Shown piece after piece: positions 1-64,000 of a DNA stretch of 64,000 nt (positions are counted from its first letter, which is position 1; the number at the start of each line of letters is the position of its first letter). Source of the DNA: Bacteroidales bacterium (GTDB taxonomy: Bacteria; Bacteroidota; Bacteroidia; Bacteroidales; P3); contig JAGCZH010000018.1 in assembly GCA_017960475.1 (NCBI GenBank), positions 124,001 through 188,000 of the forward strand, given 5' to 3'. The translations under genes were made by a program, and so were the position numbers. The notes below the pieces were generated by a model that had not been told where the DNA came from, ran no database searches, and worked only from the letters and a program-made list of their open reading frames with translations.

Positions 1-29
1 TTCGGATAAGATAAAGCCAGCACAACCAT
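1..29 (-). CDS. possible N-terminus of a gene leaving the left edge
   Basis: On the minus strand an ATG at 29-27 opens a frame of nine codons (MVVLALSYP) that stays open to the window edge. A good TAnnTTTG promoter box lies upstream at 106-113, pointing the same way. Nothing about function can be said from nine codons, and the start could equally lie outside the window. Confidence 0.25.
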
Positions 30-105
30 TCCGTTGTTTTATAAGTATTTAAAAATCAATATTATAATCTCGATTTTTTTTTTATAAAAAACTCTTCTCT
101 TTTTG

Positions 106-113
106 CAAATATA
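106..113 (-). promoter_or_regulatory. Bacteroidota -7 promoter box, reading left
   Basis: Read on the minus strand this is TATATTTG, a perfect match to TAnnTTTG, the -7 element of the primary sigma factor in this phylum. It would drive a gene leaving the left edge. Confidence 0.45.
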
Positions 114-271
114 CTATTATTTTTTTTATCAAAAAAACGCATAATCTAGTTTTATATCTATATAGACGCAAAAAAGGCTTTTTTGCTGCATTAAAAATGA
201 AAAATAAATCATTTTTTTCAATACTTAATACCTAATAATTGTTTTTCTCGCTGAATATGAGTGCGATGTAA

Positions 272-352
272 AATAAAAAAAACATTTACATTTTAAGTGC
301 TGTGATGGCAAGTTGTTTTTATGCTGCTGCTGACGATTATTACCATCCATAA
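272..352 (+). pseudogene. decayed start of an exported protein
   Basis: An open frame of 26 codons begins after a stop with Asn-Lys-Lys-Asn, runs through a hydrophobic signal-peptide-like stretch (IYILSAVMASCFYAAA) and ends DDYYHP-stop. The expected ATG before the Lys-Lys is absent and the frame stops soon after the presumed cleavage site. This looks like the surviving N-terminus of a secreted-protein gene. Its family is not recognisable. Confidence 0.35.
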
Positions 353-383
353 GGCAGTTAGAACAAGTTGATCGTCATGTTAT

Positions 384-474
384 GAGTATTGCCACGCACA
401 AATCAGCTCTACGCGCTCCACTGGAGCTTGAGTATTGCCACGCACCATCAGCTCTACGCGCTCCACTGGAGCTT
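384..474 (+). repeat. two tandem 45-46 bp direct repeats with an inner palindrome
   Basis: Copies at 384-429 and 430-474 are almost identical; they differ at the junction after GCCACGCAC. Each contains the palindrome GCTCCA-C-TGGAGC (415-427 in the first copy). They lie immediately downstream of the minus-strand tRNA-Arg gene. The CTCC-nnn-GGAGCTT core resembles the middle hairpin of the REP-like repeats near 10.2 and 11.1 kb. With only two abutting copies and no spacer this is not a CRISPR array. Confidence 0.7.
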
Positions 475-475
475 G

Positions 476-547
476 TACCCCCTGGGGGAATCGAACCCTC
501 ATTTAAAGTTTAGGAAACTTCCGTTCTATCCGTTGAACTAAGGGGGC
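476..547 (-). tRNA. tRNA-Arg (anticodon CCT)
   Basis: The minus strand folds as a complete 72-nt cloverleaf. The 7-bp acceptor stem is GCCCCCT with AGGGGGT, the D stem is GTTC/GAAC, the anticodon stem is GAAGT/ACTTT with loop TTCCTAA (anticodon CCT, reading AGG), and the T loop is TTCGATT. The T stem has one A-C mismatch. The discriminator base is A and CCA is not encoded, so it must be added after transcription. Confidence 0.93.
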
Positions 548-596
548 AATTTGTGATAAGATAACTTTTATAATGTGGTTTTATTGTGACTAATGT

Positions 597-643
597 AAGG
601 TTTGAAAGGATGAAAAGGATGAAAGGGTAAAAAGGTTTAAAAG
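597..643 (+). repeat. purine-rich AAGGTTTGAAAGG-type repeat
   Basis: A short tract of degenerate units such as AAGGTTTGAAAGG, ATGAAAAGG and AAAAAGGTTTAAAAG lies just past the stop of the 59-aa gene. Related tracts occur at 12.8, 33.1 and 34.0 kb. Confidence 0.5.
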
Positions 644-650
644 TATATGA

Positions 651-830
651 TTATTGTTTTGCCAGATTTTTGAGGGCTTCGCTGGCAGGGATGCGTTGTA
701 TGGTGTTGTTGTCGTCGCAGACAACAATATCTTGTCCGTGTAGTGCTTTTTCCTCGAGCATCCGACGCTCGGCAAGGGCAAGACCATATTCCAACTTTTC
801 TGTTAATATTAGGGCTTCTTTGTCTGACAT
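651..830 (-). CDS. 59-aa partner of the zeta-like kinase (putative antitoxin)
   Basis: An ATG at 830 opens a 59-codon frame ending at 651. The protein is acidic and helical at the N-terminus (MSDKEALILTEKLEYGLAL) and ends in a short beta/helix part (QDIVVCDDNNTIQRIPASEA). It overlaps the last 22 nt of the upstream zeta-like kinase gene, so the two are translated together. Small proteins next to zeta/COG4185-type kinases are often their antitoxins; that role here is inferred from position only. It has no recognisable DNA-binding motif. It is too short for many gene finders, but the overlap and protein-like composition support it. Confidence 0.65.
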   Translation of the reverse strand: MSDKEALILTEKLEYGLALAERRMLEEKALHGQDIVVCDDNNTIQRIPASEALKNLAKQ

Positions 831-1399
831 AACGTGATTAGTTTATTATATACATTTTCCTCGTAAATAGTAGAATCAAGTTGTTTTCCTCCTCGTGCAA
901 TGATTATGCGGGGTGATTCGCTGTTGTCGTATATCGACCAATAGTTAACTTCGGGGATGTATATGTTGAATAGGTTTGTAATTCCGGCAATGTATCGGCG
1001 TCTGGCTGTGGCTGGTGGTATGTCGTGACCGCCATTTTTGACTCGTTCGGCTATTCTCTGCAAAGCCAACTCGGGTGTGCGTAGCCAGAAGAAGACGAGT
1101 GTAACCACATAGTTTTTCGCTTGAGCTTGTCGAACCAGATTAATGTATGAGCGGGTTGCCAATGTTGTCTCGATGGCGAAGGATTCCTCGCGTCCGAGCA
1201 GCTCTTTTATGCGCTTCAGCATTAGTTTGCCTGCTTCGAGTGTCATACTGTTGGGATTAAAGGGGGAGAGACCTCGCGCTATTTCGTCGGAGTTGACAAA
1301 TTCCCTACAGTCGAGAATCTCAGGCAATATTGTATAGGAGGCCGTTGTTTTTCCGGCCCCGTTACATCCTCCAATAATATAGAGATTCTTTTCCGACAC
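809..1399 (-). CDS. zeta-toxin-like P-loop kinase (COG4185 type)
   Basis: This 196-aa protein has a Walker A loop GGCNGAGKTT (about residues 10-19) and the NSDEIARGLSP segment typical of small predicted kinases related to zeta/PezT toxins. An arginine-rich lid follows near residues 118-135 (RIAERV...ARRRY). Zeta toxins phosphorylate UDP-N-acetylglucosamine and block wall synthesis; whether this one does is unknown. It starts with GTG only 6 nt after the infB stop, with no Shine-Dalgarno site, so it probably depends on translation of infB. A 59-aa gene overlaps its end. It could also be a housekeeping nucleotide or metabolite kinase. Confidence 0.8.
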   Translation of the reverse strand: MSEKNLYIIGGCNGAGKTTASYTILPEILDCREFVNSDEIARGLSPFNPNSMTLEAGKLMLKRIKELLGREESFAIETTLATRSYINLVRQAQAKNYVVTLVFFWLRTPELALQRIAERVKNGGHDIPPATARRRYIAGITNLFNIYIPEVNYWSIYDNSESPRIIIARGGKQLDSTIYEENVYNKLITLCQTKKP

Positions 1400-1405
1400 T
1401 TTGTG

Positions 1406-4375
1406 TTACAGCTTTCTCTTTATCTCGATAACCTCATAGGCTTCGACAATATCGCCGACCTTGATGTCGTTGAAGTTCTCAATGTTAAGACCGCAGTCTT
1501 GACCGCTGACCACTTCCTTGACATCGTCTTTGAAACGTTTCAGCGAAGCCAGTTTGCCCGTGTAGACAACGATACCGTCGCGAATGATGCGTATGTTGCT
1601 TTGACGGCTGATTTTGCCGTCGAGGCACATACATCCGGCGATGGTGCCGACCTTGCTGATTTTGAAGGTTTCTCGTATCTCAAGGTTGGCGGTGATTTTC
1701 TCCTGTTTTTCAGGCGAAAGCATACCTTCGATAGCATCTTTGAGTTCGTTGATGGCATCGTAGATAATGCTGTAGAGACGTATGTCGATATGTTCTGTCT
1801 CAGCCATTTTGCGAGCGCCAACGCTTGGACGAACCTGGAAGCCGATAATGATGGCGTCGCTGGATTCGGCAAGGAGGACATCGTTTTCGGTGATTTGTCC
1901 CACGGCTTTGTGGATGACATTGACTTGAACCTCGTCGGTGGAGAGTTTCAGCAAGGAGTCGCTCAATGCCTCGACCGAGCCGTCGACGTCGGCCTTGACG
2001 ATGATGTTAAGCTCTTTGAAGTTGCCTAACGCTATACGGCGACCAATCTCGTCGAGGGTCATGTGCTTCTGGGTACGAAGTCCAAGTTCACGTTGCAGTT
2101 GTGTGCGTCGGTTGGCGATGTCTTTGGCCTCCTTCTCGTTTTCAGTGACGTTGAAGGTGTCGCCAGCTTGGCAAGCTCCGGTGAGACCGAGGAGGAGTAC
2201 CGGCTGTGAGGGACCTGCGGAGAGAACTTCTTGGTTGCGCTCGTTGTACATTGCGCGAACGCGGCCGCTTATGGCGCCAGCGACAACGGGGTCGCCTTTG
2301 CGTATGGTGCCGTCTTCGACAAGGATCTTGGCCACATAGCCGCGGCCTTTGTCGAGAGAGCTTTCAATGACTGTACCTTTGGCGCGTTTGTTGGGGTTGC
2401 CCTTCAGCTCCATGATATCGGCTTGAAGGATCACTTTCTCCAGCAGTTCCTCGACATTGATACCTTTCTTGGCGCTGATGTCTTGGCTCTGGTATTTACC
2501 GCCCCATTCCTCGACGAGGAGGTTCATGTTGGCGAGCTCGGTTTTGATTCTGTCGGGGTCGGCGCCGGGCTTATCGATTTTGTTGATGGCGAAGACAATG
2601 GGGACACCGGCGGCTTGAGCGTGGTTGATAGCCTCAATGGTCTGGGGCATGATTTTGTCGTCGGCGGCGATGACAATGATGGCGATGTCGGTCATTTTGG
2701 CACCACGGGCACGCATGGCTGTAAAGGCTTCGTGACCAGGGGTGTCGAGGAAGGTTATTTTGCGACCGTCGGCGGTGGTAACCTCATAAGCACCGATGTG
2801 CTGGGTGATGCCGCCAGCTTCGCCGGCGATGACATTGGTTTTGCGGATGTAGTCGAGCAGGGATGTCTTGCCGTGGTCAACGTGACCCATAACGGTGACG
2901 ATGGGGTTGCGAGTGACAAGGTCCTCAGGATTGTCGGCTTCTTCGATTTTGTGAAGCTCGTCGACGACCTCGGAACTGGCGAAACTGATGTCATAGCCAA
3001 ATTCGTCGGCGATGAGGCGTATGGTTTCGGCATCGAGACGTTGGTTGATGCTGACGAAGATGCCCACTTGCATGCATGTGGCGATAATCTGGGTAACGGG
3101 GATGTTCATCATTGTCGCCAGCTCGTTGGCGGTGACAAACTCGGTCACTTGCAGGGTTTTCTGGTTCTCCATCTCGCGCATCTGCTCTTGCTCGATTTGC
3201 TGATGCACTTTCTGGCGTTTCTCACGGTTGTGTTTGGAAGTCTTGGATTTACCCATAGGGCTCAGTCGAGCCAGGGTCTCCTTGATTTGTTTCTCGATCT
3301 CGGCGTCGTCGACTTCTACTTTCTTGGCTTTCTCGGCATTTTTGTTCTTTTTGTTTTTCTCGCTCTTCTTATCCTTGCCCTGCTTATCCTTGCCCTGTTT
3401 CGAAGAGTTGTTGTCGATTTTTATCGACTCGGTTTCGTCGACTTTTATGCCCTCTTTCTTGATGCGTTTGCGTTTTTTCTTCTTCTCTTCGTCGCGACCT
3501 TTTGCCTTGGGTTTGTCGAATTGGGTGAGGTCGATTTTGGTGACAACTTTAGGTCCTTCGAGTTTCTGATATTGGGTCTCGATGAATTCTATTTCTTTCT
3601 CGGCTTGCTTGACGGGTTCCTCTATCTCGGGCTCGGGTGTCACAACAGGCGTTGTGTCAATAACAGAGGGTTTCTGCTGTTGTTTCTTTGCTGTCTCGGC
3701 GGCCTCTTTCTTCTTGTTTTTTCGTTCCTCGCGTTCTGATTTGGTCTGTTTGGTTGGACGCATGCGAGAGTTGATGGAGGAGAGGTCTATCTTGTTGACT
3801 ATGCGCACTTCGGCGTCGAAAGCGTTCTTGCCCTCTTTGGCGCCGGCCACGGAGCTGCGAAGCACTTTGGTTTCGAATTTGGGCTCCTCTTTTTCGGGCT
3901 CTATGACTTCCTCGGGTTTCTCTTTCTTGTCGGCGGGAGTTTTTTCGTCAGCTTTTTTCCGTCCACCTTTTTTGTCCACATTATCCTTTTGTGGCTCGTC
4001 CGTAGGATTGGTTTCAACATCATTCGAAGGAGCTTCGTTGGCGTTGTCTTTCTCCTTTGTGTTGGTGGCATTGAAATTCTTGATGATGATTTCGTCGTTG
4101 AAATCGGAGGCGTCCTCAGCAGGCGTTGTGTTGGAGGCTTCTATGGTGACGCTATTACCTGTGGAGATTTCGATTCTGTCGGCGTTTTCTTTTACCTGGC
4201 GTTCAGCCTGGAATGCTGTTGCAAGCAAGTCGTATTGCTCTGGAGTGATACGTGCGTTGGGGTTGGCCTCCACGTGATGGCCCTTTTTGGACAGGTATTC
4301 CACAAGAGTTGGAATACCGACATTGAGTTCCTTAGCGGCTTTGTTTAGTCTTATGTTTTTCGGTTCTTCTGACAT
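1406..4375 (-). CDS. infB: translation initiation factor IF-2
   Basis: IF-2 is the GTPase that brings initiator fMet-tRNA to the 30S subunit. The 989-aa protein opens with an IF2_N helix domain ([21 protein letters not shown]). A very long charged Lys/Glu linker (about 50-400), usual in this phylum, follows, then a second IF2_N-like domain near 410-460. The G domain, with GHVDHGKTS near residue 495, DTPGHEAF and NKIDK, precedes the beta-barrel and C-terminal domains. I chose ATG at 4375, which follows GGAG by 5 nt, over a GTG two codons upstream. It is the third gene of rimP-nusA-infB. Confidence 0.97.
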
Positions 4376-4456
4376 GATCACTCCTTCTTTTTGATGATGA
4401 TTGGAAATTCAATATGAGCAAGAGGGTAGAAATGGGCGTTTAATGGAACTAAGATA

Positions 4457-5695
4457 TTATTCCTCGAATTCGGCCTTGAGGACTTCGATCACGTTGTCGA
4501 TAGTCTCCTCTTCGAGGTCGGTGCGGTTGATGAGTTCCTCTTTGGAGAGTGCGAGAACGCTCTTGGCGGTGTCGCAGCCTATCTTGATAAGTTCATCGAT
4601 AATCCACTGGTCGATCTCGTCGGCGAATTCTTTGAGGTCGACGTCGTCGAGGTCTTCGTCGCTATTGCGGTACACTTCTATCTCGTAGCCGCAGAGTTTG
4701 CTGGCGAGTTTGATGTTGTGGCCGCCTTTGCCGATAGCCAGAGAGACTTGGTCGGGTTCCATGAACACCTCGGCGGTTTTGGTGTCGTCGTTAAGGACAA
4801 TCTTGGTGATTTCGGCTGGGCTGAGAGCACGTCTAATCATAAGGTCGGTACGACTTGTGTAGTTGATGACGTCGATGTTCTCGTTTTTCAGTTCACGCAC
4901 GATGCCGTGTATGCGGTTGCCCTTGATACCCACGCAGGAGCCCACAGGGTCGATACGGTCGTCGTAGGATTCGACGGCGACTTTGGCGCGTTCGCCAGGG
5001 ACACGGACGATGTTGCGGATGGTGATAAGGCCGTCGTAGATTTCCGGCACTTCGGCTTCGAGCAGACGTTCGAGGAAAATAGGAGAGGTGCGGGAGAGGA
5101 TGATGACGGGGTTGTTGTTTTTCAGTTCAACTTTAAGGACGATGGCGCGTACGGTGTCGCCCTTGCGGAAGTGGTCGGCGGGAATTTGTTCGCTTTTGGG
5201 CAGTACGAGCTCGATTTTTTCTTCGTCGAGGACGAGAATCTCTTTGTTCCAGGGCTGATATACCTCGCCAATAACGATTTCACCAACTTTGTCTTTGTAT
5301 TTTTGGAAAATAAGCGACTTCTCGTAGTCTTGTATCTTGCCCACGAGGTTTTGGTGTATGGCAAGGATTTCGCGACGGCCGAATTCGCTTAGGGGTACAG
5401 GCTCAGAGAGGTCTTCGCCCACTTCAAAGTCTGACTCGATTTTTATGGCCTCAGAATACTCGATTTCGCGTTTGTCGTCGGTGAGTTGGCCGTCCTCCAC
5501 GATGTGGCGGTTGCGGTAGATTTCCAAGTCGCCTTTGTCGATGTTCACGATGATGTCGAAGTTGTCGTCTGTGCCGTAGCGTTTAGCCAGTGCTGCGCGG
5601 AACACCTCTTCGAGGATATGCATCAGCGTTTCACGGTCAATGTTCTTGTAGTCTTTAAATTCCGAGAAGGAATCAATAAGGTCTGACGTCTTCAT
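4457..5695 (-). CDS. nusA: transcription termination/antitermination factor NusA
   Basis: NusA binds RNA polymerase and controls pausing, termination and antitermination. The 412-aa protein has the N-terminal polymerase-binding domain (about 1-125), an S1 domain (GEIVIGEVYQPWNKEILVL onward, about 140-200) and two KH domains including IGKGGHNIKLASKL. A short C-terminal helical tail replaces the acidic repeats of E. coli NusA. I chose the ATG at 5695 (MKTSDLIDSF). The frame stays open about ten codons further upstream, but that part shows no family similarity. It sits between rimP and infB, the classic order. Confidence 0.96.
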   Translation of the reverse strand: MKTSDLIDSFSEFKDYKNIDRETLMHILEEVFRAALAKRYGTDDNFDIIVNIDKGDLEIYRNRHIVEDGQLTDDKREIEYSEAIKIESDFEVGEDLSEPVPLSEFGRREILAIHQNLVGKIQDYEKSLIFQKYKDKVGEIVIGEVYQPWNKEILVLDEEKIELVLPKSEQIPADHFRKGDTVRAIVLKVELKNNNPVIILSRTSPIFLERLLEAEVPEIYDGLITIRNIVRVPGERAKVAVESYDDRIDPVGSCVGIKGNRIHGIVRELKNENIDVINYTSRTDLMIRRALSPAEITKIVLNDDTKTAEVFMEPDQVSLAIGKGGHNIKLASKLCGYEIEVYRNSDEDLDDVDLKEFADEIDQWIIDELIKIGCDTAKSVLALSKEELINRTDLEEETIDNVIEVLKAEFEE

Positions 5696-5737
5696 AAATT
5701 GAAAATTGAAAATTATTGCTTTCAACTTTCTGATATT

Positions 5738-6178
5738 CTAAAATTTAATTATTATCTTTGCTGTCTTGATATCGGGGTATGCAATCTTCACAGGTTCGGC
5801 CTGCATGTTTTTGCGGCCAGGCAGTTTGAGAAGGATCCTCTCGTCGTCGGCATCAATAAGGCGACCCTCGAAAGTCTCGCCCTCGAATGTGGTGACAGTG
5901 AGATCCTGTCCAATGTTTTTCTTGTACTGTCTCTTTAATTTGAGAGGCGAGTCAAGGCCGGCGCTGGCGACGTTGAGTTCAAAATCCTCAACATCGCGAT
6001 CCAAACTGTTCTCAATGGCGCGGCTCAGTTCAATGCAGTCGTCGATGGTGATGCCGTTGTCGCCGTCAATAGCCACATTGATGCGGTTGTCGGTGGATAT
6101 TTTCAAATCGACAAGAAACTTGTCGGTGCCGCTGAGGGTGGAATCAATAATGCTAAGTACGTGTAGTTTATCTATCAT
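5738..6178 (-). CDS. rimP: ribosome maturation factor RimP
   Basis: RimP assists maturation of the 30S subunit. The 146-aa protein starts MIDKLHVLSIID and contains the conserved core DDCIELSRAIENSLD and FELNVASAGLDSPLK, followed by an Sm-like C-terminal barrel. The length fits the family. The frame stays open upstream, but the ATG at 6178 matches the family start. It is the first gene of the rimP-nusA-infB operon. A promoter box lies at 6239-6246, and a leader hairpin lies in between. Confidence 0.93.
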   Translation of the reverse strand: MIDKLHVLSIIDSTLSGTDKFLVDLKISTDNRINVAIDGDNGITIDDCIELSRAIENSLDRDVEDFELNVASAGLDSPLKLKRQYKKNIGQDLTVTTFEGETFEGRLIDADDERILLKLPGRKNMQAEPVKIAYPDIKTAKIIIKF

Positions 6179-6202
6179 GATTGTGGTGTTTCCAATAAAA
6201 GA

Positions 6203-6220
6203 GGGGAACTTGCGTCCCCC
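6203..6220 (-). promoter_or_regulatory. leader hairpin of the rimP operon, attenuator-like
   Basis: On the minus strand GGGGGAC-GCAA-GTTCCCC forms a 7-bp stem (one G-U pair) capped by a GNRA tetraloop and followed by TCTTTTATT. It lies between the promoter box at 6239-6246 and the rimP start at 6178. The shape resembles a weak attenuator or a protein-binding leader element. No function is shown. Confidence 0.45.
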
Positions 6221-6238
6221 TGCTCTCAAAATCCGTTG

Positions 6239-6246
6239 CAAAAATA
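6239..6246 (-). promoter_or_regulatory. promoter -7 box for rimP-nusA-infB
   Basis: The minus strand reads TATTTTTG, a perfect TAnnTTTG box, about 60 nt upstream of the rimP start. Confidence 0.6.
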
Positions 6247-6743
6247 CAAAGAATATTTTAATTGACAGTTATTTTGAATGATAATCTTTATATGTTTTTA
6301 TGTAATTCGCTGATAATAAGAGTGGTGGTTATTTATTATTATGGAGAGTGTTCAGTATCAATGAGGAGTATTCCGGTGTAGAATATCTCTTTTTTGATGT
6401 TTTTGTATATCAAAATGGTGTGGTTTGTGGGGTTGAGGAGATGATGAAAGAGGAGGCGTTTTTTTCTCGGCGGGGAGGGGTGTGAGTTCGCTATGAGTTC
6501 GCTAAGGGTCCGCTAAAGAAATTGAAAATTGAAAGTTGAAAGTTGAAAATTGGAGATTGAAAAGGGGGGACGTGGGCGAAGCAGGATATTACCGATTTGG
6601 ATTGAATGGATCTGTTTTGGGAATGAGTGATTTGGGTAATAATTGTTCGGGATACAATAATTATTCTTTGTTGACGTTTAAGAAAAAGAAGTTTTTGTCG
6701 CACAGCGACATGTTTATTTATGATGATTACTTCGTAGAAGTTT
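6247..6743. other. intergenic stretch between rimP and thyA
   Basis: This roughly 500-bp divergent region is AT-rich. At 6520-6560 it holds a run of degenerate TTGAAAATTGAAAG units, similar to one after the nusA start near 5700. I found no convincing gene, RNA or perfect promoter box for thyA; TTATTCTTTG near 6659-6668 is a weak candidate. Confidence 0.4.
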
Positions 6744-7538
6744 ATGAAACAATATCTTGATTTGCTGCAGCATGTTATAGACACCGGTGTGGATAAGAGT
6801 GACCGTACCGGAACAGGCACTCGCAGCATTTTTGGCTATCAGATGCACTTTGATCTTGCTGACGGTTTCCCTTTGTTGACAACCAAGAAGTTGCACTTGC
6901 GTTCGATAATATATGAGTTGCTGTGGTTTTTGCGTGGTGACACCAATATCGCCTATTTGCATGACCATAAGGTGACAATATGGGACGAGTGGGCCGACGA
7001 AAATGGTGATCTGGGCCCTGTATATGGAAGCCAGTGGCGTTCATGGCCCGACGGTAAAGGTGGAACTATCGACCAGATTGCCAACGTTGTGGAGCAAATC
7101 AAACACAATCCTGACAGCCGGCGTCTTATGGTCACCGCATGGAACCCCGCAGAGATTGAGGATATGGCTCTGCCTCCTTGTCACTGTCTGTTCCAGTTTT
7201 ATGTCGCCAACGGAGCCCTCTCGTGTCAGCTATATCAGCGCAGCGCCGACATTTTCCTGGGTGTGCCTTTTAATATCGCCAGTTATGCTTTGCTCACCAT
7301 GATGATGGCTCAGGTTTGTGATTTGCGCCCGGGAACCTTTGTCCACACTTTTGGCGACGCCCACATCTACAACAACCACATGGAACAGTGCCGGTTGCAG
7401 CTTAGCCGTCAACCACGGCCATTGCCGACAATGCGTATCAATCCCGACAAGAAGGATATCTTCTCTTTCGAGTATGAGGACTTTTCGCTTGAGGGCTACG
7501 ATCCACATCCACATATCAAAGGAGAGGTGTCTGTATGA
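6744..7538 (+). CDS. thyA: thymidylate synthase
   Basis: ThyA makes dTMP from dUMP using methylene-tetrahydrofolate. At 264 residues it matches the E. coli enzyme in length. The catalytic cysteine is Cys146 in LPPCHC. Other signatures are the N-terminal DRTGTGT phosphate loop, the QLYQRSAD segment with the dUMP-binding Arg and Ser, and [10 protein letters not shown]. The usual dihydrofolate reductase gene does not follow. Instead the stop overlaps the manC start as ATGA. Confidence 0.97.
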
Positions 7539-8629
7539 AAAATCCCAACAATTTCTGTATTATCATGGCGGGTGGTTTCGGAAGCCGTTTCTGGCCGCTA
7601 TGTTCTGTCAACAAGCCTAAACAGTTTCTGGATCTCATGGGCTCGGGACAGTCAATGCTGCAGGACACTTTCCGTCGTTTCGAAGAGATATGTCCCCGCG
7701 AGAACATTTTTATTGTCACCACAAAAGCACATGAGGCTCAGGTACGTAGGCAAATTCCCGACCTTTCCGACGCACAGGTCTTGTGCGAGCCTTTCCGCCG
7801 CAACACCGCGCCATGTGTGGCTTATGCCGCCGCGGTTGTCGCAGAGATCAATCCCAATGCCAATATAATAGTCACTCCGTCCGACCATGCCATTTTCGGT
7901 CACTCGGACTTTGTGCGCAACATGCAGGACGCCATCGATGTTGTCGATGCTCATGACTGGATAGTCACTCTCGGGGCGCGTCCCGTAAATCCAAATATTA
8001 AATACGGATATATCCAGTTTAAAGAAGCTGTGCGTCAAGACACATCGTCGCGAATCCACAAGGTGATCACTTTTGTCGAGAAGCCACCTTTCGATATGGC
8101 TTGCCAATTTATCGCCTCGGGCGAATTCCTCTGGAACGCAGGTATATTTGTGTGGCGTCTGCCTGTACTTATGGACGCTTACCGCCGTTATCTCCCACAG
8201 ATAGCAGAGAGTTTCTTCTCTCTGTCGTCAGACACATCGGCTAAACAACTCAAAGATGTATACACTCAGGCACAATCAATCTCTATTGACTATGGGATTA
8301 TAGAAAAGGCCGACAATGTCTATGTTATGGAGGCTGATTTTGGATGGAGCGATGTGGAGACCTGGGATTCGCTGTATATGGCTCAAAACAAGGACACCAA
8401 TGGCAACGCCGTGGCTTCTGGCAATGTGATAACATACGACTCTCATGACTGTTTGGTGCACCTTCATCCCGAAAAATATGCTGTGATTCAGGGCCTGGAC
8501 GGGTATATCGTTGCGGCGGGAGCCGACACTTTGCTGATTTGCCGTCGTGACCATGAGGAGCAACTGATGAAGTTCAACTCTGACGTTGAGCTGATGAAAA
8601 GCAAGAAGGAGAAACCTGCGTCAAAGTGA
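7535..8629 (+). CDS. manC: mannose-1-phosphate guanylyltransferase
   Basis: The enzyme makes GDP-mannose from GTP and mannose-1-phosphate for fucose, mannose and surface polysaccharide synthesis. The nucleotidyltransferase signature GGFGSRFWP followed by KPKQFL is at residues about 13-31. PSDHAI, FVEKPP and [10 protein letters not shown] also match the family. At 364 residues it has the catalytic and left-handed-helix domains but no fused phosphomannose isomerase. It overlaps thyA by 4 nt, so the two are probably translationally coupled. A polyprenol-phosphate mannosyltransferase at 63 kb would use its product. Confidence 0.92.
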
Positions 8630-8730
8630 ACTGTCCGAGGTCGAAGCGACCGAAAACGGTATTCACACAATAAAAAAAGAATAGAATCGTTGTTAGCAAT
8701 TATTATTTGAAATAAAAACCACATCATATA

Positions 8731-10134
8731 ATGAAACGTTACGAAATAAAATACCTTTTGAAAGAGGATGTGAGTGCGCTGATAGGCACCACAATATGTG
8801 TAAAAGGCTGGGTGCGCACCAAACGCGGCAACAAGAACGTGGCATTCTTGGCTGTCAACGACGGAAGCATTATCCATAACATACAGGTTGTCGCCGACCC
8901 TAACAAGTTTGAGGAGGAATTGAAACGAATAACAACCGGCGCTTGTGTTGGCGTTGAAGGTAAACTCGTGGAAAGTCAAGGCAGCGGTCAGGCTGTTGAG
9001 GTGCAGGCTGAGAACATCACAGTATACGGAGAGGCAGACCCGAACACATATCCTTTGCAAAAGAAAGGTCACTCGATGGAGTTCCTGCGCGAGATAGGTC
9101 ACTTGCGTCTGCGCACTAACACCTTCGGTGCCGTTATGCGTCTGCGCCACAACATGGCTATGGCTATTCACACCTTCTTCCATGAGCGTGGATTTTTCTA
9201 TTTTCATACCCCACTTATCACCGCCAGCGACTGCGAGGGAGCAGGAGAGATGTTCCATGTGTCGACCCTCGACCCCGAGAACCCACCTCGCAAGGAAGAC
9301 GGCACCATTGACTGGGAGCAAGACTTCTTTGGCAAGTTTACCGCCCTTACCGTCAGCGGCCAGTTGGAGGGTGAGCTTGGCGCCACCTCGCTGGGCAAGA
9401 TATACACCTTTGGCCCCACCTTCCGTGCCGAGAACAGCAACACCCCGCGCCATTTGGCCGAGTTTTGGATGATTGAGCCCGAGATGGCTTTCTACCAGCT
9501 TGACGAGCTCACCGCCCTAGAGGAAGAGTTTATCAAATACTGCGTGAAGTGGGCTTTGGACCATTGTATGGACGACCTCGAGTTCCTCAACAAGATGATA
9601 GACAACGGCCTCATCGAGCGACTGAAGAGCGTCATTGACACCGACTTCGTGCGCCTGCCCTACACTCAGGGAATAGCCATTTTGGAGGAGGCAGTGAGAA
9701 ATGGAGAAAAATTCGAGTTCCCTGTCAGCTGGGGTGTCGACCTGGCCAGCGAGCATGAGCGCTATTTGGTTGAAAAACATTTCAAGAAGCCTGTCATCAT
9801 GATCGACTATCCGAAGGAGATTAAGGCTTTCTATATGAAGCAGAACGACGACGGCAAGACCGTTCAAGGTACCGATGTGCTCTTCCCGCAGATTGGCGAG
9901 ATAATAGGTGGTTCGGTCCGTGAAGAGAACTACGACAAGTTGATGAACCGCATCAACGAGCTCAACATTCCGATGAAAGACATGTGGTGGTATCTAGACA
10001 CCCGCCGCTACGGCAGCTGCCCGCACGCCGGCTTCGGTCTCGGCTTCGAGCGACTGATGCTCTTCGTCACCGGCATGGCCAACATCCGCGACGTCATCCC
10101 CTTCCCGAGAACGCCCAAGACAGCGGAGTTCTAA
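8731..10134 (+). CDS. asnS: asparaginyl-tRNA synthetase
   Basis: This class II synthetase charges tRNA-Asn. The 467-aa protein has an N-terminal OB-fold anticodon-binding domain ([21 protein letters not shown]), motif 2 near [19 protein letters not shown] and motif 3 [15 protein letters not shown]. The sequence is of the AsnRS rather than the AspRS type, with full length and no visible defect. It stands alone: it begins about 100 nt after manC, and the REP-like repeats begin about 6 nt past its stop. Confidence 0.96.
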
Positions 10135-10142
10135 AAAAAATA

Positions 10143-10245
10143 GTAGCGTGCCCTCGGCACGCATATACATGTTTCCAGACAACCCCACACTGTACTCCTT
10201 TGGAGCTTAGTGTGGGGTTATTAGAATAACGTGCCTTCGGTACGA
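10143..10245 (+). repeat. REP-like repeat copy A (GTAG plus three hairpins)
   Basis: GTAG at 10143-10146 abuts the hairpin CGTGCC-CTC-GGCACG. It is followed by a long hairpin with arms AACCCCACACT (10181-10191) and AGTGTGGGGTT (10209-10219) enclosing CTCC-TTT-GGAG, and by CGTGCC-TTC-GGTACG (10230-10244). The same three-part layout recurs in copies B and C around the Y1 transposase. Confidence 0.85.
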
Positions 10246-10270
10246 GCGTCTATTGCCACAAGACTGAATC

Positions 10271-10441
10271 TTAATCTTTCGTCAATAGTTTGTCAATACC
10301 CAATTTTATTTCTGCAAGCAGCATTACAATTGCCCAGAATCCAAGTTCCATCAAATAACCGCCTAGTGCGATGAAGAACGGTGTGCAATTATCCACAAAT
10401 ACCACACGGTTAGCGATGTGGGAATAATAGTGTAAGATGCT
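10271..10441 (-). pseudogene. 56-codon open frame, possible remnant of a membrane protein
   Basis: Between repeat copies A and B the minus strand has an open frame of 56 codons without an ATG at its start. Its C-terminal part is strongly hydrophobic and protein-like (PFFIALGGYLMELGFWAIVM, then LLAEIKLGIDKLL) and it ends at a TAA. It could be the tail of a small membrane-protein gene cut by the repeat element, or a short gene starting at an internal GTG. It is not recognised. Confidence 0.35.
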
Positions 10442-10462
10442 TTAGACATATACAGAGGTATA

Positions 10463-10563
10463 TCTCGTGCCAAAGGCACAATCTCTCATTAACCCCACAC
10501 TAAATGAAGTGCAGTGTGGGGTATTGCTGCAGTCATATATCATGCGTGCTGAAAGCACGCTAC
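10463..10563 (-). repeat. REP-like repeat copy B, inverted
   Basis: This is the same unit as copies A and C in the opposite orientation. CTAC (GTAG on the minus strand) at 10560-10563 abuts GCGTGCT-GAA-AGCACGC (10544-10560). The AACCCCACAC...GTGTGGGGT hairpin is at 10491-10522 and GTGCC-AAA-GGCAC at 10467-10479. It lies just upstream of the transposase gene. Confidence 0.85.
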
Positions 10564-10602
10564 TATGATACAATAATGAGTTCCTTCTCACGTTATTCCA
10601 TC

Positions 10603-11064
10603 ATGAGCTATACCACATCATACTACCACATAGTTTTCCGCACTTACCGCAGTGAACCTACCATAGCCTCTGACCATGAACGCGAGCTTTACGCATATCT
10701 GTATGGTATCGCAAAGAATCTACATTGTCAGACATATCGCATTGGAGGCATGCCAGACCATGTACACTTGTTCGTATCCTTGCCACCCTCACTCCCTCTT
10801 GCTGGTTTTGTACAAAGAATCAAGACCGACTCCAGCAAATGGATGAAATCCAACCCCGCATTTCCTCATTTTCGTGGATGGGGAAGAGAGTATGCTGGCT
10901 TTAGTTATAGCTTGCGCGACAAAGATATGATAGTAACATACATCATAAATCAGAAAGAACACCACCGCAAAATGACTTTTGCAGAGGAGTATCGATCATT
11001 TCTTGAAGAGAATGGAATGGTGATAGACGAACGGTACTTTCTCAAGGAAGAGGAGTCACAATAG
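10603..11064 (+). CDS. REP-associated tyrosine transposase (Y1/HUH, IS200-like)
   Basis: The 153-aa protein starts MSYTTSYYHIVFRTYRSE. It has the HUH motif in MPDHVHLFVSLPP and a likely catalytic tyrosine in VTYIINQKEHHRKMTF, the layout of the Y1 transposase family (PF01797). RAYTs of this type cut single-stranded DNA at a GTAG beside a hairpin, which is what flanks this gene. I chose the ATG at 10603 because upstream codons soon enter repeat copy B; an ATG at 10576 is also possible. The stop codon touches the GTAG of copy C. The frame is intact, so it may be active. Confidence 0.88.
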   Translation: MSYTTSYYHIVFRTYRSEPTIASDHERELYAYLYGIAKNLHCQTYRIGGMPDHVHLFVSLPPSLPLAGFVQRIKTDSSKWMKSNPAFPHFRGWGREYAGFSYSLRDKDMIVTYIINQKEHHRKMTFAEEYRSFLEENGMVIDERYFLKEEESQ

Positions 11065-11166
11065 TAGCGTGCATTCTGCACGCAGATACATATCTCCCGA
11101 ACAAACCCCACACTGTACTCCTTCGGAGCTTAGTGTGGGGTTAATAGAATAACGTGCCTTCGGCAC
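11064..11166 (+). repeat. REP-like repeat copy C
   Basis: GTAG at 11064-11067 abuts the hairpin GCGTGCA-TTC-TGCACGC (11067-11083). The arms AACCCCACACT (11104-11114) and AGTGTGGGGTT (11132-11142) enclose CTCC-TTC-GGAG, and GTGCC-TTC-GGCAC follows at 11154-11166. It is in direct orientation with copy A and begins at the transposase stop codon. Confidence 0.87.
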
Positions 11167-11289
11167 TTCTCAGGTTCCTTTACACAGAACGCGTATAACG
11201 CTTCGTTTGATTTCCTTTGAAATCGAGTGCAAAGTTACGCATATTTTGCGAACTGGCAAATTATTTTTCGCTAATTCGTTATTTTGTTG

Positions 11290-11297
11290 TATTTTTG
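11290..11297 (+). promoter_or_regulatory. promoter -7 box for ribD, nearly leaderless
   Basis: TATTTTTG matches TAnnTTTG and lies only 9 nt before the ribD ATG at 11307. Transcription starting a few bases past the box would give an mRNA with almost no leader. Confidence 0.6.
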
Positions 11298-11306
11298 CAA
11301 CCTGAA

Positions 11307-12281
11307 ATGACACAGGAAGAGATAGACATAATGTATATGCGGCGATGTTTGCAGCTGGCTGCCAATGGGATGGGTTTTGTACGACCAAATCCTATGGTGG
11401 GCTGCGTCGTTGTGAAGGAGGGCCGCATCATTAGCGAAGGCTATCATCAGGAATACGGTCACAACCACGCAGAACGCAACGCCCTGCTTTATTATGAATC
11501 TCGATTGTTGAATAATGAGGGTGCTGACGCAAAACTTTCAAAAATCTGCTTTCAAAATTCAACATTATATGTAAATCTCGAGCCCTGTTCACATTATGGC
11601 AAGACGCCACCATGCGCCGATTTGATTATTGAGAAGGGCATCAAAAGAGTGGTTTGTTGCAACGACGACCCCAACCCCTTGGTGGCAGGCAAAGGCTTCC
11701 GCAAACTGGAGGAGGCCGGTGTCGAGGTTGTGCGCCATGTGCTCGAAGAGGAGGGGCGTGAGCTGAATCGCCGTTTTTTCACTTTTATGGAGAGAAAACG
11801 ACCATACGTCATACTGAAGTGGGCTGAGAGTGCCGATGGCTTTATGGCACCATCACAAAAAGGACCTTATTGGATTAGCAACGACATGCAAACAATAATG
11901 AGCCATAAGATGCGCACCGAGGAGGCTGCGATTCTGGTAGGATCGCAGACCTATATTGATGACAAGCCACAACTGACGGCACGCCTATATGGAGGCAACC
12001 AGCCGCAACCTGTTGTCCTTGACCGCAGAGGTCGCCTGAAGGATGTGCCTGCCCACTGGATGCATCTTCGCTGCCAATCGATAGCGGAGGTGTTGCATGA
12101 GCTTTTTGAACGCAAAATGCAGTCACTCATCGTAGAAGGAGGTCGAAAGGTATTGGACGCTTTCATCGAAGAGAAAATATATGACGAGATAGTTGTTTTT
12201 CGTGGCGCCACACTCCTTGGTGAGGGCATTAAGGCACCCACGATTCCAGACATAGAGAGCAAAAGGTTGCATATTATTTGA
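11307..12281 (+). CDS. ribD: riboflavin biosynthesis deaminase/reductase RibD
   Basis: RibD performs the second and third steps of riboflavin synthesis, deamination and then NADPH reduction of the pyrimidine intermediate. The deaminase domain carries the zinc site HAE (54-56) with Cys94 and Cys103 in PCSHYGKTPPC. The reductase domain follows from about 150 (PYVILKWAESADGFMA, IVEGGRKVLDAF). I chose the ATG at 11307 just after a promoter box, since codons further upstream resemble nothing. At 324 residues it ends soon after GATLLGEGIKAP, somewhat short at the C-terminus. A DEDDh exonuclease follows after 7 nt. Confidence 0.93.
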   Translation: MTQEEIDIMYMRRCLQLAANGMGFVRPNPMVGCVVVKEGRIISEGYHQEYGHNHAERNALLYYESRLLNNEGADAKLSKICFQNSTLYVNLEPCSHYGKTPPCADLIIEKGIKRVVCCNDDPNPLVAGKGFRKLEEAGVEVVRHVLEEEGRELNRRFFTFMERKRPYVILKWAESADGFMAPSQKGPYWISNDMQTIMSHKMRTEEAAILVGSQTYIDDKPQLTARLYGGNQPQPVVLDRRGRLKDVPAHWMHLRCQSIAEVLHELFERKMQSLIVEGGRKVLDAFIEEKIYDEIVVFRGATLLGEGIKAPTIPDIESKRLHII

Positions 12282-12288
12282 CATCGAG

Positions 12289-12780
12289 ATGAATGATTTT
12301 GTCGCTATTGATTTTGAAACCGCCAACGCTTGTCCTTCAAGTGTGTGTAGCGTAGGCCTTGTGCAGGTGCGTAATGGAGAGATAACCGATAGTTTCTATA
12401 GTCTGATACATCCGGAACCGGACTATTATGCTTGGTTCTGCAGAAGAGTGCACGGATTGGGTCCCGAAGACACCAAAGACGCTGATATATTCCCGGATGT
12501 ATGGCGACGGGCAGAGGCACTTATTGGCGATTTGCCTTTGGTGGCTCACAACAAACAATTTGACGAGCATTGCCTACGTTCTGTAATGCAGGTATATCAA
12601 ATGGATTGGCCTGACTACCGTTTTTATTGCACCCTCAAAGCTTCACGCCGCAAAATGCCTTGTCTTGAGAATCACCAGTTGCACACTGTGGCTTCCGCCT
12701 GCGGATTTGATTTGCTCAACCACCATAACGCACTTGCTGACGCAGAGGCCTGTGCAGCCATAGCGATAAAGATCCTGTAG
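12289..12780 (+). CDS. DnaQ-like 3'-5' exonuclease (DEDDh)
   Basis: The 163-aa protein is a stand-alone exonuclease domain of the DnaQ/PolC-epsilon superfamily. The ExoI motif is DFETAN (Asp8, Glu10), the ExoII region is LVAHNKQFDEHCL and the ExoIII motif is HHNALADAEA, giving all four acidic residues and the DEDDh histidine. Substrate is unknown; relatives trim DNA or small RNA 3' ends. It starts 7 nt after ribD and is probably cotranscribed with it. No polymerase or BRCT domain is attached. Confidence 0.88.
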   Translation: MNDFVAIDFETANACPSSVCSVGLVQVRNGEITDSFYSLIHPEPDYYAWFCRRVHGLGPEDTKDADIFPDVWRRAEALIGDLPLVAHNKQFDEHCLRSVMQVYQMDWPDYRFYCTLKASRRKMPCLENHQLHTVASACGFDLLNHHNALADAEACAAIAIKIL

Positions 12781-12833
12781 AAAAGGTTGAAAAGGTTTAA
12801 AGGGTTTGAAAGGTTGAAAAGGTTTAAAAGGTT
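12781..12833 (+). repeat. purine-rich AAAAGGTTGAAAAGG repeat tract
   Basis: The spacer after the exonuclease holds about five degenerate copies of a 9-11 bp unit of the type AAAAGGTTG/AAAAGGTTT. Only the purine arm is present here, unlike the two-armed versions at 33.1 and 34.0 kb. Confidence 0.6.
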
Positions 12834-12903
12834 CGGGTGATTATCGGGAAACTACATTGTTACATCTTTTTATTTTTAGCGTCACAATATATAATTGCAA
12901 AAC

Positions 12904-13506
12904 ATGTTTGACGATACCTATAAAACACTAAAGTCTCCGAGCGAGGGGCTGTATAAAGAGAAAGGGAGCAAGTTCATGGCTTTCGCTTTTCCTGTGCGTA
13001 CAATAGAGGATGTCAAAGAACATCTTGACAGGCTCCGCAAAGATTTTTTTGACGCTCGTCACCATTGCTATGCATATATCCTCGGTGCCAACAAGGATGC
13101 TTGGCGTGCCAACGATGACGGGGAGCCTAGTGGTACAGGAGGACGTCCTATATATGGTCAATTGTTAAGTGCCGATCTGACAGATACCCTCATCGTCGTG
13201 GTTCGTTATTTTGGAGGCATTCTGCTTGGGGCCTCAGGCCTTGCCAATGCCTATAAGACTGCCGCCCGCGATGCCATTGCCAACGCTGAAATCGTTGAGA
13301 AAACAATAGATGTCCGTTACAGGCTGCATTTCGAATATGCTTTGATGAACGATGTGATGCGTATCATAAAAGAATACAACCTTGTGCCACTCAATCAGGA
13401 TTTTAACCTCGACTGTCGCCTCGATGTTGAGGTGCGCCAGTCGCTGAGTGTCCGCTTCTACGATGCCATAGCTAACCTGCGTGCCGTAAAAATAGAAACG
13501 TTATGA
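12904..13506 (+). CDS. YigZ/IMPACT family protein (UPF0029)
   Basis: The 200-aa protein starts MFDDTYKTLKSPSEGLYKEKGSKFM and carries the family core HHCYAYILG, DDGEPSGTGGRPI and VVRYFGGILLG. A C-terminal DUF1949-like domain follows. The family is linked to translation control (yeast and mouse IMPACT) but its bacterial role is uncertain. A TTG three codons upstream is less likely than this ATG. Its stop overlaps the fucosidase start by 4 nt. Confidence 0.9.
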   Translation: MFDDTYKTLKSPSEGLYKEKGSKFMAFAFPVRTIEDVKEHLDRLRKDFFDARHHCYAYILGANKDAWRANDDGEPSGTGGRPIYGQLLSADLTDTLIVVVRYFGGILLGASGLANAYKTAARDAIANAEIVEKTIDVRYRLHFEYALMNDVMRIIKEYNLVPLNQDFNLDCRLDVEVRQSLSVRFYDAIANLRAVKIETL

Positions 13507-15293
13507 GGAGATTGGCGCTTATAGCATTGTTGCTGTTCCCGTTCGTCGTCAGCGCCCAACAAAACAAGATTGAGGCCAACTGGAATTCAATCAATCAGCG
13601 AGGCTATCCACAATGGTTCAGTGACGCCCGGTTGGGCATCTTTGTCCATTGGGGGCTCTATTCCGTTCCGGCATATGCAAGCAAGGAGGGCTATGCCGAA
13701 TGGTTCTATCGAGGGCTGATGACAGGCGATACTGCGCGACGCCGTGTTATGAGCCATTATGCCGACACCACGCTGCCTGTGTTTGACCAGTATGCCACGT
13801 TGACCAAGCATTGGCATGGGCAGCTGTGGCACCCCGACGAATGGGCAAGACTGTTCAAAGAATGTGGCGCCAAATATGTGTTGCTCGTCACTAAACACCA
13901 CGACGGCTATTGTCTGTGGGACAGCCCGCAGCAACCAGAGTGGAACAGTACTGTCAGTGGGCCGTGTCGTAATATTGTGGCAGAACTGACCAACGCTGTT
14001 CGTAACGAAGGATTGCGGATGGGCTTTTACTATTCGCTGCCGGAATGGAGCAACTCACGCCACAAATGGATGCAGGACCCCGATAAAAACATCGGCGACT
14101 ATGTGGAGAACTATATGATCCCGCAGTTCAAGGATCTCGTGTCTCGTTATCGTCCCGACGTCATTTTCACCGATGGTGACTGGCAGAACACTGCAAAGCA
14201 ATTCCACGCAGAGGAGCTTATCAGTTGGTACTACAACACAGTCGGCCCTGATGCTATAGTCAACGACCGTTGGGGTAATGGTACGCAGCATGGATTCAAG
14301 ACGCCTGAATACAGTGACGGTATTAATGAGACAAAGATTCCTTGGGCGGAATGTCGAGGCATAGGTCGCAGTTTTGGCTATAACAGGAATGAAGATGTCG
14401 AGAATTTTCTTACCGACCGCCAGTTGATACAGCATTTTGTGGAGTTGGTTGCCAACGGAGGTGGACTGACTCTCAATGTAGGTCCTATGGCTGACGGCAC
14501 CATCCCATTCATACAACAGGAGCGTTTGCGCGCCCTGGGTCACTGGCTCAAGGTCAACGGCGAAGCCATCTATGGCAGTGAGCCGCCTGACGCTGGAATG
14601 CGCTGTAAACCAGTATACCCCGTAAAGATAGTAAAACGCACCATTAAGAGTCTCCCTGAAAGCGACGTTATAGACTTTGACTGGGTGCGTAACTCTCCAA
14701 GTCCAGAAATATCAGTCGATGATTTCAGTGTCATCTGGGAAGGCAAAGTCACTGTTCCCACAGATGGTCACTATACATTCCTCGCCGAGGCCGATGACGA
14801 AATGACTGTTACCCTTGGTTCCGATACCATTCTATATTTCAACAAAGCGTGGGCCGAAAACGACAATGCTCGGAGGTCTATGGAACTCAAAAAAGGAGAT
14901 AAGCTGCGACTCAAAGTCCATTTTCGTGAGAAAGAGCTTGATGCTTCGGCTCATCTGATGTGGAGCACAGATGGCATTGAGTTCAAACCCGTACCGGCAA
15001 AATGGGAAGCCACAGCCAGTTCGCTTACCACAATCCGATGCTATACACGAAGAGCCAACGCTTTATACATATTGCTTTTCGAACGTCCATCGGGTCAAAT
15101 CAAAGATTATCTATCGTTCACGTTGCCTGACAATGCTAAAGTCAGTATGCTCGGCACGCAAACCGAACTCAAATGGAAACAGGATGAAGACGGCAAACTG
15201 ACTATTGACATAAGCGATATTCCTGTCGACAAACTCAACGAGCTGAACCATGTTTGGGTGTTGAAAATTGATAATTATATATTTCATTTTTAA
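13503..15293 (+). CDS. GH29 alpha-L-fucosidase with inserted PA14-like domain
   Basis: The enzyme should remove alpha-L-fucose from host-type glycans. A Sec signal peptide (about 1-19, ending VVSAQQ) is followed by the GH29 barrel with IFVHWGLYSVPAY, KHHDGYCLWDS and the likely nucleophile Asp224 in IFTDGDW. At about 400-500 a domain reading VIWEGKVTVPTDGHYTFLA and ending SAHLMWSTDG looks PA14-like. The usual GH29 C-terminal beta domain (YTRRANALYILLFE... KVSMLGTQTELKWKQ) then resumes, so the PA14-like part is an insertion. It starts within the YigZ-family gene stop (ATGA). It probably acts in the periplasm or on the surface. Confidence 0.92.
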   Translation: MRRLALIALLLFPFVVSAQQNKIEANWNSINQRGYPQWFSDARLGIFVHWGLYSVPAYASKEGYAEWFYRGLMTGDTARRRVMSHYADTTLPVFDQYATLTKHWHGQLWHPDEWARLFKECGAKYVLLVTKHHDGYCLWDSPQQPEWNSTVSGPCRNIVAELTNAVRNEGLRMGFYYSLPEWSNSRHKWMQDPDKNIGDYVENYMIPQFKDLVSRYRPDVIFTDGDWQNTAKQFHAEELISWYYNTVGPDAIVNDRWGNGTQHGFKTPEYSDGINETKIPWAECRGIGRSFGYNRNEDVENFLTDRQLIQHFVELVANGGGLTLNVGPMADGTIPFIQQERLRALGHWLKVNGEAIYGSEPPDAGMRCKPVYPVKIVKRTIKSLPESDVIDFDWVRNSPSPEISVDDFSVIWEGKVTVPTDGHYTFLAEADDEMTVTLGSDTILYFNKAWAENDNARRSMELKKGDKLRLKVHFREKELDASAHLMWSTDGIEFKPVPAKWEATASSLTTIRCYTRRANALYILLFERPSGQIKDYLSFTLPDNAKVSMLGTQTELKWKQDEDGKLTIDISDIPVDKLNELNHVWVLKIDNYIFHF

Positions 15294-15382
15294 GTGTAAT
15301 TTTTTTTTTTTCTTAGGCCTGTAATATTTCGGTATTGTCAAACGACTTATATGCGAAAAACACTCAGTAAAAAACTACAACT

Positions 15383-15493
15383 ATGAAAACTCTAAGGAAA
15401 TTCTCAAACATCATAATCCCTACATCAGTTGCGTTAGGTAATTTTGCCGCAGGTCTTTTGGTCGCCGAAGTTATCATAGCCATACTAGCCTAG
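15383..15493 (+). CDS. 36-aa hydrophobic peptide upstream of sigma factor
   Basis: An ATG at 15383 opens a 36-codon frame ending TAG at 15491-15493. A short basic head (MKTLRKFSN) is followed by one long hydrophobic segment (IIIPTSVALGNFAAGLLVAE and onward), so it would be a single-pass membrane peptide. It ends 19 nt before the ECF sigma gene and could be a regulator, leader peptide or small toxin. No family is recognised. The composition suggests real coding, but this is unproven. Confidence 0.45.
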   Translation: MKTLRKFSNIIIPTSVALGNFAAGLLVAEVIIAILA

Positions 15494-15512
15494 AAATCGA
15501 CCTCCGCTGCCT

Positions 15513-15998
15513 ATGACCCGCACAGAGTACAACGATAATGTTCAGAACTGGTCCGGCAATGTTTTACGCTTTGCCGTCTGGAACTGTGGTGATCGTATGC
15601 GTGGAGAGGATGCTATGCAAGAGGCTTTCGCGCGGCTGTGGGAGATTAAAGAGCAGGTGCCTGTAGACAATGGTCTGGGTTTCTTACTTACAGTGGTACG
15701 TCGCTATCTGATAGACTGTTTCCGTCATGACGCGGTGGTTGCCAGAGTACACGAAGAGATGACAAAAACAGCTGAGACAGTATGCAGCGACAACAATAGT
15801 GGTTTGAGCGACGAGATGTATGAGGCGTTGGGCGCCCTCTCAGAGGTTCAGAGGTCGGTTTTGCAACTCCGCGATGTGGAGGGTTACAGCTACAAGGAGA
15901 TAGCAAAGATGATGAACCTTAGTGACCAACAAGTTCAGGTGTATCTATTTCGCGCCAGAACAAATATGAAGAAAAAACTGAAATCTATTATGTGTTAA
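15513..15998 (+). CDS. ECF-type RNA polymerase sigma factor
   Basis: The 161-aa protein has sigma region 2 (GEDAMQEAFARLWEI, then TVVRRYLIDCFRH) and region 4 (LSEVQRSVLQLRDVEGYSYKEI with a helix-turn-helix to about residue 150). It lacks regions 1 and 3, which defines the ECF group. Such factors redirect polymerase in response to envelope signals. The next gene encodes a membrane protein with a short cytoplasmic N-terminus, a likely anti-sigma partner, and the third an outer-membrane barrel. Confidence 0.92.
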   Translation: MTRTEYNDNVQNWSGNVLRFAVWNCGDRMRGEDAMQEAFARLWEIKEQVPVDNGLGFLLTVVRRYLIDCFRHDAVVARVHEEMTKTAETVCSDNNSGLSDEMYEALGALSEVQRSVLQLRDVEGYSYKEIAKMMNLSDQQVQVYLFRARTNMKKKLKSIMC

Positions 15999-16061
15999 CG
16001 GTTTATTAAAACGACAGAAAAAAGCCGAAACAAAAATATCCTCTTTTAACCTATAATATTT

Positions 16062-16928
16062 ATGAAATTAAACGAAGAAAATATTGAACTATACCTATTC
16101 CGATACAAGGAGGGATTGCTTGAAGCCGAGGAGATTGCCGAGGTAGAAGAGGCTTTTGAGACTCATCCGGAATGGAAAGAGATGGCAGATGCTTATGACC
16201 CTGATTTTAAATTGCCTGCCGGTGCCACAATACCTTATGCGAACTATGAGTCGCTGCGTGATGGAGGAGCTAGGGTCAACAAATCTTACCGCAAGATATC
16301 GTTAAGGGAAGAGCAGCCGTATAGTCGTCGTAAACTGCCTGTCTGGATTGTTTTTGCCGCAGCGGCATGTCTGCTGCTATTCGTAACAACTGTGGTCCGT
16401 CTGGTAGACAACAATAGCAATATGAAGAAGGGCCCTATCCTGGCTGGTAAGATGGATAAGGATACAGCCAATAATGTAGTTGTGACTTTGGACACTATTG
16501 AAGAGGAATCAACTACCGACGTTCGACACATAGCGGAATCGACAATTAACACGATAGTAGATGAAGAGGAGCCTCTATATGCTGAGGTGAACCACTCAGA
16601 GGAGTCACCTGTAGAGATGCAAGCCATAGCAGTGGACACCAACCGCGGAAAATATGACCTCGACGAGCCGACCTTGCGTGAAGTCAACGACCCAATGGAT
16701 CAAGAGATTCTATATGCTACCGGTATTATTGAGCGTGGTGCGTTGTCGACTTCCGAAGAACCCGCCACCCGCCGCGAACAGTTGCGCAATCTGGCACGTC
16801 GCGCCACAAGTCTCGCCGCCAGTACCATAGTGACACATAAGCAGCGTCGTACGGCGATAAAAGAGACCATTGAAGACCGTATTGAAAATAACGAATTAAT
16901 TAATAACTTTATAGCAACCTTAGAATGA
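16062..16928 (+). CDS. single-pass membrane protein, probable anti-sigma factor
   Basis: The 288-aa protein starts MKLNEENIELYLFRYKEGLL, an N-terminal pattern common to Bacteroidota anti-sigma-like proteins. A cytoplasmic part of about 90 residues precedes one membrane helix at about 92-113 (LPVWIVFAAAACLLLFVTTV). An acidic, low-complexity periplasmic region follows, with a helical C-terminus. It lies 63 nt after an ECF sigma gene and overlaps the next gene as ATGA. The anti-sigma role is inferred from topology and neighbours; no ZAS zinc motif is seen. Confidence 0.7.
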   Translation: MKLNEENIELYLFRYKEGLLEAEEIAEVEEAFETHPEWKEMADAYDPDFKLPAGATIPYANYESLRDGGARVNKSYRKISLREEQPYSRRKLPVWIVFAAAACLLLFVTTVVRLVDNNSNMKKGPILAGKMDKDTANNVVVTLDTIEEESTTDVRHIAESTINTIVDEEEPLYAEVNHSEESPVEMQAIAVDTNRGKYDLDEPTLREVNDPMDQEILYATGIIERGALSTSEEPATRREQLRNLARRATSLAASTIVTHKQRRTAIKETIEDRIENNELINNFIATLE

Positions 16929-18103
16929 AACGTATAGCAATTTTTTCAAGCATTATGATTCTGTTGGCTTTCACAGCCAACGCATCGGCACAAACAAAGA
17001 GTGTACGAGAAAGTATCAGCAATGACAACATAACCAAGGTCAATGTAATTGGCAAATCGCGTGTTGTCTGGGTACACGACAACGAACGCTACATTGATGT
17101 TACATGGTTTACCAACGACGTGCAACAACCCGATAGTTATGGTATCAGTATTGATGATAATACACTTACTTTCAATGATGATCAGGGTTTGCTTCGCTAT
17201 GAGCTGCACCTTGACAGCAGCACCAACCTTGATATCTCGGTAGATGATAATGCCCGTTTCACCTGGCCCAATGGCAGTGTGAATGTGTCGCGCAAAATGG
17301 GTGAAATGAGCTGGAGTGGATTGATTAACGAGATGAAAGGCTTGATTGACGAATTGGTGACCACCTACGACAGCATAGCCACCATAGGAGATAATTCAGG
17401 CAAAGTGGCAGAGTCACATGTTAAAAATAAAGCCAAAGAGCGTAAATATAGTTTTTCGGACCGTACCAATTTCGACTTCCATTGGGGGTTCAACAATTGG
17501 GGGGATAAGTGGTACAATGGTTTGATGAAGATGGAGGGACCTTACAATTTGCGTACCAGTTTCAGCAGTTTCCAACTGTCGGAAAACTATGCCGTGATGA
17601 TGACTGAGCATACCAAATTCAGCATTGGTATCGGGTATGAGTCGGATGTGTATAAATTCACCGACAACTATGTTACAATGGATGCCAATACAGGTGCTTT
17701 GACGGCACAGGATCAGGCAGGTGTTGATGCTAATAGCAATGTCTCTGGAAGCCACCTTGGCGACTGGTCCACACGTTTCGTCACCCGCTATGTTACTATG
17801 CCCCTGGAGTTTGAGTATCGTGACAAGGGCGTGATACGTAACTTCCGCATTGCTTTGGGTGTTATACCTGGTCTCTCTTTCAATGGAAAGCATACAGGAC
17901 TAAAGCATGAGCTTGAACAGCGTGGCCGCAATTATCAAGATGTGCAAAATGATATCAGCAAGTTTGTCAATCCGTATAAGATTGATGTCCGTCTCACCTT
18001 CAAGCTCAAAGGTTTTGGTGTGTTCCTTCAGGTTCCCACATTGCCTGTTTTCATCGACACCGACACAAAAGTCTATCCAATAAAGATTGGTTTCATGATC
18101 TGA
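16925..18103 (+). CDS. exported outer-membrane beta-barrel protein
   Basis: The 392-aa protein has a signal peptide (about 1-22, ending NASAQ). A beta-rich N-terminal part (VNVIGKSRVVWVHDNERYID) is followed by a C-terminal half with alternating barrel-like strands (FSIGIGYESDVYKFTDNYVT, FVTRYVTMPLEFEYRD, FRIALGVIPGLSF). It resembles the porin/PorT-like barrel group of Bacteroidota. Its coupling to the sigma/anti-sigma pair suggests an envelope target or sensor. The exact function is unknown. Confidence 0.7.
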   Translation: MKRIAIFSSIMILLAFTANASAQTKSVRESISNDNITKVNVIGKSRVVWVHDNERYIDVTWFTNDVQQPDSYGISIDDNTLTFNDDQGLLRYELHLDSSTNLDISVDDNARFTWPNGSVNVSRKMGEMSWSGLINEMKGLIDELVTTYDSIATIGDNSGKVAESHVKNKAKERKYSFSDRTNFDFHWGFNNWGDKWYNGLMKMEGPYNLRTSFSSFQLSENYAVMMTEHTKFSIGIGYESDVYKFTDNYVTMDANTGALTAQDQAGVDANSNVSGSHLGDWSTRFVTRYVTMPLEFEYRDKGVIRNFRIALGVIPGLSFNGKHTGLKHELEQRGRNYQDVQNDISKFVNPYKIDVRLTFKLKGFGVFLQVPTLPVFIDTDTKVYPIKIGFMI

Positions 18104-18124
18104 AAAGAAATAGTACCTTTCCCA

Positions 18125-18153
18125 GGGATATCCTAATGGATGTCCCTTTTTTT
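18125..18153 (+). terminator. Rho-independent terminator after the sigma operon
   Basis: GGGATATCC-TAAT-GGATGTCCC forms a 9-bp stem (one G-U pair) followed by seven T. An ATG at 18136 falls inside the stem, which argues against using it as the start of the next gene. Confidence 0.85.
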
Positions 18154-18186
18154 GCAATAAAAAACAGGATGGCTCGTTCTGGAAAT

Positions 18187-18864
18187 ATGGATGTTCAAGA
18201 ACATGTTTTTTTGCTGCGTGATGAGAAGTATGCCTCGTTTCAGGCCAAGTTGATACCTACTGTCGCGGCAGAGCGCATAGTAGGTGTGCGTACGCCGTTG
18301 CTTCGCGAAATGGCTAAGACTATGGTGAAAGACGGCGTTTCAGAGTCTTTCACTGCCACGTTGCCACATCGCTATTTCGAAGAGGACCAGCTTCACGCTT
18401 TTATACTGTCGCTGATAAAGGATTTTGAATTGTGCTTGTGTGAGGTGGAACGCTTCTTGCCATATGTCGACAATTGGGCTACTTGTGATCAGATGTCGCC
18501 CGGATGTTTTGTGAAAAACAAAGGCAGGTTGCTGGATCGCATCCGACAATGGATAGGGAGTCCCCATGAGTATACTGTGCGTTTTGCAATAAATATGCTT
18601 ATGCGGCATTTTCTTGACAAGGATTTCCGTGTTGAGTACAATGACATTGTCGCCGGCGTTCGTCGTGAGGAGTACTATGTTCAGATGGTGCAGGCATGGT
18701 ATTTTGCCACTGCCCTTGCCAAACAATATGACGAGACCCTGCCATATCTGGAAAACCGTTGCCTGAATCAGTGGACTCACAACAAGACCATACAGAAAGC
18801 CATTGAAAGTTTCCGTGTAAATACAGGTCAAAAAGAGTATCTGAAAACTCTGCGATGGAAATGA
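18187..18864 (+). CDS. AlkD-like DNA alkylation repair protein
   Basis: The protein is built of HEAT-like helical repeats of the DNA glycosylase-type alkylation repair family (PF08713). Family signatures seen are RIVGVRTPLLREMAK, VDNWATCDQMSP and RFAINMLMRHFL. Relatives excise 3- and 7-alkylpurines. I start at ATG 18187 (MDVQEHVFLL, 225 aa); ATG 18169 is also possible, while ATG 18136 lies in a terminator. It appears monocistronic. Confidence 0.85.
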   Translation: MDVQEHVFLLRDEKYASFQAKLIPTVAAERIVGVRTPLLREMAKTMVKDGVSESFTATLPHRYFEEDQLHAFILSLIKDFELCLCEVERFLPYVDNWATCDQMSPGCFVKNKGRLLDRIRQWIGSPHEYTVRFAINMLMRHFLDKDFRVEYNDIVAGVRREEYYVQMVQAWYFATALAKQYDETLPYLENRCLNQWTHNKTIQKAIESFRVNTGQKEYLKTLRWK

Positions 18865-18951
18865 CAACATTACACTCTTGCATCACAATAAATTGTCTCA
18901 ATATACGTTAAATAAAAGATTTTATTTGTCAGACACTACAACCCCAATCTT

Positions 18952-19563
18952 ATGAATGGAAAAGATATTTGCAAGGAGCTGAAGTCACTGCGCCGTCAGA
19001 TTGCTTCCGACAATGGAATTCCACTTGACATTCCTGAATGTGACTTTAAAGGTGAGTGCAACGGAACCTGTCCCCGTTGCGATGCTGAACTGAAATCTTT
19101 GGAGAGACAATTGCAGCTTCGCAATGCGATTGGTAAGGCCGCAGTGATTGCCGGTGTGGCTTTCTCGCTGGCGTCATCGCAGCCAGTCTTTGCGTGTGAT
19201 ACGCACGACAGCAATGACATTCCTAGAGAACAATGTAGAAAAGGGAAGTGTACATTGAGCGGTACCGTTGTGTTTTCGAGAGATTATGAGCCTGTTTGGG
19301 GATGTACAGTGTTGCTGAAACAGAATGATGAGGTTGTAGCCACCGCTGTGACCGATTCTTTGGGTGTGTACCGATTTGAGCGTATAAAGAAAGGTGATTA
19401 CGAGATTTGTTTCATATACAAAACGACAGATATTAAAAAGCTAGTTTCGGTAGAGGAGAGGCAATCAGTGTTTCATGCTATAATAGAGAAACAAGAGCCG
19501 ATGCTGATGGGTATTATACCCGTTCGAGTTGAGGATCCTGAAATTGAAGGTAGGGTTAGGTGA
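18952..19563 (+). CDS. Cys-motif membrane protein with carboxypeptidase-regulatory-like domain
   Basis: The 203-aa protein has a cytoplasmic N-terminus with five cysteines (7, 30, 36, 40, 43), the last four in a pattern C-x5-C-x3-C-x2-C within CDFKGECNGTCPRCDAEL. A hydrophobic segment at about 60-81 ends VFAC, which looks like a lipobox or cleavage site placed unusually far inside. An exported beta domain (LSGTVVFSRDYEPVWGCTV ... SLGVYRFERIKKGDYEICF) resembles the carboxypeptidase regulatory fold. I recall the GTCP-x-C-x-AEL head from other Bacteroidales proteins next to small radical SAM enzymes, as here (41 nt). Function is unknown. Confidence 0.7.
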   Translation: MNGKDICKELKSLRRQIASDNGIPLDIPECDFKGECNGTCPRCDAELKSLERQLQLRNAIGKAAVIAGVAFSLASSQPVFACDTHDSNDIPREQCRKGKCTLSGTVVFSRDYEPVWGCTVLLKQNDEVVATAVTDSLGVYRFERIKKGDYEICFIYKTTDIKKLVSVEERQSVFHAIIEKQEPMLMGIIPVRVEDPEIEGRVR

Positions 19564-19604
19564 TTTTGATGAAGAAAAGTGTTTTTGAGTTGTAAACTCT
19601 CGTA

Positions 19605-20225
19605 ATGGAGCCAGTTCCTTTCATAGGTGTTGTTAGACACCGCATTGGTGTCGATGGTGAAGGTGTCACTACCTTGGCGGCATTTCATGGCTGTCCGTTA
19701 CGTTGTCGCTATTGTCTTAATTCTGCGTGTTTTGGACCCAGTGAAAAACTGCCACGATACACACCGGAGAGTCTTTTCGAAAAAGTACGTATCGACAATC
19801 TCTATTTTCTTGCCACAAATGGAGGTGTCTGTTTTGGGGGTGGAGAGCCACTACTTTATCCCGATTTTATCAAGTCGTTCAGAGGACTATGTGGCAACGC
19901 ATGGAAGCTCACCATAGAATCCTCGCTCAATGTGCCACCTAAGTCGTTGGACACAGTGCTTGATGTTGTCGATGACTTTATAGTCGATGTCAAGGATTTG
20001 AATCCTGCTATTTATAAGGAATATACGGGGTGTGGTAACGACAATGTTGTCGCCAACTTGCAGCGGCTCATAGAACAAAAGGGGCCGGAGCATGTCATTG
20101 TGCGAGTCCCTTTAATAGCGGACTATAACACAGAGGAGGACCGCAAAGCCACTGTTGACAAGCTGCGTGGTTGGGGTGTCGTTAGAATAAACAAATTTGA
20201 ATATATTGTTCCTTCAAAAAAATGA
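19605..20225 (+). CDS. small radical SAM protein, activase-like
   Basis: The 206-aa protein carries the radical SAM cluster motif C-x3-C-x2-C (Cys30, Cys34, Cys37 in HGCPLRCRYC) and the SAM-binding GGGEP near residue 80. VDDFIVDVKDLNP, as in glycyl-radical-enzyme activases, follows. No SPASM or extra cluster domain is present and no glycyl radical enzyme gene is nearby. It sits 41 nt after the Cys-motif protein and 7 nt before dtd. Its substrate is unknown; the neighbour is the obvious candidate. It could instead activate a glycyl radical enzyme encoded elsewhere. Confidence 0.85.
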   Translation: MEPVPFIGVVRHRIGVDGEGVTTLAAFHGCPLRCRYCLNSACFGPSEKLPRYTPESLFEKVRIDNLYFLATNGGVCFGGGEPLLYPDFIKSFRGLCGNAWKLTIESSLNVPPKSLDTVLDVVDDFIVDVKDLNPAIYKEYTGCGNDNVVANLQRLIEQKGPEHVIVRVPLIADYNTEEDRKATVDKLRGWGVVRINKFEYIVPSKK

Positions 20226-20232
20226 TAAATGT

Positions 20233-20694
20233 ATGAGGGTTGTGATACAAAGAGTTAGATCGGCTTCTGTCGACATTGAGGGAGTCAGGAAGTCGGAAAT
20301 AGGGGATGGGCTCCTGATACTGCTTGGCATAGAGGATCGTGACACTGATGAGGATATCGACTACCTTTGCCACAAGATATCCAATATGCGAATTTTCAAT
20401 GATGAGCAAGGTGTGATGAATCGTCCTGTAACCGATTTCCCTGATGCAGGCATTCTGGTTGTAAGTCAGTTTACTTTGATGGCTTCCACTCGCAAAGGCA
20501 ATCGTCCCAGTTACATTCGCGCCTCGCGTCCCGATTTTGCCATTCCTATGTATGAGAAGTTTTGTGAAGTGCTTTCATCGTTGATAGGTAAGTCGGTTCA
20601 AACGGGCACTTTCGGTGCAGACATGCAGGTGGGTCTTGTCAACGATGGTCCTGTGACAATTATTATGGATTCGCATCTCCGTGAGTCCTTCTGA
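20233..20694 (+). CDS. dtd: D-aminoacyl-tRNA deacylase
   Basis: Dtd hydrolyses D-amino acids mischarged on tRNA. The 153-aa protein starts MRVVIQRVRSASVDIEG and has the family motifs SQFTLMAST (catalytic Thr region), RKGNRPSY, GTFGADMQV and the C-terminal NDGPVTI with its cross-subunit proline. Length fits the family. The frame stays open upstream, but the ATG at 20233 matches the conserved start. It follows the radical SAM gene after 7 nt and may be cotranscribed with it. Confidence 0.96.
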   Translation: MRVVIQRVRSASVDIEGVRKSEIGDGLLILLGIEDRDTDEDIDYLCHKISNMRIFNDEQGVMNRPVTDFPDAGILVVSQFTLMASTRKGNRPSYIRASRPDFAIPMYEKFCEVLSSLIGKSVQTGTFGADMQVGLVNDGPVTIIMDSHLRESF

Positions 20695-20728
20695 CATTTT
20701 TTCCATTAAATTATAAAGCCTTATCCAA

Positions 20729-21565
20729 ATGCAAAAAGTTGTTATTTTAACAGGAGCCAGTAGTGGCATAGGATATGATTCCGCAATAAAACTAGCCAAA
20801 CAAGGTCACAAAGTTTACGCTGCCGCCCGTCGTGTGGATCTTATGCAGCCACTAACCTCGTTTGGAGTTGTTCCGCTTAGTCTTGATGTCACCAATGAGG
20901 AATCGATGAAAAAGGCAGTTCAGACGGTATTGGATGCAGAGTCACGTATAGATGTCCTTGTCAACAATGCCGGCTATGGCTATTTTGGTGCTGTTGAGAA
21001 TGTTGCCATGGACGAGGCGCGTCGTCAGCTCGAGGTAAATGTTTTTGGATTGGCCAGGATGTGCCAGTTGGTGCTTCCAGTCATGAGACAGCAGGGTAGT
21101 GGTCTTATTGTGAACACGTCGTCAATAGCAGGCAAGATAGTGTTGCCTTATGGAGGATGGTACCATGTGTCAAAATTCTCTGTTGAGGCTCTCAGCGATG
21201 CTTTGCGCATGGAGTTGAAACCATTCGGTATCAATGTGTCGATGATAGAGCCAGGAGGTATAAAGACCGATTGGGGTATTATTGCCGCTAGACATTTGCG
21301 TGAATCATCGGAGGGTACACCCTATGAGAATTCAGCTTTGCGGGAAAGCCAATTGCTTCATGCCGCATACTCGGGTCGTTATCTTTCCTCTCCTTCTGTC
21401 ATTACGAGAGCCATCTCCCGAGCTGTCAACAGCCGTCATCCCAAGGCGCGTTACCGTACAGGTCGTTTTGCACATCTTGGGGTCTTTTTCCATTGGATGC
21501 TTCCAGCTCGTTGGTGGGACGCAATGATGAGAGGTTTTTGTAAGATTAAATTGAAACAGTTGTAG
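20729..21565 (+). CDS. short-chain dehydrogenase/reductase
   Basis: The 278-aa protein has a Rossmann fold with TGASSGIG (residues 8-15), NNAGYG and the catalytic YHVSK, with Ser in NTSSIAG. The C-terminal extension after GGIKTDWG is of the type seen in classical SDRs acting on lipids or steroids. The substrate cannot be told. It follows dtd by 34 nt and converges on the feoAB operon. Confidence 0.9.
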   Translation: MQKVVILTGASSGIGYDSAIKLAKQGHKVYAAARRVDLMQPLTSFGVVPLSLDVTNEESMKKAVQTVLDAESRIDVLVNNAGYGYFGAVENVAMDEARRQLEVNVFGLARMCQLVLPVMRQQGSGLIVNTSSIAGKIVLPYGGWYHVSKFSVEALSDALRMELKPFGINVSMIEPGGIKTDWGIIAARHLRESSEGTPYENSALRESQLLHAAYSGRYLSSPSVITRAISRAVNSRHPKARYRTGRFAHLGVFFHWMLPARWWDAMMRGFCKIKLKQL

Positions 21566-21588
21566 CTGGCGAGAGGGTGTGTTTGTTG

Positions 21589-21777
21589 TCAGACTTTTAT
21601 TTCGGGCAAATCAGGCTTGGAGTCGTGGCAATGACAATCCCCTTTGCCGCTCATAGGACAAGAGGAGCAAGAGCAGTGGCATTTGCTCTCTTTGTTTGTA
21701 AGAGAGAGATAAATCCAGCGAACTGTGAAAAACAGAGTCGCCGCCAATATTGCCCATACTATGATAGTTTGTATCAT
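21589..21777 (-). CDS. FeoB-associated Cys-rich membrane protein
   Basis: The 62-aa protein has one N-terminal membrane helix (MIQTIIVWAILAATLFFTV) and a Cys/His-rich tail (CHCSCSSCP, then CHCHD). This matches the FeoB-associated Cys-rich family (PF12669). It starts 21 nt after the feoB stop. It is presumed to help ferrous iron uptake, perhaps by binding or sensing iron at the membrane. Confidence 0.88.
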   Translation of the reverse strand: MIQTIIVWAILAATLFFTVRWIYLSLTNKESKCHCSCSSCPMSGKGDCHCHDSKPDLPEIKV

Positions 21778-21798
21778 TTGATAGTCATTCTATTTGAG

Positions 21799-24228
21799 TT
21801 ATATGAACAGGCTCCCTATCTGAAACAGAAGAGTCGACGCTATCCATGCCAGTCCTATTGTGTAACCCATTGTGAACAACGCCCATTTCCATTTGCCACT
21901 CTCATTCTTGATAGCGATGATGGTGCTGAGGCATGGCATGTATAGAAGAATGAATAGAAGCATTGACGCTGCTGAAAGAGGAGACATGTTCTGTACAACA
22001 AGTTCGGAAATGTGGCTGCTGTTCTCCTCGTCCTCGAAGTCCTCAAGGGCCTCGGCTTCTTCACTTGATGTCGCATAGACAACAGTCATTGTACTGGCAA
22101 CGACCTCTTTGGCGAAAACACCAGAAAGTAATGATACACTCTGTTTCCAATCAAAGCCGCAAGGCTGCATAACGGGTTCGATGGTCTTGCCAATCTTGGC
22201 CATTATTGAGTTTTCCGCCTGTATTTTTTTGTCCTCATTGGTTGGGAAATAGCTTAGTGCCCAAACTATTATGCTGGCGGCCAGGATGATGGTGCCCATT
22301 TTCTTGAGGTACTCTTTACCTTTCTCCCAAGTGTGGCGAAGCACAGCTTTGGCGGTAGGCATACGATAAGGAGGAAGTTCCATGACAAAAGGAAGGCTCT
22401 CACCTTTAACGACAAAGCGGCTGAACAGTTTGGCCATAATCACAGCCATTATCATACCAAGCAGATATAATCCTGTCAGAACAAGAGCAGCATATTTGCT
22501 GAAGAATGCTGATACCAAGATGACATACACTGGTATGCGGGCCGAGCAGCTCATCATAGGGATTACCAGCATGGTGAGGAGTCTGCTTTTGCGGTCCTCG
22601 ATGGTACGTGTGGCCATCACGGCAGGGACATTGCATCCAAATCCCATAATCATTGGTATGAAACTTTTGCCATGAAGACCCATCTTGTGCATCAGTTTAT
22701 CCATTATGAAAGCTGCGCGGGCCATATAACCGCTGTCTTCCATGAATGAGATAAAAAGATAGAGTATCAATATGTTGGGCAGAAAAACGATAACCGAGCC
22801 AACACCGGCAATTATGCCATCGGCAAGAAGGCTGCGCAAAGGGCCTTCATTCATGTGGTTGTTCACCAGGTCGCCCAGCCAACCAAATAGAGCTTCAATC
22901 CAATCCATAGGATAGGCTCCCAAGGCAAAGGTGCAGAAGAAGGTTATGAACATAAAGATCAGAAACACAGGATAGCCGAGCCAGCGGTGAGTGACAATGG
23001 AGTCAATACGGTCCGTAAGTTTGTGTAGTGTTGTCTTATTGTTTTTGGTATAGCATTCCGCTAATGCGCCGCGAATAAAAGCATATTTGGCATCGGTGAT
23101 AGCGCTTTCAATATCTTGGTGTGGACGTGATTCATTGGAGTGCGCCTCCTTAACGTGGTCGGCGTCGTCGATAGTGTGAAGATTGATTTTAAGGTACTCG
23201 TCGCCAATGGCATTTCTCATCTTCAGCACGCTTCCGTCAGGATCGCGTTCAGACACATATGTTTCGAGTTGTTTGTCGTTCTCAAGTAGTTTGATGCTGA
23301 GAAAACGTGTTGAGAGGTCGTCGCTAAAGCCGTGTTCGTAAAGTTCTGTGCGGAGCCGCTTTATGCAGCGTTCCAGTTCTTGACCGTGGTTGACATGGAT
23401 ATGTCGTGTTTTAGAATCACGCCCTTCAAATACTTCGATGATTTTGTCGAAAAGCGCATCTATTCCTTCTCCGTCTCGACCTGTGGTGGGAACTATGGGT
23501 ATTCCAATCAAGGTACTCAGTTGCTCGATATCTAGTTGATCTCCACTCTTCTTCAACTCATCGTACATGTTCAGAGCCATCACCATGGTGATGTCCATGT
23601 CGATAAGCTGAGTGGTGAGGTATAAGTTGCGCTGTATGTTGCTACCATCGACAACGTTAAGGATGATGTCAGGGTTTTTCTCAATGATGTGTTTCCTTAC
23701 ATACAGTTCTTCCGGAGAATAGGCGCTTAATGAGTAGGTTCCTGGCAAATCCACCAGATTGAAGGTGTAGCCTCTGTGCTGAAAGGTACCCACTTTCTCG
23801 TCGACAGTGACGCCACTGTAGTTGCCTACTCGCTCGTGGGCATGTGCAGCTATGTTGAAAATACTTGTTTTGCCGCAGTTAGGATTACCAACCAAAGCAA
23901 CGTTGATGGTTTTTTTGCGGTGTTCGGCAATGTGTTTAAGGGTTAATTCGGGTACTTCGATACTCTTGAAGTCGTCGTGGTTGACAATTTCTTTTTGGGC
24001 CTCCTCCTCAGTGACTATCTCCACCTTTTCGGCATCGCTGCGACGCAGAGAGACCTCAAAGTTCATTATGCGATATTTTATAGGATCTTTGAGCGGAGCG
24101 TTGAGAATGGCTTCAACGTTCACATCTTTAATGAAACCCATTTCGATGATGCGTTTTCGGAAAGCCCCATGTCCAGATACTCGAACGACTACACCTTTTT
24201 TACCTGTTTGTAATTCAGAGAGTAACAT
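21799..24228 (-). CDS. feoB: ferrous iron transporter, FeoA-FeoB fusion
   Basis: The 809-aa protein joins an SH3-like FeoA domain (about 1-75, LLSELQTGKKGVVVRVSG) to a full FeoB. The G domain has GNPNCGKT at 114-121, DLPGTYSLSAYS, and ALNMYDE in place of the usual NKxD. The membrane part has gate motifs with the conserved cysteines (FGCNVPAVMATR and MMSCSARIPVY). It imports Fe2+ across the inner membrane. The fusion is common in this phylum. Its promoter carries two short palindromes that could bind an iron regulator. Confidence 0.96.
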   Translation of the reverse strand: MLLSELQTGKKGVVVRVSGHGAFRKRIIEMGFIKDVNVEAILNAPLKDPIKYRIMNFEVSLRRSDAEKVEIVTEEEAQKEIVNHDDFKSIEVPELTLKHIAEHRKKTINVALVGNPNCGKTSIFNIAAHAHERVGNYSGVTVDEKVGTFQHRGYTFNLVDLPGTYSLSAYSPEELYVRKHIIEKNPDIILNVVDGSNIQRNLYLTTQLIDMDITMVMALNMYDELKKSGDQLDIEQLSTLIGIPIVPTTGRDGEGIDALFDKIIEVFEGRDSKTRHIHVNHGQELERCIKRLRTELYEHGFSDDLSTRFLSIKLLENDKQLETYVSERDPDGSVLKMRNAIGDEYLKINLHTIDDADHVKEAHSNESRPHQDIESAITDAKYAFIRGALAECYTKNNKTTLHKLTDRIDSIVTHRWLGYPVFLIFMFITFFCTFALGAYPMDWIEALFGWLGDLVNNHMNEGPLRSLLADGIIAGVGSVIVFLPNILILYLFISFMEDSGYMARAAFIMDKLMHKMGLHGKSFIPMIMGFGCNVPAVMATRTIEDRKSRLLTMLVIPMMSCSARIPVYVILVSAFFSKYAALVLTGLYLLGMIMAVIMAKLFSRFVVKGESLPFVMELPPYRMPTAKAVLRHTWEKGKEYLKKMGTIILAASIIVWALSYFPTNEDKKIQAENSIMAKIGKTIEPVMQPCGFDWKQSVSLLSGVFAKEVVASTMTVVYATSSEEAEALEDFEDEENSSHISELVVQNMSPLSAASMLLFILLYMPCLSTIIAIKNESGKWKWALFTMGYTIGLAWIASTLLFQIGSLFI

Positions 24229-24254
24229 TATTGTTGTGATTTCCTTTGATTTTG

Positions 24255-24300
24255 CAAAGTTACATATTCCCCTTTGATTGGGAAATCACTAATAGTAGTG
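24255..24300 (-). promoter_or_regulatory. feoAB promoter with two short palindromes
   Basis: On the minus strand TAACTTTG (24255-24262) is a perfect -7 box. Upstream lie TTCCC-8-GGGAA (24267-24284) and the palindrome CACTA-ATAG-TAGTG (24287-24300), over the expected -33 region. These are plausible operators for an iron-responsive regulator. No Fur box is proven. Confidence 0.5.
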
Positions 24301-24516
24301 ATTTTTTCAAATCGAATAGGGCTCATAACAATGCAAATTGCCAATGAAGAGGTGATGATTGTCAATAAAAATGTGAAATATTTTTGAGAGTCTTGTGTTT
24401 TTTAATTGATTGATATTATTTGAGATAATATGTATAAAAAGGTATTTAGGATTGTTGGCAAGTCGGTTTTTGGCTATTGAATTGGAGTAAGAACACGTTG
24501 TTTTAAAAAAAAATTG
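24301..24516. other. intergenic stretch between feoAB and the T9SS cargo gene
   Basis: This is AT-rich DNA with no gene or RNA that I can support. Apart from the two flanking promoters I see nothing in it. Confidence 0.4.
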
Positions 24517-24524
24517 TAAATTTG
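24517..24524 (+). promoter_or_regulatory. promoter -7 box for the T9SS cargo gene
   Basis: TAAATTTG is a perfect TAnnTTTG box. TTGTTTT lies about 16 nt upstream as a possible -33 element. The leader is about 95 nt and holds a hairpin CCAATT...AATTGG (24531-24551). Confidence 0.6.
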
Positions 24525-24624
24525 CAATGTCCAATTTTTTATAATAATTGGATAAAAATAATGTTTTTAAACTAGTTATATTGAATAATAATTACTAATT
24601 ATCAGTTTTATAAAACCATTTGTT

Positions 24625-26067
24625 ATGAAACGATTATCTATTTTTTTGTCACTCCTTTTTGTAGCGATGACAACCACGCCATTGTCGGTCGTTGCTTTGG
24701 AGTCGTCTATGCAAAGTAAATCTGGCGATGGCACCTCCGTGTACAATGTTGTGTGGAATGGTGAAACCAATGTCACCTACACAGCCACACCATATTCGGG
24801 ACTGTCTGCCACTTATGAAGACGGTAATGGGACCACACAGTCAACCATCCTCACTTTTGTCAATGGCAATGAGGTGTATGTGTCACCCAATTATCCTACT
24901 AATGTAGGTGTGTACACAGTTACAGCCACACCTGTTGTCGCTGGTGACAGTCTGGCACCTGCGACGGCAACAACAACATTGACCATTAATCCCGCCACAC
25001 TGCATGTTGACGGTACTATTGTTGTTATCACAAAATTCTATGATGGAAACAACATCGCGGAGGTCAGTAATCCAGGAACCCTTAATGGTTTGCTTGGCTC
25101 CGATGTTGTTACTCATAATGTAACAGCCCGTTTCAATAACCCCACCATTGGAATGAACAAGGATGTCACTGTCACCTACACTTTAGAGGGTCCTCAGGTT
25201 GGCAATTACCAACTCAACGAGTATGTCAAGGTTATTCAAAACGGAGCGATACTCGAGGCCATGCTGCCTGACACCTCGTTTGGCGGCGAGAATGGCATCA
25301 ACAGAGGTGTCCAAGTCGAAGCCTATGGCTATTGTGCTGGCACAGGTGCTATTCAGTATCGGCTCCTTTCGGGAGATCCCGACCAATACAGACTCGTCTT
25401 CAATGACCCTGCATTCACTGATGTGTACTGGACAAATCTTGACACTCCGGGTCTCACAGGCTCAATCGATATCAATATCCCGGCAGGGCTTGTTTCCGGC
25501 GACTATACGGCTACACTGTATTTCCGCAACCACAATTGCCCGGGTCTCTACAGCTCGCCTATAATTATTTCATTCCATGTTAATTTGCCGGAGACTTACG
25601 TTATGCCTCTTTACAGCGACGTAATCGCTTTGGTCGATACATGCCATTGCCTCACCGATATACAGTGGTATCATCGCGAGACTGGTGCCGCACAATGGGA
25701 CCTGATTCCTGGTGCCAACGACTACTACTATTGCCAGGAAGGTGGATTGACAGGTGAGTATTTCGTTTCGTGCAGGATGGATGGTATGGAGACTTTTACT
25801 TGTCCTCAGCAGAATATGAATGCCCTTATCAGCGACCAAACCAAGAGCGTTTATTCCTACCCCAACCCAACAACAGGTATGGTAAACGTCACAGTAGAAG
25901 GCTCTGCCACATCGACTCATGAGCTTCGTTTGCTCAACGAAATGGGAGTGGTGCTTGAGAAAGTCATCTTTACAGGTAATGCCACTTCAATAGACCTTTC
26001 TGCTTATAAGCATGGTAGCTATATCCTTACCGTTGACGGTAAAGTGACAAGGGTAATTAAAAATTAA
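24625..26067 (+). CDS. secreted protein with MBG/YDG-type domains and T9SS tail
   Basis: The 480-aa protein has a signal peptide (about 1-24). A domain resembling bacterial MBG repeats follows (TYTATPYSGLSATYEDGN ... VGVYTVTATP). A YDG domain is named for the motif in ITKFYDGNN and spans to about 205. The C-terminal part ends YPNPTTGMVNVTVEG ... YKHGSYILTVDG, a type A sorting domain for the type IX system. It should be exported to the surface. Its role is unknown, perhaps adhesion. OmpA follows after 27 nt. Confidence 0.82.
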   Translation: MKRLSIFLSLLFVAMTTTPLSVVALESSMQSKSGDGTSVYNVVWNGETNVTYTATPYSGLSATYEDGNGTTQSTILTFVNGNEVYVSPNYPTNVGVYTVTATPVVAGDSLAPATATTTLTINPATLHVDGTIVVITKFYDGNNIAEVSNPGTLNGLLGSDVVTHNVTARFNNPTIGMNKDVTVTYTLEGPQVGNYQLNEYVKVIQNGAILEAMLPDTSFGGENGINRGVQVEAYGYCAGTGAIQYRLLSGDPDQYRLVFNDPAFTDVYWTNLDTPGLTGSIDINIPAGLVSGDYTATLYFRNHNCPGLYSSPIIISFHVNLPETYVMPLYSDVIALVDTCHCLTDIQWYHRETGAAQWDLIPGANDYYYCQEGGLTGEYFVSCRMDGMETFTCPQQNMNALISDQTKSVYSYPNPTTGMVNVTVEGSATSTHELRLLNEMGVVLEKVIFTGNATSIDLSAYKHGSYILTVDGKVTRVIKN

Positions 26068-26094
26068 ATGTCTCAAGATTAAAAGAATCGTATC

Positions 26095-27603
26095 ATGAAA
26101 CGCATAACAATATTGTTTTTTGCATGTCTAATGACTATGTCAGTCGTGGCACAGCAGATTAAAGACAACAACTATGTCGGACTGAACCTCGGTGGTGGTA
26201 TTAATTCGATGATGTATAGTCCGAATGATGGTGATTATGGTCTTGGACTGGGTTTCGATGCCGGATTGCATTTCACTCATTTCTTTGGACAGCATTTTGG
26301 TTTTGGATTAGGTGTACATTACAATTATGCCACATCGCATACCACCTATAACTTTAATGAAATAACGCCGGGACTTACTCACCCTGACAACCCCGCAGCC
26401 CAGTATGACCTTGTCACCATCTTCAATGATTGGCGTGAAAGTCAGCGTATCGGCATGTTGTCTGTGCCTATTGAGTTTTTCTGGCGCACACCTATAGATG
26501 AAAAGTGGTTTTTCGTCGCTGGTTTGGGTGCCTCTATTGATCTGCCTATACATGGCAAGATTGTTGCCAATGAGGGCTCGTATTCAACTACGGGCTACTA
26601 TCCATCGCTTGGATATGCTGTAGAGAATCTTCCCTCGCATGGCTTTGGAACCTACGATGCCGATTTGAAGGAAGATGTTGACAATGTAAAGATGGGTGTC
26701 AGTGTTATCGCTGATCTCGGTTTCCGCAAATCGTTGAAAAACAACTGGGGTCTTTATTTAGGTCTCTATGGTGGTTTTGGCGCCACCAGTATGCTTGAGG
26801 AGCAGAAAGCAGCCTCTTTGCTTGAAATTGACGCTGCAGACCCCACTCAGCATAGTTATAATGGTACCTTCTCCTCTAATCAGGTTGAGGCAATTCGTCC
26901 TTTACGCTTCGGTGTGAAGATTGGTGTTGACCTTGGCTGGATGGGTCGTGACCGCAAAGCCGAGGCACGCGCTGCCGAAGAGGCTGCTCTCAGAGCCCGT
27001 CAGCAGGCTATCGCCGACAGCATTGCCACCGCTGAGAAGCTTGCCGCCGCCCAGGCTGCCGCAGAGAAGGCTGCCCGCGAGAAAGCAGAGGCAGAGGCTC
27101 GTGCTGCCCGCGAGAAGGCTGAGGCAGAGGCACGCGCTGCCGCAGAGCGTGAACGCGCCGCCCGTGAGCGCGCCGCCCTTCAGGCTCGTCTCGACAGTAT
27201 AGCCGAGGCTCTGGCCAACCTGCCTGCTCGTCCCGTTGACCGTCAGGAAATGCAGAAAAAACTCGACGATATCAACGCCACTGTATATTTTGAGACTTCG
27301 GGTACCACTCCCAAATTTGACAAAAAGACAGATGATATTATCCGTACGCTCTGTGCGTCGATGATGGCCGACAATAATCTCAAGGCTGAGATCACGGGTC
27401 ATACTGATAACACAGGTACTCCTCAGATTAATATGAAGTATGGCAAGAAGCGTGCCGAAGCACTGAAGAAATACATGGTAAGTCTTGGCGCTCCCGCAGC
27501 CAATATCGAGATCAAGAGCCGCGGACAAGAGGATCCTATTGTTCCTAACGATAGTGATGCTAATCGCGCTAAAAACCGCCGTGCCACGGTTATTCTCAAA
27601 TAA
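26095..27603 (+). CDS. OmpA-family outer-membrane protein
   Basis: The 502-aa protein has a signal peptide (about 1-19), an N-terminal beta-barrel with glycine/aromatic strands, and a long Ala/Glu/Arg-rich coiled coil (about 282-375, repeats of EKAEAEARAA). It ends in an OmpA C-terminal peptidoglycan-binding domain with GHTDNTGTPQINMKYGKKRA. It tethers the outer membrane to the wall. A strong terminator follows. The preceding T9SS cargo gene may share its transcript. Confidence 0.92.
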   Translation: MKRITILFFACLMTMSVVAQQIKDNNYVGLNLGGGINSMMYSPNDGDYGLGLGFDAGLHFTHFFGQHFGFGLGVHYNYATSHTTYNFNEITPGLTHPDNPAAQYDLVTIFNDWRESQRIGMLSVPIEFFWRTPIDEKWFFVAGLGASIDLPIHGKIVANEGSYSTTGYYPSLGYAVENLPSHGFGTYDADLKEDVDNVKMGVSVIADLGFRKSLKNNWGLYLGLYGGFGATSMLEEQKAASLLEIDAADPTQHSYNGTFSSNQVEAIRPLRFGVKIGVDLGWMGRDRKAEARAAEEAALRARQQAIADSIATAEKLAAAQAAAEKAAREKAEAEARAAREKAEAEARAAAERERAARERAALQARLDSIAEALANLPARPVDRQEMQKKLDDINATVYFETSGTTPKFDKKTDDIIRTLCASMMADNNLKAEITGHTDNTGTPQINMKYGKKRAEALKKYMVSLGAPAANIEIKSRGQEDPIVPNDSDANRAKNRRATVILK

Positions 27604-27636
27604 TCAAAAAGGGGCGTTGATAATAATATGCCTATA

Positions 27637-27679
27637 AATAATGGGTGTGCCGCAAAAAAAAGCACACCCATTATTTTTT
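27637..27679 (+). terminator. Rho-independent terminator after ompA-like gene
   Basis: Arms AATAATGGGTGTGC (27637-27650) and GCACACCCATTATT (27662-27675) give a perfect 14-bp stem followed by a T run. Confidence 0.92.
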
Positions 27680-27764
27680 GTATAACAATCAGTGTATTAT
27701 AGTCCAATCGTTCAATCGATATCGGTGGTTATAATAAATGTTGGATTATTATGACAGGGTGTCA

Positions 27765-28922
27765 TTATCTCATAACATTGGTGACGTTGACAACCTTGAA
27801 CCATATCTCGCAGGCTCCGTTTGGATTTTTTTCCAGCAAAATGCCAATGCGATTGTTTGGCATCATAGTCAGCGAAGAATAAACCGAGGGACCATCAAAG
27901 AGTGTCATGGCATGTTGCCAGCTACCGCCTTCGTCATAGCTGGTGAAAAGGCTTACATTCTCACGGTTAAGAGAATTAGGCAGACTATGGACTATCAGAT
28001 TGCAGCTGTCACCCCTGTCGGTGGCCATAACACGTAGCATGTCGCCATTGCAGGCGTTAGCAATAATTGAGGACCATGTACTTGACGAGCCCCAGTTTTC
28101 ACCGTTGTCGTTGGAAATGTTATATCCTCGCTCACCATTCTTTCGCACGCTTATAAGCAGTCTGCCGTCGACTAATTCCATCAGTTTGGCTTCGTCACCA
28201 CCTGCGTAAGCTCGGTTAGAGACATTCCAGGTGTTGCCGTTGTCGTCGCTATACACCACGTAGTTGTCAAGAACGTTGGCGTTTTTGCGGCACATGGCGG
28301 CGGCAAACATAATGCGACCTGAATGGTCACCACGTGTCAATCTTAGTCCATTACCGCTTCCAAAAAACGACGCTTTGTAGTTGTGGCATGAGGAATTTGA
28401 TGCTTGTGAGCCCCAAAGTTGTGCTGTGATGTCTACAGGCTGGCTCCAAGAGACGCCTCCGTCACTGCTGCGGCACACGTAACTATGTATTGGGTCGCTC
28501 TCGGTGGAGGCCCAAAGCCCGTTGCCGCCGACGAAAACGCAAACTATATCACCATTGTCACATTCCACTAACGCAGCGTCGCCAAAGCCTTTTTTATAAC
28601 CTTGACCTTCAGCTATTGTGGTAGGCTGGCTCCATGTATGCCCCCCATCGGTGCTGATACAGGAAACGATATCGATATCCTCGGGAAGGTCGCCTTCGTT
28701 GTATTTCCTTTTGTCGCATAGCGCAACCAAAGATCCGTTTTTGAGACACAGCACGGCTGGTATGCGCCAGTTGGCGCTGCCATAGTCGCCAGGAGCATAT
28801 AGGCACAACTCGAATGTTGAAGTGTCGGAGAAAGAGGTGTGTTGGTCGGGTTGCTCGTGGGTTACTTTGGTACAACCCGCAAGGAATAGTATAAACAATA
28901 GTAAACAGATGTTTCTTTTCAT
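27765..28922 (-). CDS. exo-alpha-sialidase (GH33), lipoprotein
   Basis: The 385-aa protein has a lipoprotein signal with LAGC (Cys17), the substrate-binding arginine motif WRIP (52-55) and five Asp-box repeats (STDGGHTW, SSDGGVSW, SDDNGNTW, SNDNGENW, SYDEGGSW). This is the six-bladed sialidase propeller. It should release terminal sialic acid from glycoconjugates at the cell surface. With the GH29 fucosidase it points to mucin or host glycan use. No sialic acid catabolic genes lie in this window. Confidence 0.93.
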   Translation of the reverse strand: MKRNICLLLFILFLAGCTKVTHEQPDQHTSFSDTSTFELCLYAPGDYGSANWRIPAVLCLKNGSLVALCDKRKYNEGDLPEDIDIVSCISTDGGHTWSQPTTIAEGQGYKKGFGDAALVECDNGDIVCVFVGGNGLWASTESDPIHSYVCRSSDGGVSWSQPVDITAQLWGSQASNSSCHNYKASFFGSGNGLRLTRGDHSGRIMFAAAMCRKNANVLDNYVVYSDDNGNTWNVSNRAYAGGDEAKLMELVDGRLLISVRKNGERGYNISNDNGENWGSSSTWSSIIANACNGDMLRVMATDRGDSCNLIVHSLPNSLNRENVSLFTSYDEGGSWQHAMTLFDGPSVYSSLTMMPNNRIGILLEKNPNGACEIWFKVVNVTNVMR

Positions 28923-28955
28923 AAGTCGCTGTTTTGCTTGGTAAAATACAGGAGT

Positions 28956-29429
28956 CTAAAATATCTCCTTTATTGTTTGGGCAACGCCGTTAACAATAAA
29001 GCTGTCGCCAATGCTCTTGCCTTTAATGGCGAGATATATAGGTGTCTGTGCGCTGATAGCGAAGTAGTATTGCATTCCAGTGGGTGATTCGTTGTCGTTG
29101 ACAACAAATTTCCCTGCGCCAATACTAAGGAAAAAACGTTGCTTGTCGGTGATGACTATTGCTCCATGTTCAGCCTTACTGAAAGGCTTCATACGTAGAG
29201 CCTCGTTAAGGAACCGAAGACTGGCGTTTGCATTCGACAGTTGTTTCGCATACATGTCGCGAGCCCTCATCATCTTGGTACGATAGCTGTCGTAGCGGTC
29301 CACATTTGCACCGTAGTCGTTGCTCTGTTGTTGCGCAGAGTCCATCTCCTGTTTCGCCACGTTTGCAATGTGCTGTTGGTGCGAAATGAGTGCTTGGATA
29401 ACCTTTATGCGTTTCTCTTCCTGTGTCAT
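28956..29429 (-). CDS. Gre-like protein with N-terminal coiled coil
   Basis: The 157-aa protein has a helical N-terminal half (about 1-85, rich in Gln, Met and Ala). Its C-terminal domain ends FAISAQTPIYLAIKGKSIGDSF and NGVAQTIKEIF, which resembles the GreA/GreB C-terminal fold. A second, canonical greA is at 57.9 kb. The acidic tip of true Gre factors is not obvious, so it may be a Gre-related regulator of polymerase instead. It lies 33 nt upstream of the sialidase gene. Confidence 0.6.
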   Translation of the reverse strand: MTQEEKRIKVIQALISHQQHIANVAKQEMDSAQQQSNDYGANVDRYDSYRTKMMRARDMYAKQLSNANASLRFLNEALRMKPFSKAEHGAIVITDKQRFFLSIGAGKFVVNDNESPTGMQYYFAISAQTPIYLAIKGKSIGDSFIVNGVAQTIKEIF

Positions 29430-29530
29430 ATTGGTATAACGAGCTAAGATTTAATTTATTATTTTGCCGTCAGACAAAAAGAGACGTTTCGGTTCTTCCG
29501 TTCTGATTTTTTGTGTGGTGGGAACAGGGG

Positions 29531-29568
29531 ATAAAAAAATAAACGGAAGGATAAATGTCCTTCCGTTT
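29531..29568 (-). terminator. terminator of the aminotransferase operon
   Basis: On the minus strand AAACGGAAGGA-6 nt-TCCTTCCGTTT forms an 11-bp stem followed by ATTTTTTTAT. It lies just past the aminotransferase stop. Confidence 0.88.
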
Positions 29569-29596
29569 ACGTGGAGATCCTATGATTATAGGATGA

Positions 29597-30814
29597 TTAT
29601 CTTGTTCTGCCGGGATATACCTTCAATGCTTCTTCGAGGCACTTGACGGCTGCGCGGAGGTCTTCTTTGCAGAGGCAATAGGTGATACGGGCTTGATGAC
29701 GGCCGCGTTCGGGGTCTACATAGAATCCTGTGGCAGGAGCCAGCATGACGGTGGCGCCGTTGTAGTTGAAATCGGTGAGCAGCCACTGGCAGAACTTGTC
29801 GCTGTCGTCGACAGGCAGGTCGATGACGGTGTAGAATGCACCCTTCGGCATTGGGCAGAAGCAACCAGGTATTTTGTTGATACCTTCTACTATGACATTG
29901 CGACGTGCCACATATTCGGCCTCTACTTTGTCGAAATACTCTTGAGGAGTGTCGACAGCGGCCTCGGCAAAAATCTGGCCAAAGCTTGGTGGGGACAGGC
30001 GTGCCTGGGCGAGTCGCATAGCAATGGCGTAGACCTCGCTGTTGCGGGTCACCATGCATCCAACACGCGCACCGCATGCACTATAACGTTTCGACACAGA
30101 GTCGAAGAGTATAGTGTTGCGCTCAAGGCCCTCAAGCTGCATCACGCTGAAGTGTTCGTTGCCGTCATAGCAGAATTCGCGATAGACCTCGTCGGCGAAA
30201 AGATACAGGTCATATTTCTTGACAAGTCCAGCAACCTTAAGCAACTCATCATGGGTATAAAGGTAGCCCGTGGGGTTGTTGGGGTTGCATATCATAATGG
30301 CTTTGGTACGAGGGGTAATGACCTTTTCGAAATCCTCGATAGGAGGCAGGGCGAATCCTGTTTTGATGTCGCTAGGGATAGTGACGATTTTAGCGTCGCA
30401 CAGTTTAGCGAAGGTGTTGTAATTGGTGTAGTAGGGCTCGGGGATGATGATTTCGTCGCCTGGGTTGAGGCAAACGGTGAAGGCGAATTGTAGGGCTTCA
30501 CTACCGCCGGTGGTGACGATAATCTGGTTGGGGGTCACATCGATACCGTGGCGATGATAGTAGTTGCACAATGCGCGACGGTAGCTTGGAATACCGGCGG
30601 AGTGGCTGTATTCCAGCACTCCATTCCACTGTGGCAGTTCGCCAGCCGTTTCAGCTAATGCTTTGAGTGCGCCCTTAGGTGTCTCGATGTCGGGTTGGCC
30701 GATATTGAGGTGATAAACGTGAATTCCACGCTCTTTAGCTGCATCTGAGAAGGGGACAAGTTTACGTATTGCAGACTGAGGCAATTCGAGTCCTTTGTTG
30801 GATATCTGTGGCAT
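29597..30814 (-). CDS. pyridoxal-phosphate aminotransferase (class I/II, aspartate type)
   Basis: The 405-aa protein is a fold-type I aminotransferase. It has HLNIGQPDIETP at the N-terminus, the NPNNPTGYLYT loop, LFADEVYREF and the PLP lysine in FDSVSKRYSACGARVG. This group includes aspartate and broad amino-acid aminotransferases; the exact substrate is uncertain. It is 25 nt downstream of the DUF1573 gene and followed by a terminator. Confidence 0.92.
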   Translation of the reverse strand: MPQISNKGLELPQSAIRKLVPFSDAAKERGIHVYHLNIGQPDIETPKGALKALAETAGELPQWNGVLEYSHSAGIPSYRRALCNYYHRHGIDVTPNQIIVTTGGSEALQFAFTVCLNPGDEIIIPEPYYTNYNTFAKLCDAKIVTIPSDIKTGFALPPIEDFEKVITPRTKAIMICNPNNPTGYLYTHDELLKVAGLVKKYDLYLFADEVYREFCYDGNEHFSVMQLEGLERNTILFDSVSKRYSACGARVGCMVTRNSEVYAIAMRLAQARLSPPSFGQIFAEAAVDTPQEYFDKVEAEYVARRNVIVEGINKIPGCFCPMPKGAFYTVIDLPVDDSDKFCQWLLTDFNYNGATVMLAPATGFYVDPERGRHQARITYCLCKEDLRAAVKCLEEALKVYPGRTR

Positions 30815-30839
30815 TATTAATTAGTTTGATATTGTGGGA

Positions 30840-31241
30840 TTATTCTACTTTGCCTTTGATTTTCAGAACTATTCTGGGGTTGTTCACGGCGTTGCTTGTA
30901 ACGGTGATAGTCTTGTTAAAGCTGCCGATATTGTTGGTATTGTAACGCACCTTGATGCTGCCGGTTTTGCCAGGCATGATGGGCTCTTTGGTCCAGGATG
31001 GAGTGGTGCAGCCACAGCTGGCTTTTACGTTGCTCAGAATCAGAGGCTCGTTGCCTTCGTTTGTGAAAACAAACTCGCAATTGCCGTCGTCTCCTTTTCT
31101 GATGTTGCCGTAGTTGTGTTCTTGCTCGTTGAACTCGATTTTTGGACCGTCGGCGGGTTGTTCTTTAGGTGTTGATGATTGAGCGTTAATGGTAGCAAAG
31201 ACCATGCTCACAAAAAAACTTAACAAAATGAACTTCTTCAT
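30840..31241 (-). CDS. DUF1573 periplasmic protein
   Basis: The 133-aa protein has a signal peptide (about 1-20, ending INAQ). A single Ig-like domain follows, of the DUF1573 family, with HNYGNIRKGD, FTNEGNEPL and the conserved ASCGCTTPSW. The family is very common in Bacteroidota and has no fixed function. It is the first gene of a two-gene unit with the aminotransferase. Confidence 0.88.
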   Translation of the reverse strand: MKKFILLSFFVSMVFATINAQSSTPKEQPADGPKIEFNEQEHNYGNIRKGDDGNCEFVFTNEGNEPLILSNVKASCGCTTPSWTKEPIMPGKTGSIKVRYNTNNIGSFNKTITVTSNAVNNPRIVLKIKGKVE

Positions 31242-31655
31242 GATAAAATGATTTTTTGATTGTTCTTATTTGATTTTTATTATGCAAAAATACGACTTTT
31301 TTTATTCTTTAGTTTCAAATGCGTCTCTTTTATTGTTTTTTTTTGATTTTTTATGTTTTGTTTGTGAAAAACAACACGGGTGTTGTAAAACGAAAAGTAT
31401 GTTATGGGGCATGTCTCCAATATTTTCTTCGTGGACGATAGGGGGGTGAATTATCTCGAAATCGCCTATTGGTGTCGTTGATTTAACCTTTAAAGCCAGT
31501 CTCTCCTTGTGTCTTTCGTTTTAAACGTAATTATAAGTGAATTATAACGCATGAGGGGTTGTTGTAACCGATTGATTATTTGCTGCAAATTCCACTTTTT
31601 TCGTATTGTCACAATTTTTAAACGTATAAAATACTATTTATTTCAAAAAAAAGTG
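31242..31655. other. intergenic stretch with a 16-bp palindrome
   Basis: This AT-rich divergent region contains ACAACAC-GG-GTGTTGT at 31371-31386, a perfect palindrome that could be an operator. I see no gene or RNA in it. Confidence 0.5.
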
Positions 31656-31663
31656 TATTTTTG
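31656..31663 (+). promoter_or_regulatory. promoter -7 box for the oxidoreductase operon
   Basis: TATTTTTG matches TAnnTTTG and lies 54 nt before the ferredoxin subunit start. Confidence 0.65.
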
Positions 31664-31717
31664 CAGTCTTGTTAGTAAATAATTTTTAATAATAATTAAT
31701 CATATAAAACTAAAACT

Positions 31718-31936
31718 ATGGCATTTAAAGGACAAATAGTTATCGATACCGAGCGCTGCAAAGGTTGCGGTGTTTGCCTTGAGGCTTGCCCCATGCATTG
31801 CATCGAGTTATCGAAAAATGTAAATGGTAAGGGTTACAACTATACCCATACCGTCAACGACAACTGCATCGGTTGCGCATCATGCGCCATCGTCTGCCCG
31901 GATGGTGTTATATCCGTCTACAAAGTTAAATGTTAA
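31718..31936 (+). CDS. 2-oxoacid:ferredoxin oxidoreductase, ferredoxin-like delta subunit
   Basis: The 72-aa protein has two 4Fe-4S motifs, CKGCGVCLEACP and CIGCASCAIVCP, in a bacterial-ferredoxin fold. It carries electrons from the thiamine-diphosphate subunit to external ferredoxin. It is the first of four subunit genes transcribed together. The order delta-alpha-beta-gamma matches 2-oxoisovalerate or 2-oxoglutarate oxidoreductases of anaerobes. Confidence 0.93.
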   Translation: MAFKGQIVIDTERCKGCGVCLEACPMHCIELSKNVNGKGYNYTHTVNDNCIGCASCAIVCPDGVISVYKVKC

Positions 31937-31957
31937 ACAAGTAAAAAGAATCATAAA

Positions 31958-33055
31958 ATGGCAAAAGAACTGAAATTAATGAAGGGCAATGAGGCTATTG
32001 CCCGCGCTATGATTGCCAGCGGTGCGGACGGCTATTTCGGCTATCCTATCACTCCGCAGTCAGAGGTTATGGAAACGCTTATGGCCGAACGTCCTTGGGA
32101 CCCCAATGGTGACAACTACACTGGAATGGTTGTCCTTCAGGCTGAGTCAGAGCTCGCTTCTATCAATATGGTCTATGGCGGTGCCGCCACCGGCAAAAAG
32201 GTTGCCACCTCCTCCTCGTCACCTGGAATCTCTCTGATGGCAGAAGGCCTCACATATCTGGCTGGCGCTGAAATTCCTTGCGTTATTATGAATGCTATGC
32301 GCGGTGGCCCTGGTCTGGGTACTATCCAACCTGCTCAGAGTGACTATTTCCAGAGCACCAAAGGCGGTGGACATGGTGACTACCAGCTCTACGTTATGGC
32401 CCCCTCGTCGGTTCAGGAAATGTATGATTTCGTTTTCGACGCTTGGGACATCGCTTTCAAATATCGTAACCCTGTTCTCATCCTCACCGATGGCGCTATT
32501 GGTCAGTGCATGGAGAAATGCTATACTCGCGACAACGTTCCTCGTTGGACTGAGGAAGAACGCCGCGCCAAAGCTCCTTGGGGCACATGGGGTAAACCTG
32601 CTTCTCGTGGACACAACATCATTACCTCACTCGAGCTCGAATCTTCCCGTCAGGAAGTCTTCAATCAGAAACTTCAGGCTAAATATGCTGAGATGAAAGA
32701 AAAAGAGGTCCGTTATGAGGCCCTCAACTGCGACGACGCTGACTATATTTTCGTTTCCTACGGTACTTCCGCACGTATCTGCATGAAGTCTATGGAACTC
32801 GCCCGTGCCAAGGGTCTTAAAGTCGGTCTGCTTCGTCCTATCACTCTCTATCCCTTCCCGAGCAAACAAATCGCCGAGCTGGCAAAACGCGTAAAGGGTA
32901 TGCTTTGCGTTGAAATGAGTGCTGGCCAGATGATTGAGGATGTTAAACTCGCAGCCGAATGCAAGATTCCTATCGAACATTACGGCCGTTTCGGTGGTAT
33001 CATCCCCACTCCCGAAGAGGTTCTTGAAGCAATGGAAAACAAAATCATAAAATAA
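31958..33055 (+). CDS. vorB: 2-oxoacid:ferredoxin oxidoreductase alpha subunit (VorB type)
   Basis: The 365-aa protein starts with LMKGNEAIARAMIASGADG and contains GYPITPQSEVME, the conserved threonine loop of 2-oxoacid:ferredoxin oxidoreductase alpha chains. SSSPGISLMAEG and RGGPGLGT also match. With beta and gamma it oxidatively decarboxylates a 2-oxoacid to an acyl-CoA and reduced ferredoxin. The size and sequence favour the branched-chain (Vor) type. 2-oxoglutarate cannot be excluded. Confidence 0.9.
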   Translation: MAKELKLMKGNEAIARAMIASGADGYFGYPITPQSEVMETLMAERPWDPNGDNYTGMVVLQAESELASINMVYGGAATGKKVATSSSSPGISLMAEGLTYLAGAEIPCVIMNAMRGGPGLGTIQPAQSDYFQSTKGGGHGDYQLYVMAPSSVQEMYDFVFDAWDIAFKYRNPVLILTDGAIGQCMEKCYTRDNVPRWTEEERRAKAPWGTWGKPASRGHNIITSLELESSRQEVFNQKLQAKYAEMKEKEVRYEALNCDDADYIFVSYGTSARICMKSMELARAKGLKVGLLRPITLYPFPSKQIAELAKRVKGMLCVEMSAGQMIEDVKLAAECKIPIEHYGRFGGIIPTPEEVLEAMENKIIK

Positions 33056-33157
33056 AGTTTAAAAGGTTGGAAAGGCCGAAAAGGTGAAGAGCGAACAATC
33101 CCTCTTTAAAACCTAAAACCTTTAAAACCTTTAAAACCCTTTAAACCTTTAAAACCC
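33056..33157 (+). repeat. two-armed AAAAGGTT / CCTTTAAAACC repeat between subunits
   Basis: The spacer holds a purine arm (AAAAGGTTGG, AAAGG, AAAAGG) and a pyrimidine arm of about five CCTTTAAAA units. The arms are imperfect inverse complements and would pair in RNA as a long G-U-rich hairpin ending just before the beta-subunit start. Confidence 0.7.
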
Positions 33158-33165
33158 GAAGAAAA

Positions 33166-33945
33166 ATGTCAAATTTAGATATAGTAAAACCTGAGAATCT
33201 GGTTTACAAAAAATCCAATGTTCTGACGGAGAATGTAATGCATTACTGCCCCGGTTGTGGTCACGGCACTGCACACCGTCTCGTTGCCGAAGTGATAGAG
33301 GAACTCGGCATCCAGGACAAGACCGTCGGTGTTTCACCTGTCGGATGCTCTGTTCTGGCTTATAATTACCTCGACGTAGACTTCCAGGAGGCTGCCCATG
33401 GCCGCGCTCCCGCTGTTGCTACTGCCATAAAACGTCTTAACCCTGACTGCTATGTGTTCACATACCAGGGTGATGGTGACCTCGCTGCTATCGGTACCGC
33501 AGAGACTATTCACGCTTGCAACCGTGGCGAGAATATCACTATGATTTTCATTAACAACGCTATCTACGGTATGACCGGTGGCCAAATGGCACCAACCACA
33601 CTTCTGGGTATGAAGACCGCCACAACTCCCTACGGTCGCGATCAGAAACTCAACGGCTGGCCTTTCCAGGTTACCGAACTGCTGGCTCAGCTGCCTGGCA
33701 CTTATTATGTCACCCGTCAGAGTGTCCACACACCCGCTAATGTCCGCAAGGCTAAAGCTGCCCTCAAGAAGGCTTTCGAGAACCAAAAACTCGAAAAGGG
33801 TGTCAGCTTTGTGGAAATCGTCTCGAGCTGCAACTCGGGTTGGAAGATGACTCCTGTCCAGGCCAACAAATGGATGGAAGAGAACATGTTCCCGCAGTAT
33901 CCGCTCGGTGACATCAAGGTTGACGGCGAATTAGTTAAGAAATAA
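33166..33945 (+). CDS. 2-oxoacid:ferredoxin oxidoreductase beta subunit (TPP-binding)
   Basis: The 259-aa protein binds thiamine diphosphate. It has HYCPGCGHGTAHRL at the N-terminus, the GDGDLAAIG...NNAIYGMTGGQ thiamine-diphosphate/Mg motif and APTTLLG. It pairs with the VorB-type alpha subunit upstream and the gamma subunit downstream. The spacers on both sides hold the same unusual repeat family. Confidence 0.93.
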   Translation: MSNLDIVKPENLVYKKSNVLTENVMHYCPGCGHGTAHRLVAEVIEELGIQDKTVGVSPVGCSVLAYNYLDVDFQEAAHGRAPAVATAIKRLNPDCYVFTYQGDGDLAAIGTAETIHACNRGENITMIFINNAIYGMTGGQMAPTTLLGMKTATTPYGRDQKLNGWPFQVTELLAQLPGTYYVTRQSVHTPANVRKAKAALKKAFENQKLEKGVSFVEIVSSCNSGWKMTPVQANKWMEENMFPQYPLGDIKVDGELVKK

Positions 33946-33953
33946 ATAATTAG

Positions 33954-34061
33954 TTGAAAAGGTTAATAAGGGTCGTTTCTCTTAAAAGGTTGAAAAGGGT
34001 GTTCAGATCCCTTTAATCCCATAAGACCCATTAAAGCCTTTAAAACCTTTAAAACCTCAAA
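33954..34061 (+). repeat. second two-armed AAAAGGTT / CCTTTAAAACC repeat
   Basis: This spacer has the same build as 33056-33157. Purine units (GAAAAGGTTAATAAGGG, AAAAGGTTGAAAAGGG) are followed by pyrimidine units (CCCTTTAAT, AAAGCCTTTAAAACC) and an ATG 5 nt later. The order and spacing are similar but the sequence has drifted. Confidence 0.7.
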
Positions 34062-34066
34062 GAAAA

Positions 34067-34618
34067 ATGACAGAAGAAATAATCATCGCCGGTTTTGGTG
34101 GACAGGGTGTCCTCTCGATGGGTAAGATCCTTGCCTACTCTGGCGTTATGGAAGATAAAGAAGTGCTCTGGATGCCATCCTATGGTCCTGAGCAGCGTGG
34201 CGGTACGGCCAATGTCACCGTCATCGTCAGCGACGAGCGTATCAGCTCGCCTATCATCAGCAAATTCGACACGGCTATCGTCCTCAACCAGCAGTCGCTC
34301 GATAAATTCGAAAAGAGCGTGAAGCCCGGTGGTATGCTGATTTATGACCCCAATGGTATCACTCATGAGCCTACTCGTCGTGACATCAATATTTACAAGA
34401 TTCCTGCTACCGAGAAGGCTACCGAGAAAGGTATCGCTAAGGTGTTCAATATGATAGTCCTTGGGGGGTTCCTTAAGTTGAAACCCATCGTAGGAAGCGA
34501 GTTTATACACAAAGGACTTGAGAAATCTCTTCCCGCTCGTCACCACGCCCTTATTCCCCAGAACGAAGAGGCTATCGAGCTTGGCAAGACCTTGATTGAA
34601 CCTGTATTTACTCTCTAA
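34067..34618 (+). CDS. 2-oxoacid:ferredoxin oxidoreductase gamma subunit
   Basis: The 183-aa protein starts MTEEIIIAGFGGQGVLSMGK, the glycine-rich signature of the gamma chain, with SYGPEQRGGTANVTV following. It completes the delta-alpha-beta-gamma complex of the operon. A strong terminator lies 25 nt downstream. Confidence 0.93.
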   Translation: MTEEIIIAGFGGQGVLSMGKILAYSGVMEDKEVLWMPSYGPEQRGGTANVTVIVSDERISSPIISKFDTAIVLNQQSLDKFEKSVKPGGMLIYDPNGITHEPTRRDINIYKIPATEKATEKGIAKVFNMIVLGGFLKLKPIVGSEFIHKGLEKSLPARHHALIPQNEEAIELGKTLIEPVFTL

Positions 34619-34643
34619 AAGAAGTGATTTAATATCACAATAG

Positions 34644-34675
34644 AAGGCCGCCCGCTGTGCGGGCGGCCTTATTTT
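34644..34675 (+). terminator. strong terminator after the oxidoreductase operon
   Basis: Arms AAGGCCGCCCGC (34644-34655) and GCGGGCGGCCTT (34659-34670) form a perfect 12-bp stem with a TGT loop, followed by ATTTT. Confidence 0.95.
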
Positions 34676-34681
34676 AATATT

Positions 34682-35161
34682 ATGAAACAGACTACTTTAT
34701 GCTATCTTGAACGTGGTGACTGGTATCTGATGTTGCACCGCGTAAAAAAACAAAATGATGCCAGTCACGACAAATGGATTGGAGTGGGAGGCAAGTGCGA
34801 GGCTGAAGAGAGCCCAGATGAGTGCATGCTGCGGGAAGTTTATGAAGAGACGGGATTTACCGTCACTTCATGGCGCTACCGTGGCATAGTGACATTCATA
34901 TCGGATGTCTGGCCTTGCGAATACATGCATCTTTTCACTGCCGACAAGTGGAATGGAGACGAGAAAGACTGTGACGAGGGAGAACTGCAATGGATTGACA
35001 AAGACCGTCTATTTGATCTAAATCTTTGGCCTGGCGACCGCATTTTCCTGCGGCTTATTATGAATCCAGCACAGCCTTTCTTTTCCCTTAAATTAGTCTA
35101 TAAAGGCGACGACCTTGTCTCTGCAAAACTCGATGGAAGGGTAATCGGTGTAAACTTTTAA
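34682..35161 (+). CDS. Nudix hydrolase (MutT-like)
   Basis: The 159-aa protein has a complete Nudix box beginning GGKCEAEESPDECMLREV and ending YEETG. It is preceded by KWIGVGG. The family cleaves nucleoside diphosphates linked to another group; MutT-like members remove 8-oxo-dGTP. Its stop codon shares the TTAA palindrome with the stop of the convergent gene. Confidence 0.9.
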   Translation: MKQTTLCYLERGDWYLMLHRVKKQNDASHDKWIGVGGKCEAEESPDECMLREVYEETGFTVTSWRYRGIVTFISDVWPCEYMHLFTADKWNGDEKDCDEGELQWIDKDRLFDLNLWPGDRIFLRLIMNPAQPFFSLKLVYKGDDLVSAKLDGRVIGVNF

Positions 35162-36867
35162 TATTTGAACTTTCTTTTTTTCCAACCATAGTTGTTCGAT
35201 ATCATTTTATCCAAAGCCTTAAAATTGTCAGTCCTTGTTCTGTTTGAGCATTGATCTTTAAGGGCTTGGTTGTTTTCGTCCCACCCGAAAACAATATGTT
35301 TGCGATTCTTTCCTGAACCGTATTTCAGTTCTGTGGCGTTTTTGTAACTGAAATATGTCCGGCAGGTTACAGTTTCTCCGTTCTCATTCCATTTTAAAGA
35401 CAGGTAGTCAAGGTGAGTTACCAATGTCGATTCTTTTATAGTGGCGGTGAATTTTTTGATAATTTTTTCCTCGTTTGTCTGGCCGTTAAGGGCTATTATC
35501 TTGATGTATATACTGCTACTGTAACGTTTTGATTCGAAACGTACTATGTACTGGCTGCATGTTCCGCCAGAGTTGCCACTGTCAGCGTATGTTGTCTCTC
35601 TTGTCTTTACGTCGTAGTAATAATCATATATGAATTCAACCGATTCGTAACCTTCCTCTTTTTTTTCTTCTTTGTAAGTGGGCGGCTCTTCCCATCCATA
35701 ATACTCTATAGGAAGTTTTATTTCTAAAGAAATATTTTTAGTTGGGCCTCGTTTCGGACTTTCTTTTTCCGAATATTTGAATACATCATCTACAGTAGAG
35801 TAAAAGATTATTTTATCTGAATATTTCTTATTAGGAGGAATTATTTCTTCACCATAAATGTTACAAACACCAACATCTTCGTTGTTTGATACCAGGAAAT
35901 AACCTTTATGATTTTCAATTGGTCTGAAGAATATTTGTTTGTATTTTCTTGATATTGGAATGATGGTTGTTCCGTCAATGCCTTCAACTCCTTCGTATCC
36001 GTTTTCAAACAGGTGATACCACTTGAATCCGTCGCTTGCGGTTTCAAGGTATCTTTCTTTCATTGAGATTCCGGTAATTGTATCTGTCAATGCATTATGA
36101 CTTTTGTTAGTGGTTGTCAGTGCTTTGAATAAGGATGAGTCTGTGTTTCTTATTGAAAGACATTTGAAAGTGTTTTCTGTTACGTTATAATATAATCCTG
36201 TGTATTTTGGCTCAAATATTATATTGCCTTGTTTGTCGCAGGCGCCTTCGTATTCTTTGTGGTTTTCGTCTACGGCAAAGTAGCCTTCGTGTCCCGGTAC
36301 TGTTATATAATAGATTCTTCTATATTCTCTTGATGGAGGTATCAGTATTGTGCCGTCAACACTTTCCGCTGCTTGGTATCCATTGTAGAAGATTCTGTAC
36401 CATTGAAATCCATCCTTCTCTATCCTTAGAACTCTGCTCTGCTTTCGGACCACACCGTTGAGTGCATTTCCAGTAGAATCAATGATAATGTCAAAGGGAA
36501 TAGTATCGTTATCATATACATATATAAAACCCACTTTGTTCAGATAATTTACTGCCCTGTATTTGGGTTCAATTATCTCATTGCCGAATATGTCGCATGC
36601 TCCCTCTTTTGTTTCATTTTTACGGCTGATGGTTTTGATGCTAAAATATCCTTTCGTTTTTCCTACTGATGTGTATTGAACGGAGGAGTATTCTCGGGAT
36701 AGTGGAATAATGGTATTGCCGTCAACGCTTTCTGCGCCTTGAAATCCGTTTGCTGATATTTTGTACCATTGGAATCCATCCTTTTCATTCTTGAGCTCCT
36801 TGTTTTGGGCAAAAACACATATAATTGTATTTGTCAGAATGAATAGAAGTATTATTGTCTTTTTCAT
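35158..36867 (-). CDS. exported protein with three WG-like repeats
   Basis: The 569-aa protein has a signal peptide (about 1-20). Three internal repeats of about 130 residues each carry DGF-x-WY, NG(F/Y)-x-(G/A)xE-x-(V/I)DG, II(P)-x-SR-x-Y, GYF and a G-x-CD/N-x-x-G-x-EII-x-P element, near residues 28-105, 150-225 and 280-355. This resembles the WG (KWG) beta-repeat proteins. A basic C-terminal domain (about 420-569) follows. Function is unknown. The three exported-protein genes here are on the same strand, AT-rich and accessory-looking. Confidence 0.65.
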   Translation of the reverse strand: MKKTIILLFILTNTIICVFAQNKELKNEKDGFQWYKISANGFQGAESVDGNTIIPLSREYSSVQYTSVGKTKGYFSIKTISRKNETKEGACDIFGNEIIEPKYRAVNYLNKVGFIYVYDNDTIPFDIIIDSTGNALNGVVRKQSRVLRIEKDGFQWYRIFYNGYQAAESVDGTILIPPSREYRRIYYITVPGHEGYFAVDENHKEYEGACDKQGNIIFEPKYTGLYYNVTENTFKCLSIRNTDSSLFKALTTTNKSHNALTDTITGISMKERYLETASDGFKWYHLFENGYEGVEGIDGTTIIPISRKYKQIFFRPIENHKGYFLVSNNEDVGVCNIYGEEIIPPNKKYSDKIIFYSTVDDVFKYSEKESPKRGPTKNISLEIKLPIEYYGWEEPPTYKEEKKEEGYESVEFIYDYYYDVKTRETTYADSGNSGGTCSQYIVRFESKRYSSSIYIKIIALNGQTNEEKIIKKFTATIKESTLVTHLDYLSLKWNENGETVTCRTYFSYKNATELKYGSGKNRKHIVFGWDENNQALKDQCSNRTRTDNFKALDKMISNNYGWKKRKFKY

Positions 36868-36898
36868 TTTTCCTAATAGTGTTTTTATGTTGACATTG

Positions 36899-37456
36899 TT
36901 AAAAATTGATGGATACGCCAGGACCTATATAATTGTTGTTGGTGTGGTTGTTGTGAAAAACACTGACGTTAAAAGCAAGATTATCTATGGATATTAATGG
37001 GATTGCATCCACTATCAATAGTCTGTATTTGTTGTCGAGTTTATCGGATCTTGATGTATAAAACCACATAGTGCAGTACCCAATTAATCCGTAGGTCACT
37101 CCTACACCAAGCATTACTAATCCTGCAACCGTTCCACCAGCACCAGAAACTATACCTCCTCCTAAACTCAGTACGCAAGTTGGAATTGTTACCCACCACA
37201 TCATTGACCCTGCTTTGTCTGAAAGATATGATGAAATATAAAATATATCATCTTTTATATTGAGTATCTCTTCTGTAGACAAGGTTATGTCAGTCTCATC
37301 TACTTTAAGCAGAGACTTTTCATACCTTCGCTGTTTGAAAAAACCCATAGAATATTTGTATTCCATGAATTTTGCGGTTTGGCTGTTAGCAATATCGATG
37401 GAGATAACATTTAGCAGTAAAAATGCTCCAACAAATAATAATTTTTTTGTTTTCAT
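36899..37456 (-). CDS. small exported or membrane protein, unknown
   Basis: The 185-aa protein has a signal peptide or first helix (KLLFVGAFLLLNVISI). A central pair of hydrophobic segments lies near 88-132 (WWVTIPTCVLSLGGGIVSG, TVAGLVMLGVGVTYGLIGY). No family is recognised. It lies between two other exported-protein genes on the same strand, 31 nt upstream of the WG-like gene, and the three may form one unit. Confidence 0.6.
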   Translation of the reverse strand: MKTKKLLFVGAFLLLNVISIDIANSQTAKFMEYKYSMGFFKQRRYEKSLLKVDETDITLSTEEILNIKDDIFYISSYLSDKAGSMMWWVTIPTCVLSLGGGIVSGAGGTVAGLVMLGVGVTYGLIGYCTMWFYTSRSDKLDNKYRLLIVDAIPLISIDNLAFNVSVFHNNHTNNNYIGPGVSINF

Positions 37457-37483
37457 AAATTTAGGTGTGTTAATGTGATTGTG

Positions 37484-38533
37484 TTAATTCACTGTTTTGA
37501 TTTTTCCTGAGCCGTTGCAACGTGAACAGCGTCCTGAGCCGCTGCAAAAACAACATGTTTTTTTTCCATTGCACAAAGGACATACCATATAGTCATTTGT
37601 ATGTCGACTTCGACAAATACCTTCGCCATGGCATTCCGTACACTTTCCTGTGCCGTGGCAATGTTTATTCGAAGCATACAAATCGAACATATAATAGCAT
37701 CGGCCTGTACCTCCGCAGAAGTTGCACACTCTTTCCCTTTCGTGGCTGGTGGCTCTTTTTGTCTCTTTTTGTTGTGAGCCTTTTTTGTTTTTCCCTGATG
37801 TTGGTTTGGCTTTTGAGGTGGTGGCGGGCTGATTGTTTCTTTTAGCCTTGTCGTTTTGGTCAATGCTGTTTAATGTGTTGGCCAATGAAGACATAGACTC
37901 GGCAAATGCCAAATATGGATTTGTATATTGGGCATCCCGGATTTTGCGCATTTCTTCCTCTTGTTCTATCTCTCTTTTTATTTTTGCGCGTTCGTTATTC
38001 ATATCATTCATAATATTATCAGCCAACTCTTTGGCGAGCGTGAACTCCGGATATTGATTGTATACATTCATGTAATGTTTGTAAGCCTCACGTCTCATCT
38101 TTTTTTTCTCATAATGCATTCCCTTCATCAATTCCACCATAGGCTCTACTTCTCTAATCCCTTTACTTCTGGCAAAATCCAGAGATAGGGTGTATGGCAT
38201 ACTGTCTGCCTGTAGCAAGTAATCCACATTACGGGCAATCTTTTCTCCATTAATATCGTATGATTCAAAAACTGGTGCTGGCAGTTTTTTCACAACACCA
38301 TATGAGACAAACGAGGTGTACTGACAAACAATTATTCCTACGTCGTGTATTTCAACGTGGTCATAGATGGAATCTACAATCATAATATCGTTGTTGATAT
38401 CCCATACCCCTTGCATTTTTTCCCCAACTACTTTGTATCGTGAGTTAAGCGTTGATGGCTCGTCATTTTGGCAGTAGGTTGTTGTAAATAATGATAATAG
38501 TAATGTTAAAACTGCATATTTTTTCATTTCCAT
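37484..38533 (-). CDS. exported protein with C-terminal DnaJ-like zinc motifs
   Basis: I start this 349-aa protein at ATG 38533 (MEMKKYAVLTLLLSLF, a signal peptide ending about TTTYC); ATG 38527 is also possible. A beta-rich N-terminal part is followed by a helical, Lys/Glu-rich middle. The C-terminus holds at least four Cys-x2-Cys-x-Gly-type motifs (CNFCGGTGRC, CTECHGEGIC, CPLCNGKKTC, CSRCNGSGK) like the DnaJ cysteine-rich domain. No J-domain is present. A zinc-binding domain on an exported protein is unusual. Function is unknown. Confidence 0.7.
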   Translation of the reverse strand: MEMKKYAVLTLLLSLFTTTYCQNDEPSTLNSRYKVVGEKMQGVWDINNDIMIVDSIYDHVEIHDVGIIVCQYTSFVSYGVVKKLPAPVFESYDINGEKIARNVDYLLQADSMPYTLSLDFARSKGIREVEPMVELMKGMHYEKKKMRREAYKHYMNVYNQYPEFTLAKELADNIMNDMNNERAKIKREIEQEEEMRKIRDAQYTNPYLAFAESMSSLANTLNSIDQNDKAKRNNQPATTSKAKPTSGKNKKGSQQKETKRATSHERERVCNFCGGTGRCYYMFDLYASNKHCHGTGKCTECHGEGICRSRHTNDYMVCPLCNGKKTCCFCSGSGRCSRCNGSGKIKTVN

Positions 38534-38639
38534 AGTTGTAGTATTGTTTAATGTGATACTATGATTATCGAATAATTTCTTTTGTAAAAAAACAGTTTGT
38601 TTGATTTTGTGGAAATATCTGAGACATTTTTTTGATTTG

Positions 38640-38647
38640 CAAATATA
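38640..38647 (-). promoter_or_regulatory. promoter -7 box for the zinc-motif gene
   Basis: The minus strand reads TATATTTG, a perfect TAnnTTTG box, about 107 nt upstream of the start at 38533. Confidence 0.6.
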
Positions 38648-38762
38648 CAAGTTTTTTTTTGTTCGGGCAAATGCATGAAAAAAAAGAACACTTTTTGTCG
38701 TTCTTAGTTCCTTATTGTTTGTCAATAAAGGCTGTAGTTTGATACTTTTCTTGTTAATGTGC

Positions 38763-38799
38763 AAAAAAAACGCCGAACTGTGAGTTTCGGCGTTTTTTT
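38763..38799 (-). terminator. terminator of the 44-aa basic protein gene
   Basis: The stem CGCCGAA/TTCGGCG, flanked by A and T runs, lies 17 nt past the stop of the 44-aa gene. It can work in both directions. Confidence 0.88.
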
Positions 38800-38815
38800 A
38801 TAAATGGGGTATTGC

Positions 38816-38950
38816 TTATTCAGCGTTGATGATTGCTTTGTGGACAGCGTTCCAGCCAGCAGCATTCAAACCCCAGTTGTTAGTGGAGTTCTTGTTGCCT
38901 TGAACTCTCACTTTTCTTCTTTTAACCTTTTTGTTAGCATTGATACCCAT
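38816..38950 (-). CDS. 44-aa basic protein, own promoter and terminator
   Basis: The minus strand encodes 44 residues starting MGINANKKVKRRKVRVQG and ending AAGWNAVHKAIINAE. The N-terminal half is strongly basic, like a ribosome- or nucleic-acid-binding tail. The second half (NSTNNWGLNAAGWNAV) is neutral with two Trp. A perfect promoter box (39028-39035) and a strong terminator (38763-38799) bracket it, so it is a stand-alone transcription unit. I do not recognise the family; it does not match Thx, L34 or L36. Confidence 0.75.
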   Translation of the reverse strand: MGINANKKVKRRKVRVQGNKNSTNNWGLNAAGWNAVHKAIINAE

Positions 38951-39027
38951 GATTCACTATGTTTATTTGTTTTTAATTCTTTGATTTGTAAGCTTGTATA
39001 AGCGATATACTTGTTGAAAATGTTTTG

Positions 39028-39035
39028 CAAAATTA
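39028..39035 (-). promoter_or_regulatory. promoter -7 box for the 44-aa basic protein
   Basis: The minus strand reads TAATTTTG, a perfect box, with TTATTTG about 12-20 nt upstream as a possible -33 element. Confidence 0.65.
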
Positions 39036-39094
39036 AATCAAATAATTTAATCTGACAAATATTTTTTGTTTTTTTGTAATATTTATTCTTTAAA

Positions 39095-40633
39095 TTATGC
39101 TTCCAGATGCTCTTTACGCAAAAGGTCGTTAACGGTCTTCACAGGATTGAATGTGGCTAATGGGACCTCGACGAAAAGTGTGATCCATTCTGACATGGCT
39201 CCGTTCCAAAGGCCGGGTAATTCTTGCGATTTTACGGTCAAGGCGCCTTTTGTCTTTTTGCTGATAAAGCCTGTTGCGGGGTCAATATAGCGTTTTAGGT
39301 CATATCGGTTGCCACGATAGTCTTTGGTGCCACATACTAGGTCGACAGGGTTGAAGTGGGTTGCGGAGTTGAGAATCTTTTCCTGAGACTCATCTTTACG
39401 GTTGATTTGCGCTGTCTCAACGACCTGAAGGCTGGTGGCTCGGAATGAACTTTTGGCGAAGAAGGGGCCACCGCCGGGCTCGCCTTGATTCTTCACCATG
39501 CCACAGATACGGATCGGTCTGTATAGGGCCTTTCGGAGAGCTTCTTTCCAAGTGTTTAGTGATTCGTGATGTTCCACTGTGAAATGAAGCTTTTCAACGA
39601 TGAATGTTTCAATCTCGCGCAGTTTTTTCTCAGATGGTTCTTTCTTAAGCTCTTCGATATATTTGAACATCATCGACTGGAGTTCAAGCATCATTCCTGC
39701 AAGAGCCTGTTTGTAAACTATTGTAGTGTGTTTCATCCAGTCAGGCACCACGTTGTCAATATTCTTGATGAATATTATGTCGGCCTTGCATTCATGTAGA
39801 TTCTCGATTAATGCCCCATGACCTCCTGGACGGAAAGTCAGTTTACCATTATCATCGCGTATAGGGGTATTATATTCGTCAACAGCAATAGTGTCGGTAT
39901 AATGTTTTTGTTCCGAGAATGTTATATTGAGTTTGATTCCCAATTCAGACTCGTACATCTTCTTCACTTCCGCCACTTTTTTACGGAATAGAGCTCTATG
40001 CTCAGGCGATACGGTAAAATGTAGATTCACCTCGCCGTCACTATTACATGCATATTCAGCTCCTTCTACAATGTGTTCCTCCAACGCTGTGCGTGAGGTG
40101 TTGCCATAGCGGTGGAATTTTAAAAGGGCTTTGGGTAGGACGCCATAGCCTAAATATTGTTCTTTGAGAAGGTAGTTTATCACTGTGGTGAAATCGCCGC
40201 GATCCATGTAATCGCCAAAGTCAAGGTGAGATTTCTCCATGCATTCTTTAAGATCCTCAAAGAAAGCGAAACTACGGATGTGCTGCAAGAATTCTTTTAC
40301 AGAGGGAAACTCTTTCTCAAAGTTACGAGCCACCCCAAAATAGGTCGACGAAAAGGCGTAAAGATCTTTGAACATACGTGACGCGGCTCCTGAAGCCGGC
40401 ACGAACTTCATTATCTTCTTCCCTTTCGACTTGGCTTTGTAGACTTTTGAGTAATAGTTTATTTCTTCGTCGCTAAGGCGTATGATACCGCCATTTTCCA
40501 CAGTGGCGGCATCATTTAGTCTGGTTTTTGGGAAACCGTTGCGAAAGTTTTCAATCTGTTTTTCTACTTCTTTGGGCGTAATACCCATGCTTGCAATCTG
40601 TTGCAAGTCTTGTTCGGTAAATGTCAATGCCAT
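39095..40633 (-). CDS. DUF4301 family protein
   Basis: The 512-aa protein carries family features of DUF4301: FVPASGAASRMFKDL near residue 77, RPGGHGALIENL, and CGMVKNQGEPGGGPFF. The glycine-rich loops resemble nucleotide-sugar pyrophosphorylases, and a sugar-nucleotidyltransferase fold is likely. The substrate is unknown. It starts MALTFTEQDL and lies 16 nt after the lipoprotein gene upstream. Confidence 0.88.
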   Translation of the reverse strand: MALTFTEQDLQQIASMGITPKEVEKQIENFRNGFPKTRLNDAATVENGGIIRLSDEEINYYSKVYKAKSKGKKIMKFVPASGAASRMFKDLYAFSSTYFGVARNFEKEFPSVKEFLQHIRSFAFFEDLKECMEKSHLDFGDYMDRGDFTTVINYLLKEQYLGYGVLPKALLKFHRYGNTSRTALEEHIVEGAEYACNSDGEVNLHFTVSPEHRALFRKKVAEVKKMYESELGIKLNITFSEQKHYTDTIAVDEYNTPIRDDNGKLTFRPGGHGALIENLHECKADIIFIKNIDNVVPDWMKHTTIVYKQALAGMMLELQSMMFKYIEELKKEPSEKKLREIETFIVEKLHFTVEHHESLNTWKEALRKALYRPIRICGMVKNQGEPGGGPFFAKSSFRATSLQVVETAQINRKDESQEKILNSATHFNPVDLVCGTKDYRGNRYDLKRYIDPATGFISKKTKGALTVKSQELPGLWNGAMSEWITLFVEVPLATFNPVKTVNDLLRKEHLEA

Positions 40634-40649
40634 TTCGAATCAGGTGGTC

Positions 40650-41057
40650 TTAGCGAAGTACGCGGATTATCTCCGATTCAAGATTGATGGTTGCCGATAC
40701 AGTTTCGCCCTCTTTCAATCGTATGGTATTGTTTCCTTTACGATAGCAATAGAAGCGATCCTTGGTGTAAACGGTGTCATCGTAGCCAGTCTCGTAAGTG
40801 GCTGCGACATTGAAGATGGCTGGAGCGGAGAATACGGTCTCGTATCTGCCTGCGTTGTCAGTGTAACCTTGGGCATTAACATAGCTGCTGTCGATGTCAA
40901 TTTTGATAAAAACTCCTGGCATCGGCTTCTTTGTTAACTCATCAAGCACTGTGATTTCAACATAACAATTTGTGTCTTTGTCGCAGGCTCCAAAGAAAAA
41001 AACTGAAAATCCGCCTATTAAAAGAAGGCTTGCTAGGGCTAAAATTTTTTTCTTCAT
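40650..41057 (-). CDS. small lipoprotein with carboxypeptidase-regulatory-like domain
   Basis: The 135-aa protein has a lipoprotein signal ending FFGAC (Cys25). One beta-sandwich domain follows (VEITVLDELTKKPMPGVFI ... GYTDNAGRYETVF), of the carboxypeptidase-regulatory/Cna-B-like type. It should be anchored to a membrane, exposed to the periplasm or surface. Function is unknown. Confidence 0.75.
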   Translation of the reverse strand: MKKKILALASLLLIGGFSVFFFGACDKDTNCYVEITVLDELTKKPMPGVFIKIDIDSSYVNAQGYTDNAGRYETVFSAPAIFNVAATYETGYDDTVYTKDRFYCYRKGNNTIRLKEGETVSATINLESEIIRVLR

Positions 41058-41097
41058 AAAAATTAATTTGTTTCCGTTCTAAAACGATTTTTTTCAC

Positions 41098-41105
41098 TAT
41101 TTTTG
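41098..41105 (+). promoter_or_regulatory. promoter -7 box for the PPIase gene
   Basis: TATTTTTG matches TAnnTTTG and lies 28 nt before the ATG at 41134. Confidence 0.65.
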
Positions 41106-41133
41106 CACTGCAAAATTAATAATTTTATACGTT

Positions 41134-41823
41134 ATGAAAATAAAAAATATAACATTTTTGTTGCTTTTTTTCGCTTCTCTATTCTCATGTCAATCTCAAC
41201 ATTCTGATAGTAAAGCCACTAAAGTTGATAATAAATACTATGTATTAATTGAAACTTCCTATGGAAATATGACCGTTGAGCTCTATAATGAAACCCCTCA
41301 ACACCGTGACAACTTTCTTAAATTAGTAAATGAAGGTTTTTATAATGATCTAATTTTCCATAGAGTGATAAATGGTTTTATGATTCAAGGCGGCGATCCA
41401 AATTCGCGTGACGCTAAACCGGGTACTCCTCTTGGCAATGGGAGTCTTGGATACACTATTCCCGCTGAATTTGTTAAGGGATTGATTCATAAAAAAGGAG
41501 CCCTTGCTGCTGCACGCCAGGGTGATATGGTTAACCCAACCAAAGCTTCATCTTCCTGTCAGTTTTATATTGTTCAAGGTAATGTTTGGACTAATGAAAT
41601 GTTACAGATGATGTCACAGCGTATGGGCAAGACTTTTGATCAACAGCAGATTGATGTCTACACCACTGAGGGAGGCACTCCCCATCTTGATTATGACTAC
41701 ACTGTCTTCGGCCAGGTTGTTGAAGGACTTGACGTTATTGACAAGATCGCCGCTGTGCAGTGCGGTCCTGGAGATCGTCCTTTGGAAGATATTAAAATGA
41801 AAATCTCTGTTCTGAAACGTTGA
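41134..41823 (+). CDS. peptidyl-prolyl cis-trans isomerase (cyclophilin), lipoprotein
   Basis: The 229-aa protein has a lipobox LFSC (Cys19) and a cyclophilin domain with YGNMTVELYNETPQHRDNF, FHRVINGFMIQGGDP and SSSCQFYIV, including the catalytic Arg of FHRV. It should assist folding of proteins outside the cytoplasm. A Gln/Met-rich insertion (about 157-175) precedes the final strands. Confidence 0.93.
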   Translation: MKIKNITFLLLFFASLFSCQSQHSDSKATKVDNKYYVLIETSYGNMTVELYNETPQHRDNFLKLVNEGFYNDLIFHRVINGFMIQGGDPNSRDAKPGTPLGNGSLGYTIPAEFVKGLIHKKGALAAARQGDMVNPTKASSSCQFYIVQGNVWTNEMLQMMSQRMGKTFDQQQIDVYTTEGGTPHLDYDYTVFGQVVEGLDVIDKIAAVQCGPGDRPLEDIKMKISVLKR

Positions 41824-41947
41824 TGATGGTTGGCGGGTAAAGTACCTGATTCCATGATGTTTGTTCTGGATTGTGTTTTTTTACCACATCATCTAATTGA
41901 GTCAATAACATAAAGAAGATTACCCAAACATATAACTTGATTTAATA

Positions 41948-42988
41948 ATGCTTAATAAAATTGAGAATATAATTCGAGACATCCAATTGGCTTCAGTTGG
42001 AAAAACCGATGATAAAATGGCGGAAATAGAGCAATTCCGTATTAAATACCTTGGTAAAAAAGGTGTTATTAGCGAATTGTTCGAACAATTCAAATCTCTG
42101 CCAGTAGATCAGAAGAAAGAGGTAGGTCAGGCTCTTAATAAATTGAAGAATATCGCCCAGTCACGTATTGAGGAGTTCAAGCAGTTTGTCGATAATGATA
42201 TCAAGTCTGAAAATACTGTTGATTTGACCCTTCCAACTGATTATTCTGAGATAGGCAGTCGCCATGTTCTGTCTGTTGTGATGAATGAGATTATTGATAT
42301 TTTCTCACGCATAGGTTTTACTGTGGCGGAATCTGTTGAGATTGAAGATGATTGGCATCTTTTCTCGGCTCTCAATTTTCCTCACGACCATCCGGCTCGT
42401 GATATGCAGGACACTTTCTTCGTCGAGAAGGAGGAAGGCAAGCAAGAGGTTGCTTTGCGTACGCACACCTCTTCTGTACAGGTCCGTGTTATGGAAAACA
42501 ATAAGCCGCCTATTCGTATTATTGCTCCGGGTCGTGTTTTCCGCAATGAGGCTATTTCTGCACGCGCTCATTGTATTTTCCATCAGGTGGAGGCTCTGTA
42601 TGTTGACAAGAAGGTTTCCTTTGCTGATTTGAAACAAACCCTGCTTTATTTCGCCAAGGAAATGTTCGGCGAGGACACCAAGATTCGTTTAAGACCATCA
42701 TATTTCCCCTTTACCGAGCCTTCGGCTGAGATGGATATTTCTTGTAATATCTGCGGTGGCAAGGGCTGCAATATTTGCAAGGGTACAGGATGGCTCGAAA
42801 TACTTGGTTGCGGTATGGTTGACCCCAACGTCCTTGAGGCTTGTGGTATTAATAGCAAAGAGTATAGCGGCTTTGCTTTGGGTATGGGCGTTGAGCGTAT
42901 GGCAATGCTGAAATATCAAATACGAGACCTTCGTCTCTATTTTGAAAACGACCTTCGTTTCCTGCGTCAGTTTGATGCTATTGTGTAA
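41948..42988 (+). CDS. pheS: phenylalanyl-tRNA synthetase alpha subunit
   Basis: PheS is the catalytic subunit that charges tRNA-Phe. The 346-aa protein has the N-terminal coiled coil (1-90), motif 2 (GRVFRNEAISARAHCIFHQVE) and motif 3 (GFALGMGVERMAML). A small Cys motif, CNICGGKGCNICKGTGW, is inserted before GCGMVDP, as in other Bacteroidota PheS. The beta subunit gene pheT is not adjacent; folB follows 20 nt later. Confidence 0.96.
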   Translation: MLNKIENIIRDIQLASVGKTDDKMAEIEQFRIKYLGKKGVISELFEQFKSLPVDQKKEVGQALNKLKNIAQSRIEEFKQFVDNDIKSENTVDLTLPTDYSEIGSRHVLSVVMNEIIDIFSRIGFTVAESVEIEDDWHLFSALNFPHDHPARDMQDTFFVEKEEGKQEVALRTHTSSVQVRVMENNKPPIRIIAPGRVFRNEAISARAHCIFHQVEALYVDKKVSFADLKQTLLYFAKEMFGEDTKIRLRPSYFPFTEPSAEMDISCNICGGKGCNICKGTGWLEILGCGMVDPNVLEACGINSKEYSGFALGMGVERMAMLKYQIRDLRLYFENDLRFLRQFDAIV

Positions 42989-43007
42989 TTATTAATTCGT
43001 TAATAAC

Positions 43008-43367
43008 ATGGCTGTTATCGATATCGAAAATATGGAGTTCTATGCCTTTCATGGCTGTTTCGCCGAGGAGGCGGAAATCGGAACAAATTTTCGTGTCGAT
43101 CTTAGTCTTCATTTGGATACATCTTTAGCGCAAAAAACTGATAACATTAATGATACTGTCAGCTATCTGGACGTTTACCAAACGGTAAAAAAGCAAATGG
43201 CCATACCGTCTCATCTGCTGGAAAATGTCGCAGAAAGAATTGCATCGGCTGTTCTCGAGGAGTTTTCCTCTATTTTTGCCGTAAAAGTCAAGGTGACAAA
43301 GCTTAACCCCCCGTTGGGAGGGCGGATGTATGGTGTGAGTCTTACTATTGAAAAATCCCGCTCGTAA
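43008..43367 (+). CDS. folB: dihydroneopterin aldolase
   Basis: FolB converts dihydroneopterin to hydroxymethyl-dihydropterin in folate synthesis. The 119-aa protein has ENMEFYAFHGCFAEEAEIG with the conserved Tyr and Glu, DTVSYLDVYQTVKKQM, LLENVAERIA and the C-terminal VKVTKLNPPLGG. Length fits the family. It follows pheS closely and is ended by a terminator shared with radC. Confidence 0.94.
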   Translation: MAVIDIENMEFYAFHGCFAEEAEIGTNFRVDLSLHLDTSLAQKTDNINDTVSYLDVYQTVKKQMAIPSHLLENVAERIASAVLEEFSSIFAVKVKVTKLNPPLGGRMYGVSLTIEKSRS

Positions 43368-43382
43368 AGAACGGGATTTTTT
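43352..43382. terminator. bidirectional terminator between folB and radC
   Basis: Arms AAAATCCCG (43352-43360) and CGGGATTTT (43372-43380) lie between convergent genes. The right arm is followed by more T, and the stem starts inside the end of folB. Confidence 0.85.
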
Positions 43383-43397
43383 ATTTAAAGTTCATGT

Positions 43398-44120
43398 CTA
43401 CAGTTTGTTGTTTTCGAAGAAACTGTAATAATTGGGCTTGTTATTGTCGTCTATTCCAACAATAATGTGGTCAAGAAGCGGAATCTTCAGAATCGCTCCG
43501 GCGTTTTTGATGTTTTCAGTAAGTCGGATATCTGTCTTGCTAGGCTCAACAACCCCTGTCGGATGATTGTGTGCAACGGCAATGGCAACGGCGTTTTTCT
43601 CTAATGCTGTATGAAATATACGTCGGATGTCTACCAGAGTCTCAGATATTCCTCCTGAGCCTATACGTTGTTTAAAGATGATTTTCTTCTTAATGTTTAA
43701 ATAAATTGCCCAGAACTCTTCAACAGGAAGGTCTATAAGTGAGGGGCCTATATACTTGAACAAATCTTCAGTGTTTTTCATGTAGTATTCCTGGCGGTCG
43801 TTGTCCTCTCTCAACATACGGTAACCCAACTCTAAAGCTGCTATTATTGTCACAGCCTTGGCTTCACCCATTCCTTTAAATCCGTTTGTTAATTCTTTGA
43901 TTCCAAGACGAGATAGCATGGATAAATTGTTGTCATAAGAACCTAGGATCTCTTTTGCCAATTCCACTGCGCTTTGCCCCACAGAGCCACTTCCGATCAG
44001 TATGGCCAGCAGTTCGGCATTGCTTAGCTCTTTTTTCCCTTTGGCAATTAATTTTTCTCTTGGTCGGTCCTCTTTTGACCAATCTTTAAGAGTGTTGTTT
44101 TTCTTTGTAACTATCTGCAT
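43398..44120 (-). CDS. radC: RadC/YeeS-type JAMM domain protein
   Basis: The 240-aa protein has an N-terminal helix-hairpin-helix part (LSNAELLAILIGSGS ... GFKGMGEAKAVTIIAALELG). The C-terminal JAB/MPN domain carries the metal motif AHNHPTGVVEPSKTD. Length and layout are normal for RadC. Despite the name its role in DNA repair is unproven. It is a single gene with its own promoter box at 44186-44193. Confidence 0.93.
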   Translation of the reverse strand: MQIVTKKNNTLKDWSKEDRPREKLIAKGKKELSNAELLAILIGSGSVGQSAVELAKEILGSYDNNLSMLSRLGIKELTNGFKGMGEAKAVTIIAALELGYRMLREDNDRQEYYMKNTEDLFKYIGPSLIDLPVEEFWAIYLNIKKKIIFKQRIGSGGISETLVDIRRIFHTALEKNAVAIAVAHNHPTGVVEPSKTDIRLTENIKNAGAILKIPLLDHIIVGIDDNNKPNYYSFFENNKL

Positions 44121-44185
44121 GTATGATTTTTGTATTGTTGTTTTCTGTCTCTTTAGAGACTGATTTATGGCATTTCTTTAAAATG

Positions 44186-44193
44186 CAAATTTA
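44186..44193 (-). promoter_or_regulatory. promoter -7 box for radC
   Basis: The minus strand reads TAAATTTG, a perfect box, about 65 nt upstream of the radC start. Confidence 0.6.
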
Positions 44194-44455
44194 CATTTTT
44201 TTTTCTTATCGGATTTTATTCGATCATTCTGACGCAATTGTTTGTGTCTTGGTGCTTTATCCATTTTCCGCAGGGTCCCTTCATTTGTCATAATAATTGT
44301 TTGAAGTGTTTTCTTGTTATGTTGCTTGTTCTGTAAAGAAAAATGCTGTAAAAACAGACATGACTCAACTCTTGATTTCGAGTGTATTATATATAGTTTA
44401 TATATTTATTGTTTTATTTTTTTCAGAAATATGTTGTAGTGTCAATAAAATTTCT
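44194..44455. other. intergenic stretch between radC and secDF
   Basis: This AT-rich divergent region lies between two promoters. I found no gene or structured RNA in it that I can defend. Confidence 0.4.
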
Positions 44456-44463
44456 TATTTTTG
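44456..44463 (+). promoter_or_regulatory. promoter -7 box for secDF
   Basis: TATTTTTG matches TAnnTTTG, about 47 nt before the secDF start. Confidence 0.65.
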
Positions 44464-44510
44464 CATGTTCAAAATGTAGAATTATAATAAAATAAATTAA
44501 TACTTAAGAA

Positions 44511-47500
44511 ATGCAGAATAAAGGACTTATCAGATTTTTAGCGATCTGCTTTGTGCTAGTTTGTCTATTCCAATTGTCTTTTTCTTTTGCGACAAAGAAG
44601 GTGGAAAACAAAGCCAAGGCTCGCGCTGAAAGGTATGTGGAAAGTGAAAAAGGTAAGAGCGATATTGACTTTTGCGTCAATAAGCATGGCAACAGCAATT
44701 TGTCGCCTGCTGAGCTCAAGAATCTAACTTCAATTGTCACTGACTCCATCAGGAATGCCAAGGTAACTTATTTTCTTGATTCCATGGCAAATGAAAAGGT
44801 TTGGATGGGCTTTACTTACAGAAAGTGCCAGGCTCGTGAAATCAACCTTGGTCTTGACCTTAAGGGTGGTATGAACGTTATGCTCGAAGTCTCGACAGTT
44901 GACGTTGTAAAAGCTCTGGCAAATTACACAAACGATCCCGTCTTCAATCAAGCTATTGAGTTGGCTCTTAAGAACCAGGAGAAATCCGTGAATGAGGATT
45001 TTGTCACTCTTTTTTACGACGCTATCCGTACGATTAACCCTAATGTAAGCTTGGCTGGTTATTTCAGTGGTCAGCTTAACGGTGCCACTTTGCGTGATGA
45101 TAACAATACAATCATCTCGAAATTGCGCGAAGAGACTAGTAGCGCTTATGACAGAACATATGAGATTCTTCGTAAACGTATCGATAAGTTTGGTGTCGCC
45201 CAGCCTACAATTCAACGTCTTCAAGCTTCAGAGAGAATTCTTGTCGAGCTGCCTGGTGTGAAAGATCCCCAGCGTGTACGTAAACTCTTGAAGGGTACCG
45301 CTCAACTTGAATTCTGGGCAACATATAGCGGCGATATGAGCGATCCTCGTCTCGCTGGCGAGTATAACCGTGTTGTCAGCTATCTTTCCGCAACTGATGA
45401 ATACATTGCGTCTCGTAACAATTTGTCGGCAACTAACGACTCTGTCGCTTCCGACACCGTTGCTAACGATAGCACTGCTGTTAAGAATGCAACTCCTGCA
45501 AACAACGCCCTTGCTTCAGATCCTCAGAGCGAGCAGTATCGCAAAGATCACCCACTGATGTCTCTTATGGCTCAGTATCAGGGTCGCCCACTCTATCCTC
45601 CTCTCGTTTTCAGAGCAACTGAGGCTGACACAGCTGCTGTCAACAGCATGATTGCTGAAGGTATTAAAGCTGGCAAAATCAATGCCCGTGAGGTTAAATA
45701 TCTGTGGTCTGTAAAACCTGTCGAGGAAAATACCAATATTTTTGAGCTCTATGCAATCAAAATAGAGGATTTCGATAGGAACACCAATCTTCCCAAGGCC
45801 AAACTTGATGGTAGTGTTATTTCCGATGCTCGTCAAGATTTTAGCAACACCGAGGGTAATGAGATTTCTATGACCATGAAATCCGACGGTGCTCATGCTT
45901 GGAAGAATATCACTCATGATAATGTTGGAAAATGTGTAGCCATTGTTCTCGACGATCAGGTTTATTCCGCACCTCGTGTCAATGGTGAAATTGCGGGAGG
46001 CCGTTCTTCTATCACAGGCGATTTCACTCTTGAAGAGGCCAAGGACTTGGCGAATGTTCTGAAATCAGGTAAGTTGCCCGCACCTGCCCGTATTGTTCAG
46101 GAGGCTGTCGTTGGACCTTCACTTGGTCAGGAGTCGATTCACAAGGGACTTGTGTCATTTGTGCTCGCATTTATTATTGTACTAATATATATGGTGGTAT
46201 TCTACAATCGCGCCGGTTGGGTCTCGGTTGTTGCTCTTGTCACCAACGTGTTTCTCCTCATGGGCGTCCTTGCTTCGATTGGCGCCGTCCTCACTTTGCC
46301 TGGTATCGCAGGTATTGTGCTTACTATGGCTATGGCAGTCGATGGTAACGTCATTATTTATGAACGTATCAAAGAAGAGTTGCGTGCTGGTAAAAGTATC
46401 GCTAACGCTGTTGAGGAAGGTTTCAAGAATGCCCTCTCGGCTATTATTGATGGTCAGGTTACAACATTCCTGCTGGGTCTCGTTCTTATACTTTTCGGTT
46501 CGGGTACCATCCAGGGTTTTGCTGTAACACTCTGTATAGGTATTGTCACCTCATTGTTCACGAGCATCTTCATCACCCGTCTTGTTATCGACTGGATGTT
46601 GAATCATAAGAAGAAAATCAATTTCTCCTTTAAATTCACCGAGAATTTCATGCGTAACGCGAATTATGATTTCATGGGCAAACGCAAGGTATTCTACATT
46701 ATCGCCTGCACCGCTATCGTAATTTGCATTGCCGGTGTTTCAATACGTCATCTCGGTATGGGTATTGATTTTACCGGTGGTCGTACCTATGTTGTCCGTT
46801 TCGATCAGGATGTCAATGTCGTCGACGTTCGTTCAAGCCTTTCCACTCAGTTTGAGGAGGCTCCGGAAGTGAAATCATATGGTCCTAGCAACCAGGTTAA
46901 AATAACCACCAACATTGTTGCTTCCAATTATTATGATGCTTATCGTACCGTTCACAACCTCTCGGCAACAGATACTATCACAGATGAGATGGTTATTAAT
47001 GAGAAACTCTTCGAGGGTACCAAGCAGTATTTTGGCAAGACTGATGATGGCAAGGATATTACCATGAGCCAGTTTGCAAGTGCGGAGAATTATCCCTATG
47101 GTATCATACAGTCTGAACAGGTCGAGGCTACTATGGCTACCGACATGAAACGTTCTTCTATTCTTGCTGTCCTTGGTGGTCTGCTTGTGATTTTCGCCTA
47201 CATTGGAATACGTTTCAAGAGCTGGCGCTTCGGTGTCGGTAGTGTCGCAGCTTTGACACATGATACTATTTTGATTATTGGTATGTTCGCATTGCTCAGA
47301 GGTCTGCTCCCGTTCAGTCTCGATGTTGATCAGTCATTCATTGCTGCGGTGTTGACAGTGATAGGTTACTCTATTAATGCCACCGTGGTTATCTTCGACC
47401 GTGTACGTGAAAACAGGACGCTCTATCCTAAGCGTGATCTAATCCAACACATGAATGATGCAATCAATGCTACGTTGGCTCGTACCATCAACACCTCGGG

Positions 47501-47684
47501 TACAACATTTTTCACACTTTTGATGATGTTTATCTTTGGCGGTGAAGTTATTCGTGGCTTTATCTTTGCTCTTCTTGTCGGTGTCGTTTGCGGTATGTTC
47601 TCCTCGGTCTGCATTGCTTGCCCGCTAGTATATGAGGTTAGCAAAAGACGTGAGATGAAAAGACTGGCAAAGAATAATAATTAG
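44511..47684 (+). CDS. secDF: protein translocase SecD-SecF fusion
   Basis: SecDF uses the proton gradient to help pull proteins through SecYEG. The 1057-aa protein fuses SecD and SecF, as is usual in this phylum. SecD has GLDLKGGMNVMLEV near residue 120, a large periplasmic loop, GPSLGQESIHKG and six helices to about 710. SecF begins near 735 with GMGIDFTGGRTYVVRF and ends with GYSINATVVIFDRVREN and its last helices. An unusual Asn/Ala/Ser/Asp-rich stretch (about 300-340) lies in the SecD loop. Confidence 0.96.
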   Translation: MQNKGLIRFLAICFVLVCLFQLSFSFATKKVENKAKARAERYVESEKGKSDIDFCVNKHGNSNLSPAELKNLTSIVTDSIRNAKVTYFLDSMANEKVWMGFTYRKCQAREINLGLDLKGGMNVMLEVSTVDVVKALANYTNDPVFNQAIELALKNQEKSVNEDFVTLFYDAIRTINPNVSLAGYFSGQLNGATLRDDNNTIISKLREETSSAYDRTYEILRKRIDKFGVAQPTIQRLQASERILVELPGVKDPQRVRKLLKGTAQLEFWATYSGDMSDPRLAGEYNRVVSYLSATDEYIASRNNLSATNDSVASDTVANDSTAVKNATPANNALASDPQSEQYRKDHPLMSLMAQYQGRPLYPPLVFRATEADTAAVNSMIAEGIKAGKINAREVKYLWSVKPVEENTNIFELYAIKIEDFDRNTNLPKAKLDGSVISDARQDFSNTEGNEISMTMKSDGAHAWKNITHDNVGKCVAIVLDDQVYSAPRVNGEIAGGRSSITGDFTLEEAKDLANVLKSGKLPAPARIVQEAVVGPSLGQESIHKGLVSFVLAFIIVLIYMVVFYNRAGWVSVVALVTNVFLLMGVLASIGAVLTLPGIAGIVLTMAMAVDGNVIIYERIKEELRAGKSIANAVEEGFKNALSAIIDGQVTTFLLGLVLILFGSGTIQGFAVTLCIGIVTSLFTSIFITRLVIDWMLNHKKKINFSFKFTENFMRNANYDFMGKRKVFYIIACTAIVICIAGVSIRHLGMGIDFTGGRTYVVRFDQDVNVVDVRSSLSTQFEEAPEVKSYGPSNQVKITTNIVASNYYDAYRTVHNLSATDTITDEMVINEKLFEGTKQYFGKTDDGKDITMSQFASAENYPYGIIQSEQVEATMATDMKRSSILAVLGGLLVIFAYIGIRFKSWRFGVGSVAALTHDTILIIGMFALLRGLLPFSLDVDQSFIAAVLTVIGYSINATVVIFDRVRENRTLYPKRDLIQHMNDAINATLARTINTSGTTFFTLLMMFIFGGEVIRGFIFALLVGVVCGMFSSVCIACPLVYEVSKRREMKRLAKNNN

Positions 47685-47713
47685 TTCTATACTATATATA
47701 GCGAATTGATACG

Positions 47714-48115
47714 ATGGACTTCGTTGAGATCATAATAACAATAGCCATAATAGCAGTGGGTAGCCTTCTTGGGAGCGGTAAAAAAAGCGCCAAGAAGGTT
47801 GCTCCTAGCCAGGCTTCTGGCCGTAGACCTGCTCAGGCTCCCATGCCCGGAGGCTTGTTTAAGGACTTCAGCGCCGATGATCTCAGCAATGAAAAGAGCT
47901 CTAACACAAAGAAACAAAAAAACAGAGACTCGCTTGGTCAGGAGTATTTCTCATACGAGAATTCCACCTCGGAATTGAATTCTCAGTCGAGTGTCAACTC
48001 CTATAGCATGCCGGATTCTGATTCTGTTGAGAAAGACACTTTTTCAGTACTTGACGAACCGTTTGATTTTAGAAAAGCTGTCATCTACCAGACTATTATG
48101 GAACGCGTATCATAA
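47714..48115 (+). CDS. small membrane protein, unknown
   Basis: The 133-aa protein has one N-terminal helix (MDFVEIIITIAIIAVGSLLG) and a basic then Ser/Asn/Asp-rich disordered middle. Its C-terminus, EPFDFRKAVIYQTIMERV, resembles the short tail motif of many small Bacteroidota membrane proteins. It follows secDF by 29 nt and is probably cotranscribed. No function is known to me. Confidence 0.7.
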   Translation: MDFVEIIITIAIIAVGSLLGSGKKSAKKVAPSQASGRRPAQAPMPGGLFKDFSADDLSNEKSSNTKKQKNRDSLGQEYFSYENSTSELNSQSSVNSYSMPDSDSVEKDTFSVLDEPFDFRKAVIYQTIMERVS

Positions 48116-48177
48116 CATCGCCATTATTTCAGAAAAAAATTAAATAAAATAATTAACTCTCTACAAAAACCACAAGT

Positions 48178-51100
48178 ATGTTTAGAAAGGTACTACTAAC
48201 AATCGGGCTGCTATTGATTGCTCAAGTAGCGGTCTTTGCACAAGGTACCATGAAGGGTACTATCACCGATGAAAAAACAGGTGAGGGTCTCATCGGTGCC
48301 AACGTTGTTGCAAAGCAAGGTGGCCAAATTATTGCCGGTGGTCGTACTGACTATGAAGGTAATTATACCATTAAGGGCCTTCAAGTCGGTAAATACGAAA
48401 TTGAAGTTTCGTATATGGGCTACACGACTATTAAAACCGAAATCAACGTCAAGGCATCTGGTTTCACTGTCTTCAACGAAAAGATGACAAAGTCTGGAGC
48501 TACACAGCTGAAAGATGTTATCGTGAAGACACACAAGGTTCCTGTGATTGAAATCGGTACACCCGAAACAGGACAGCGCCTCTCAGCTGAAGATATTGGC
48601 AAAATGCCTGCCAACTCCGTTGATGGTATTGTCGCCGCAGTGGCTGGTGTCGGCTATAGTGACGGCGGTACTGGAACGGCACGCGGTGAGGAAGGTATGG
48701 TCCAACAGGTGGGTAACGTGCGTACTCGTACCGGTGTCCATGTTCCGAAAGAAGCTATAGCAGAAATCCAGGTTGTGCTCGGTGGTACTCCTGCAAGTAT
48801 CGGTGAGGCTATCGGTGGTACTCAGATTATCACCCTCAAACCGCCAGAGTCAAAATTCAAAGGATTGGTTAAATACGAGACTTATCTTGACTATCGTCTG
48901 TATAACAACCTTGTTGTTTATCTTACTGGTCCTATTGCGAAAATCGCTATCAAGGACGACAATGGTAACCCAACAGGTTCTCGTACATTCCTCGGCTTCC
49001 GTTTCACTGGCGACGCGACCTATACTAAGTTCGCTTACTATCGCGCCAAGGACGGACGTTATCGTGTCGTTAACGATGAACTCGTACAGCAGATTGAGCA
49101 GAACCCCATTGTGTTTGATCCTGTTACTTACACAGTCAATTATGCTGCTGAATATCTTCGTGATGACGACTTCGTCGAGATTACTCGTCCCAATGCCAAG
49201 AACTATTATGCTAGTAAGGACCGTGAAGCAGATTTCGGTAGCTACTCTATCGCTATGCAGGCAGCTCTTGACTTCCGCTTCACTGAGTTGACATCACTTG
49301 TGCTTACTGGAGATTATTATTTTGTCAGTTCTCCCAGCACCAGTCTCAGCTATTTCCCATTGAGCCTTCACAACGCTGCCAACGGTGTTCAGAAACAGCA
49401 GAACTTTGTTATCACCGCTGACTTCACACAGCGTTTCAAAGATCCAGAGCCCGTAAAGGACGAGAGCAATCCGGATGCTAAATCGGAACCCGCTGTTTCG
49501 AAAGTCATGTACAACATCACTGCCATGTACAACCGTTTGAACAGCCGTTCTTACAATGAGAAATTCGGTGACGACATTTTCAAATATGGTCATATCGGTG
49601 TCTTCGAAAGGACACAGACTCCTTCTTATGAGATCCGTTCCGATTACGACTACCATGGTACCACCCAGGCTGCCCTTGTACAGAATAGCTGGATTGAGAA
49701 TTCAACATTTGTCTCTCCTTCCGAGTACAACCCCATCCTGGCCAACTATACCAGCCAGCTCTTCTCAATCTCTGCGCTGCAGCCTTATTTGACTACTTTC
49801 GACGGTATCCGTCAGTTCAACGGTCTGGTGAATGGTACATCTCCTTCGAATATTTACAGTCTCTTCCAGAATGTGGGTGTTCAGAACTCTGGCTATGCAA
49901 AGTCTGAAAACAATTACTATTATGTACAGGCAAAGGCAGCGGCAACCATCAAGAAACATGACCTTGAAATCGGTTTCCAGTATGACCACTACACCAGTGC
50001 ATACTATGGACTTTCCGCTTATTCACTGTGGACTCTTATGCGTCAGTCGGCTAATGCACATATAACTCAGCTTGACTTCACAAGACCTATCGAGCATTTT
50101 GAGAACTCTACTCTTTATGTCGACTATGCTCGCTTGAATGGTGGTGGACAGACTACATTCGATGAATCTCTCCGTCGTGCTCTCGGTCTGGATGTCAACG
50201 GTACCGATTGGCTTGACATAGACCGTTACACTCCCGATCAGTACAATGAATTCGGTGGTATCAACATGTTCTCTGCCAACGAGCTTTTCAACAGTGGTAA
50301 CCAGCTTGTAAGTTACTATGGTTACGACCATACTGGTGAGAAGTACAACAGCAGAGCTTGGAGCCTTGACGACTTCTTTGATCCTGTGAGCCGTGGCCAC
50401 AAGAACTTCCAATACCTGCCCGCTTTTGCACCTATCTACGCTGCTGGATATATCCAGGATAAATTCTTCATCCAGGATCTTATCTTCAACGTTGGTGTCC
50501 GTGTCGACTACTTCGATGGTAACCAGATGGTGCTTAAGGATCCCTACCTGCTTTATGAGTCCTATACTGTAGGTGACCTTCAGAAAGGTTCCGCTCTTTA
50601 CAACACTGGTCTCTCTGGTAATGCATTCCCAACAGCTGTTCAGGATGACTGGGTAGTATATGTTGATGACGCTGGTGCCACAACTCCTACTATCCGTGGT
50701 TATCGTGATGGTAATATTTGGTACAATGCTGACGGTGTCCAGGTTTCCGCTCCAAGTGCCATCTCTGGTGAATCTGGTAAACCTACTCCTTACCGTACCA
50801 AAGGCGAAGGTGGTGGACAGCAGATAGCTACCATAGGTAACGGAAGTGGTAACCGTATTTCTTCAAGCGCATTCAAGGATTACGAGCCTCAAATTGTTCC
50901 TATGCCTCGTATCGCTTTCTCGTTCCCTGTAAACGATATGTCACAGTTCAAGGCTAACTACGACATTATTGCCCGTCGTCCTTCTTCGGGTTGGCAGGCC
51001 GATTACCTCAGCTACCTCTTCATGAGCCAAGTATCGGGTTACATCAACAACCCCAACTTGAAACCTGAACGTATCACCAACTACGAACTCGGTTTCCAGC

Positions 51101-51969
51101 AGGCTCTTAATAAAGATAAGACCGCTGCTCTCAGTATCTCAGCATACTACAAGGAAACTCGTGACCTTATCCAGATCACCCAGTATGCCGGTGCTGACCC
51201 CAACAGCAACTACTACTCATACGACAACCTCGATTTCAAAACCATCAAGGGTTTCTCTCTTTCGTTTGATATGCGTCAGAGCGCAAATGTTCGTATCAAC
51301 GCAAACTATACTCTCCAATATGCAGAAGGTACTGGTTTGACTTCAACAACCATGTCCGAGCTGATAAAGGAAGGTTACACCACTCTTAAAATGCTGAATC
51401 CTATCGCCGACGACCGTCGTCACGAGTTTAAGGCTAACGTAGACTATCGTATGGGACCCAAGGAAGGTTGGCATTATACCCGCACTGTTAAGGATTCCGA
51501 TGGCAATCTTCGTAAGAAGGATGTCTATCCTTTCCAGAACTTCGGTATCAACTTCCTCGCTGTTGCTCAGTCGGGTCGTCCTTATACCCGTCAGTTCAGC
51601 AACACTCAGAGAACCATCGTAGGTAGCTACCGTGGTGCCCGTATGCCTTGGGGCTTCTATTTCGATGTCGTTGTCGACAAGACATGGCCTATCGAAATCA
51701 AGACCGAGAAACGTAGTCGCCAGACTATGCTTAACGCAGCTATCACTGTTACCAACCTCTTTGACATCAGAAACGTCACCGGCGTTCACTATGTCACTGG
51801 TAACCCCACCGACGACGGTTATTTGACCGACCCAGAGACTCAGTCTGTAATCAACGCATGGCTTGATCCTCAGTCTTATCGTGACATGTATTCTATTATG
51901 CTCAACAATAATTACTGGAACTACTCATCGCCAAGACGTATCCGTGTCTCGTTGACTTACAACTTCTAA
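48178..51969 (+). CDS. TonB-dependent receptor with carboxypeptidase-regulatory-like domain
   Basis: The 1263-aa protein has a signal peptide (1-21) and an N-terminal beta-sandwich domain (MKGTITDEKTGEGLIGANVV ... GYTTIKTEI). A plug domain includes AEDIGKMPANSVDGIVAAVAG and EIQVVLGGTPASIGEAIGG. A large 22-strand barrel follows, ending in the aromatic RIRVSLTYNF. No TonB box is obvious. No SusD gene follows; instead a 1574-aa exported protein and a PorV-like barrel do. Codons are strongly biased to CGT, GGT and AAC types, suggesting high expression. The substrate is unknown. Confidence 0.85.
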   Translation: MFRKVLLTIGLLLIAQVAVFAQGTMKGTITDEKTGEGLIGANVVAKQGGQIIAGGRTDYEGNYTIKGLQVGKYEIEVSYMGYTTIKTEINVKASGFTVFNEKMTKSGATQLKDVIVKTHKVPVIEIGTPETGQRLSAEDIGKMPANSVDGIVAAVAGVGYSDGGTGTARGEEGMVQQVGNVRTRTGVHVPKEAIAEIQVVLGGTPASIGEAIGGTQIITLKPPESKFKGLVKYETYLDYRLYNNLVVYLTGPIAKIAIKDDNGNPTGSRTFLGFRFTGDATYTKFAYYRAKDGRYRVVNDELVQQIEQNPIVFDPVTYTVNYAAEYLRDDDFVEITRPNAKNYYASKDREADFGSYSIAMQAALDFRFTELTSLVLTGDYYFVSSPSTSLSYFPLSLHNAANGVQKQQNFVITADFTQRFKDPEPVKDESNPDAKSEPAVSKVMYNITAMYNRLNSRSYNEKFGDDIFKYGHIGVFERTQTPSYEIRSDYDYHGTTQAALVQNSWIENSTFVSPSEYNPILANYTSQLFSISALQPYLTTFDGIRQFNGLVNGTSPSNIYSLFQNVGVQNSGYAKSENNYYYVQAKAAATIKKHDLEIGFQYDHYTSAYYGLSAYSLWTLMRQSANAHITQLDFTRPIEHFENSTLYVDYARLNGGGQTTFDESLRRALGLDVNGTDWLDIDRYTPDQYNEFGGINMFSANELFNSGNQLVSYYGYDHTGEKYNSRAWSLDDFFDPVSRGHKNFQYLPAFAPIYAAGYIQDKFFIQDLIFNVGVRVDYFDGNQMVLKDPYLLYESYTVGDLQKGSALYNTGLSGNAFPTAVQDDWVVYVDDAGATTPTIRGYRDGNIWYNADGVQVSAPSAISGESGKPTPYRTKGEGGGQQIATIGNGSGNRISSSAFKDYEPQIVPMPRIAFSFPVNDMSQFKANYDIIARRPSSGWQADYLSYLFMSQVSGYINNPNLKPERITNYELGFQQALNKDKTAALSISAYYKETRDLIQITQYAGADPNSNYYSYDNLDFKTIKGFSLSFDMRQSANVRINANYTLQYAEGTGLTSTTMSELIKEGYTTLKMLNPIADDRRHEFKANVDYRMGPKEGWHYTRTVKDSDGNLRKKDVYPFQNFGINFLAVAQSGRPYTRQFSNTQRTIVGSYRGARMPWGFYFDVVVDKTWPIEIKTEKRSRQTMLNAAITVTNLFDIRNVTGVHYVTGNPTDDGYLTDPETQSVINAWLDPQSYRDMYSIMLNNNYWNYSSPRRIRVSLTYNF

Positions 51970-51999
51970 TCTTCCTTAATCTTGAAAAATTAATAAGAG

Positions 52000-54900
52000 A
52001 TGAAAAATATATTTATTAAAACAGTCTTAATGGCTTTCCTGTTCTCATCGACAGTGGGAACAGCTGTAGCGCGCGAATGCACTACCTGTAAAAAGCCGTC
52101 GTCAAAGAAGGCTGCTGTGCAGTCGAAGGCTGCCGTGTGTAAGCGTGCTCAAAGTACCGCTGAGCTGAACGTGAACAACGTCCGCGCTCTTATCAACGGT
52201 TACGGCAATATGTGGTATGACGGCAGCATTACTCAGTACCACATTCCTAAAGATGGTACTTCGACTCCCCTTTATTGTGCCGCTCTTTGGATTGGTGGTA
52301 CCGACGTCAACGACCAGTTGCGTCTTGCCGCTCTCCGTTTCGGTTCCGAAGGTGACGACTATTGGCCGGGTCCCCTTACCATCGATGGTACTGCTGACGT
52401 TACTGTCGAGGTTTGTAACTACTACGACCGTCACTTTAAAATCACTCAGGCTGAAGTCGAGAGTTTCAGACAAATGTTCGACTACACTCAGCATCCTCCA
52501 GTACCCAATGATAAATATCACGAGGAACTGGTTTCTCAGGTAATTAAAGAATGGCCTGCTCACGGTGGTTTCCCCAACCAGTCACATTATCTGGCTCCTT
52601 TCTTTGATGCCGATGGTGATGGTGAATATCATTATCAGAATGGTGATTATCCTTACTATGATTTCGATAATGAACTCTGCCCCCGCACTTTGAAAGCCAA
52701 ACTTCAACCAGGCGAGCCTTATGTTCCTTTCAAAACCATGGAGGATTCTCTCGGTGTCGTCAGTGGAGGTCTTCTGAGTGACCAAGTCCTCAAAGGCGAC
52801 CAGACCATTTGGTGGGTATTCAATGATATGGGTAACTCCCACACTGAGTCGGGTGGACAGCCTATCGGTCTTGAAATCCGTGCCCAGGCTTTCGCTTTCT
52901 CGACCAATGACGAGATTAACAACATGACATTCTACACCTACGAAATCATCAACCGTTCTGTTTACGAATTGCGTAACACCTATTTCAGCCAGTGGGTTGA
53001 CCCAGACCTTGGCTATGGTTATGACGACTATATTGGATGCGATGTTAAGCGTGGTCTTGGCTACTGCTACAACGGTAAGGATGTCGACGGCCCCGGTACT
53101 GGTGCTTACACCGGTATTCCTCCTGCAGTCGGTATTGACTTCTTCCAAGGACCATACATGGATCCCGATGGTAAGGATAACCCCAAAATCGATATCGCCA
53201 AAATGCGTATCCACTATCCTGAGAAACTTGCCAACTACTGGATTCCTTCTCAGAATAAATATGACACTATCCGCTTGACCGACGACGCTGACCTTTATTA
53301 TCCTTTGGCTTGGTACTTTGTTCCTGACGACTCAATTGGAAACTGCGCTATTAATGGTGTCAACTTTGGTAACAACATTATTGATGACGAGCGTTTTGGT
53401 ATGCGCCGCTTCGTTTACTATGAAAACGGTTCATCCAATACCAATGGTGAGCCTTCGAAGGCTACCGACTACTATAACTACCTGCAAGGTTACTGGAAGA
53501 ATGGCGCTCACATGAAATTTGGTGGTAACGCCATTGCAACAGGTACTTCCAATCTCAATTGCGACTTTATGTTCCCTGACGATAGCGACCCACTCTATTG
53601 GGGTACCAATGGTGTCCGTCCCGACGACGAATTCCATCCCGATGACTGGACCGAGGTCACTTCTGGTGATAACGTCTCTCCTGGAGACCGTCGTTTCATG
53701 CAGTCAGCTGGTCCCTTCACTCTTAAACCTGGTGCTGTAAACTACATTACCGTTGGTATTCCTTTTGCACAGGCTTCCTCGGGTAACCGCTGGACTTCTG
53801 TTACTCTCTTGCGTGAAATCGATGACGTTTGCCAATCGCTTTTCGAAAACTGCTTCAAGGTTCTCGATGGTCCTGACGCACCAACACTTGTCGTCCAGGA
53901 AATGAGCAACGAGGTCATCCTCTATATCACTTATGAGAATCCATCATCCAACAACTATGGCGAATCCTATGATCAGGAGGATAACTCAATTCTCAAGTCA
54001 TATGCTCCTGAGCTGCGTCGCTATAAGTTCGAAGGCTATCAGATCTATCAGCTTGTTGACGCTAACGCTTCTGTTACCGACATTGGAGATGAGACCAAGG
54101 CACGTTTGGTTTATCAGTGCGACATCGAGAACTACTATGATGACACTGCAGCCAACCCCACTCTCCCCATCGCTAAGCTTGTCAACTACACTTCCAACTC
54201 CGCAACAGGTCTCTTGACAGGTACTATCATGGTTAACGGTTCTAACACCGGTATCAAGCATGTTGTCCGTGTGAATAGCGACCAGTTCGCAAGTGGTACA
54301 CACACCAACCTGGTGAATAATAAAGAATACTATTATGTATGTATCGCTTACGCTCACAACCGTTACAAAGAGTATTCTCAGACCGATCCTACCAAACTCG
54401 ATGGTCAGAAAGAGCCTTATCTCGCTGGTCGTAAGAATGAGTATGGCGGAACTATCACCCCTGTTGTTGCTAAGCCTCATGATCCTTCTGCTGAAAACGG
54501 TGGTACCATCGTTCAAGCCACCTATGGTATGAGTCCTAACATTACACGTCTTGAAGGTTATGGTAATGGTGGTAATGTCCTCCGTTTCACCGAAGAATCT
54601 CTTGTTGAACTTATGGGCGAAAAGGGCCAGACTGGTAAAGCTCCTGGTTACTTCTCGGAAAATACCGCTGCTGGTAGCTACTCGGCAAATATGCAGAACC
54701 CATGTATCATTGCACAACCTGTTTACGAGCAGAACTATGGTCCTATCAATGTCCGCATAATTGACCCCCTCAATGTTAAGGAAGGCAGATTCCAAATCAA
54801 GTTTGATGGTGCAAGCGATACCTCGAGATGGGTTATCTCAACTGTTGACGGTTCTCCTCTTTTTGACAATGTCTATACCGACACCGCCGACTTCGCTATC

Positions 54901-56724
54901 AATCGTTACAACGAACAATTGTTCCTCGACCTTGGCATTGCTGTAGCCATAACCAATCCTAAGCCTGTGGCCACCGCACTCAATGTTGTGTCTTCTCTCG
55001 GTCAGGTGTCTGTCCGCGATGGTTTAATCAACGACGGAACACTCCTCTCTGCCACTATGACTTTCGATGACAACAACCATCAGTGGCTTGATGGTATCCG
55101 CGATAACGATAACTCCGCTCTTACCAACTGGATACGAAGCGGTAACCAATATGCCACTTCAAGTTCGGCTACGTTCCGCGATGGTGGTACCGATCTCACC
55201 TCTTCCGACGAACATTATCTTGACGAAGACTACTATAAGCTCGTTCGTAACAACGAATCGAACCGTACCGAATCCTATGCTGTCGATAAACTTCAAACCT
55301 ATGAGAAGGTTATCGGTGGTCTCTGGTCACCCTATGGTCTTGTATCGACCCGCGAGTATCATCCTGGTTTCTCGTATCGCTACTACCTCTCCAGTCAGCA
55401 TGTCCTTGACTCTATCGGTTCTTCAAGCAACAAGTCTTACTATAAGAACCTCCGTTACACCTTGTTGACTTCTAACAACAAGTCTCTCATGTTCAACGAC
55501 ATGTCCAAGCTTCCAAGCGTTCGCGTTGTCCTTACCTCCGATCAGTCCAAGTGGACTCGTTGCCCTGTCCTCGAGATGTGCGACGATTATACTCAGGCAG
55601 AAGGTAACGCTCGCCGCTTCCAGCTCCGTAAACATAAATCTATTGATAAGAACGGTGATACCACCACAGCTACCGGTGTCTCTGAGAACCCCAACGATGC
55701 CAACTACATCTCTGAATATGGTATGGGTTGGTTCCCAGGCTACGCCATCAACCTTTCCACTGGTGAACGTTTGAATATCATGTATGGTGAGGATTCACGT
55801 TACGTTCAGTTCAATGGTCGAGACATGATGTGGAATCCTGTCAACACTCTCACTGTTGGTTCTTCCAACTATATCATGGGTGGTCGTCACTACATCTATG
55901 TTATGAACGCTATCAGCCAGGAATTCCCATACTATCACCAGCCTCGTGAGAACTACATCAAGATGGAGTACAAATCTCCCTCTTATGACGCTGGTCGTTG
56001 GGCAGTTCGTATGCTGCGTTCTCTCGATCATTTCTTCACTACCAAGAACACCGAGTTCAACCAGGGTCTTCTCAAATACGAAGGTTCTAAATACATAGTT
56101 CCTATGCGTGACTCCTCGGCGTTCCTGTTCTCTACTGTCGCTTGGGTCAATATGCCCCGCGTCACTGAGACCATCAACAATCCTAAGGACATTCCCTGCG
56201 ATGTTACTATTGATATCAACGTGAACAACCACTATGGCCAGTATTATGGCAACAACGGCACTCGTCCTGAAAACGCTGGTTTCACTGCCAGCAATGGTAA
56301 CAATCCAATGTATATGTTCGAACTCACTCCCGACATTGTCACTTTGACTCATGTCGCTGACAGGGACAACGCTCGCCAGAGCTTCAAGGATTCCATCATG
56401 GAAGCCATCAGTGTTGTTCCCAACCCCTATTACAGTTACTCTGCTTATGAAACTAAGAGCCAGTTGGAAACCAAGGTTCGCTTCATCAATGTTCCTGCCA
56501 ACACCACTATCAAGATATACACTGTTGACGGTACACTTGTCAGATCGTTCCCGAGCACACCTTCCAATACGACTACTTACGACTGGGATCTCCACAACCA
56601 CAATGGTATTCCTATCGCCGGTGGTATGTACCTCATCCATTTCAGCACTCCTGGCATCGGAGAGCGTGTTGTCAAATGGTTCGGCACCATGCGTCCTGTT
56701 GATTTGAGTGACTTCCAGTTCTAA
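52000..56724 (+). CDS. very large exported protein with T9SS-like C-terminus
   Basis: The 1574-aa protein has a signal peptide (about 1-24). A short Cys/Lys-rich head precedes an N-terminal domain with LNVNNVRALINGYGNMWYDG, YCAALWIGGTDVNDQLRLAA and GDDYWPGPLT, a pattern I recall from other Bacteroidota T9SS cargo. Two Asp-rich loops (FFDADGDGEYHY, DPDGKDNPKIDI) could bind calcium. The C-terminus (VVPNPYYSYSAYE ... GGMYLIHFSTPGIGERVVKW) resembles a FlgD-like sorting domain. No catalytic motif is seen. It lies between a TonB receptor and a PorV-like barrel, 30 nt from each. A surface-layer or structural role is possible. Confidence 0.75.
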   Translation: MKNIFIKTVLMAFLFSSTVGTAVARECTTCKKPSSKKAAVQSKAAVCKRAQSTAELNVNNVRALINGYGNMWYDGSITQYHIPKDGTSTPLYCAALWIGGTDVNDQLRLAALRFGSEGDDYWPGPLTIDGTADVTVEVCNYYDRHFKITQAEVESFRQMFDYTQHPPVPNDKYHEELVSQVIKEWPAHGGFPNQSHYLAPFFDADGDGEYHYQNGDYPYYDFDNELCPRTLKAKLQPGEPYVPFKTMEDSLGVVSGGLLSDQVLKGDQTIWWVFNDMGNSHTESGGQPIGLEIRAQAFAFSTNDEINNMTFYTYEIINRSVYELRNTYFSQWVDPDLGYGYDDYIGCDVKRGLGYCYNGKDVDGPGTGAYTGIPPAVGIDFFQGPYMDPDGKDNPKIDIAKMRIHYPEKLANYWIPSQNKYDTIRLTDDADLYYPLAWYFVPDDSIGNCAINGVNFGNNIIDDERFGMRRFVYYENGSSNTNGEPSKATDYYNYLQGYWKNGAHMKFGGNAIATGTSNLNCDFMFPDDSDPLYWGTNGVRPDDEFHPDDWTEVTSGDNVSPGDRRFMQSAGPFTLKPGAVNYITVGIPFAQASSGNRWTSVTLLREIDDVCQSLFENCFKVLDGPDAPTLVVQEMSNEVILYITYENPSSNNYGESYDQEDNSILKSYAPELRRYKFEGYQIYQLVDANASVTDIGDETKARLVYQCDIENYYDDTAANPTLPIAKLVNYTSNSATGLLTGTIMVNGSNTGIKHVVRVNSDQFASGTHTNLVNNKEYYYVCIAYAHNRYKEYSQTDPTKLDGQKEPYLAGRKNEYGGTITPVVAKPHDPSAENGGTIVQATYGMSPNITRLEGYGNGGNVLRFTEESLVELMGEKGQTGKAPGYFSENTAAGSYSANMQNPCIIAQPVYEQNYGPINVRIIDPLNVKEGRFQIKFDGASDTSRWVISTVDGSPLFDNVYTDTADFAINRYNEQLFLDLGIAVAITNPKPVATALNVVSSLGQVSVRDGLINDGTLLSATMTFDDNNHQWLDGIRDNDNSALTNWIRSGNQYATSSSATFRDGGTDLTSSDEHYLDEDYYKLVRNNESNRTESYAVDKLQTYEKVIGGLWSPYGLVSTREYHPGFSYRYYLSSQHVLDSIGSSSNKSYYKNLRYTLLTSNNKSLMFNDMSKLPSVRVVLTSDQSKWTRCPVLEMCDDYTQAEGNARRFQLRKHKSIDKNGDTTTATGVSENPNDANYISEYGMGWFPGYAINLSTGERLNIMYGEDSRYVQFNGRDMMWNPVNTLTVGSSNYIMGGRHYIYVMNAISQEFPYYHQPRENYIKMEYKSPSYDAGRWAVRMLRSLDHFFTTKNTEFNQGLLKYEGSKYIVPMRDSSAFLFSTVAWVNMPRVTETINNPKDIPCDVTIDINVNNHYGQYYGNNGTRPENAGFTASNGNNPMYMFELTPDIVTLTHVADRDNARQSFKDSIMEAISVVPNPYYSYSAYETKSQLETKVRFINVPANTTIKIYTVDGTLVRSFPSTPSNTTTYDWDLHNHNGIPIAGGMYLIHFSTPGIGERVVKWFGTMRPVDLSDFQF

Positions 56725-56754
56725 TTATTCATCAATTAAAAACTTTTTACAGAA

Positions 56755-57822
56755 ATGAAAAGAATATTAAGTATATTGACTGTAATGGTTCTCACAGCGT
56801 CATTGTCGGCTCCTGCTTTTGCCGGCAACGACGATCGTAGAGGTACTGCAGGTGCCACGGAATTGCTCATCAACCCGTGGGCTCGCAGCTCCAGCTGGGG
56901 TGGTGTCAATACTTCCTGCGCACGCGGAATTGACGGTTTCTTCTCCAACATTGCTGGCCTCTCTTTTGTCGAGAAAACAGAGTTCGTCTATACCAATACC
57001 ATGCTTTACGGCGGTCGCAACGGTCTCACCAGTGGCGCTTCTATCAACGCCTTTGGTCTTGCTCTCCGTCTGGGTGACGCTGGCGTCCTTGGCGCTTATG
57101 TCGCTGCAATGGGGTTCGGTGACCTTCAGGTTACCACCGAGGAAAGCCCGGAACCTGGTAGCAACGGTACCGTCTCGCCTACCTATATGAACTTAAATGT
57201 GGCCTACTCCTATTCCTTCACCAACTCCATCCATGGTGGTGCTGTTTTGAAGGTCATCACCGAGTCGACCTCTAACGTTACTGCTACTGGTGTCGCTATC
57301 GATGCTGGTATCCAGTACCAAACTGGAGAAAATGATGAGCTCAAGTTCGGTATTTCTCTTAAGAATATCGGACCTGCTCTCAGTTTCAGCGGTACAGGTT
57401 TGTCTTTCACCACGAACAATGCTGCAGGTAACTCCATGACTGTGGAGTTCCGTTCAGCAGAGATGGAGCTTCCCACATTGCTCAACATTGGTATCTCCTA
57501 CGACTTCCTTTTCGAGAAATGGAACCAACGTCTCACTCTTGCTGGTACATTCACCTCCAATGCATTCCTCCGCGACAATTTCGGTCTTGGTTTCGAGTAC
57601 TCACTTCTCGACCGTTTCCAGGCTCGCGCCGCATATGTATATCAGAAGGGTATGTTCAATGCTGACGACCGTACCTCCAACAGTGCTGGTCTCTCTGCCG
57701 GTGGTTCTGTGATTTTCCCCTTCGGCAAAGAGGGTAAGACAAGTCTCTCTCTTGACTATGCTTACCGTTCGTCCTTCACTTTAAAAGGTTCTCACTCTAT
57801 CGGAGCTACCTTCAAGTTCTAA
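56755..57822 (+). CDS. PorV/PorQ-family outer-membrane barrel
   Basis: The 355-aa protein has a signal peptide (about 1-23, ending APAFAG). A FadL-like barrel of the PorV/PorQ type follows, with the helper signature LLINPWARSSSWGG, ARGIDGFFSNIAGLSF and FALxLRLGDAGVLG-like strands. It ends in aromatic GSHSIGATFKF. PorV carries T9SS cargo to the attachment complex, so this copy may serve the large protein encoded just upstream. It could also be a dedicated paralogue. A terminator follows. Confidence 0.82.
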   Translation: MKRILSILTVMVLTASLSAPAFAGNDDRRGTAGATELLINPWARSSSWGGVNTSCARGIDGFFSNIAGLSFVEKTEFVYTNTMLYGGRNGLTSGASINAFGLALRLGDAGVLGAYVAAMGFGDLQVTTEESPEPGSNGTVSPTYMNLNVAYSYSFTNSIHGGAVLKVITESTSNVTATGVAIDAGIQYQTGENDELKFGISLKNIGPALSFSGTGLSFTTNNAAGNSMTVEFRSAEMELPTLLNIGISYDFLFEKWNQRLTLAGTFTSNAFLRDNFGLGFEYSLLDRFQARAAYVYQKGMFNADDRTSNSAGLSAGGSVIFPFGKEGKTSLSLDYAYRSSFTLKGSHSIGATFKF

Positions 57823-57846
57823 GTTTAGACAATTAACATAGACTAA

Positions 57847-57883
57847 AGTAGGGAAAGGTCTTTTCGGACCTTTCCTACTTTTT
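57847..57883 (+). terminator. terminator after the receptor/cargo/PorV-like operon
   Basis: Arms AGTAGGGAAAGGTC and GACCTTTCCTACT form a stem of about 13 bp with one bulged G, followed by a T run. Confidence 0.9.
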
Positions 57884-57907
57884 ACGCAAAACTCAATTTC
57901 AATTATC

Positions 57908-58381
57908 ATGTCAGAAATAAAGTATTACAGCGAAGAGGGCTTGCAGAAGCTCAAGGATGAACTACATCACATGATAGCTTTCGACCGCCCTGCCGCTGCC
58001 GCTGCTATCGCTGAAGCCCGCGACAAAGGCGATCTCTCCGAAAATGCGGAATACGATGCCGCTAAAGAGGCTCAAGGCCATCTCGAGGCTCGTATTTCAA
58101 AATTACAGGACCTTATCGCCAATGCTCGCCTGCTCGACGAATCCAAAATCGACACTTCCAAAGTTCTCCTGCTTTCCAAAATAACCATCAAGAATGTCAA
58201 AAACAACATGAAGCAGGTCTACACTATTGTGCCTGAAAGTGAAGCCGACCTTAAAAAAGGCCTCATCTCCGTTTCTTCTCCTTTTGCACAGGCATTTCTT
58301 GGTAAGAAAGCGGGGGAAACTGTCCAGGTCGTTGTTCCTGCCGGTACAATGAACTTTGAGATTCTCTCTGTTGAGCGCTAA
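57908..58381 (+). CDS. greA: transcription elongation factor GreA
   Basis: GreA rescues backtracked RNA polymerase by stimulating cleavage of the nascent RNA. The 157-aa protein has the N-terminal coiled coil with GDLSENAEYDAAKE, whose acidic residues reach the active site. The C-terminal domain has ISVSSPFAQAFLGKKAGETV. Length is standard. It stands 29 nt upstream of a HIT-family gene. Confidence 0.95.
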   Translation: MSEIKYYSEEGLQKLKDELHHMIAFDRPAAAAAIAEARDKGDLSENAEYDAAKEAQGHLEARISKLQDLIANARLLDESKIDTSKVLLLSKITIKNVKNNMKQVYTIVPESEADLKKGLISVSSPFAQAFLGKKAGETVQVVVPAGTMNFEILSVER

Positions 58382-58410
58382 ATATTTAATAATAGAAAAA
58401 AACTATTTTT

Positions 58411-58803
58411 ATGGCAAGTATTTTTTCTCGTATTGTTGCTGGTGAAATACCCTGCTACAAGGTGGCCGAAACCGACGATTGTATGGCTTTTCTTGATGTG
58501 AATCCTGTTGTTAGAGGCCACGTCCTCTGCATACCCAAGAAAGAGGTAGACTATATTTTCGACCTTGACGAAAAACTGTATGTCGACCTTCAGCTTTTCA
58601 GCCGCAAAGTCGCTATTGCATTGAAAAAAGTCTGTCCTTGCATCAAAGTCGCTGTGGCTGTACAGGGCTTGGAGGTGCCTCATGCACATATTCATCTCAT
58701 GCCACTCAACGATCCTTCTGAATTTGGCTTTGGCCATCACATCAAGATGGAACCTGCCGAAATGCAGGCTCTTGCTGCCAAAATCGCTGCAGCCATCGAA
58801 TAA
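58411..58803 (+). CDS. HIT family nucleotide-binding protein
   Basis: The 130-aa protein has the histidine triad HAHIHLMPL and the N-terminal FSRIVAGEIPCYKVAETD typical of Hint-type hydrolases. These split adenosine phosphoramidates and related nucleotides. It follows greA by 29 nt and both probably share a transcript ending at the terminator near 58.87 kb. Confidence 0.92.
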   Translation: MASIFSRIVAGEIPCYKVAETDDCMAFLDVNPVVRGHVLCIPKKEVDYIFDLDEKLYVDLQLFSRKVAIALKKVCPCIKVAVAVQGLEVPHAHIHLMPLNDPSEFGFGHHIKMEPAEMQALAAKIAAAIE

Positions 58804-58850
58804 ACATTTACCGACTTCCCCGTCCTATCGAATGATAGGGGATTAATATA

Positions 58851-58896
58851 AAAAGAGGCATTGACCATATAAAGGTAAATGCCTCTTTTATTTTTT
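58851..58896. terminator. bidirectional terminator between HIT gene and purM
   Basis: Arms AAAAGAGGCATT (58851-58862) and AATGCCTCTTTT (58878-58889), with an inner ACC/GGT pair, are followed by TATTTTTT. Convergent genes lie on both sides. Confidence 0.88.
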
Positions 58897-58918
58897 AAAT
58901 ATCCGATCAGGATATATA

Positions 58919-60091
58919 TCATTTGTTGTATACAAACTCTCCCTTTTCGCTCTTCACAGTCACTTGGGCTTTGTCGCATGCCTCGCAGTGTCCGATGATT
59001 TGAGCGTCAATGTTGAAGCTCCGTGATATGTCGATAACGCCTTTTGCTGTTGCCTCGTCGGTGTATATCTCCATGCGGTGCCCCATGTTGAAGACTGTGT
59101 ACATCTCTTTCCAGTCGGTGCCGCTCTGCTCTTGGATAAGTTTGAAAAGAGGAGGCACTGCGAACATGTTGTCTTTTACGACATGCAGCTGGTCTATAAA
59201 ATGGAGCACCTTGGTTTGAGCTCCTCCGCTGCAATGTATCATGCCGTCGATTTTTTGACGGTACTCGTCGAGAACTTTTCTTATCACAGGAGCGTATGTG
59301 CGGGTAGGAGAGAGGACCATCTTGCCGGCATCCACACCTTCCACCTCAGTGGGGTCGGTGAGTCTTTTGCCACCACAATACACTACCTCTTGAGGAAGAG
59401 CGGTGTCGTAGCTTTCAGGATGATTCTCGGCATAGTATTTCGAAAAAACATCGTGGCGTGCCGATGTCAAGCCATTGCTACCCATACCTCCGTTGTATTC
59501 TGTCTCGTAGCTTGATTTGCCATACGATGCCAATCCCACTATGACGTTGCCAGGCTTGATGTTTGCATTGTCAACAACATCTTTGCGGCGCATTCTTGCC
59601 GTCACTGTGCTGTCCACTATGATGGTGCGTACCAAGTCTCCCACATCAGCGGTCTCGCCGCCTGTCAGGGTGATTCCGATACCCAGGTCACGCATTTGCT
59701 GAAGGAATTCTTCTGTGCCATTGATTACGGCGCTGATGACCTCTCCAGGGATGAGTCTTTTGTTGCGTCCTATCGTGCTGCTCAGCAAAATGTTGTCGAC
59801 GGCACCTACGCAGAGCAGGTCGTCAAGATTCATCACCACGGCGTCGATGGCAACACCTTTCCATACCGACAGGTCGCCGGTCTCTTTCCAGTATAGGTAT
59901 GCCAGCGACGACTTTGTTCCGGCGCCGTCGGCATGCATGATGTTGCAATACTGATCGTCGCCTCCCAATATGTCGGGAATGATTTTGCAGAATGCTTTAG
60001 GATAGAGTCCTTTGTCTATGTTTTTGATGGCGTTGTGCACATCTTCTTTGGCGGCAGAGACACCGCGCAGGTTGTATTTCAGCGTGTCCAC
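58919..60091 (-). CDS. purM: phosphoribosylformylglycinamidine cyclo-ligase (AIR synthetase)
   Basis: PurM closes the imidazole ring in purine synthesis. The 390-aa protein starts YNLRGVSAAKEDVHNAI after a GTG start at 60091. It has HADGAGTKSSLAY, the ATP-binding ITLTGGETADVGDL and MIHCSGGAQTKVL. This is the long PurM form typical of Bacteroidota. Upstream of the GTG lies an in-frame 15-bp tandem repeat. Its promoter box is at 60148-60155. Confidence 0.93.
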   Translation of the reverse strand: MDTLKYNLRGVSAAKEDVHNAIKNIDKGLYPKAFCKIIPDILGGDDQYCNIMHADGAGTKSSLAYLYWKETGDLSVWKGVAIDAVVMNLDDLLCVGAVDNILLSSTIGRNKRLIPGEVISAVINGTEEFLQQMRDLGIGITLTGGETADVGDLVRTIIVDSTVTARMRRKDVVDNANIKPGNVIVGLASYGKSSYETEYNGGMGSNGLTSARHDVFSKYYAENHPESYDTALPQEVVYCGGKRLTDPTEVEGVDAGKMVLSPTRTYAPVIRKVLDEYRQKIDGMIHCSGGAQTKVLHFIDQLHVVKDNMFAVPPLFKLIQEQSGTDWKEMYTVFNMGHRMEIYTDEATAKGVIDISRSFNIDAQIIGHCEACDKAQVTVKSEKGEFVYNK

Positions 60092-60095
60092 TTTG

Positions 60096-60125
60096 TTGGT
60101 GAATTGTGAGTTGGTGAATTGTGAG
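60096..60125 (-). repeat. 15-bp tandem repeat in the purM leader
   Basis: Two exact copies of TTGGTGAATTGTGAG (60096-60110 and 60111-60125) lie just before the purM GTG start, with a partial third copy. They are in frame with purM but no start codon precedes them. Confidence 0.75.
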
Positions 60126-60147
60126 TTGTGAATGCCTGTTCGGTGTG

Positions 60148-60155
60148 CAAAAATA
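60148..60155 (-). promoter_or_regulatory. promoter -7 box for purM
   Basis: The minus strand reads TATTTTTG, a perfect box, 57 nt upstream of the GTG. Confidence 0.62.
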
Positions 60156-60185
60156 CTAATTTTTTGCCGAATGGCTAAAAAAATG

Positions 60186-60193
60186 TATTTTTG
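60186..60193 (+). promoter_or_regulatory. promoter -7 box for the PqqD-like operon
   Basis: TATTTTTG matches TAnnTTTG and lies 30 nt before the ATG at 60224. It heads the four-gene run ending at 62816. Confidence 0.65.
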
Positions 60194-60223
60194 TAAAGTA
60201 ATAAGAATTTGTATATTAGATAT

Positions 60224-60829
60224 ATGTTGTTGATACGTAGGTTATTGATTATTGTGCTTTCGGTCGTTGCCTTGCTGTTTCCGTCTGTGGCAAATGCTCA
60301 AAACGAGACAGAGGCACTCCCCTCACGCAACGATTTTAAGTTCACATTGCTCTCGTTGGGCAGTGGTTCGACACGCATAACTTACGAACATGCTTTCACA
60401 CCGCTCAACAGTGCCGAGCTCACTCTTGGTATCGTAGGTCTTGGATGGGACTGGATGAACGACAGCGACCCGCATGGGCTGCTTGCCAAGTTGGCATATA
60501 AATGGCGTCTCATCCCTCAGCGCAATGCCGACAGCTGGCTGGCAGGCATGTATGTCAAACCCGAATTTGTGATATGTAACTTCAACTATGCCGGCCCGCG
60601 TTATCGTGGTGAGTTGGTCAAGTGTGCTGTGCAGACTTTCCAGATGGCGCTGCTTGCAGAGGTGGGCTACCAGCTTGTGTTGGAGTGGTTTGTCTTTGAT
60701 ATCTACGGTGGTCTCGGCCTCTCGATTGGAAGTGGCAACGAGAACAACTATTATCATAGTTTCATGCTTTTCCCCACCGATGGATTTCTGGCTTTCACCG
60801 CAGGATTTCGTATTGGCATAGCTTTTTAG
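60224..60829 (+). CDS. exported barrel-like protein, unknown
   Basis: I start this 201-aa protein at ATG 60224; a TTG five codons upstream is less likely. It has a signal peptide (about 1-26, ending VANAQ) and alternating barrel-type strands (FKFTLLSLGSGSTRITYEHAF, ELTLGIVGLGWDWMN, GYQLVLEWFVFDIYGGLGL). It ends FLAFTAGFRIGIAF, a typical outer-membrane C-terminus. It is the first gene of the run with a PqqD-like protein, a kinase-like protein and a peptidase-like protein. Function is unknown. Confidence 0.72.
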   Translation: MLLIRRLLIIVLSVVALLFPSVANAQNETEALPSRNDFKFTLLSLGSGSTRITYEHAFTPLNSAELTLGIVGLGWDWMNDSDPHGLLAKLAYKWRLIPQRNADSWLAGMYVKPEFVICNFNYAGPRYRGELVKCAVQTFQMALLAEVGYQLVLEWFVFDIYGGLGLSIGSGNENNYYHSFMLFPTDGFLAFTAGFRIGIAF

Positions 60830-60853
60830 AACCCGAAAAATAGCATTTCTAAC

Positions 60854-61120
60854 ATGAGAATCAAGGATAAATGCAAAATACGGCAAGTCGCTGGCGAGTC
60901 CGTCCTGATGATAGTTGGCCGCAATCCTGGCGATATGACCAAAGTTATGGCATTCAACGAAACGTCACTATATCTGTGGGATCAACTTCAGGGCCGTGAT
61001 TTTGAAATCGCTGATGTGGTCACTCTACTGTTGCAGCGATTTGATATTGATGAGACCACAGCCTTGAATGACGCCACCAGTTGGGTTCAAACCTTAAAGG
61101 ATCATTCCATTGTTTCGTGA
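60854..61120 (+). CDS. PqqD-family protein
   Basis: The 88-aa protein has the PqqD fold pattern, with GRNPGDMTKVMAFNETSLYLW and then helices FEIADVVTLLLQRFDID and DATSWVQTLKDHSIV. PqqD proteins hold a peptide substrate for a modifying enzyme. No precursor peptide or radical SAM gene is adjacent. The neighbours on either side are a barrel gene (24 nt) and a P-loop kinase-like gene (20 nt). Peptide binding is inferred from the family only. Confidence 0.78.
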   Translation: MRIKDKCKIRQVAGESVLMIVGRNPGDMTKVMAFNETSLYLWDQLQGRDFEIADVVTLLLQRFDIDETTALNDATSWVQTLKDHSIVS

Positions 61121-61140
61121 TTCACTTTCAATCTCAATCA

Positions 61141-62013
61141 ATGCATCTCAAAATAGCCGATCATATCATTTCAGTAGAGGGAGACAACGAACTGAGACTT
61201 TTGACCTCTTGTCGTGCTTTCGATCCTTTTGTCGTCAGTGACGTTGAGGAGGAGTGGAGTGTCCGTTTTGGATGCACTCATGCTACTTTCCCTTCCCAAG
61301 CTGAGATTCTCTATGATGTCGAGATTGAGGATACTGGCAATTATTGCCGCTTTCTATATTACGATGGCCGCTATGGAATGGAAATATACAATCGATCCAA
61401 TGGTCATCGACAGGTCTCTTTAAGCTACCTTCCGGGCGGTCGTTTGGTAGAAGCCTCTTCTTGTGAGGATTTTTCATCATTGCGATTTGCTCTTTGGTTT
61501 GCTGTATGCATGCTTGCAGTCCCCTCAATGGTGACATTTGTCCACAGTTCTGTTGTGGTATATCACGGCAATGCCGTGCTTTTCCTTGGAGAGTCGGGAA
61601 CGGGCAAAAGCACACATTCACGGCTTTGGCTCAAAAACATCGATGATGTACATCTCCTCAATGACGACTGTCCCGCCATTGCCTTTGACGCGCACACTTC
61701 TCGTCCTGTGGTATATGGCTCTCCATGGAGCGGCAAGACACAGTGCTACCGACAAGAGCGCTACGACATTGCCGCCATTGTTCGCCTTTCGCAGTCACAG
61801 ACCAACGCAATCCGTCGTCTTTCTGTCTCGCAGTCAATAGTCGCTCTTCAACCCTCTCTTCCCCCTGCTTTGTTTCTGAGCTCTTACTTCGACAATTACT
61901 TGTATCAAATTCTTTCCGACATCATCTCCAAGGTGCCACTCTATCATCTTCAATGCTTGCCCGACGACGATGCCGCCATCCTTTGTTTCAACACCATATT
62001 TCCTAGGCAATGA
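61141..62013 (+). CDS. HPr-kinase-like P-loop protein
   Basis: The 290-aa protein has a beta-rich N-terminal half. The C-terminal kinase-like domain carries the P-loop GESGTGKST (150-158), HLLNDDCPAI as a Walker-B-like segment and VYGSPWSGKT (191-200). It resembles HPr kinase/phosphorylase relatives found beside PqqD proteins in RiPP-like clusters, some of which phosphorylate serine in peptides. No HPr gene is present. I chose the ATG at 61141. Its stop overlaps the next gene as ATGA. Confidence 0.78.
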   Translation: MHLKIADHIISVEGDNELRLLTSCRAFDPFVVSDVEEEWSVRFGCTHATFPSQAEILYDVEIEDTGNYCRFLYYDGRYGMEIYNRSNGHRQVSLSYLPGGRLVEASSCEDFSSLRFALWFAVCMLAVPSMVTFVHSSVVVYHGNAVLFLGESGTGKSTHSRLWLKNIDDVHLLNDDCPAIAFDAHTSRPVVYGSPWSGKTQCYRQERYDIAAIVRLSQSQTNAIRRLSVSQSIVALQPSLPPALFLSSYFDNYLYQILSDIISKVPLYHLQCLPDDDAAILCFNTIFPRQ

Positions 62014-62816
62014 GTCAGAAGAGCATTTTGGGACCAAATGACGTCAATTCGTTTTTTGCTGTCGACATGATAAAACGCCTTAGCGAAGGACATGTTGTCA
62101 CTGTTATTTTCGGGGGCGACAGCATGCTGCCACTAATCAATGGGGGTGCTGATGTGGTTGAGTTAACCCCTTTCTCAGGTGAAATCTGTCGTGGTGACAT
62201 ATATCTGTTCCGTCACAATGGACGTCTTGTCATCCATCGCCTTCTTCGTATCCACGGTGATGACTTGCTGTTCCGAGGCGACAACAACCGCATTACAGAG
62301 CATGTCACATCCTCCGACATCCTTGCACGCCTTACGGCTGTGATTCATCCCGACGGCAGTATTGAAAAAACCGATACCCCACAATGGCGTAGACGTTCTT
62401 CGCAAGTTGTCTTGAGACGCAATTGTTACAATATTTTTGCGAATGTTCTTGGACATAAACAGCGTCTCAAACTCCGGTGGTTTTATTTCGTGTTTCTTCT
62501 ATTGTTGATGTGGGCTCCATTGGGTTTCGTCGCCATACCGCTCAACAATTTTGTTTTTGGTCTCCGCCTTGACCATCTTCTACACTCCACAGTCTACATC
62601 CCTTGTGCTCTTTTCATGTACGATTTTTTCTCACGGCGAAGGATACTATTATCATGGCTTTCCTCTCTTTTGTTGGCCTTTGTCACCGAGACGGGACAAT
62701 ATATGCTCCCTTACCGTGGATTTGACATCAACGATATGGTCGCCAATTTCCTGGGTGTCTCTTTAGGTTGTCTGTTGTTTATGCTTTTTATGCGTAAATT
62801 TTACAGAATCAGATAG
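62010..62816 (+). CDS. S26-type signal peptidase fused to a VanZ-like domain
   Basis: The 268-aa protein starts with a peptidase-like domain (about 1-115) having GGDSMLPLI with Ser38 and LVIHRLLRI with His76, plus LLFRGDNN. This is the Ser-His dyad pattern of the SipW/ER-type signal peptidases. From about 155 four hydrophobic segments follow with LDHLLHS, TETGQYMLPYRGFDINDMVAN and GVSLG, the conserved residues of VanZ-like proteins. No membrane anchor precedes the peptidase part, so the VanZ domain may anchor it. The fusion is unusual. It overlaps the kinase-like gene by 4 nt. Confidence 0.8.
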   Translation: MSQKSILGPNDVNSFFAVDMIKRLSEGHVVTVIFGGDSMLPLINGGADVVELTPFSGEICRGDIYLFRHNGRLVIHRLLRIHGDDLLFRGDNNRITEHVTSSDILARLTAVIHPDGSIEKTDTPQWRRRSSQVVLRRNCYNIFANVLGHKQRLKLRWFYFVFLLLLMWAPLGFVAIPLNNFVFGLRLDHLLHSTVYIPCALFMYDFFSRRRILLSWLSSLLLAFVTETGQYMLPYRGFDINDMVANFLGVSLGCLLFMLFMRKFYRIR

Positions 62817-62863
62817 TTCTCAATCTAGTGTTTTTTTGTTGGTTATAGTCCAATAATTTTGTG

Positions 62864-62871
62864 TAATTTTG
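62864..62871 (+). promoter_or_regulatory. promoter -7 box for the mannosyltransferase gene
   Basis: TAATTTTG matches TAnnTTTG. A TTTTTTTGTTGG run about 20 nt upstream could supply the -33 element. The leader of about 155 nt holds AGGC/GCCT, a small hairpin (62938-62952), and a short TTTAAACCTTTTGAACCC tract. Confidence 0.6.
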
Positions 62872-63030
62872 CACTTTATTTCTGACGACCTTAAAGTATG
62901 GAGGGGAGACTATTATAGATCTATGGAGGTATCAAAAAGGCACAAAAGCCTATCCTGTTTTCCCTTGGTTTCGTCACCAAATTATTAGCATGACTTTAAA
63001 CCTTTTGAACCCAATAAAACAATTATAGCA

Positions 63031-63756
63031 ATGTCCGACACACTTGTAATAACACCTACTTACAACGAGAAAGAAAATATTGAGAATATTATACGTAAAG
63101 TCTTTTCTCTTGACAAGGAGTTTGATATGCTCATCATCGAGGACAATTCTCCCGACGGCACTGCCGACATCGTGAAACGGCTTATGCAGGAATTCCCCAA
63201 TCGTTTGTTTATCAAAGAACGCAAAGGGAAACTGGGTCTCGGTACCGCCTATCTTGAGGGTATGCGTTGGGGCAACGAGCATGGATACGACTACATGATT
63301 GAGATGGACGCCGACTTCTCTCACAATCCCGACGACCTTATCCGTCTTTATGAGGCATGCTCCACAGGCAAAGGTGATGTCGTTGTAGGCAGTCGTTATG
63401 TAGACGGCAAAATTAGTGTTGTCAACTGGCCTATGGGTCGTCTGATGATGAGTTATTACGCTTCCAAATATGTACGTATTGTTACTGGAATGAAAGTATG
63501 CGACGCTACGGCAGGTTTCGTGTGCTGGAGTCGTCGTGTGCTGGAGAAGATGAAATTCGACAAAGTAAAATTCGTGGGCTATGCTTTTCAAATTGAGATG
63601 AAATACACTGCGACACGCCTTGGTTTCAAAGTCTATGAGGTCCCCATCATCTTCACCGACCGTGTGTTGGGAGTTAGCAAGATGAGCATGAAGATTTTCA
63701 AAGAGGCATTCTTCGGTGTCTTCAATCTTCGTTTGCGTAACTGGCGCAAGTACTAG
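63031..63756 (+). CDS. polyprenol monophosphomannose synthase (GT2, DPM1-like)
   Basis: The 241-aa protein is a GT2 glycosyltransferase with VITPTYNEKENIENII, DNSPDGTADI, KLGLGTAYLEGM and the metal site EMDADFSHNPDDL. GSRYVDGKISVVNWP and TAGFVCWSRRVLEKM match dolichyl/polyprenyl-phosphate mannosyltransferases. It transfers mannose from GDP-mannose to a lipid carrier for protein O-mannosylation or glycan assembly. It lacks the C-terminal membrane helices of longer relatives. Confidence 0.9.
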   Translation: MSDTLVITPTYNEKENIENIIRKVFSLDKEFDMLIIEDNSPDGTADIVKRLMQEFPNRLFIKERKGKLGLGTAYLEGMRWGNEHGYDYMIEMDADFSHNPDDLIRLYEACSTGKGDVVVGSRYVDGKISVVNWPMGRLMMSYYASKYVRIVTGMKVCDATAGFVCWSRRVLEKMKFDKVKFVGYAFQIEMKYTATRLGFKVYEVPIIFTDRVLGVSKMSMKIFKEAFFGVFNLRLRNWRKY

Positions 63757-63820
63757 GTGCTCCTTGCCGCTGGCGCGGCAGAAATCTATAAATCTTATAA
63801 ATTATCTCGCTTCGCGAATA

Positions 63821-64000
63821 ATGAAAGATATTGAAGATTTGATATACGAAGTACGTGGCGCCGCAATGGAAGTTTACAATTCGGTGGAGGAATTCAACCC
63901 CGTGTATTACAAGCAACTTCGTACATATTTGAAGTTGTTGCATAAAGATGTTGGACTTCTTATCAACTTCGGTGAATATGACTTCAAAAAGGGGATGAGA
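63821..64000 (+). pseudogene. GxxExxY-type protein with internal deletion, cut by window end
   Basis: An ATG at 63821 opens a frame that is still open at the window end (60 codons). It reads GAAMEVYNSVEEF and then directly YYKQLRTYLKLLHKDVGLLINFG. Both ends match the GxxExxY family. The middle of about 40-50 residues that normally separates them, with the GPGFLE and acidic-Lys core, is missing without loss of frame. It is probably a remnant, though a shortened functional form cannot be excluded. Confidence 0.55.

Follow-up and report, generated by a model that had tools for sequence, protein, structure and literature searches.

The operon at positions 60224–62816 (plus strand) of the window, a stretch of 64,000 nucleotides from a Bacteroidales bacterium, is best read as encoding a predicted phosphopeptide-type RiPP system. 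We consider it probable, from gene content and the distribution of candidate peptides, that its products bind, phosphorylate and trim short peptides with a YxxP leader, whose genes lie at other loci of the genome, in a RiPP-type maturation. The first-pass annotation had proposed a reduced peptide-modification or phosphopeptide system peculiar to Bacteroidales. The phosphopeptide part of that proposal is retained, but "dispersed" describes the system better than "reduced", peptides and a nucleotidyltransferase being located elsewhere in the genome, and its kind is already known from the linear polyphosphorylated peptides (LPP) of Bacillota (Popov et al., Nat Commun 2026; PMC13381572). An orphan operon thereby gains a pathway that can be tested, with named candidates for its substrates. 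A family of short Bacteroidales peptides is given a proposed function, and the RiPP layout suggested is one of scattered precursors served by a single maturase in trans.

Gene content and conservation of the operon

ORF calling of the window recovered the four plus-strand ORFs where the first-pass annotation had placed them, and their tight spacing was confirmed: gaps of 24 and 20 bases are followed by a 4-base overlap between the kinase-like and S26-VanZ ORFs. A common promoter had also been proposed, and a match to TTG-N19-TAnnTTTG, which we take to be a Bacteroidetes-type promoter consensus, does lie 5' of the four genes (60164–60193, plus strand), weak as such a match is alone; because the pattern is frequent in the window (13 matches in 64 kb, both strands and overlapping starts counted) and also occurs within the operon, a shared promoter is plausible at most. 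The first gene (60224–60829, plus strand) is a real ORF for a 201-residue protein with a signal-peptide-like N-terminus, but its description as an outer-membrane barrel is unproven because it belongs to no Pfam family; an NCBIfam scan gave one match, far below cut-off. This gene lies next to the other three in only 17 of 61 neighbourhoods, which rules it out as a core part; it is a local addition. As originally noted, no radical SAM, cyclodehydratase or Asn-synthase-like gene and no convincing precursor was seen adjoining the operon among the window genes, the neighbourhood gene calls and the products of a YxxP scan.

The PqqD-family protein, the HPrK/PEPCK-fold protein and the S26-VanZ protein form a conserved triad, detected together by tblastn in 56 of the 61 neighbourhoods; these three genes did not prove to be rare neighbours. 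The counts are taken from tblastn because the hexamer gene caller (trained on long ORFs) that was used for the neighbourhoods misses some kinase genes. The PqqD assignment is secure (PF05402, 50.5 bits against a cut-off of 23.4): the gene (60854–61120, plus strand) encodes a discrete RRE of 88 residues, predicted to bind leaders, whose profile search matches the TfuB1 structure 6jx3. It is the single PF05402 match in its own genome (G000), and PqqA, PqqC and PqqE of PQQ biosynthesis are absent among the adjacent genes scanned.

The third gene (61141–62013, plus strand, ATG at 61141) encodes a 290-residue protein that falls under every Pfam and NCBIfam cut-off, including that for the HPr kinase/phosphorylase of carbon regulation (TIGR00679, 12 bits against 240). 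Its identification as a P-loop kinase-like protein is nonetheless upheld by the predicted fold (mean pLDDT 95.1), which matches PEPCK and HPrK in a PDB fold search, and by its P-loop, GESGTGKST (61588–61614, plus strand), which together with H135 and an NDD motif is invariant in 26 of 26 aligned rows. PDB sequence searches with the kinase and the protease gave nothing useful.

In the fourth gene (62010–62816, plus strand), Pfam, the structural model and fold searches delimit an S26-family Ser-His-Asp protease domain (residues ~1–125) and a VanZ membrane domain (~150–268), both above Pfam cut-offs as the proposed fusion would have it (Peptidase_S24, 25.5 against 23.3 bits; VanZ, 40.8 against 30.1). 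Alignment of relatives places the predicted catalytic Ser38 and His76 at codons 62121–62123 and 62235–62237 (plus strand), and none of the 25 aligned relatives differs at these residues or at D91; the Ser-His pair is thus far from being missing in most of them. The protein scores below the families of housekeeping signal peptidase I (TIGR02227, 12.4 of 47 bits) and SipW (TIGR02228, 28.2 of 51.85 bits), and with no hydrophobic stretch above threshold before residue 153 it lacks an N-terminal membrane anchor of its own. A first scan of genome contigs with this protein as query found no relative. The D, N, D and N of its VanZ motif, D-x-N-D-x3-N (residues 239–246; 62724–62747, plus strand), are invariant in 25 of 25 relatives, and the motif resembles the DxDDxxxN given for VanZ-1 in PMC12419801. 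The fusion offers a handle on the biochemistry of VanZ domains.

The surroundings of the triad vary. Among 80 titled kinase loci of Bacteroidales, some of them cut by contig ends, an S26 gene was found at 76, PqqD at 47 (33 having none within 6 kb), an ABC gene at 46, a PF14907-like gene at 16 and a local peptide at 22 (58 having none). These titled relatives include gut and rumen genomes. Other Bacteroidales loci hold some or all of the LPP genes; there the triad genes often lie beside an ABC exporter and sometimes beside a PF14907 nucleotidyltransferase and local peptides. At the 21 VanZ-fusion loci, neither an exporter (0/21 with an MsbA-like one) nor an NTP transferase lies within 8 kb; local peptides occurred in the fetched stretch at one of these 21, against 21 of 59 non-fusion loci (raw counts, with no matched control windows). 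One locus (L055, genome G009) has a kinase-S26 fusion ORF next to PqqD; a full LPP-type cluster was ruled out there, as the genes past PqqD are of riboflavin, LptE, PBP and ClpX types.

These surroundings bear on whether the operon acts on a protein and not on peptides: a cytoplasmic LexA/SPase-fold protease-VanZ protein and a kinase-like sensor might control envelope or polysaccharide synthesis, the co-occurrence with peptides reflecting shared ancestry. In 41 of the 61 neighbourhoods the operon has a GT2 gene beside it, the protease model has a LexA/SPase fold with LexA as its best single match, and VanZ domains have been tied to genes for exopolysaccharide and peptidoglycan (PMC12419801). 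We nevertheless regard this alternative as unlikely, given the constancy with which PqqD accompanies the kinase and S26 genes, the recurrence of ABC and PF14907 genes with the set in other families, and a peptide distribution that follows the kinase in two genome sets.

Candidate precursor peptides and their distribution

The absence of a clear small ORF beside the operon was confirmed: the ORFs that a loose YxxP scan (entire window plus 60 neighbourhoods) picked up within the window all looked like chance matches. A later profile search located peptides at other loci, and the precursor is likely distant, not missing: the conserved short ORF that had been looked for recurs among relatives and in the operon's own genome, but not next to the operon. 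That genome encodes two short peptides with the leader Y-x2-P-x9-E-x-G-F-x2-S, namely C33 (62 residues; L173, 1501–1689; E 3.4e-5) and C38 (59 residues; L174, 1486–1665, minus strand; E 0.006). The profile that found them contained neither, although it was built from motif-bearing peptides, which favours re-finding the motif; it also includes seven database proteins from unknown genomes, so that correction for seeds is only partial. Relatives hold up to 23 peptide matches per genome, and the few peptides scanned against Pfam and NCBIfam gave nothing above cut-off. Among 82 distinct peptides, 81 could be anchored (L216 was excluded from motif counts), and the Tyr-to-Glu spacing is 13 residues in 80 of these. 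At the fixed site, 71 of the 81 have Ser (65 of 71 when seeds are left out), against about 10% Ser farther along the core.

Both peptides of the operon's genome are under purifying selection: against their G077 orthologues, dN is 0.15 and 0.11 and dS 0.86 and 0.79 (dN/dS about 0.18 and 0.14). This protein-level constraint argues against the short ORFs being cis-acting leaders that tune translation of downstream lipoprotein genes, a reading suggested by their setting: 52 of the 82 were looked at, and 42 of these are followed by an ORF on the same strand, at a gap below 150 bases in 35 cases; a strict lipobox pattern is present in 22 of those 42 ORFs. The fixed Tyr-to-Ser spacing, the absence of the peptides where the operon is absent, and the position of peptide 1 of G000 in front of a non-lipoprotein gene, which we take to be WecA-like, also speak against it, and we consider it very unlikely.

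Peptides and kinase occur together across genomes. In the operon's own genus (g1, 120 genomes), with seed genomes G000, G013 and G081 kept, both were found in 101, the kinase alone in five, the peptide alone in five and neither in nine (Fisher 3e-7, kinship ignored). With at least 85% completeness, peptides were present in 66 of 68 kinase-positive genomes and none of seven kinase-negative ones (p 1.8e-8, kinship ignored); the joint absences may represent few events. The five genomes with peptide but no kinase match are 68–80% complete, and two nearly complete genomes (G040, G071) have a kinase but no peptide match. Across the order (295 genomes, from which the six seeds G000, G445, G366, G301, G208 and G417 were dropped), peptides were found in six of 12 genomes with a strong kinase match (E<1e-30), the other six having none, against five of 277 others (p 5e-7), where 54 genomes with weaker kinase matches were scored as negative. 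PF14907 behaves similarly, being present in 92 of 106 kinase-positive and four of 14 kinase-negative g1 genomes.

Some genomes depart from this pattern: G182 and G183 (97–99% complete) have one peptide match each (E 1.5e-7 and 5e-5) and no PqqD or kinase match, as do G354 and G479. Such genomes, with the lack of a peptide beside the window operon and the single local peptide at VanZ-fusion loci, would suit a reading in which the peptides are real but served by other enzymes, the operon being a different RiPP system with its own unrecognised precursor. That PqqD is unique in G000, and that non-fusion loci do carry local peptides (in those raw counts), make this quite improbable.

Proposed pathway

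In the favoured reading, maturation of distant YxxP peptides, the steps are modelled on those of Bacillota LPP. The RRE would recognise the leader through its Tyr and Pro, the kinase would phosphorylate the conserved Ser of E-x-G-F-x2-S, and the S26 domain, tentatively cytoplasmic by the positive-inside rule, would cut no more than about two residues from the G-F pair. The predicted position of the cut may be off by one residue or more, because the Ser lies 18 residues after the Tyr in the LPP leader and 19 here. The one PF14907 nucleotidyltransferase of the genome, at another locus, and its GT2 neighbour may add a sugar to the phosphate. Membrane anchoring of the protease would fall to the VanZ domain, which may also assume part of an exporter's role or a lipid-transfer role.

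A tentative and on balance doubtful extension joins these elements: one trans-acting maturase would serve peptide-lipoprotein units scattered over the whole genome, up to 23 in one genome, and S26-VanZ would couple leader removal to lipid transfer, its lipocone, VanZ-1-like domain, with invariant active-site residues, attaching the peptide, once phosphorylated, to a carrier of membrane or polysaccharide type so that phosphopeptides are displayed at the surface. If true, this would explain the exporter's absence beside the operon in the VanZ-fusion branch, and would amount to a new class of lipid- or glycan-anchored surface phosphopeptides in Bacteroidota.

Comparison with known systems

A term search of the accessible text of a review of RiPP leader proteases (PMC10885120) returned no mention of S24, S26, signal peptidase, PqqD or VanZ, and literature searches for these genes or for polyphosphorylated RiPPs with Bacteroid- turned up only a survey of rumen lasso peptides (PMC7533575). 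Paeninodin- and pseudomycoidin-type lasso peptides (PMC8498205) share a PqqD-type B1 protein, an HPr-kinase homologue and a nucleotidyltransferase with the present system, and an ABC exporter with its relatives; lasso leaders are likewise of [Y/W]xxP type (PMC13381572, section 6). Unlike them, the window operon has an S26 protease, and neither an Asn-synthase-like macrolactam synthetase nor the transglutaminase-like B2 protease was seen adjacent among window genes and neighbourhood gene calls. A TIGR04133 radical SAM/SPASM gene above cut-off lies directly 5' of PqqD and kinase genes in G184 (L053), but this is one locus in another genus, and none was seen beside the window operon.

The closest parallel is LPP, with LppS, LppK and LppB compared by description only. 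There, an RRE is reported to present a YxxP leader (YxxPxVLxHQxIxFETxxS), a Ser is phosphorylated by an HprK-like kinase, and the cut of a SipW-like peptidase falls immediately N-terminal to that Ser; polyphosphate on Ser3 and RRE-dependent cleavage are among the marks of the class (PMC13381572). The predicted counterparts here are the discrete PqqD-fold RRE, the HprK-like kinase with its PEPCK/HPrK fold and invariant H135, P-loop and NDD, and a SipW-like leader peptidase with Ser, His and Asp, albeit below the TIGR02228 cut-off; further likenesses are an NTP transferase in the genome, a YxxP leader whose end lies close to a conserved Ser, adjacent genes among which no macrolactam cyclase was seen, and polysaccharide-type neighbours in some relatives. 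The present system differs in its occurrence in Bacteroidota, in the fusion of the protease to VanZ, in having no adjacent exporter, in candidate precursors (with YxxP and the conserved Ser) and an NTP transferase that lie in trans, and in leaders ending E-x-G-F-x2-S in place of F-E-T-x2-S. LPP are stated in that paper to be restricted to Bacillota; the present findings would extend an LPP-type gene set to Bacteroidota, gut and rumen genomes included.

The PqqD, kinase-like and S26-VanZ proteins

The first-pass annotation had described four genes here, and all four are borne out by the ORFs and by Pfam and NCBIfam scans: a barrel-like gene (60224-60829) followed by the triad of a PqqD-family gene, a kinase-like gene and an S26 protease gene fused to VanZ. 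The PqqD protein (60854-61120) has a Pfam match over the cut-off, the sole PF05402 match in the genome of the window (G000). The kinase-like gene (ATG start at 61141) is assigned by its model fold; the protein reached no Pfam or NCBIfam family at cut-off, but its model (mean pLDDT 95.1) ranks PEP carboxykinases best in the PDB, followed by HPr kinases, and H135, the P-loop GESGTGKST and an N-D-D motif are invariant in 26/26 aligned relatives. The S26-VanZ gene (62010-62816) overlaps the kinase gene by 4 bases. The model of its protease domain has a fold like that of LexA and of type I signal peptidases, with S38, H76 and D91 invariant in 25/25 aligned relatives, and the same 25/25 keep E-x2-Q and D-x-N-D-x3-N in the VanZ part, the latter being close to the VanZ-1 motif DxDDxxxN (PMC12419801). 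Basic residues precede both the first membrane helix and the third modelled helix and also occur at the C-terminus, and by the positive-inside rule the protease domain would be cytoplasmic, a placement which is only tentative because the VanZ part has four helices in the model versus three membrane stretches in the hydropathy scan.

Across 60854-62816 the hexamer coding score is far below that of the neighbouring genes. At 63821-64000 lies the start of a GxxExxY-like gene with a shortened N-terminal region, which is cut by the end of the window; genes similar to it (c36) adjoin the GT2 gene in some other genomes.

A kinase match is present in 108/190 family genomes; these include 106 of the 120 genomes of g1, the genus of the window. 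We compared 61 neighbourhoods, made up of the window and 60 of the 110 further places with a match. By tblastn, all three of PqqD, kinase and S26 are found in 56 of them; 41 have a GT2 gene and 17 the barrel gene. At locus L077 one protein groups with PqqD in clustering, although the single-sequence search had not matched it. In genome G009 (L055:8930-10515), one ORF carries both the kinase-like and S26 matches, linking the two functions, with PqqD directly after. Near the kinase-like genes of L054 (G009:C113) and L057 (G036:C14), tblastn found no PqqD or S26 match. Identity to genome G077 is 99% for the neighbouring GT2, 76% for the kinase and 72% for S26-VanZ; judged from such sequence comparison, the triad is fast-evolving, far more so than the adjacent GT2.

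Candidate precursor peptides

Several of the relatives' loci described further below have a short ORF with Y-x2-P close to its N-terminus. A first profile, built from nine such ORFs, gave two matches in G000: a 62 aa peptide (G000:C33), whose next downstream gene is presumably WecA-like, and a 59 aa peptide (G000:C38) upstream of an 816-aa lipoprotein-like protein. Their G077 orthologues (dN 0.15 and 0.11, dS 0.86 and 0.79, respectively) indicate that both are under purifying selection. At E 0.01 a wider profile matched 110/190 family genomes, with up to 23 matches per genome. None of three peptides scanned against Pfam or seven against NCBIfam passed a cut-off; one relative, P0318, is called 'Lasso RiPP family leader peptide-contain...' in its source.

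In 80 of the 81 anchorable peptides (82 distinct), the spacing from Tyr to Glu is 13. The third residue past the G-F pair is Ser in 71/81 (65/71 for non-seed peptides), and further along the peptide Ser stands at about 10%. Cores have a median length of 26 residues and an acidic character, with a net charge averaging about -4, and 73/81 peptides have an aromatic residue within the last six positions. A same-strand ORF lies downstream of 42 of the 52 peptides examined (of 82), within 150 bases in 35; 22 of these 42 ORFs have a strict lipobox pattern, and a few of the ORFs score as non-coding. Ten downstream proteins were scanned, giving one Fimbrillin-like Mfa_like_1 match below cut-off and two with DUF285 or leucine-rich repeats over cut-off. 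At L189 and L210, the lipoprotein-like proteins after the peptides bear PARCEL/DUF285 or BspA-type leucine-rich repeats, and a W-x2-GDQI-like motif close to the N-terminus is common to other downstream proteins.

Co-occurrence of peptides, kinase and PF14907

Within g1, 101 genomes have both kinase and peptides, five the kinase only, five peptides only and nine neither (p 3e-7, uncorrected for relatedness); the five with peptides only are 68-80% complete. Among g1 genomes at least 85% complete, peptides occur in 66/68 with the kinase versus 0/7 without (p 1.8e-8, uncorrected for relatedness). No PqqD match was found in five of those seven (G024, G032, G054, G092 and G110), and in G027 and G083 it lies only within a longer ORF. 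The PF14907 nucleotidyltransferase family follows the same pattern, in 92/106 kinase-positive versus 4/14 kinase-negative g1 genomes (uncorrected for relatedness). Across the order, after removal of six seed genomes, peptides are present in 6/12 genomes with a strong kinase match versus 5/277 others (p 5e-7, uncorrected for relatedness). The pattern is broken by G182, G183, G354 and G479, which have a peptide match but lack a match to either kinase or PqqD, and by G040 and G071, with the kinase but no peptide match. PF14907 matches occupy identical positions in two genomes (G032:C46:2965-3711 and G030:C108:2965-3711), which suggests shared or contaminating contigs.

Relatives and known phosphopeptide systems

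The S26-VanZ profile matched 101/295 order genomes, and among the matches listed G000 alone spanned both halves. A kinase or PqqD gene lies in the short stretch examined at 11 of the 12 loci returned for the S26 half, and in wider regions several of these loci are adjoined by a PF14907 nucleotidyltransferase and an ABC exporter; Pfam confirmed PF14907 at L158 and at L052, from a family genome of another genus. In the best 80 of 463 relatives, S26 lies near the kinase at 76 loci, PqqD at 47, ABC at 46 and a PF14907-like gene at 16. The VanZ fusion occurs at 21 of these 80, and within 8 kb of it no ABC or PF14907-like gene was found, contig ends cutting some loci. At L053 (G184, 10075-11411) a TIGR04133 radical SAM/SPASM gene, preceded by small lipoprotein-like genes, overlaps the PqqD gene upstream of the kinase gene; this is a radical SAM version of the same PqqD-kinase pair.

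The linear polyphosphorylated peptides (LPP) of Bacillota, to which the source terms them restricted, are made by an RRE protein (LppB), an HprK-like kinase (LppK), a SipW-like protease (LppS; variants S29A, H68A and D93A are inactive), an NTP transferase (LppN) and an MsbA-like exporter (LppD); the precursor motif is YxxPxVLxHQxIxFETxxS, LppK polyphosphorylates core Ser3, and LppS cleaves after the Thr of FET, requiring LppB (PMC13381572, in whose main text 'bacteroid' is absent). Tyr to Ser spans 19 residues in the Bacteroidales peptides versus 18 in LPP, so that the cut in the former may follow G or F. By analogy, we read the operon as one that would work like LPP; it is not filed as a strict LPP member because an in-cluster NTP transferase and exporter were looked for and not found. 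The anatomy and the co-occurrence pattern are solid, and the chemistry is what we infer from the likeness. In pseudomycoidin, a nucleotidyltransferase adds hexoses onto phosphate (PMC8498205). On contig G000:C6 a PF14907 gene is overlapped by a glycosyltransferase-like gene (L346), and the two could similarly add hexoses to phosphate.
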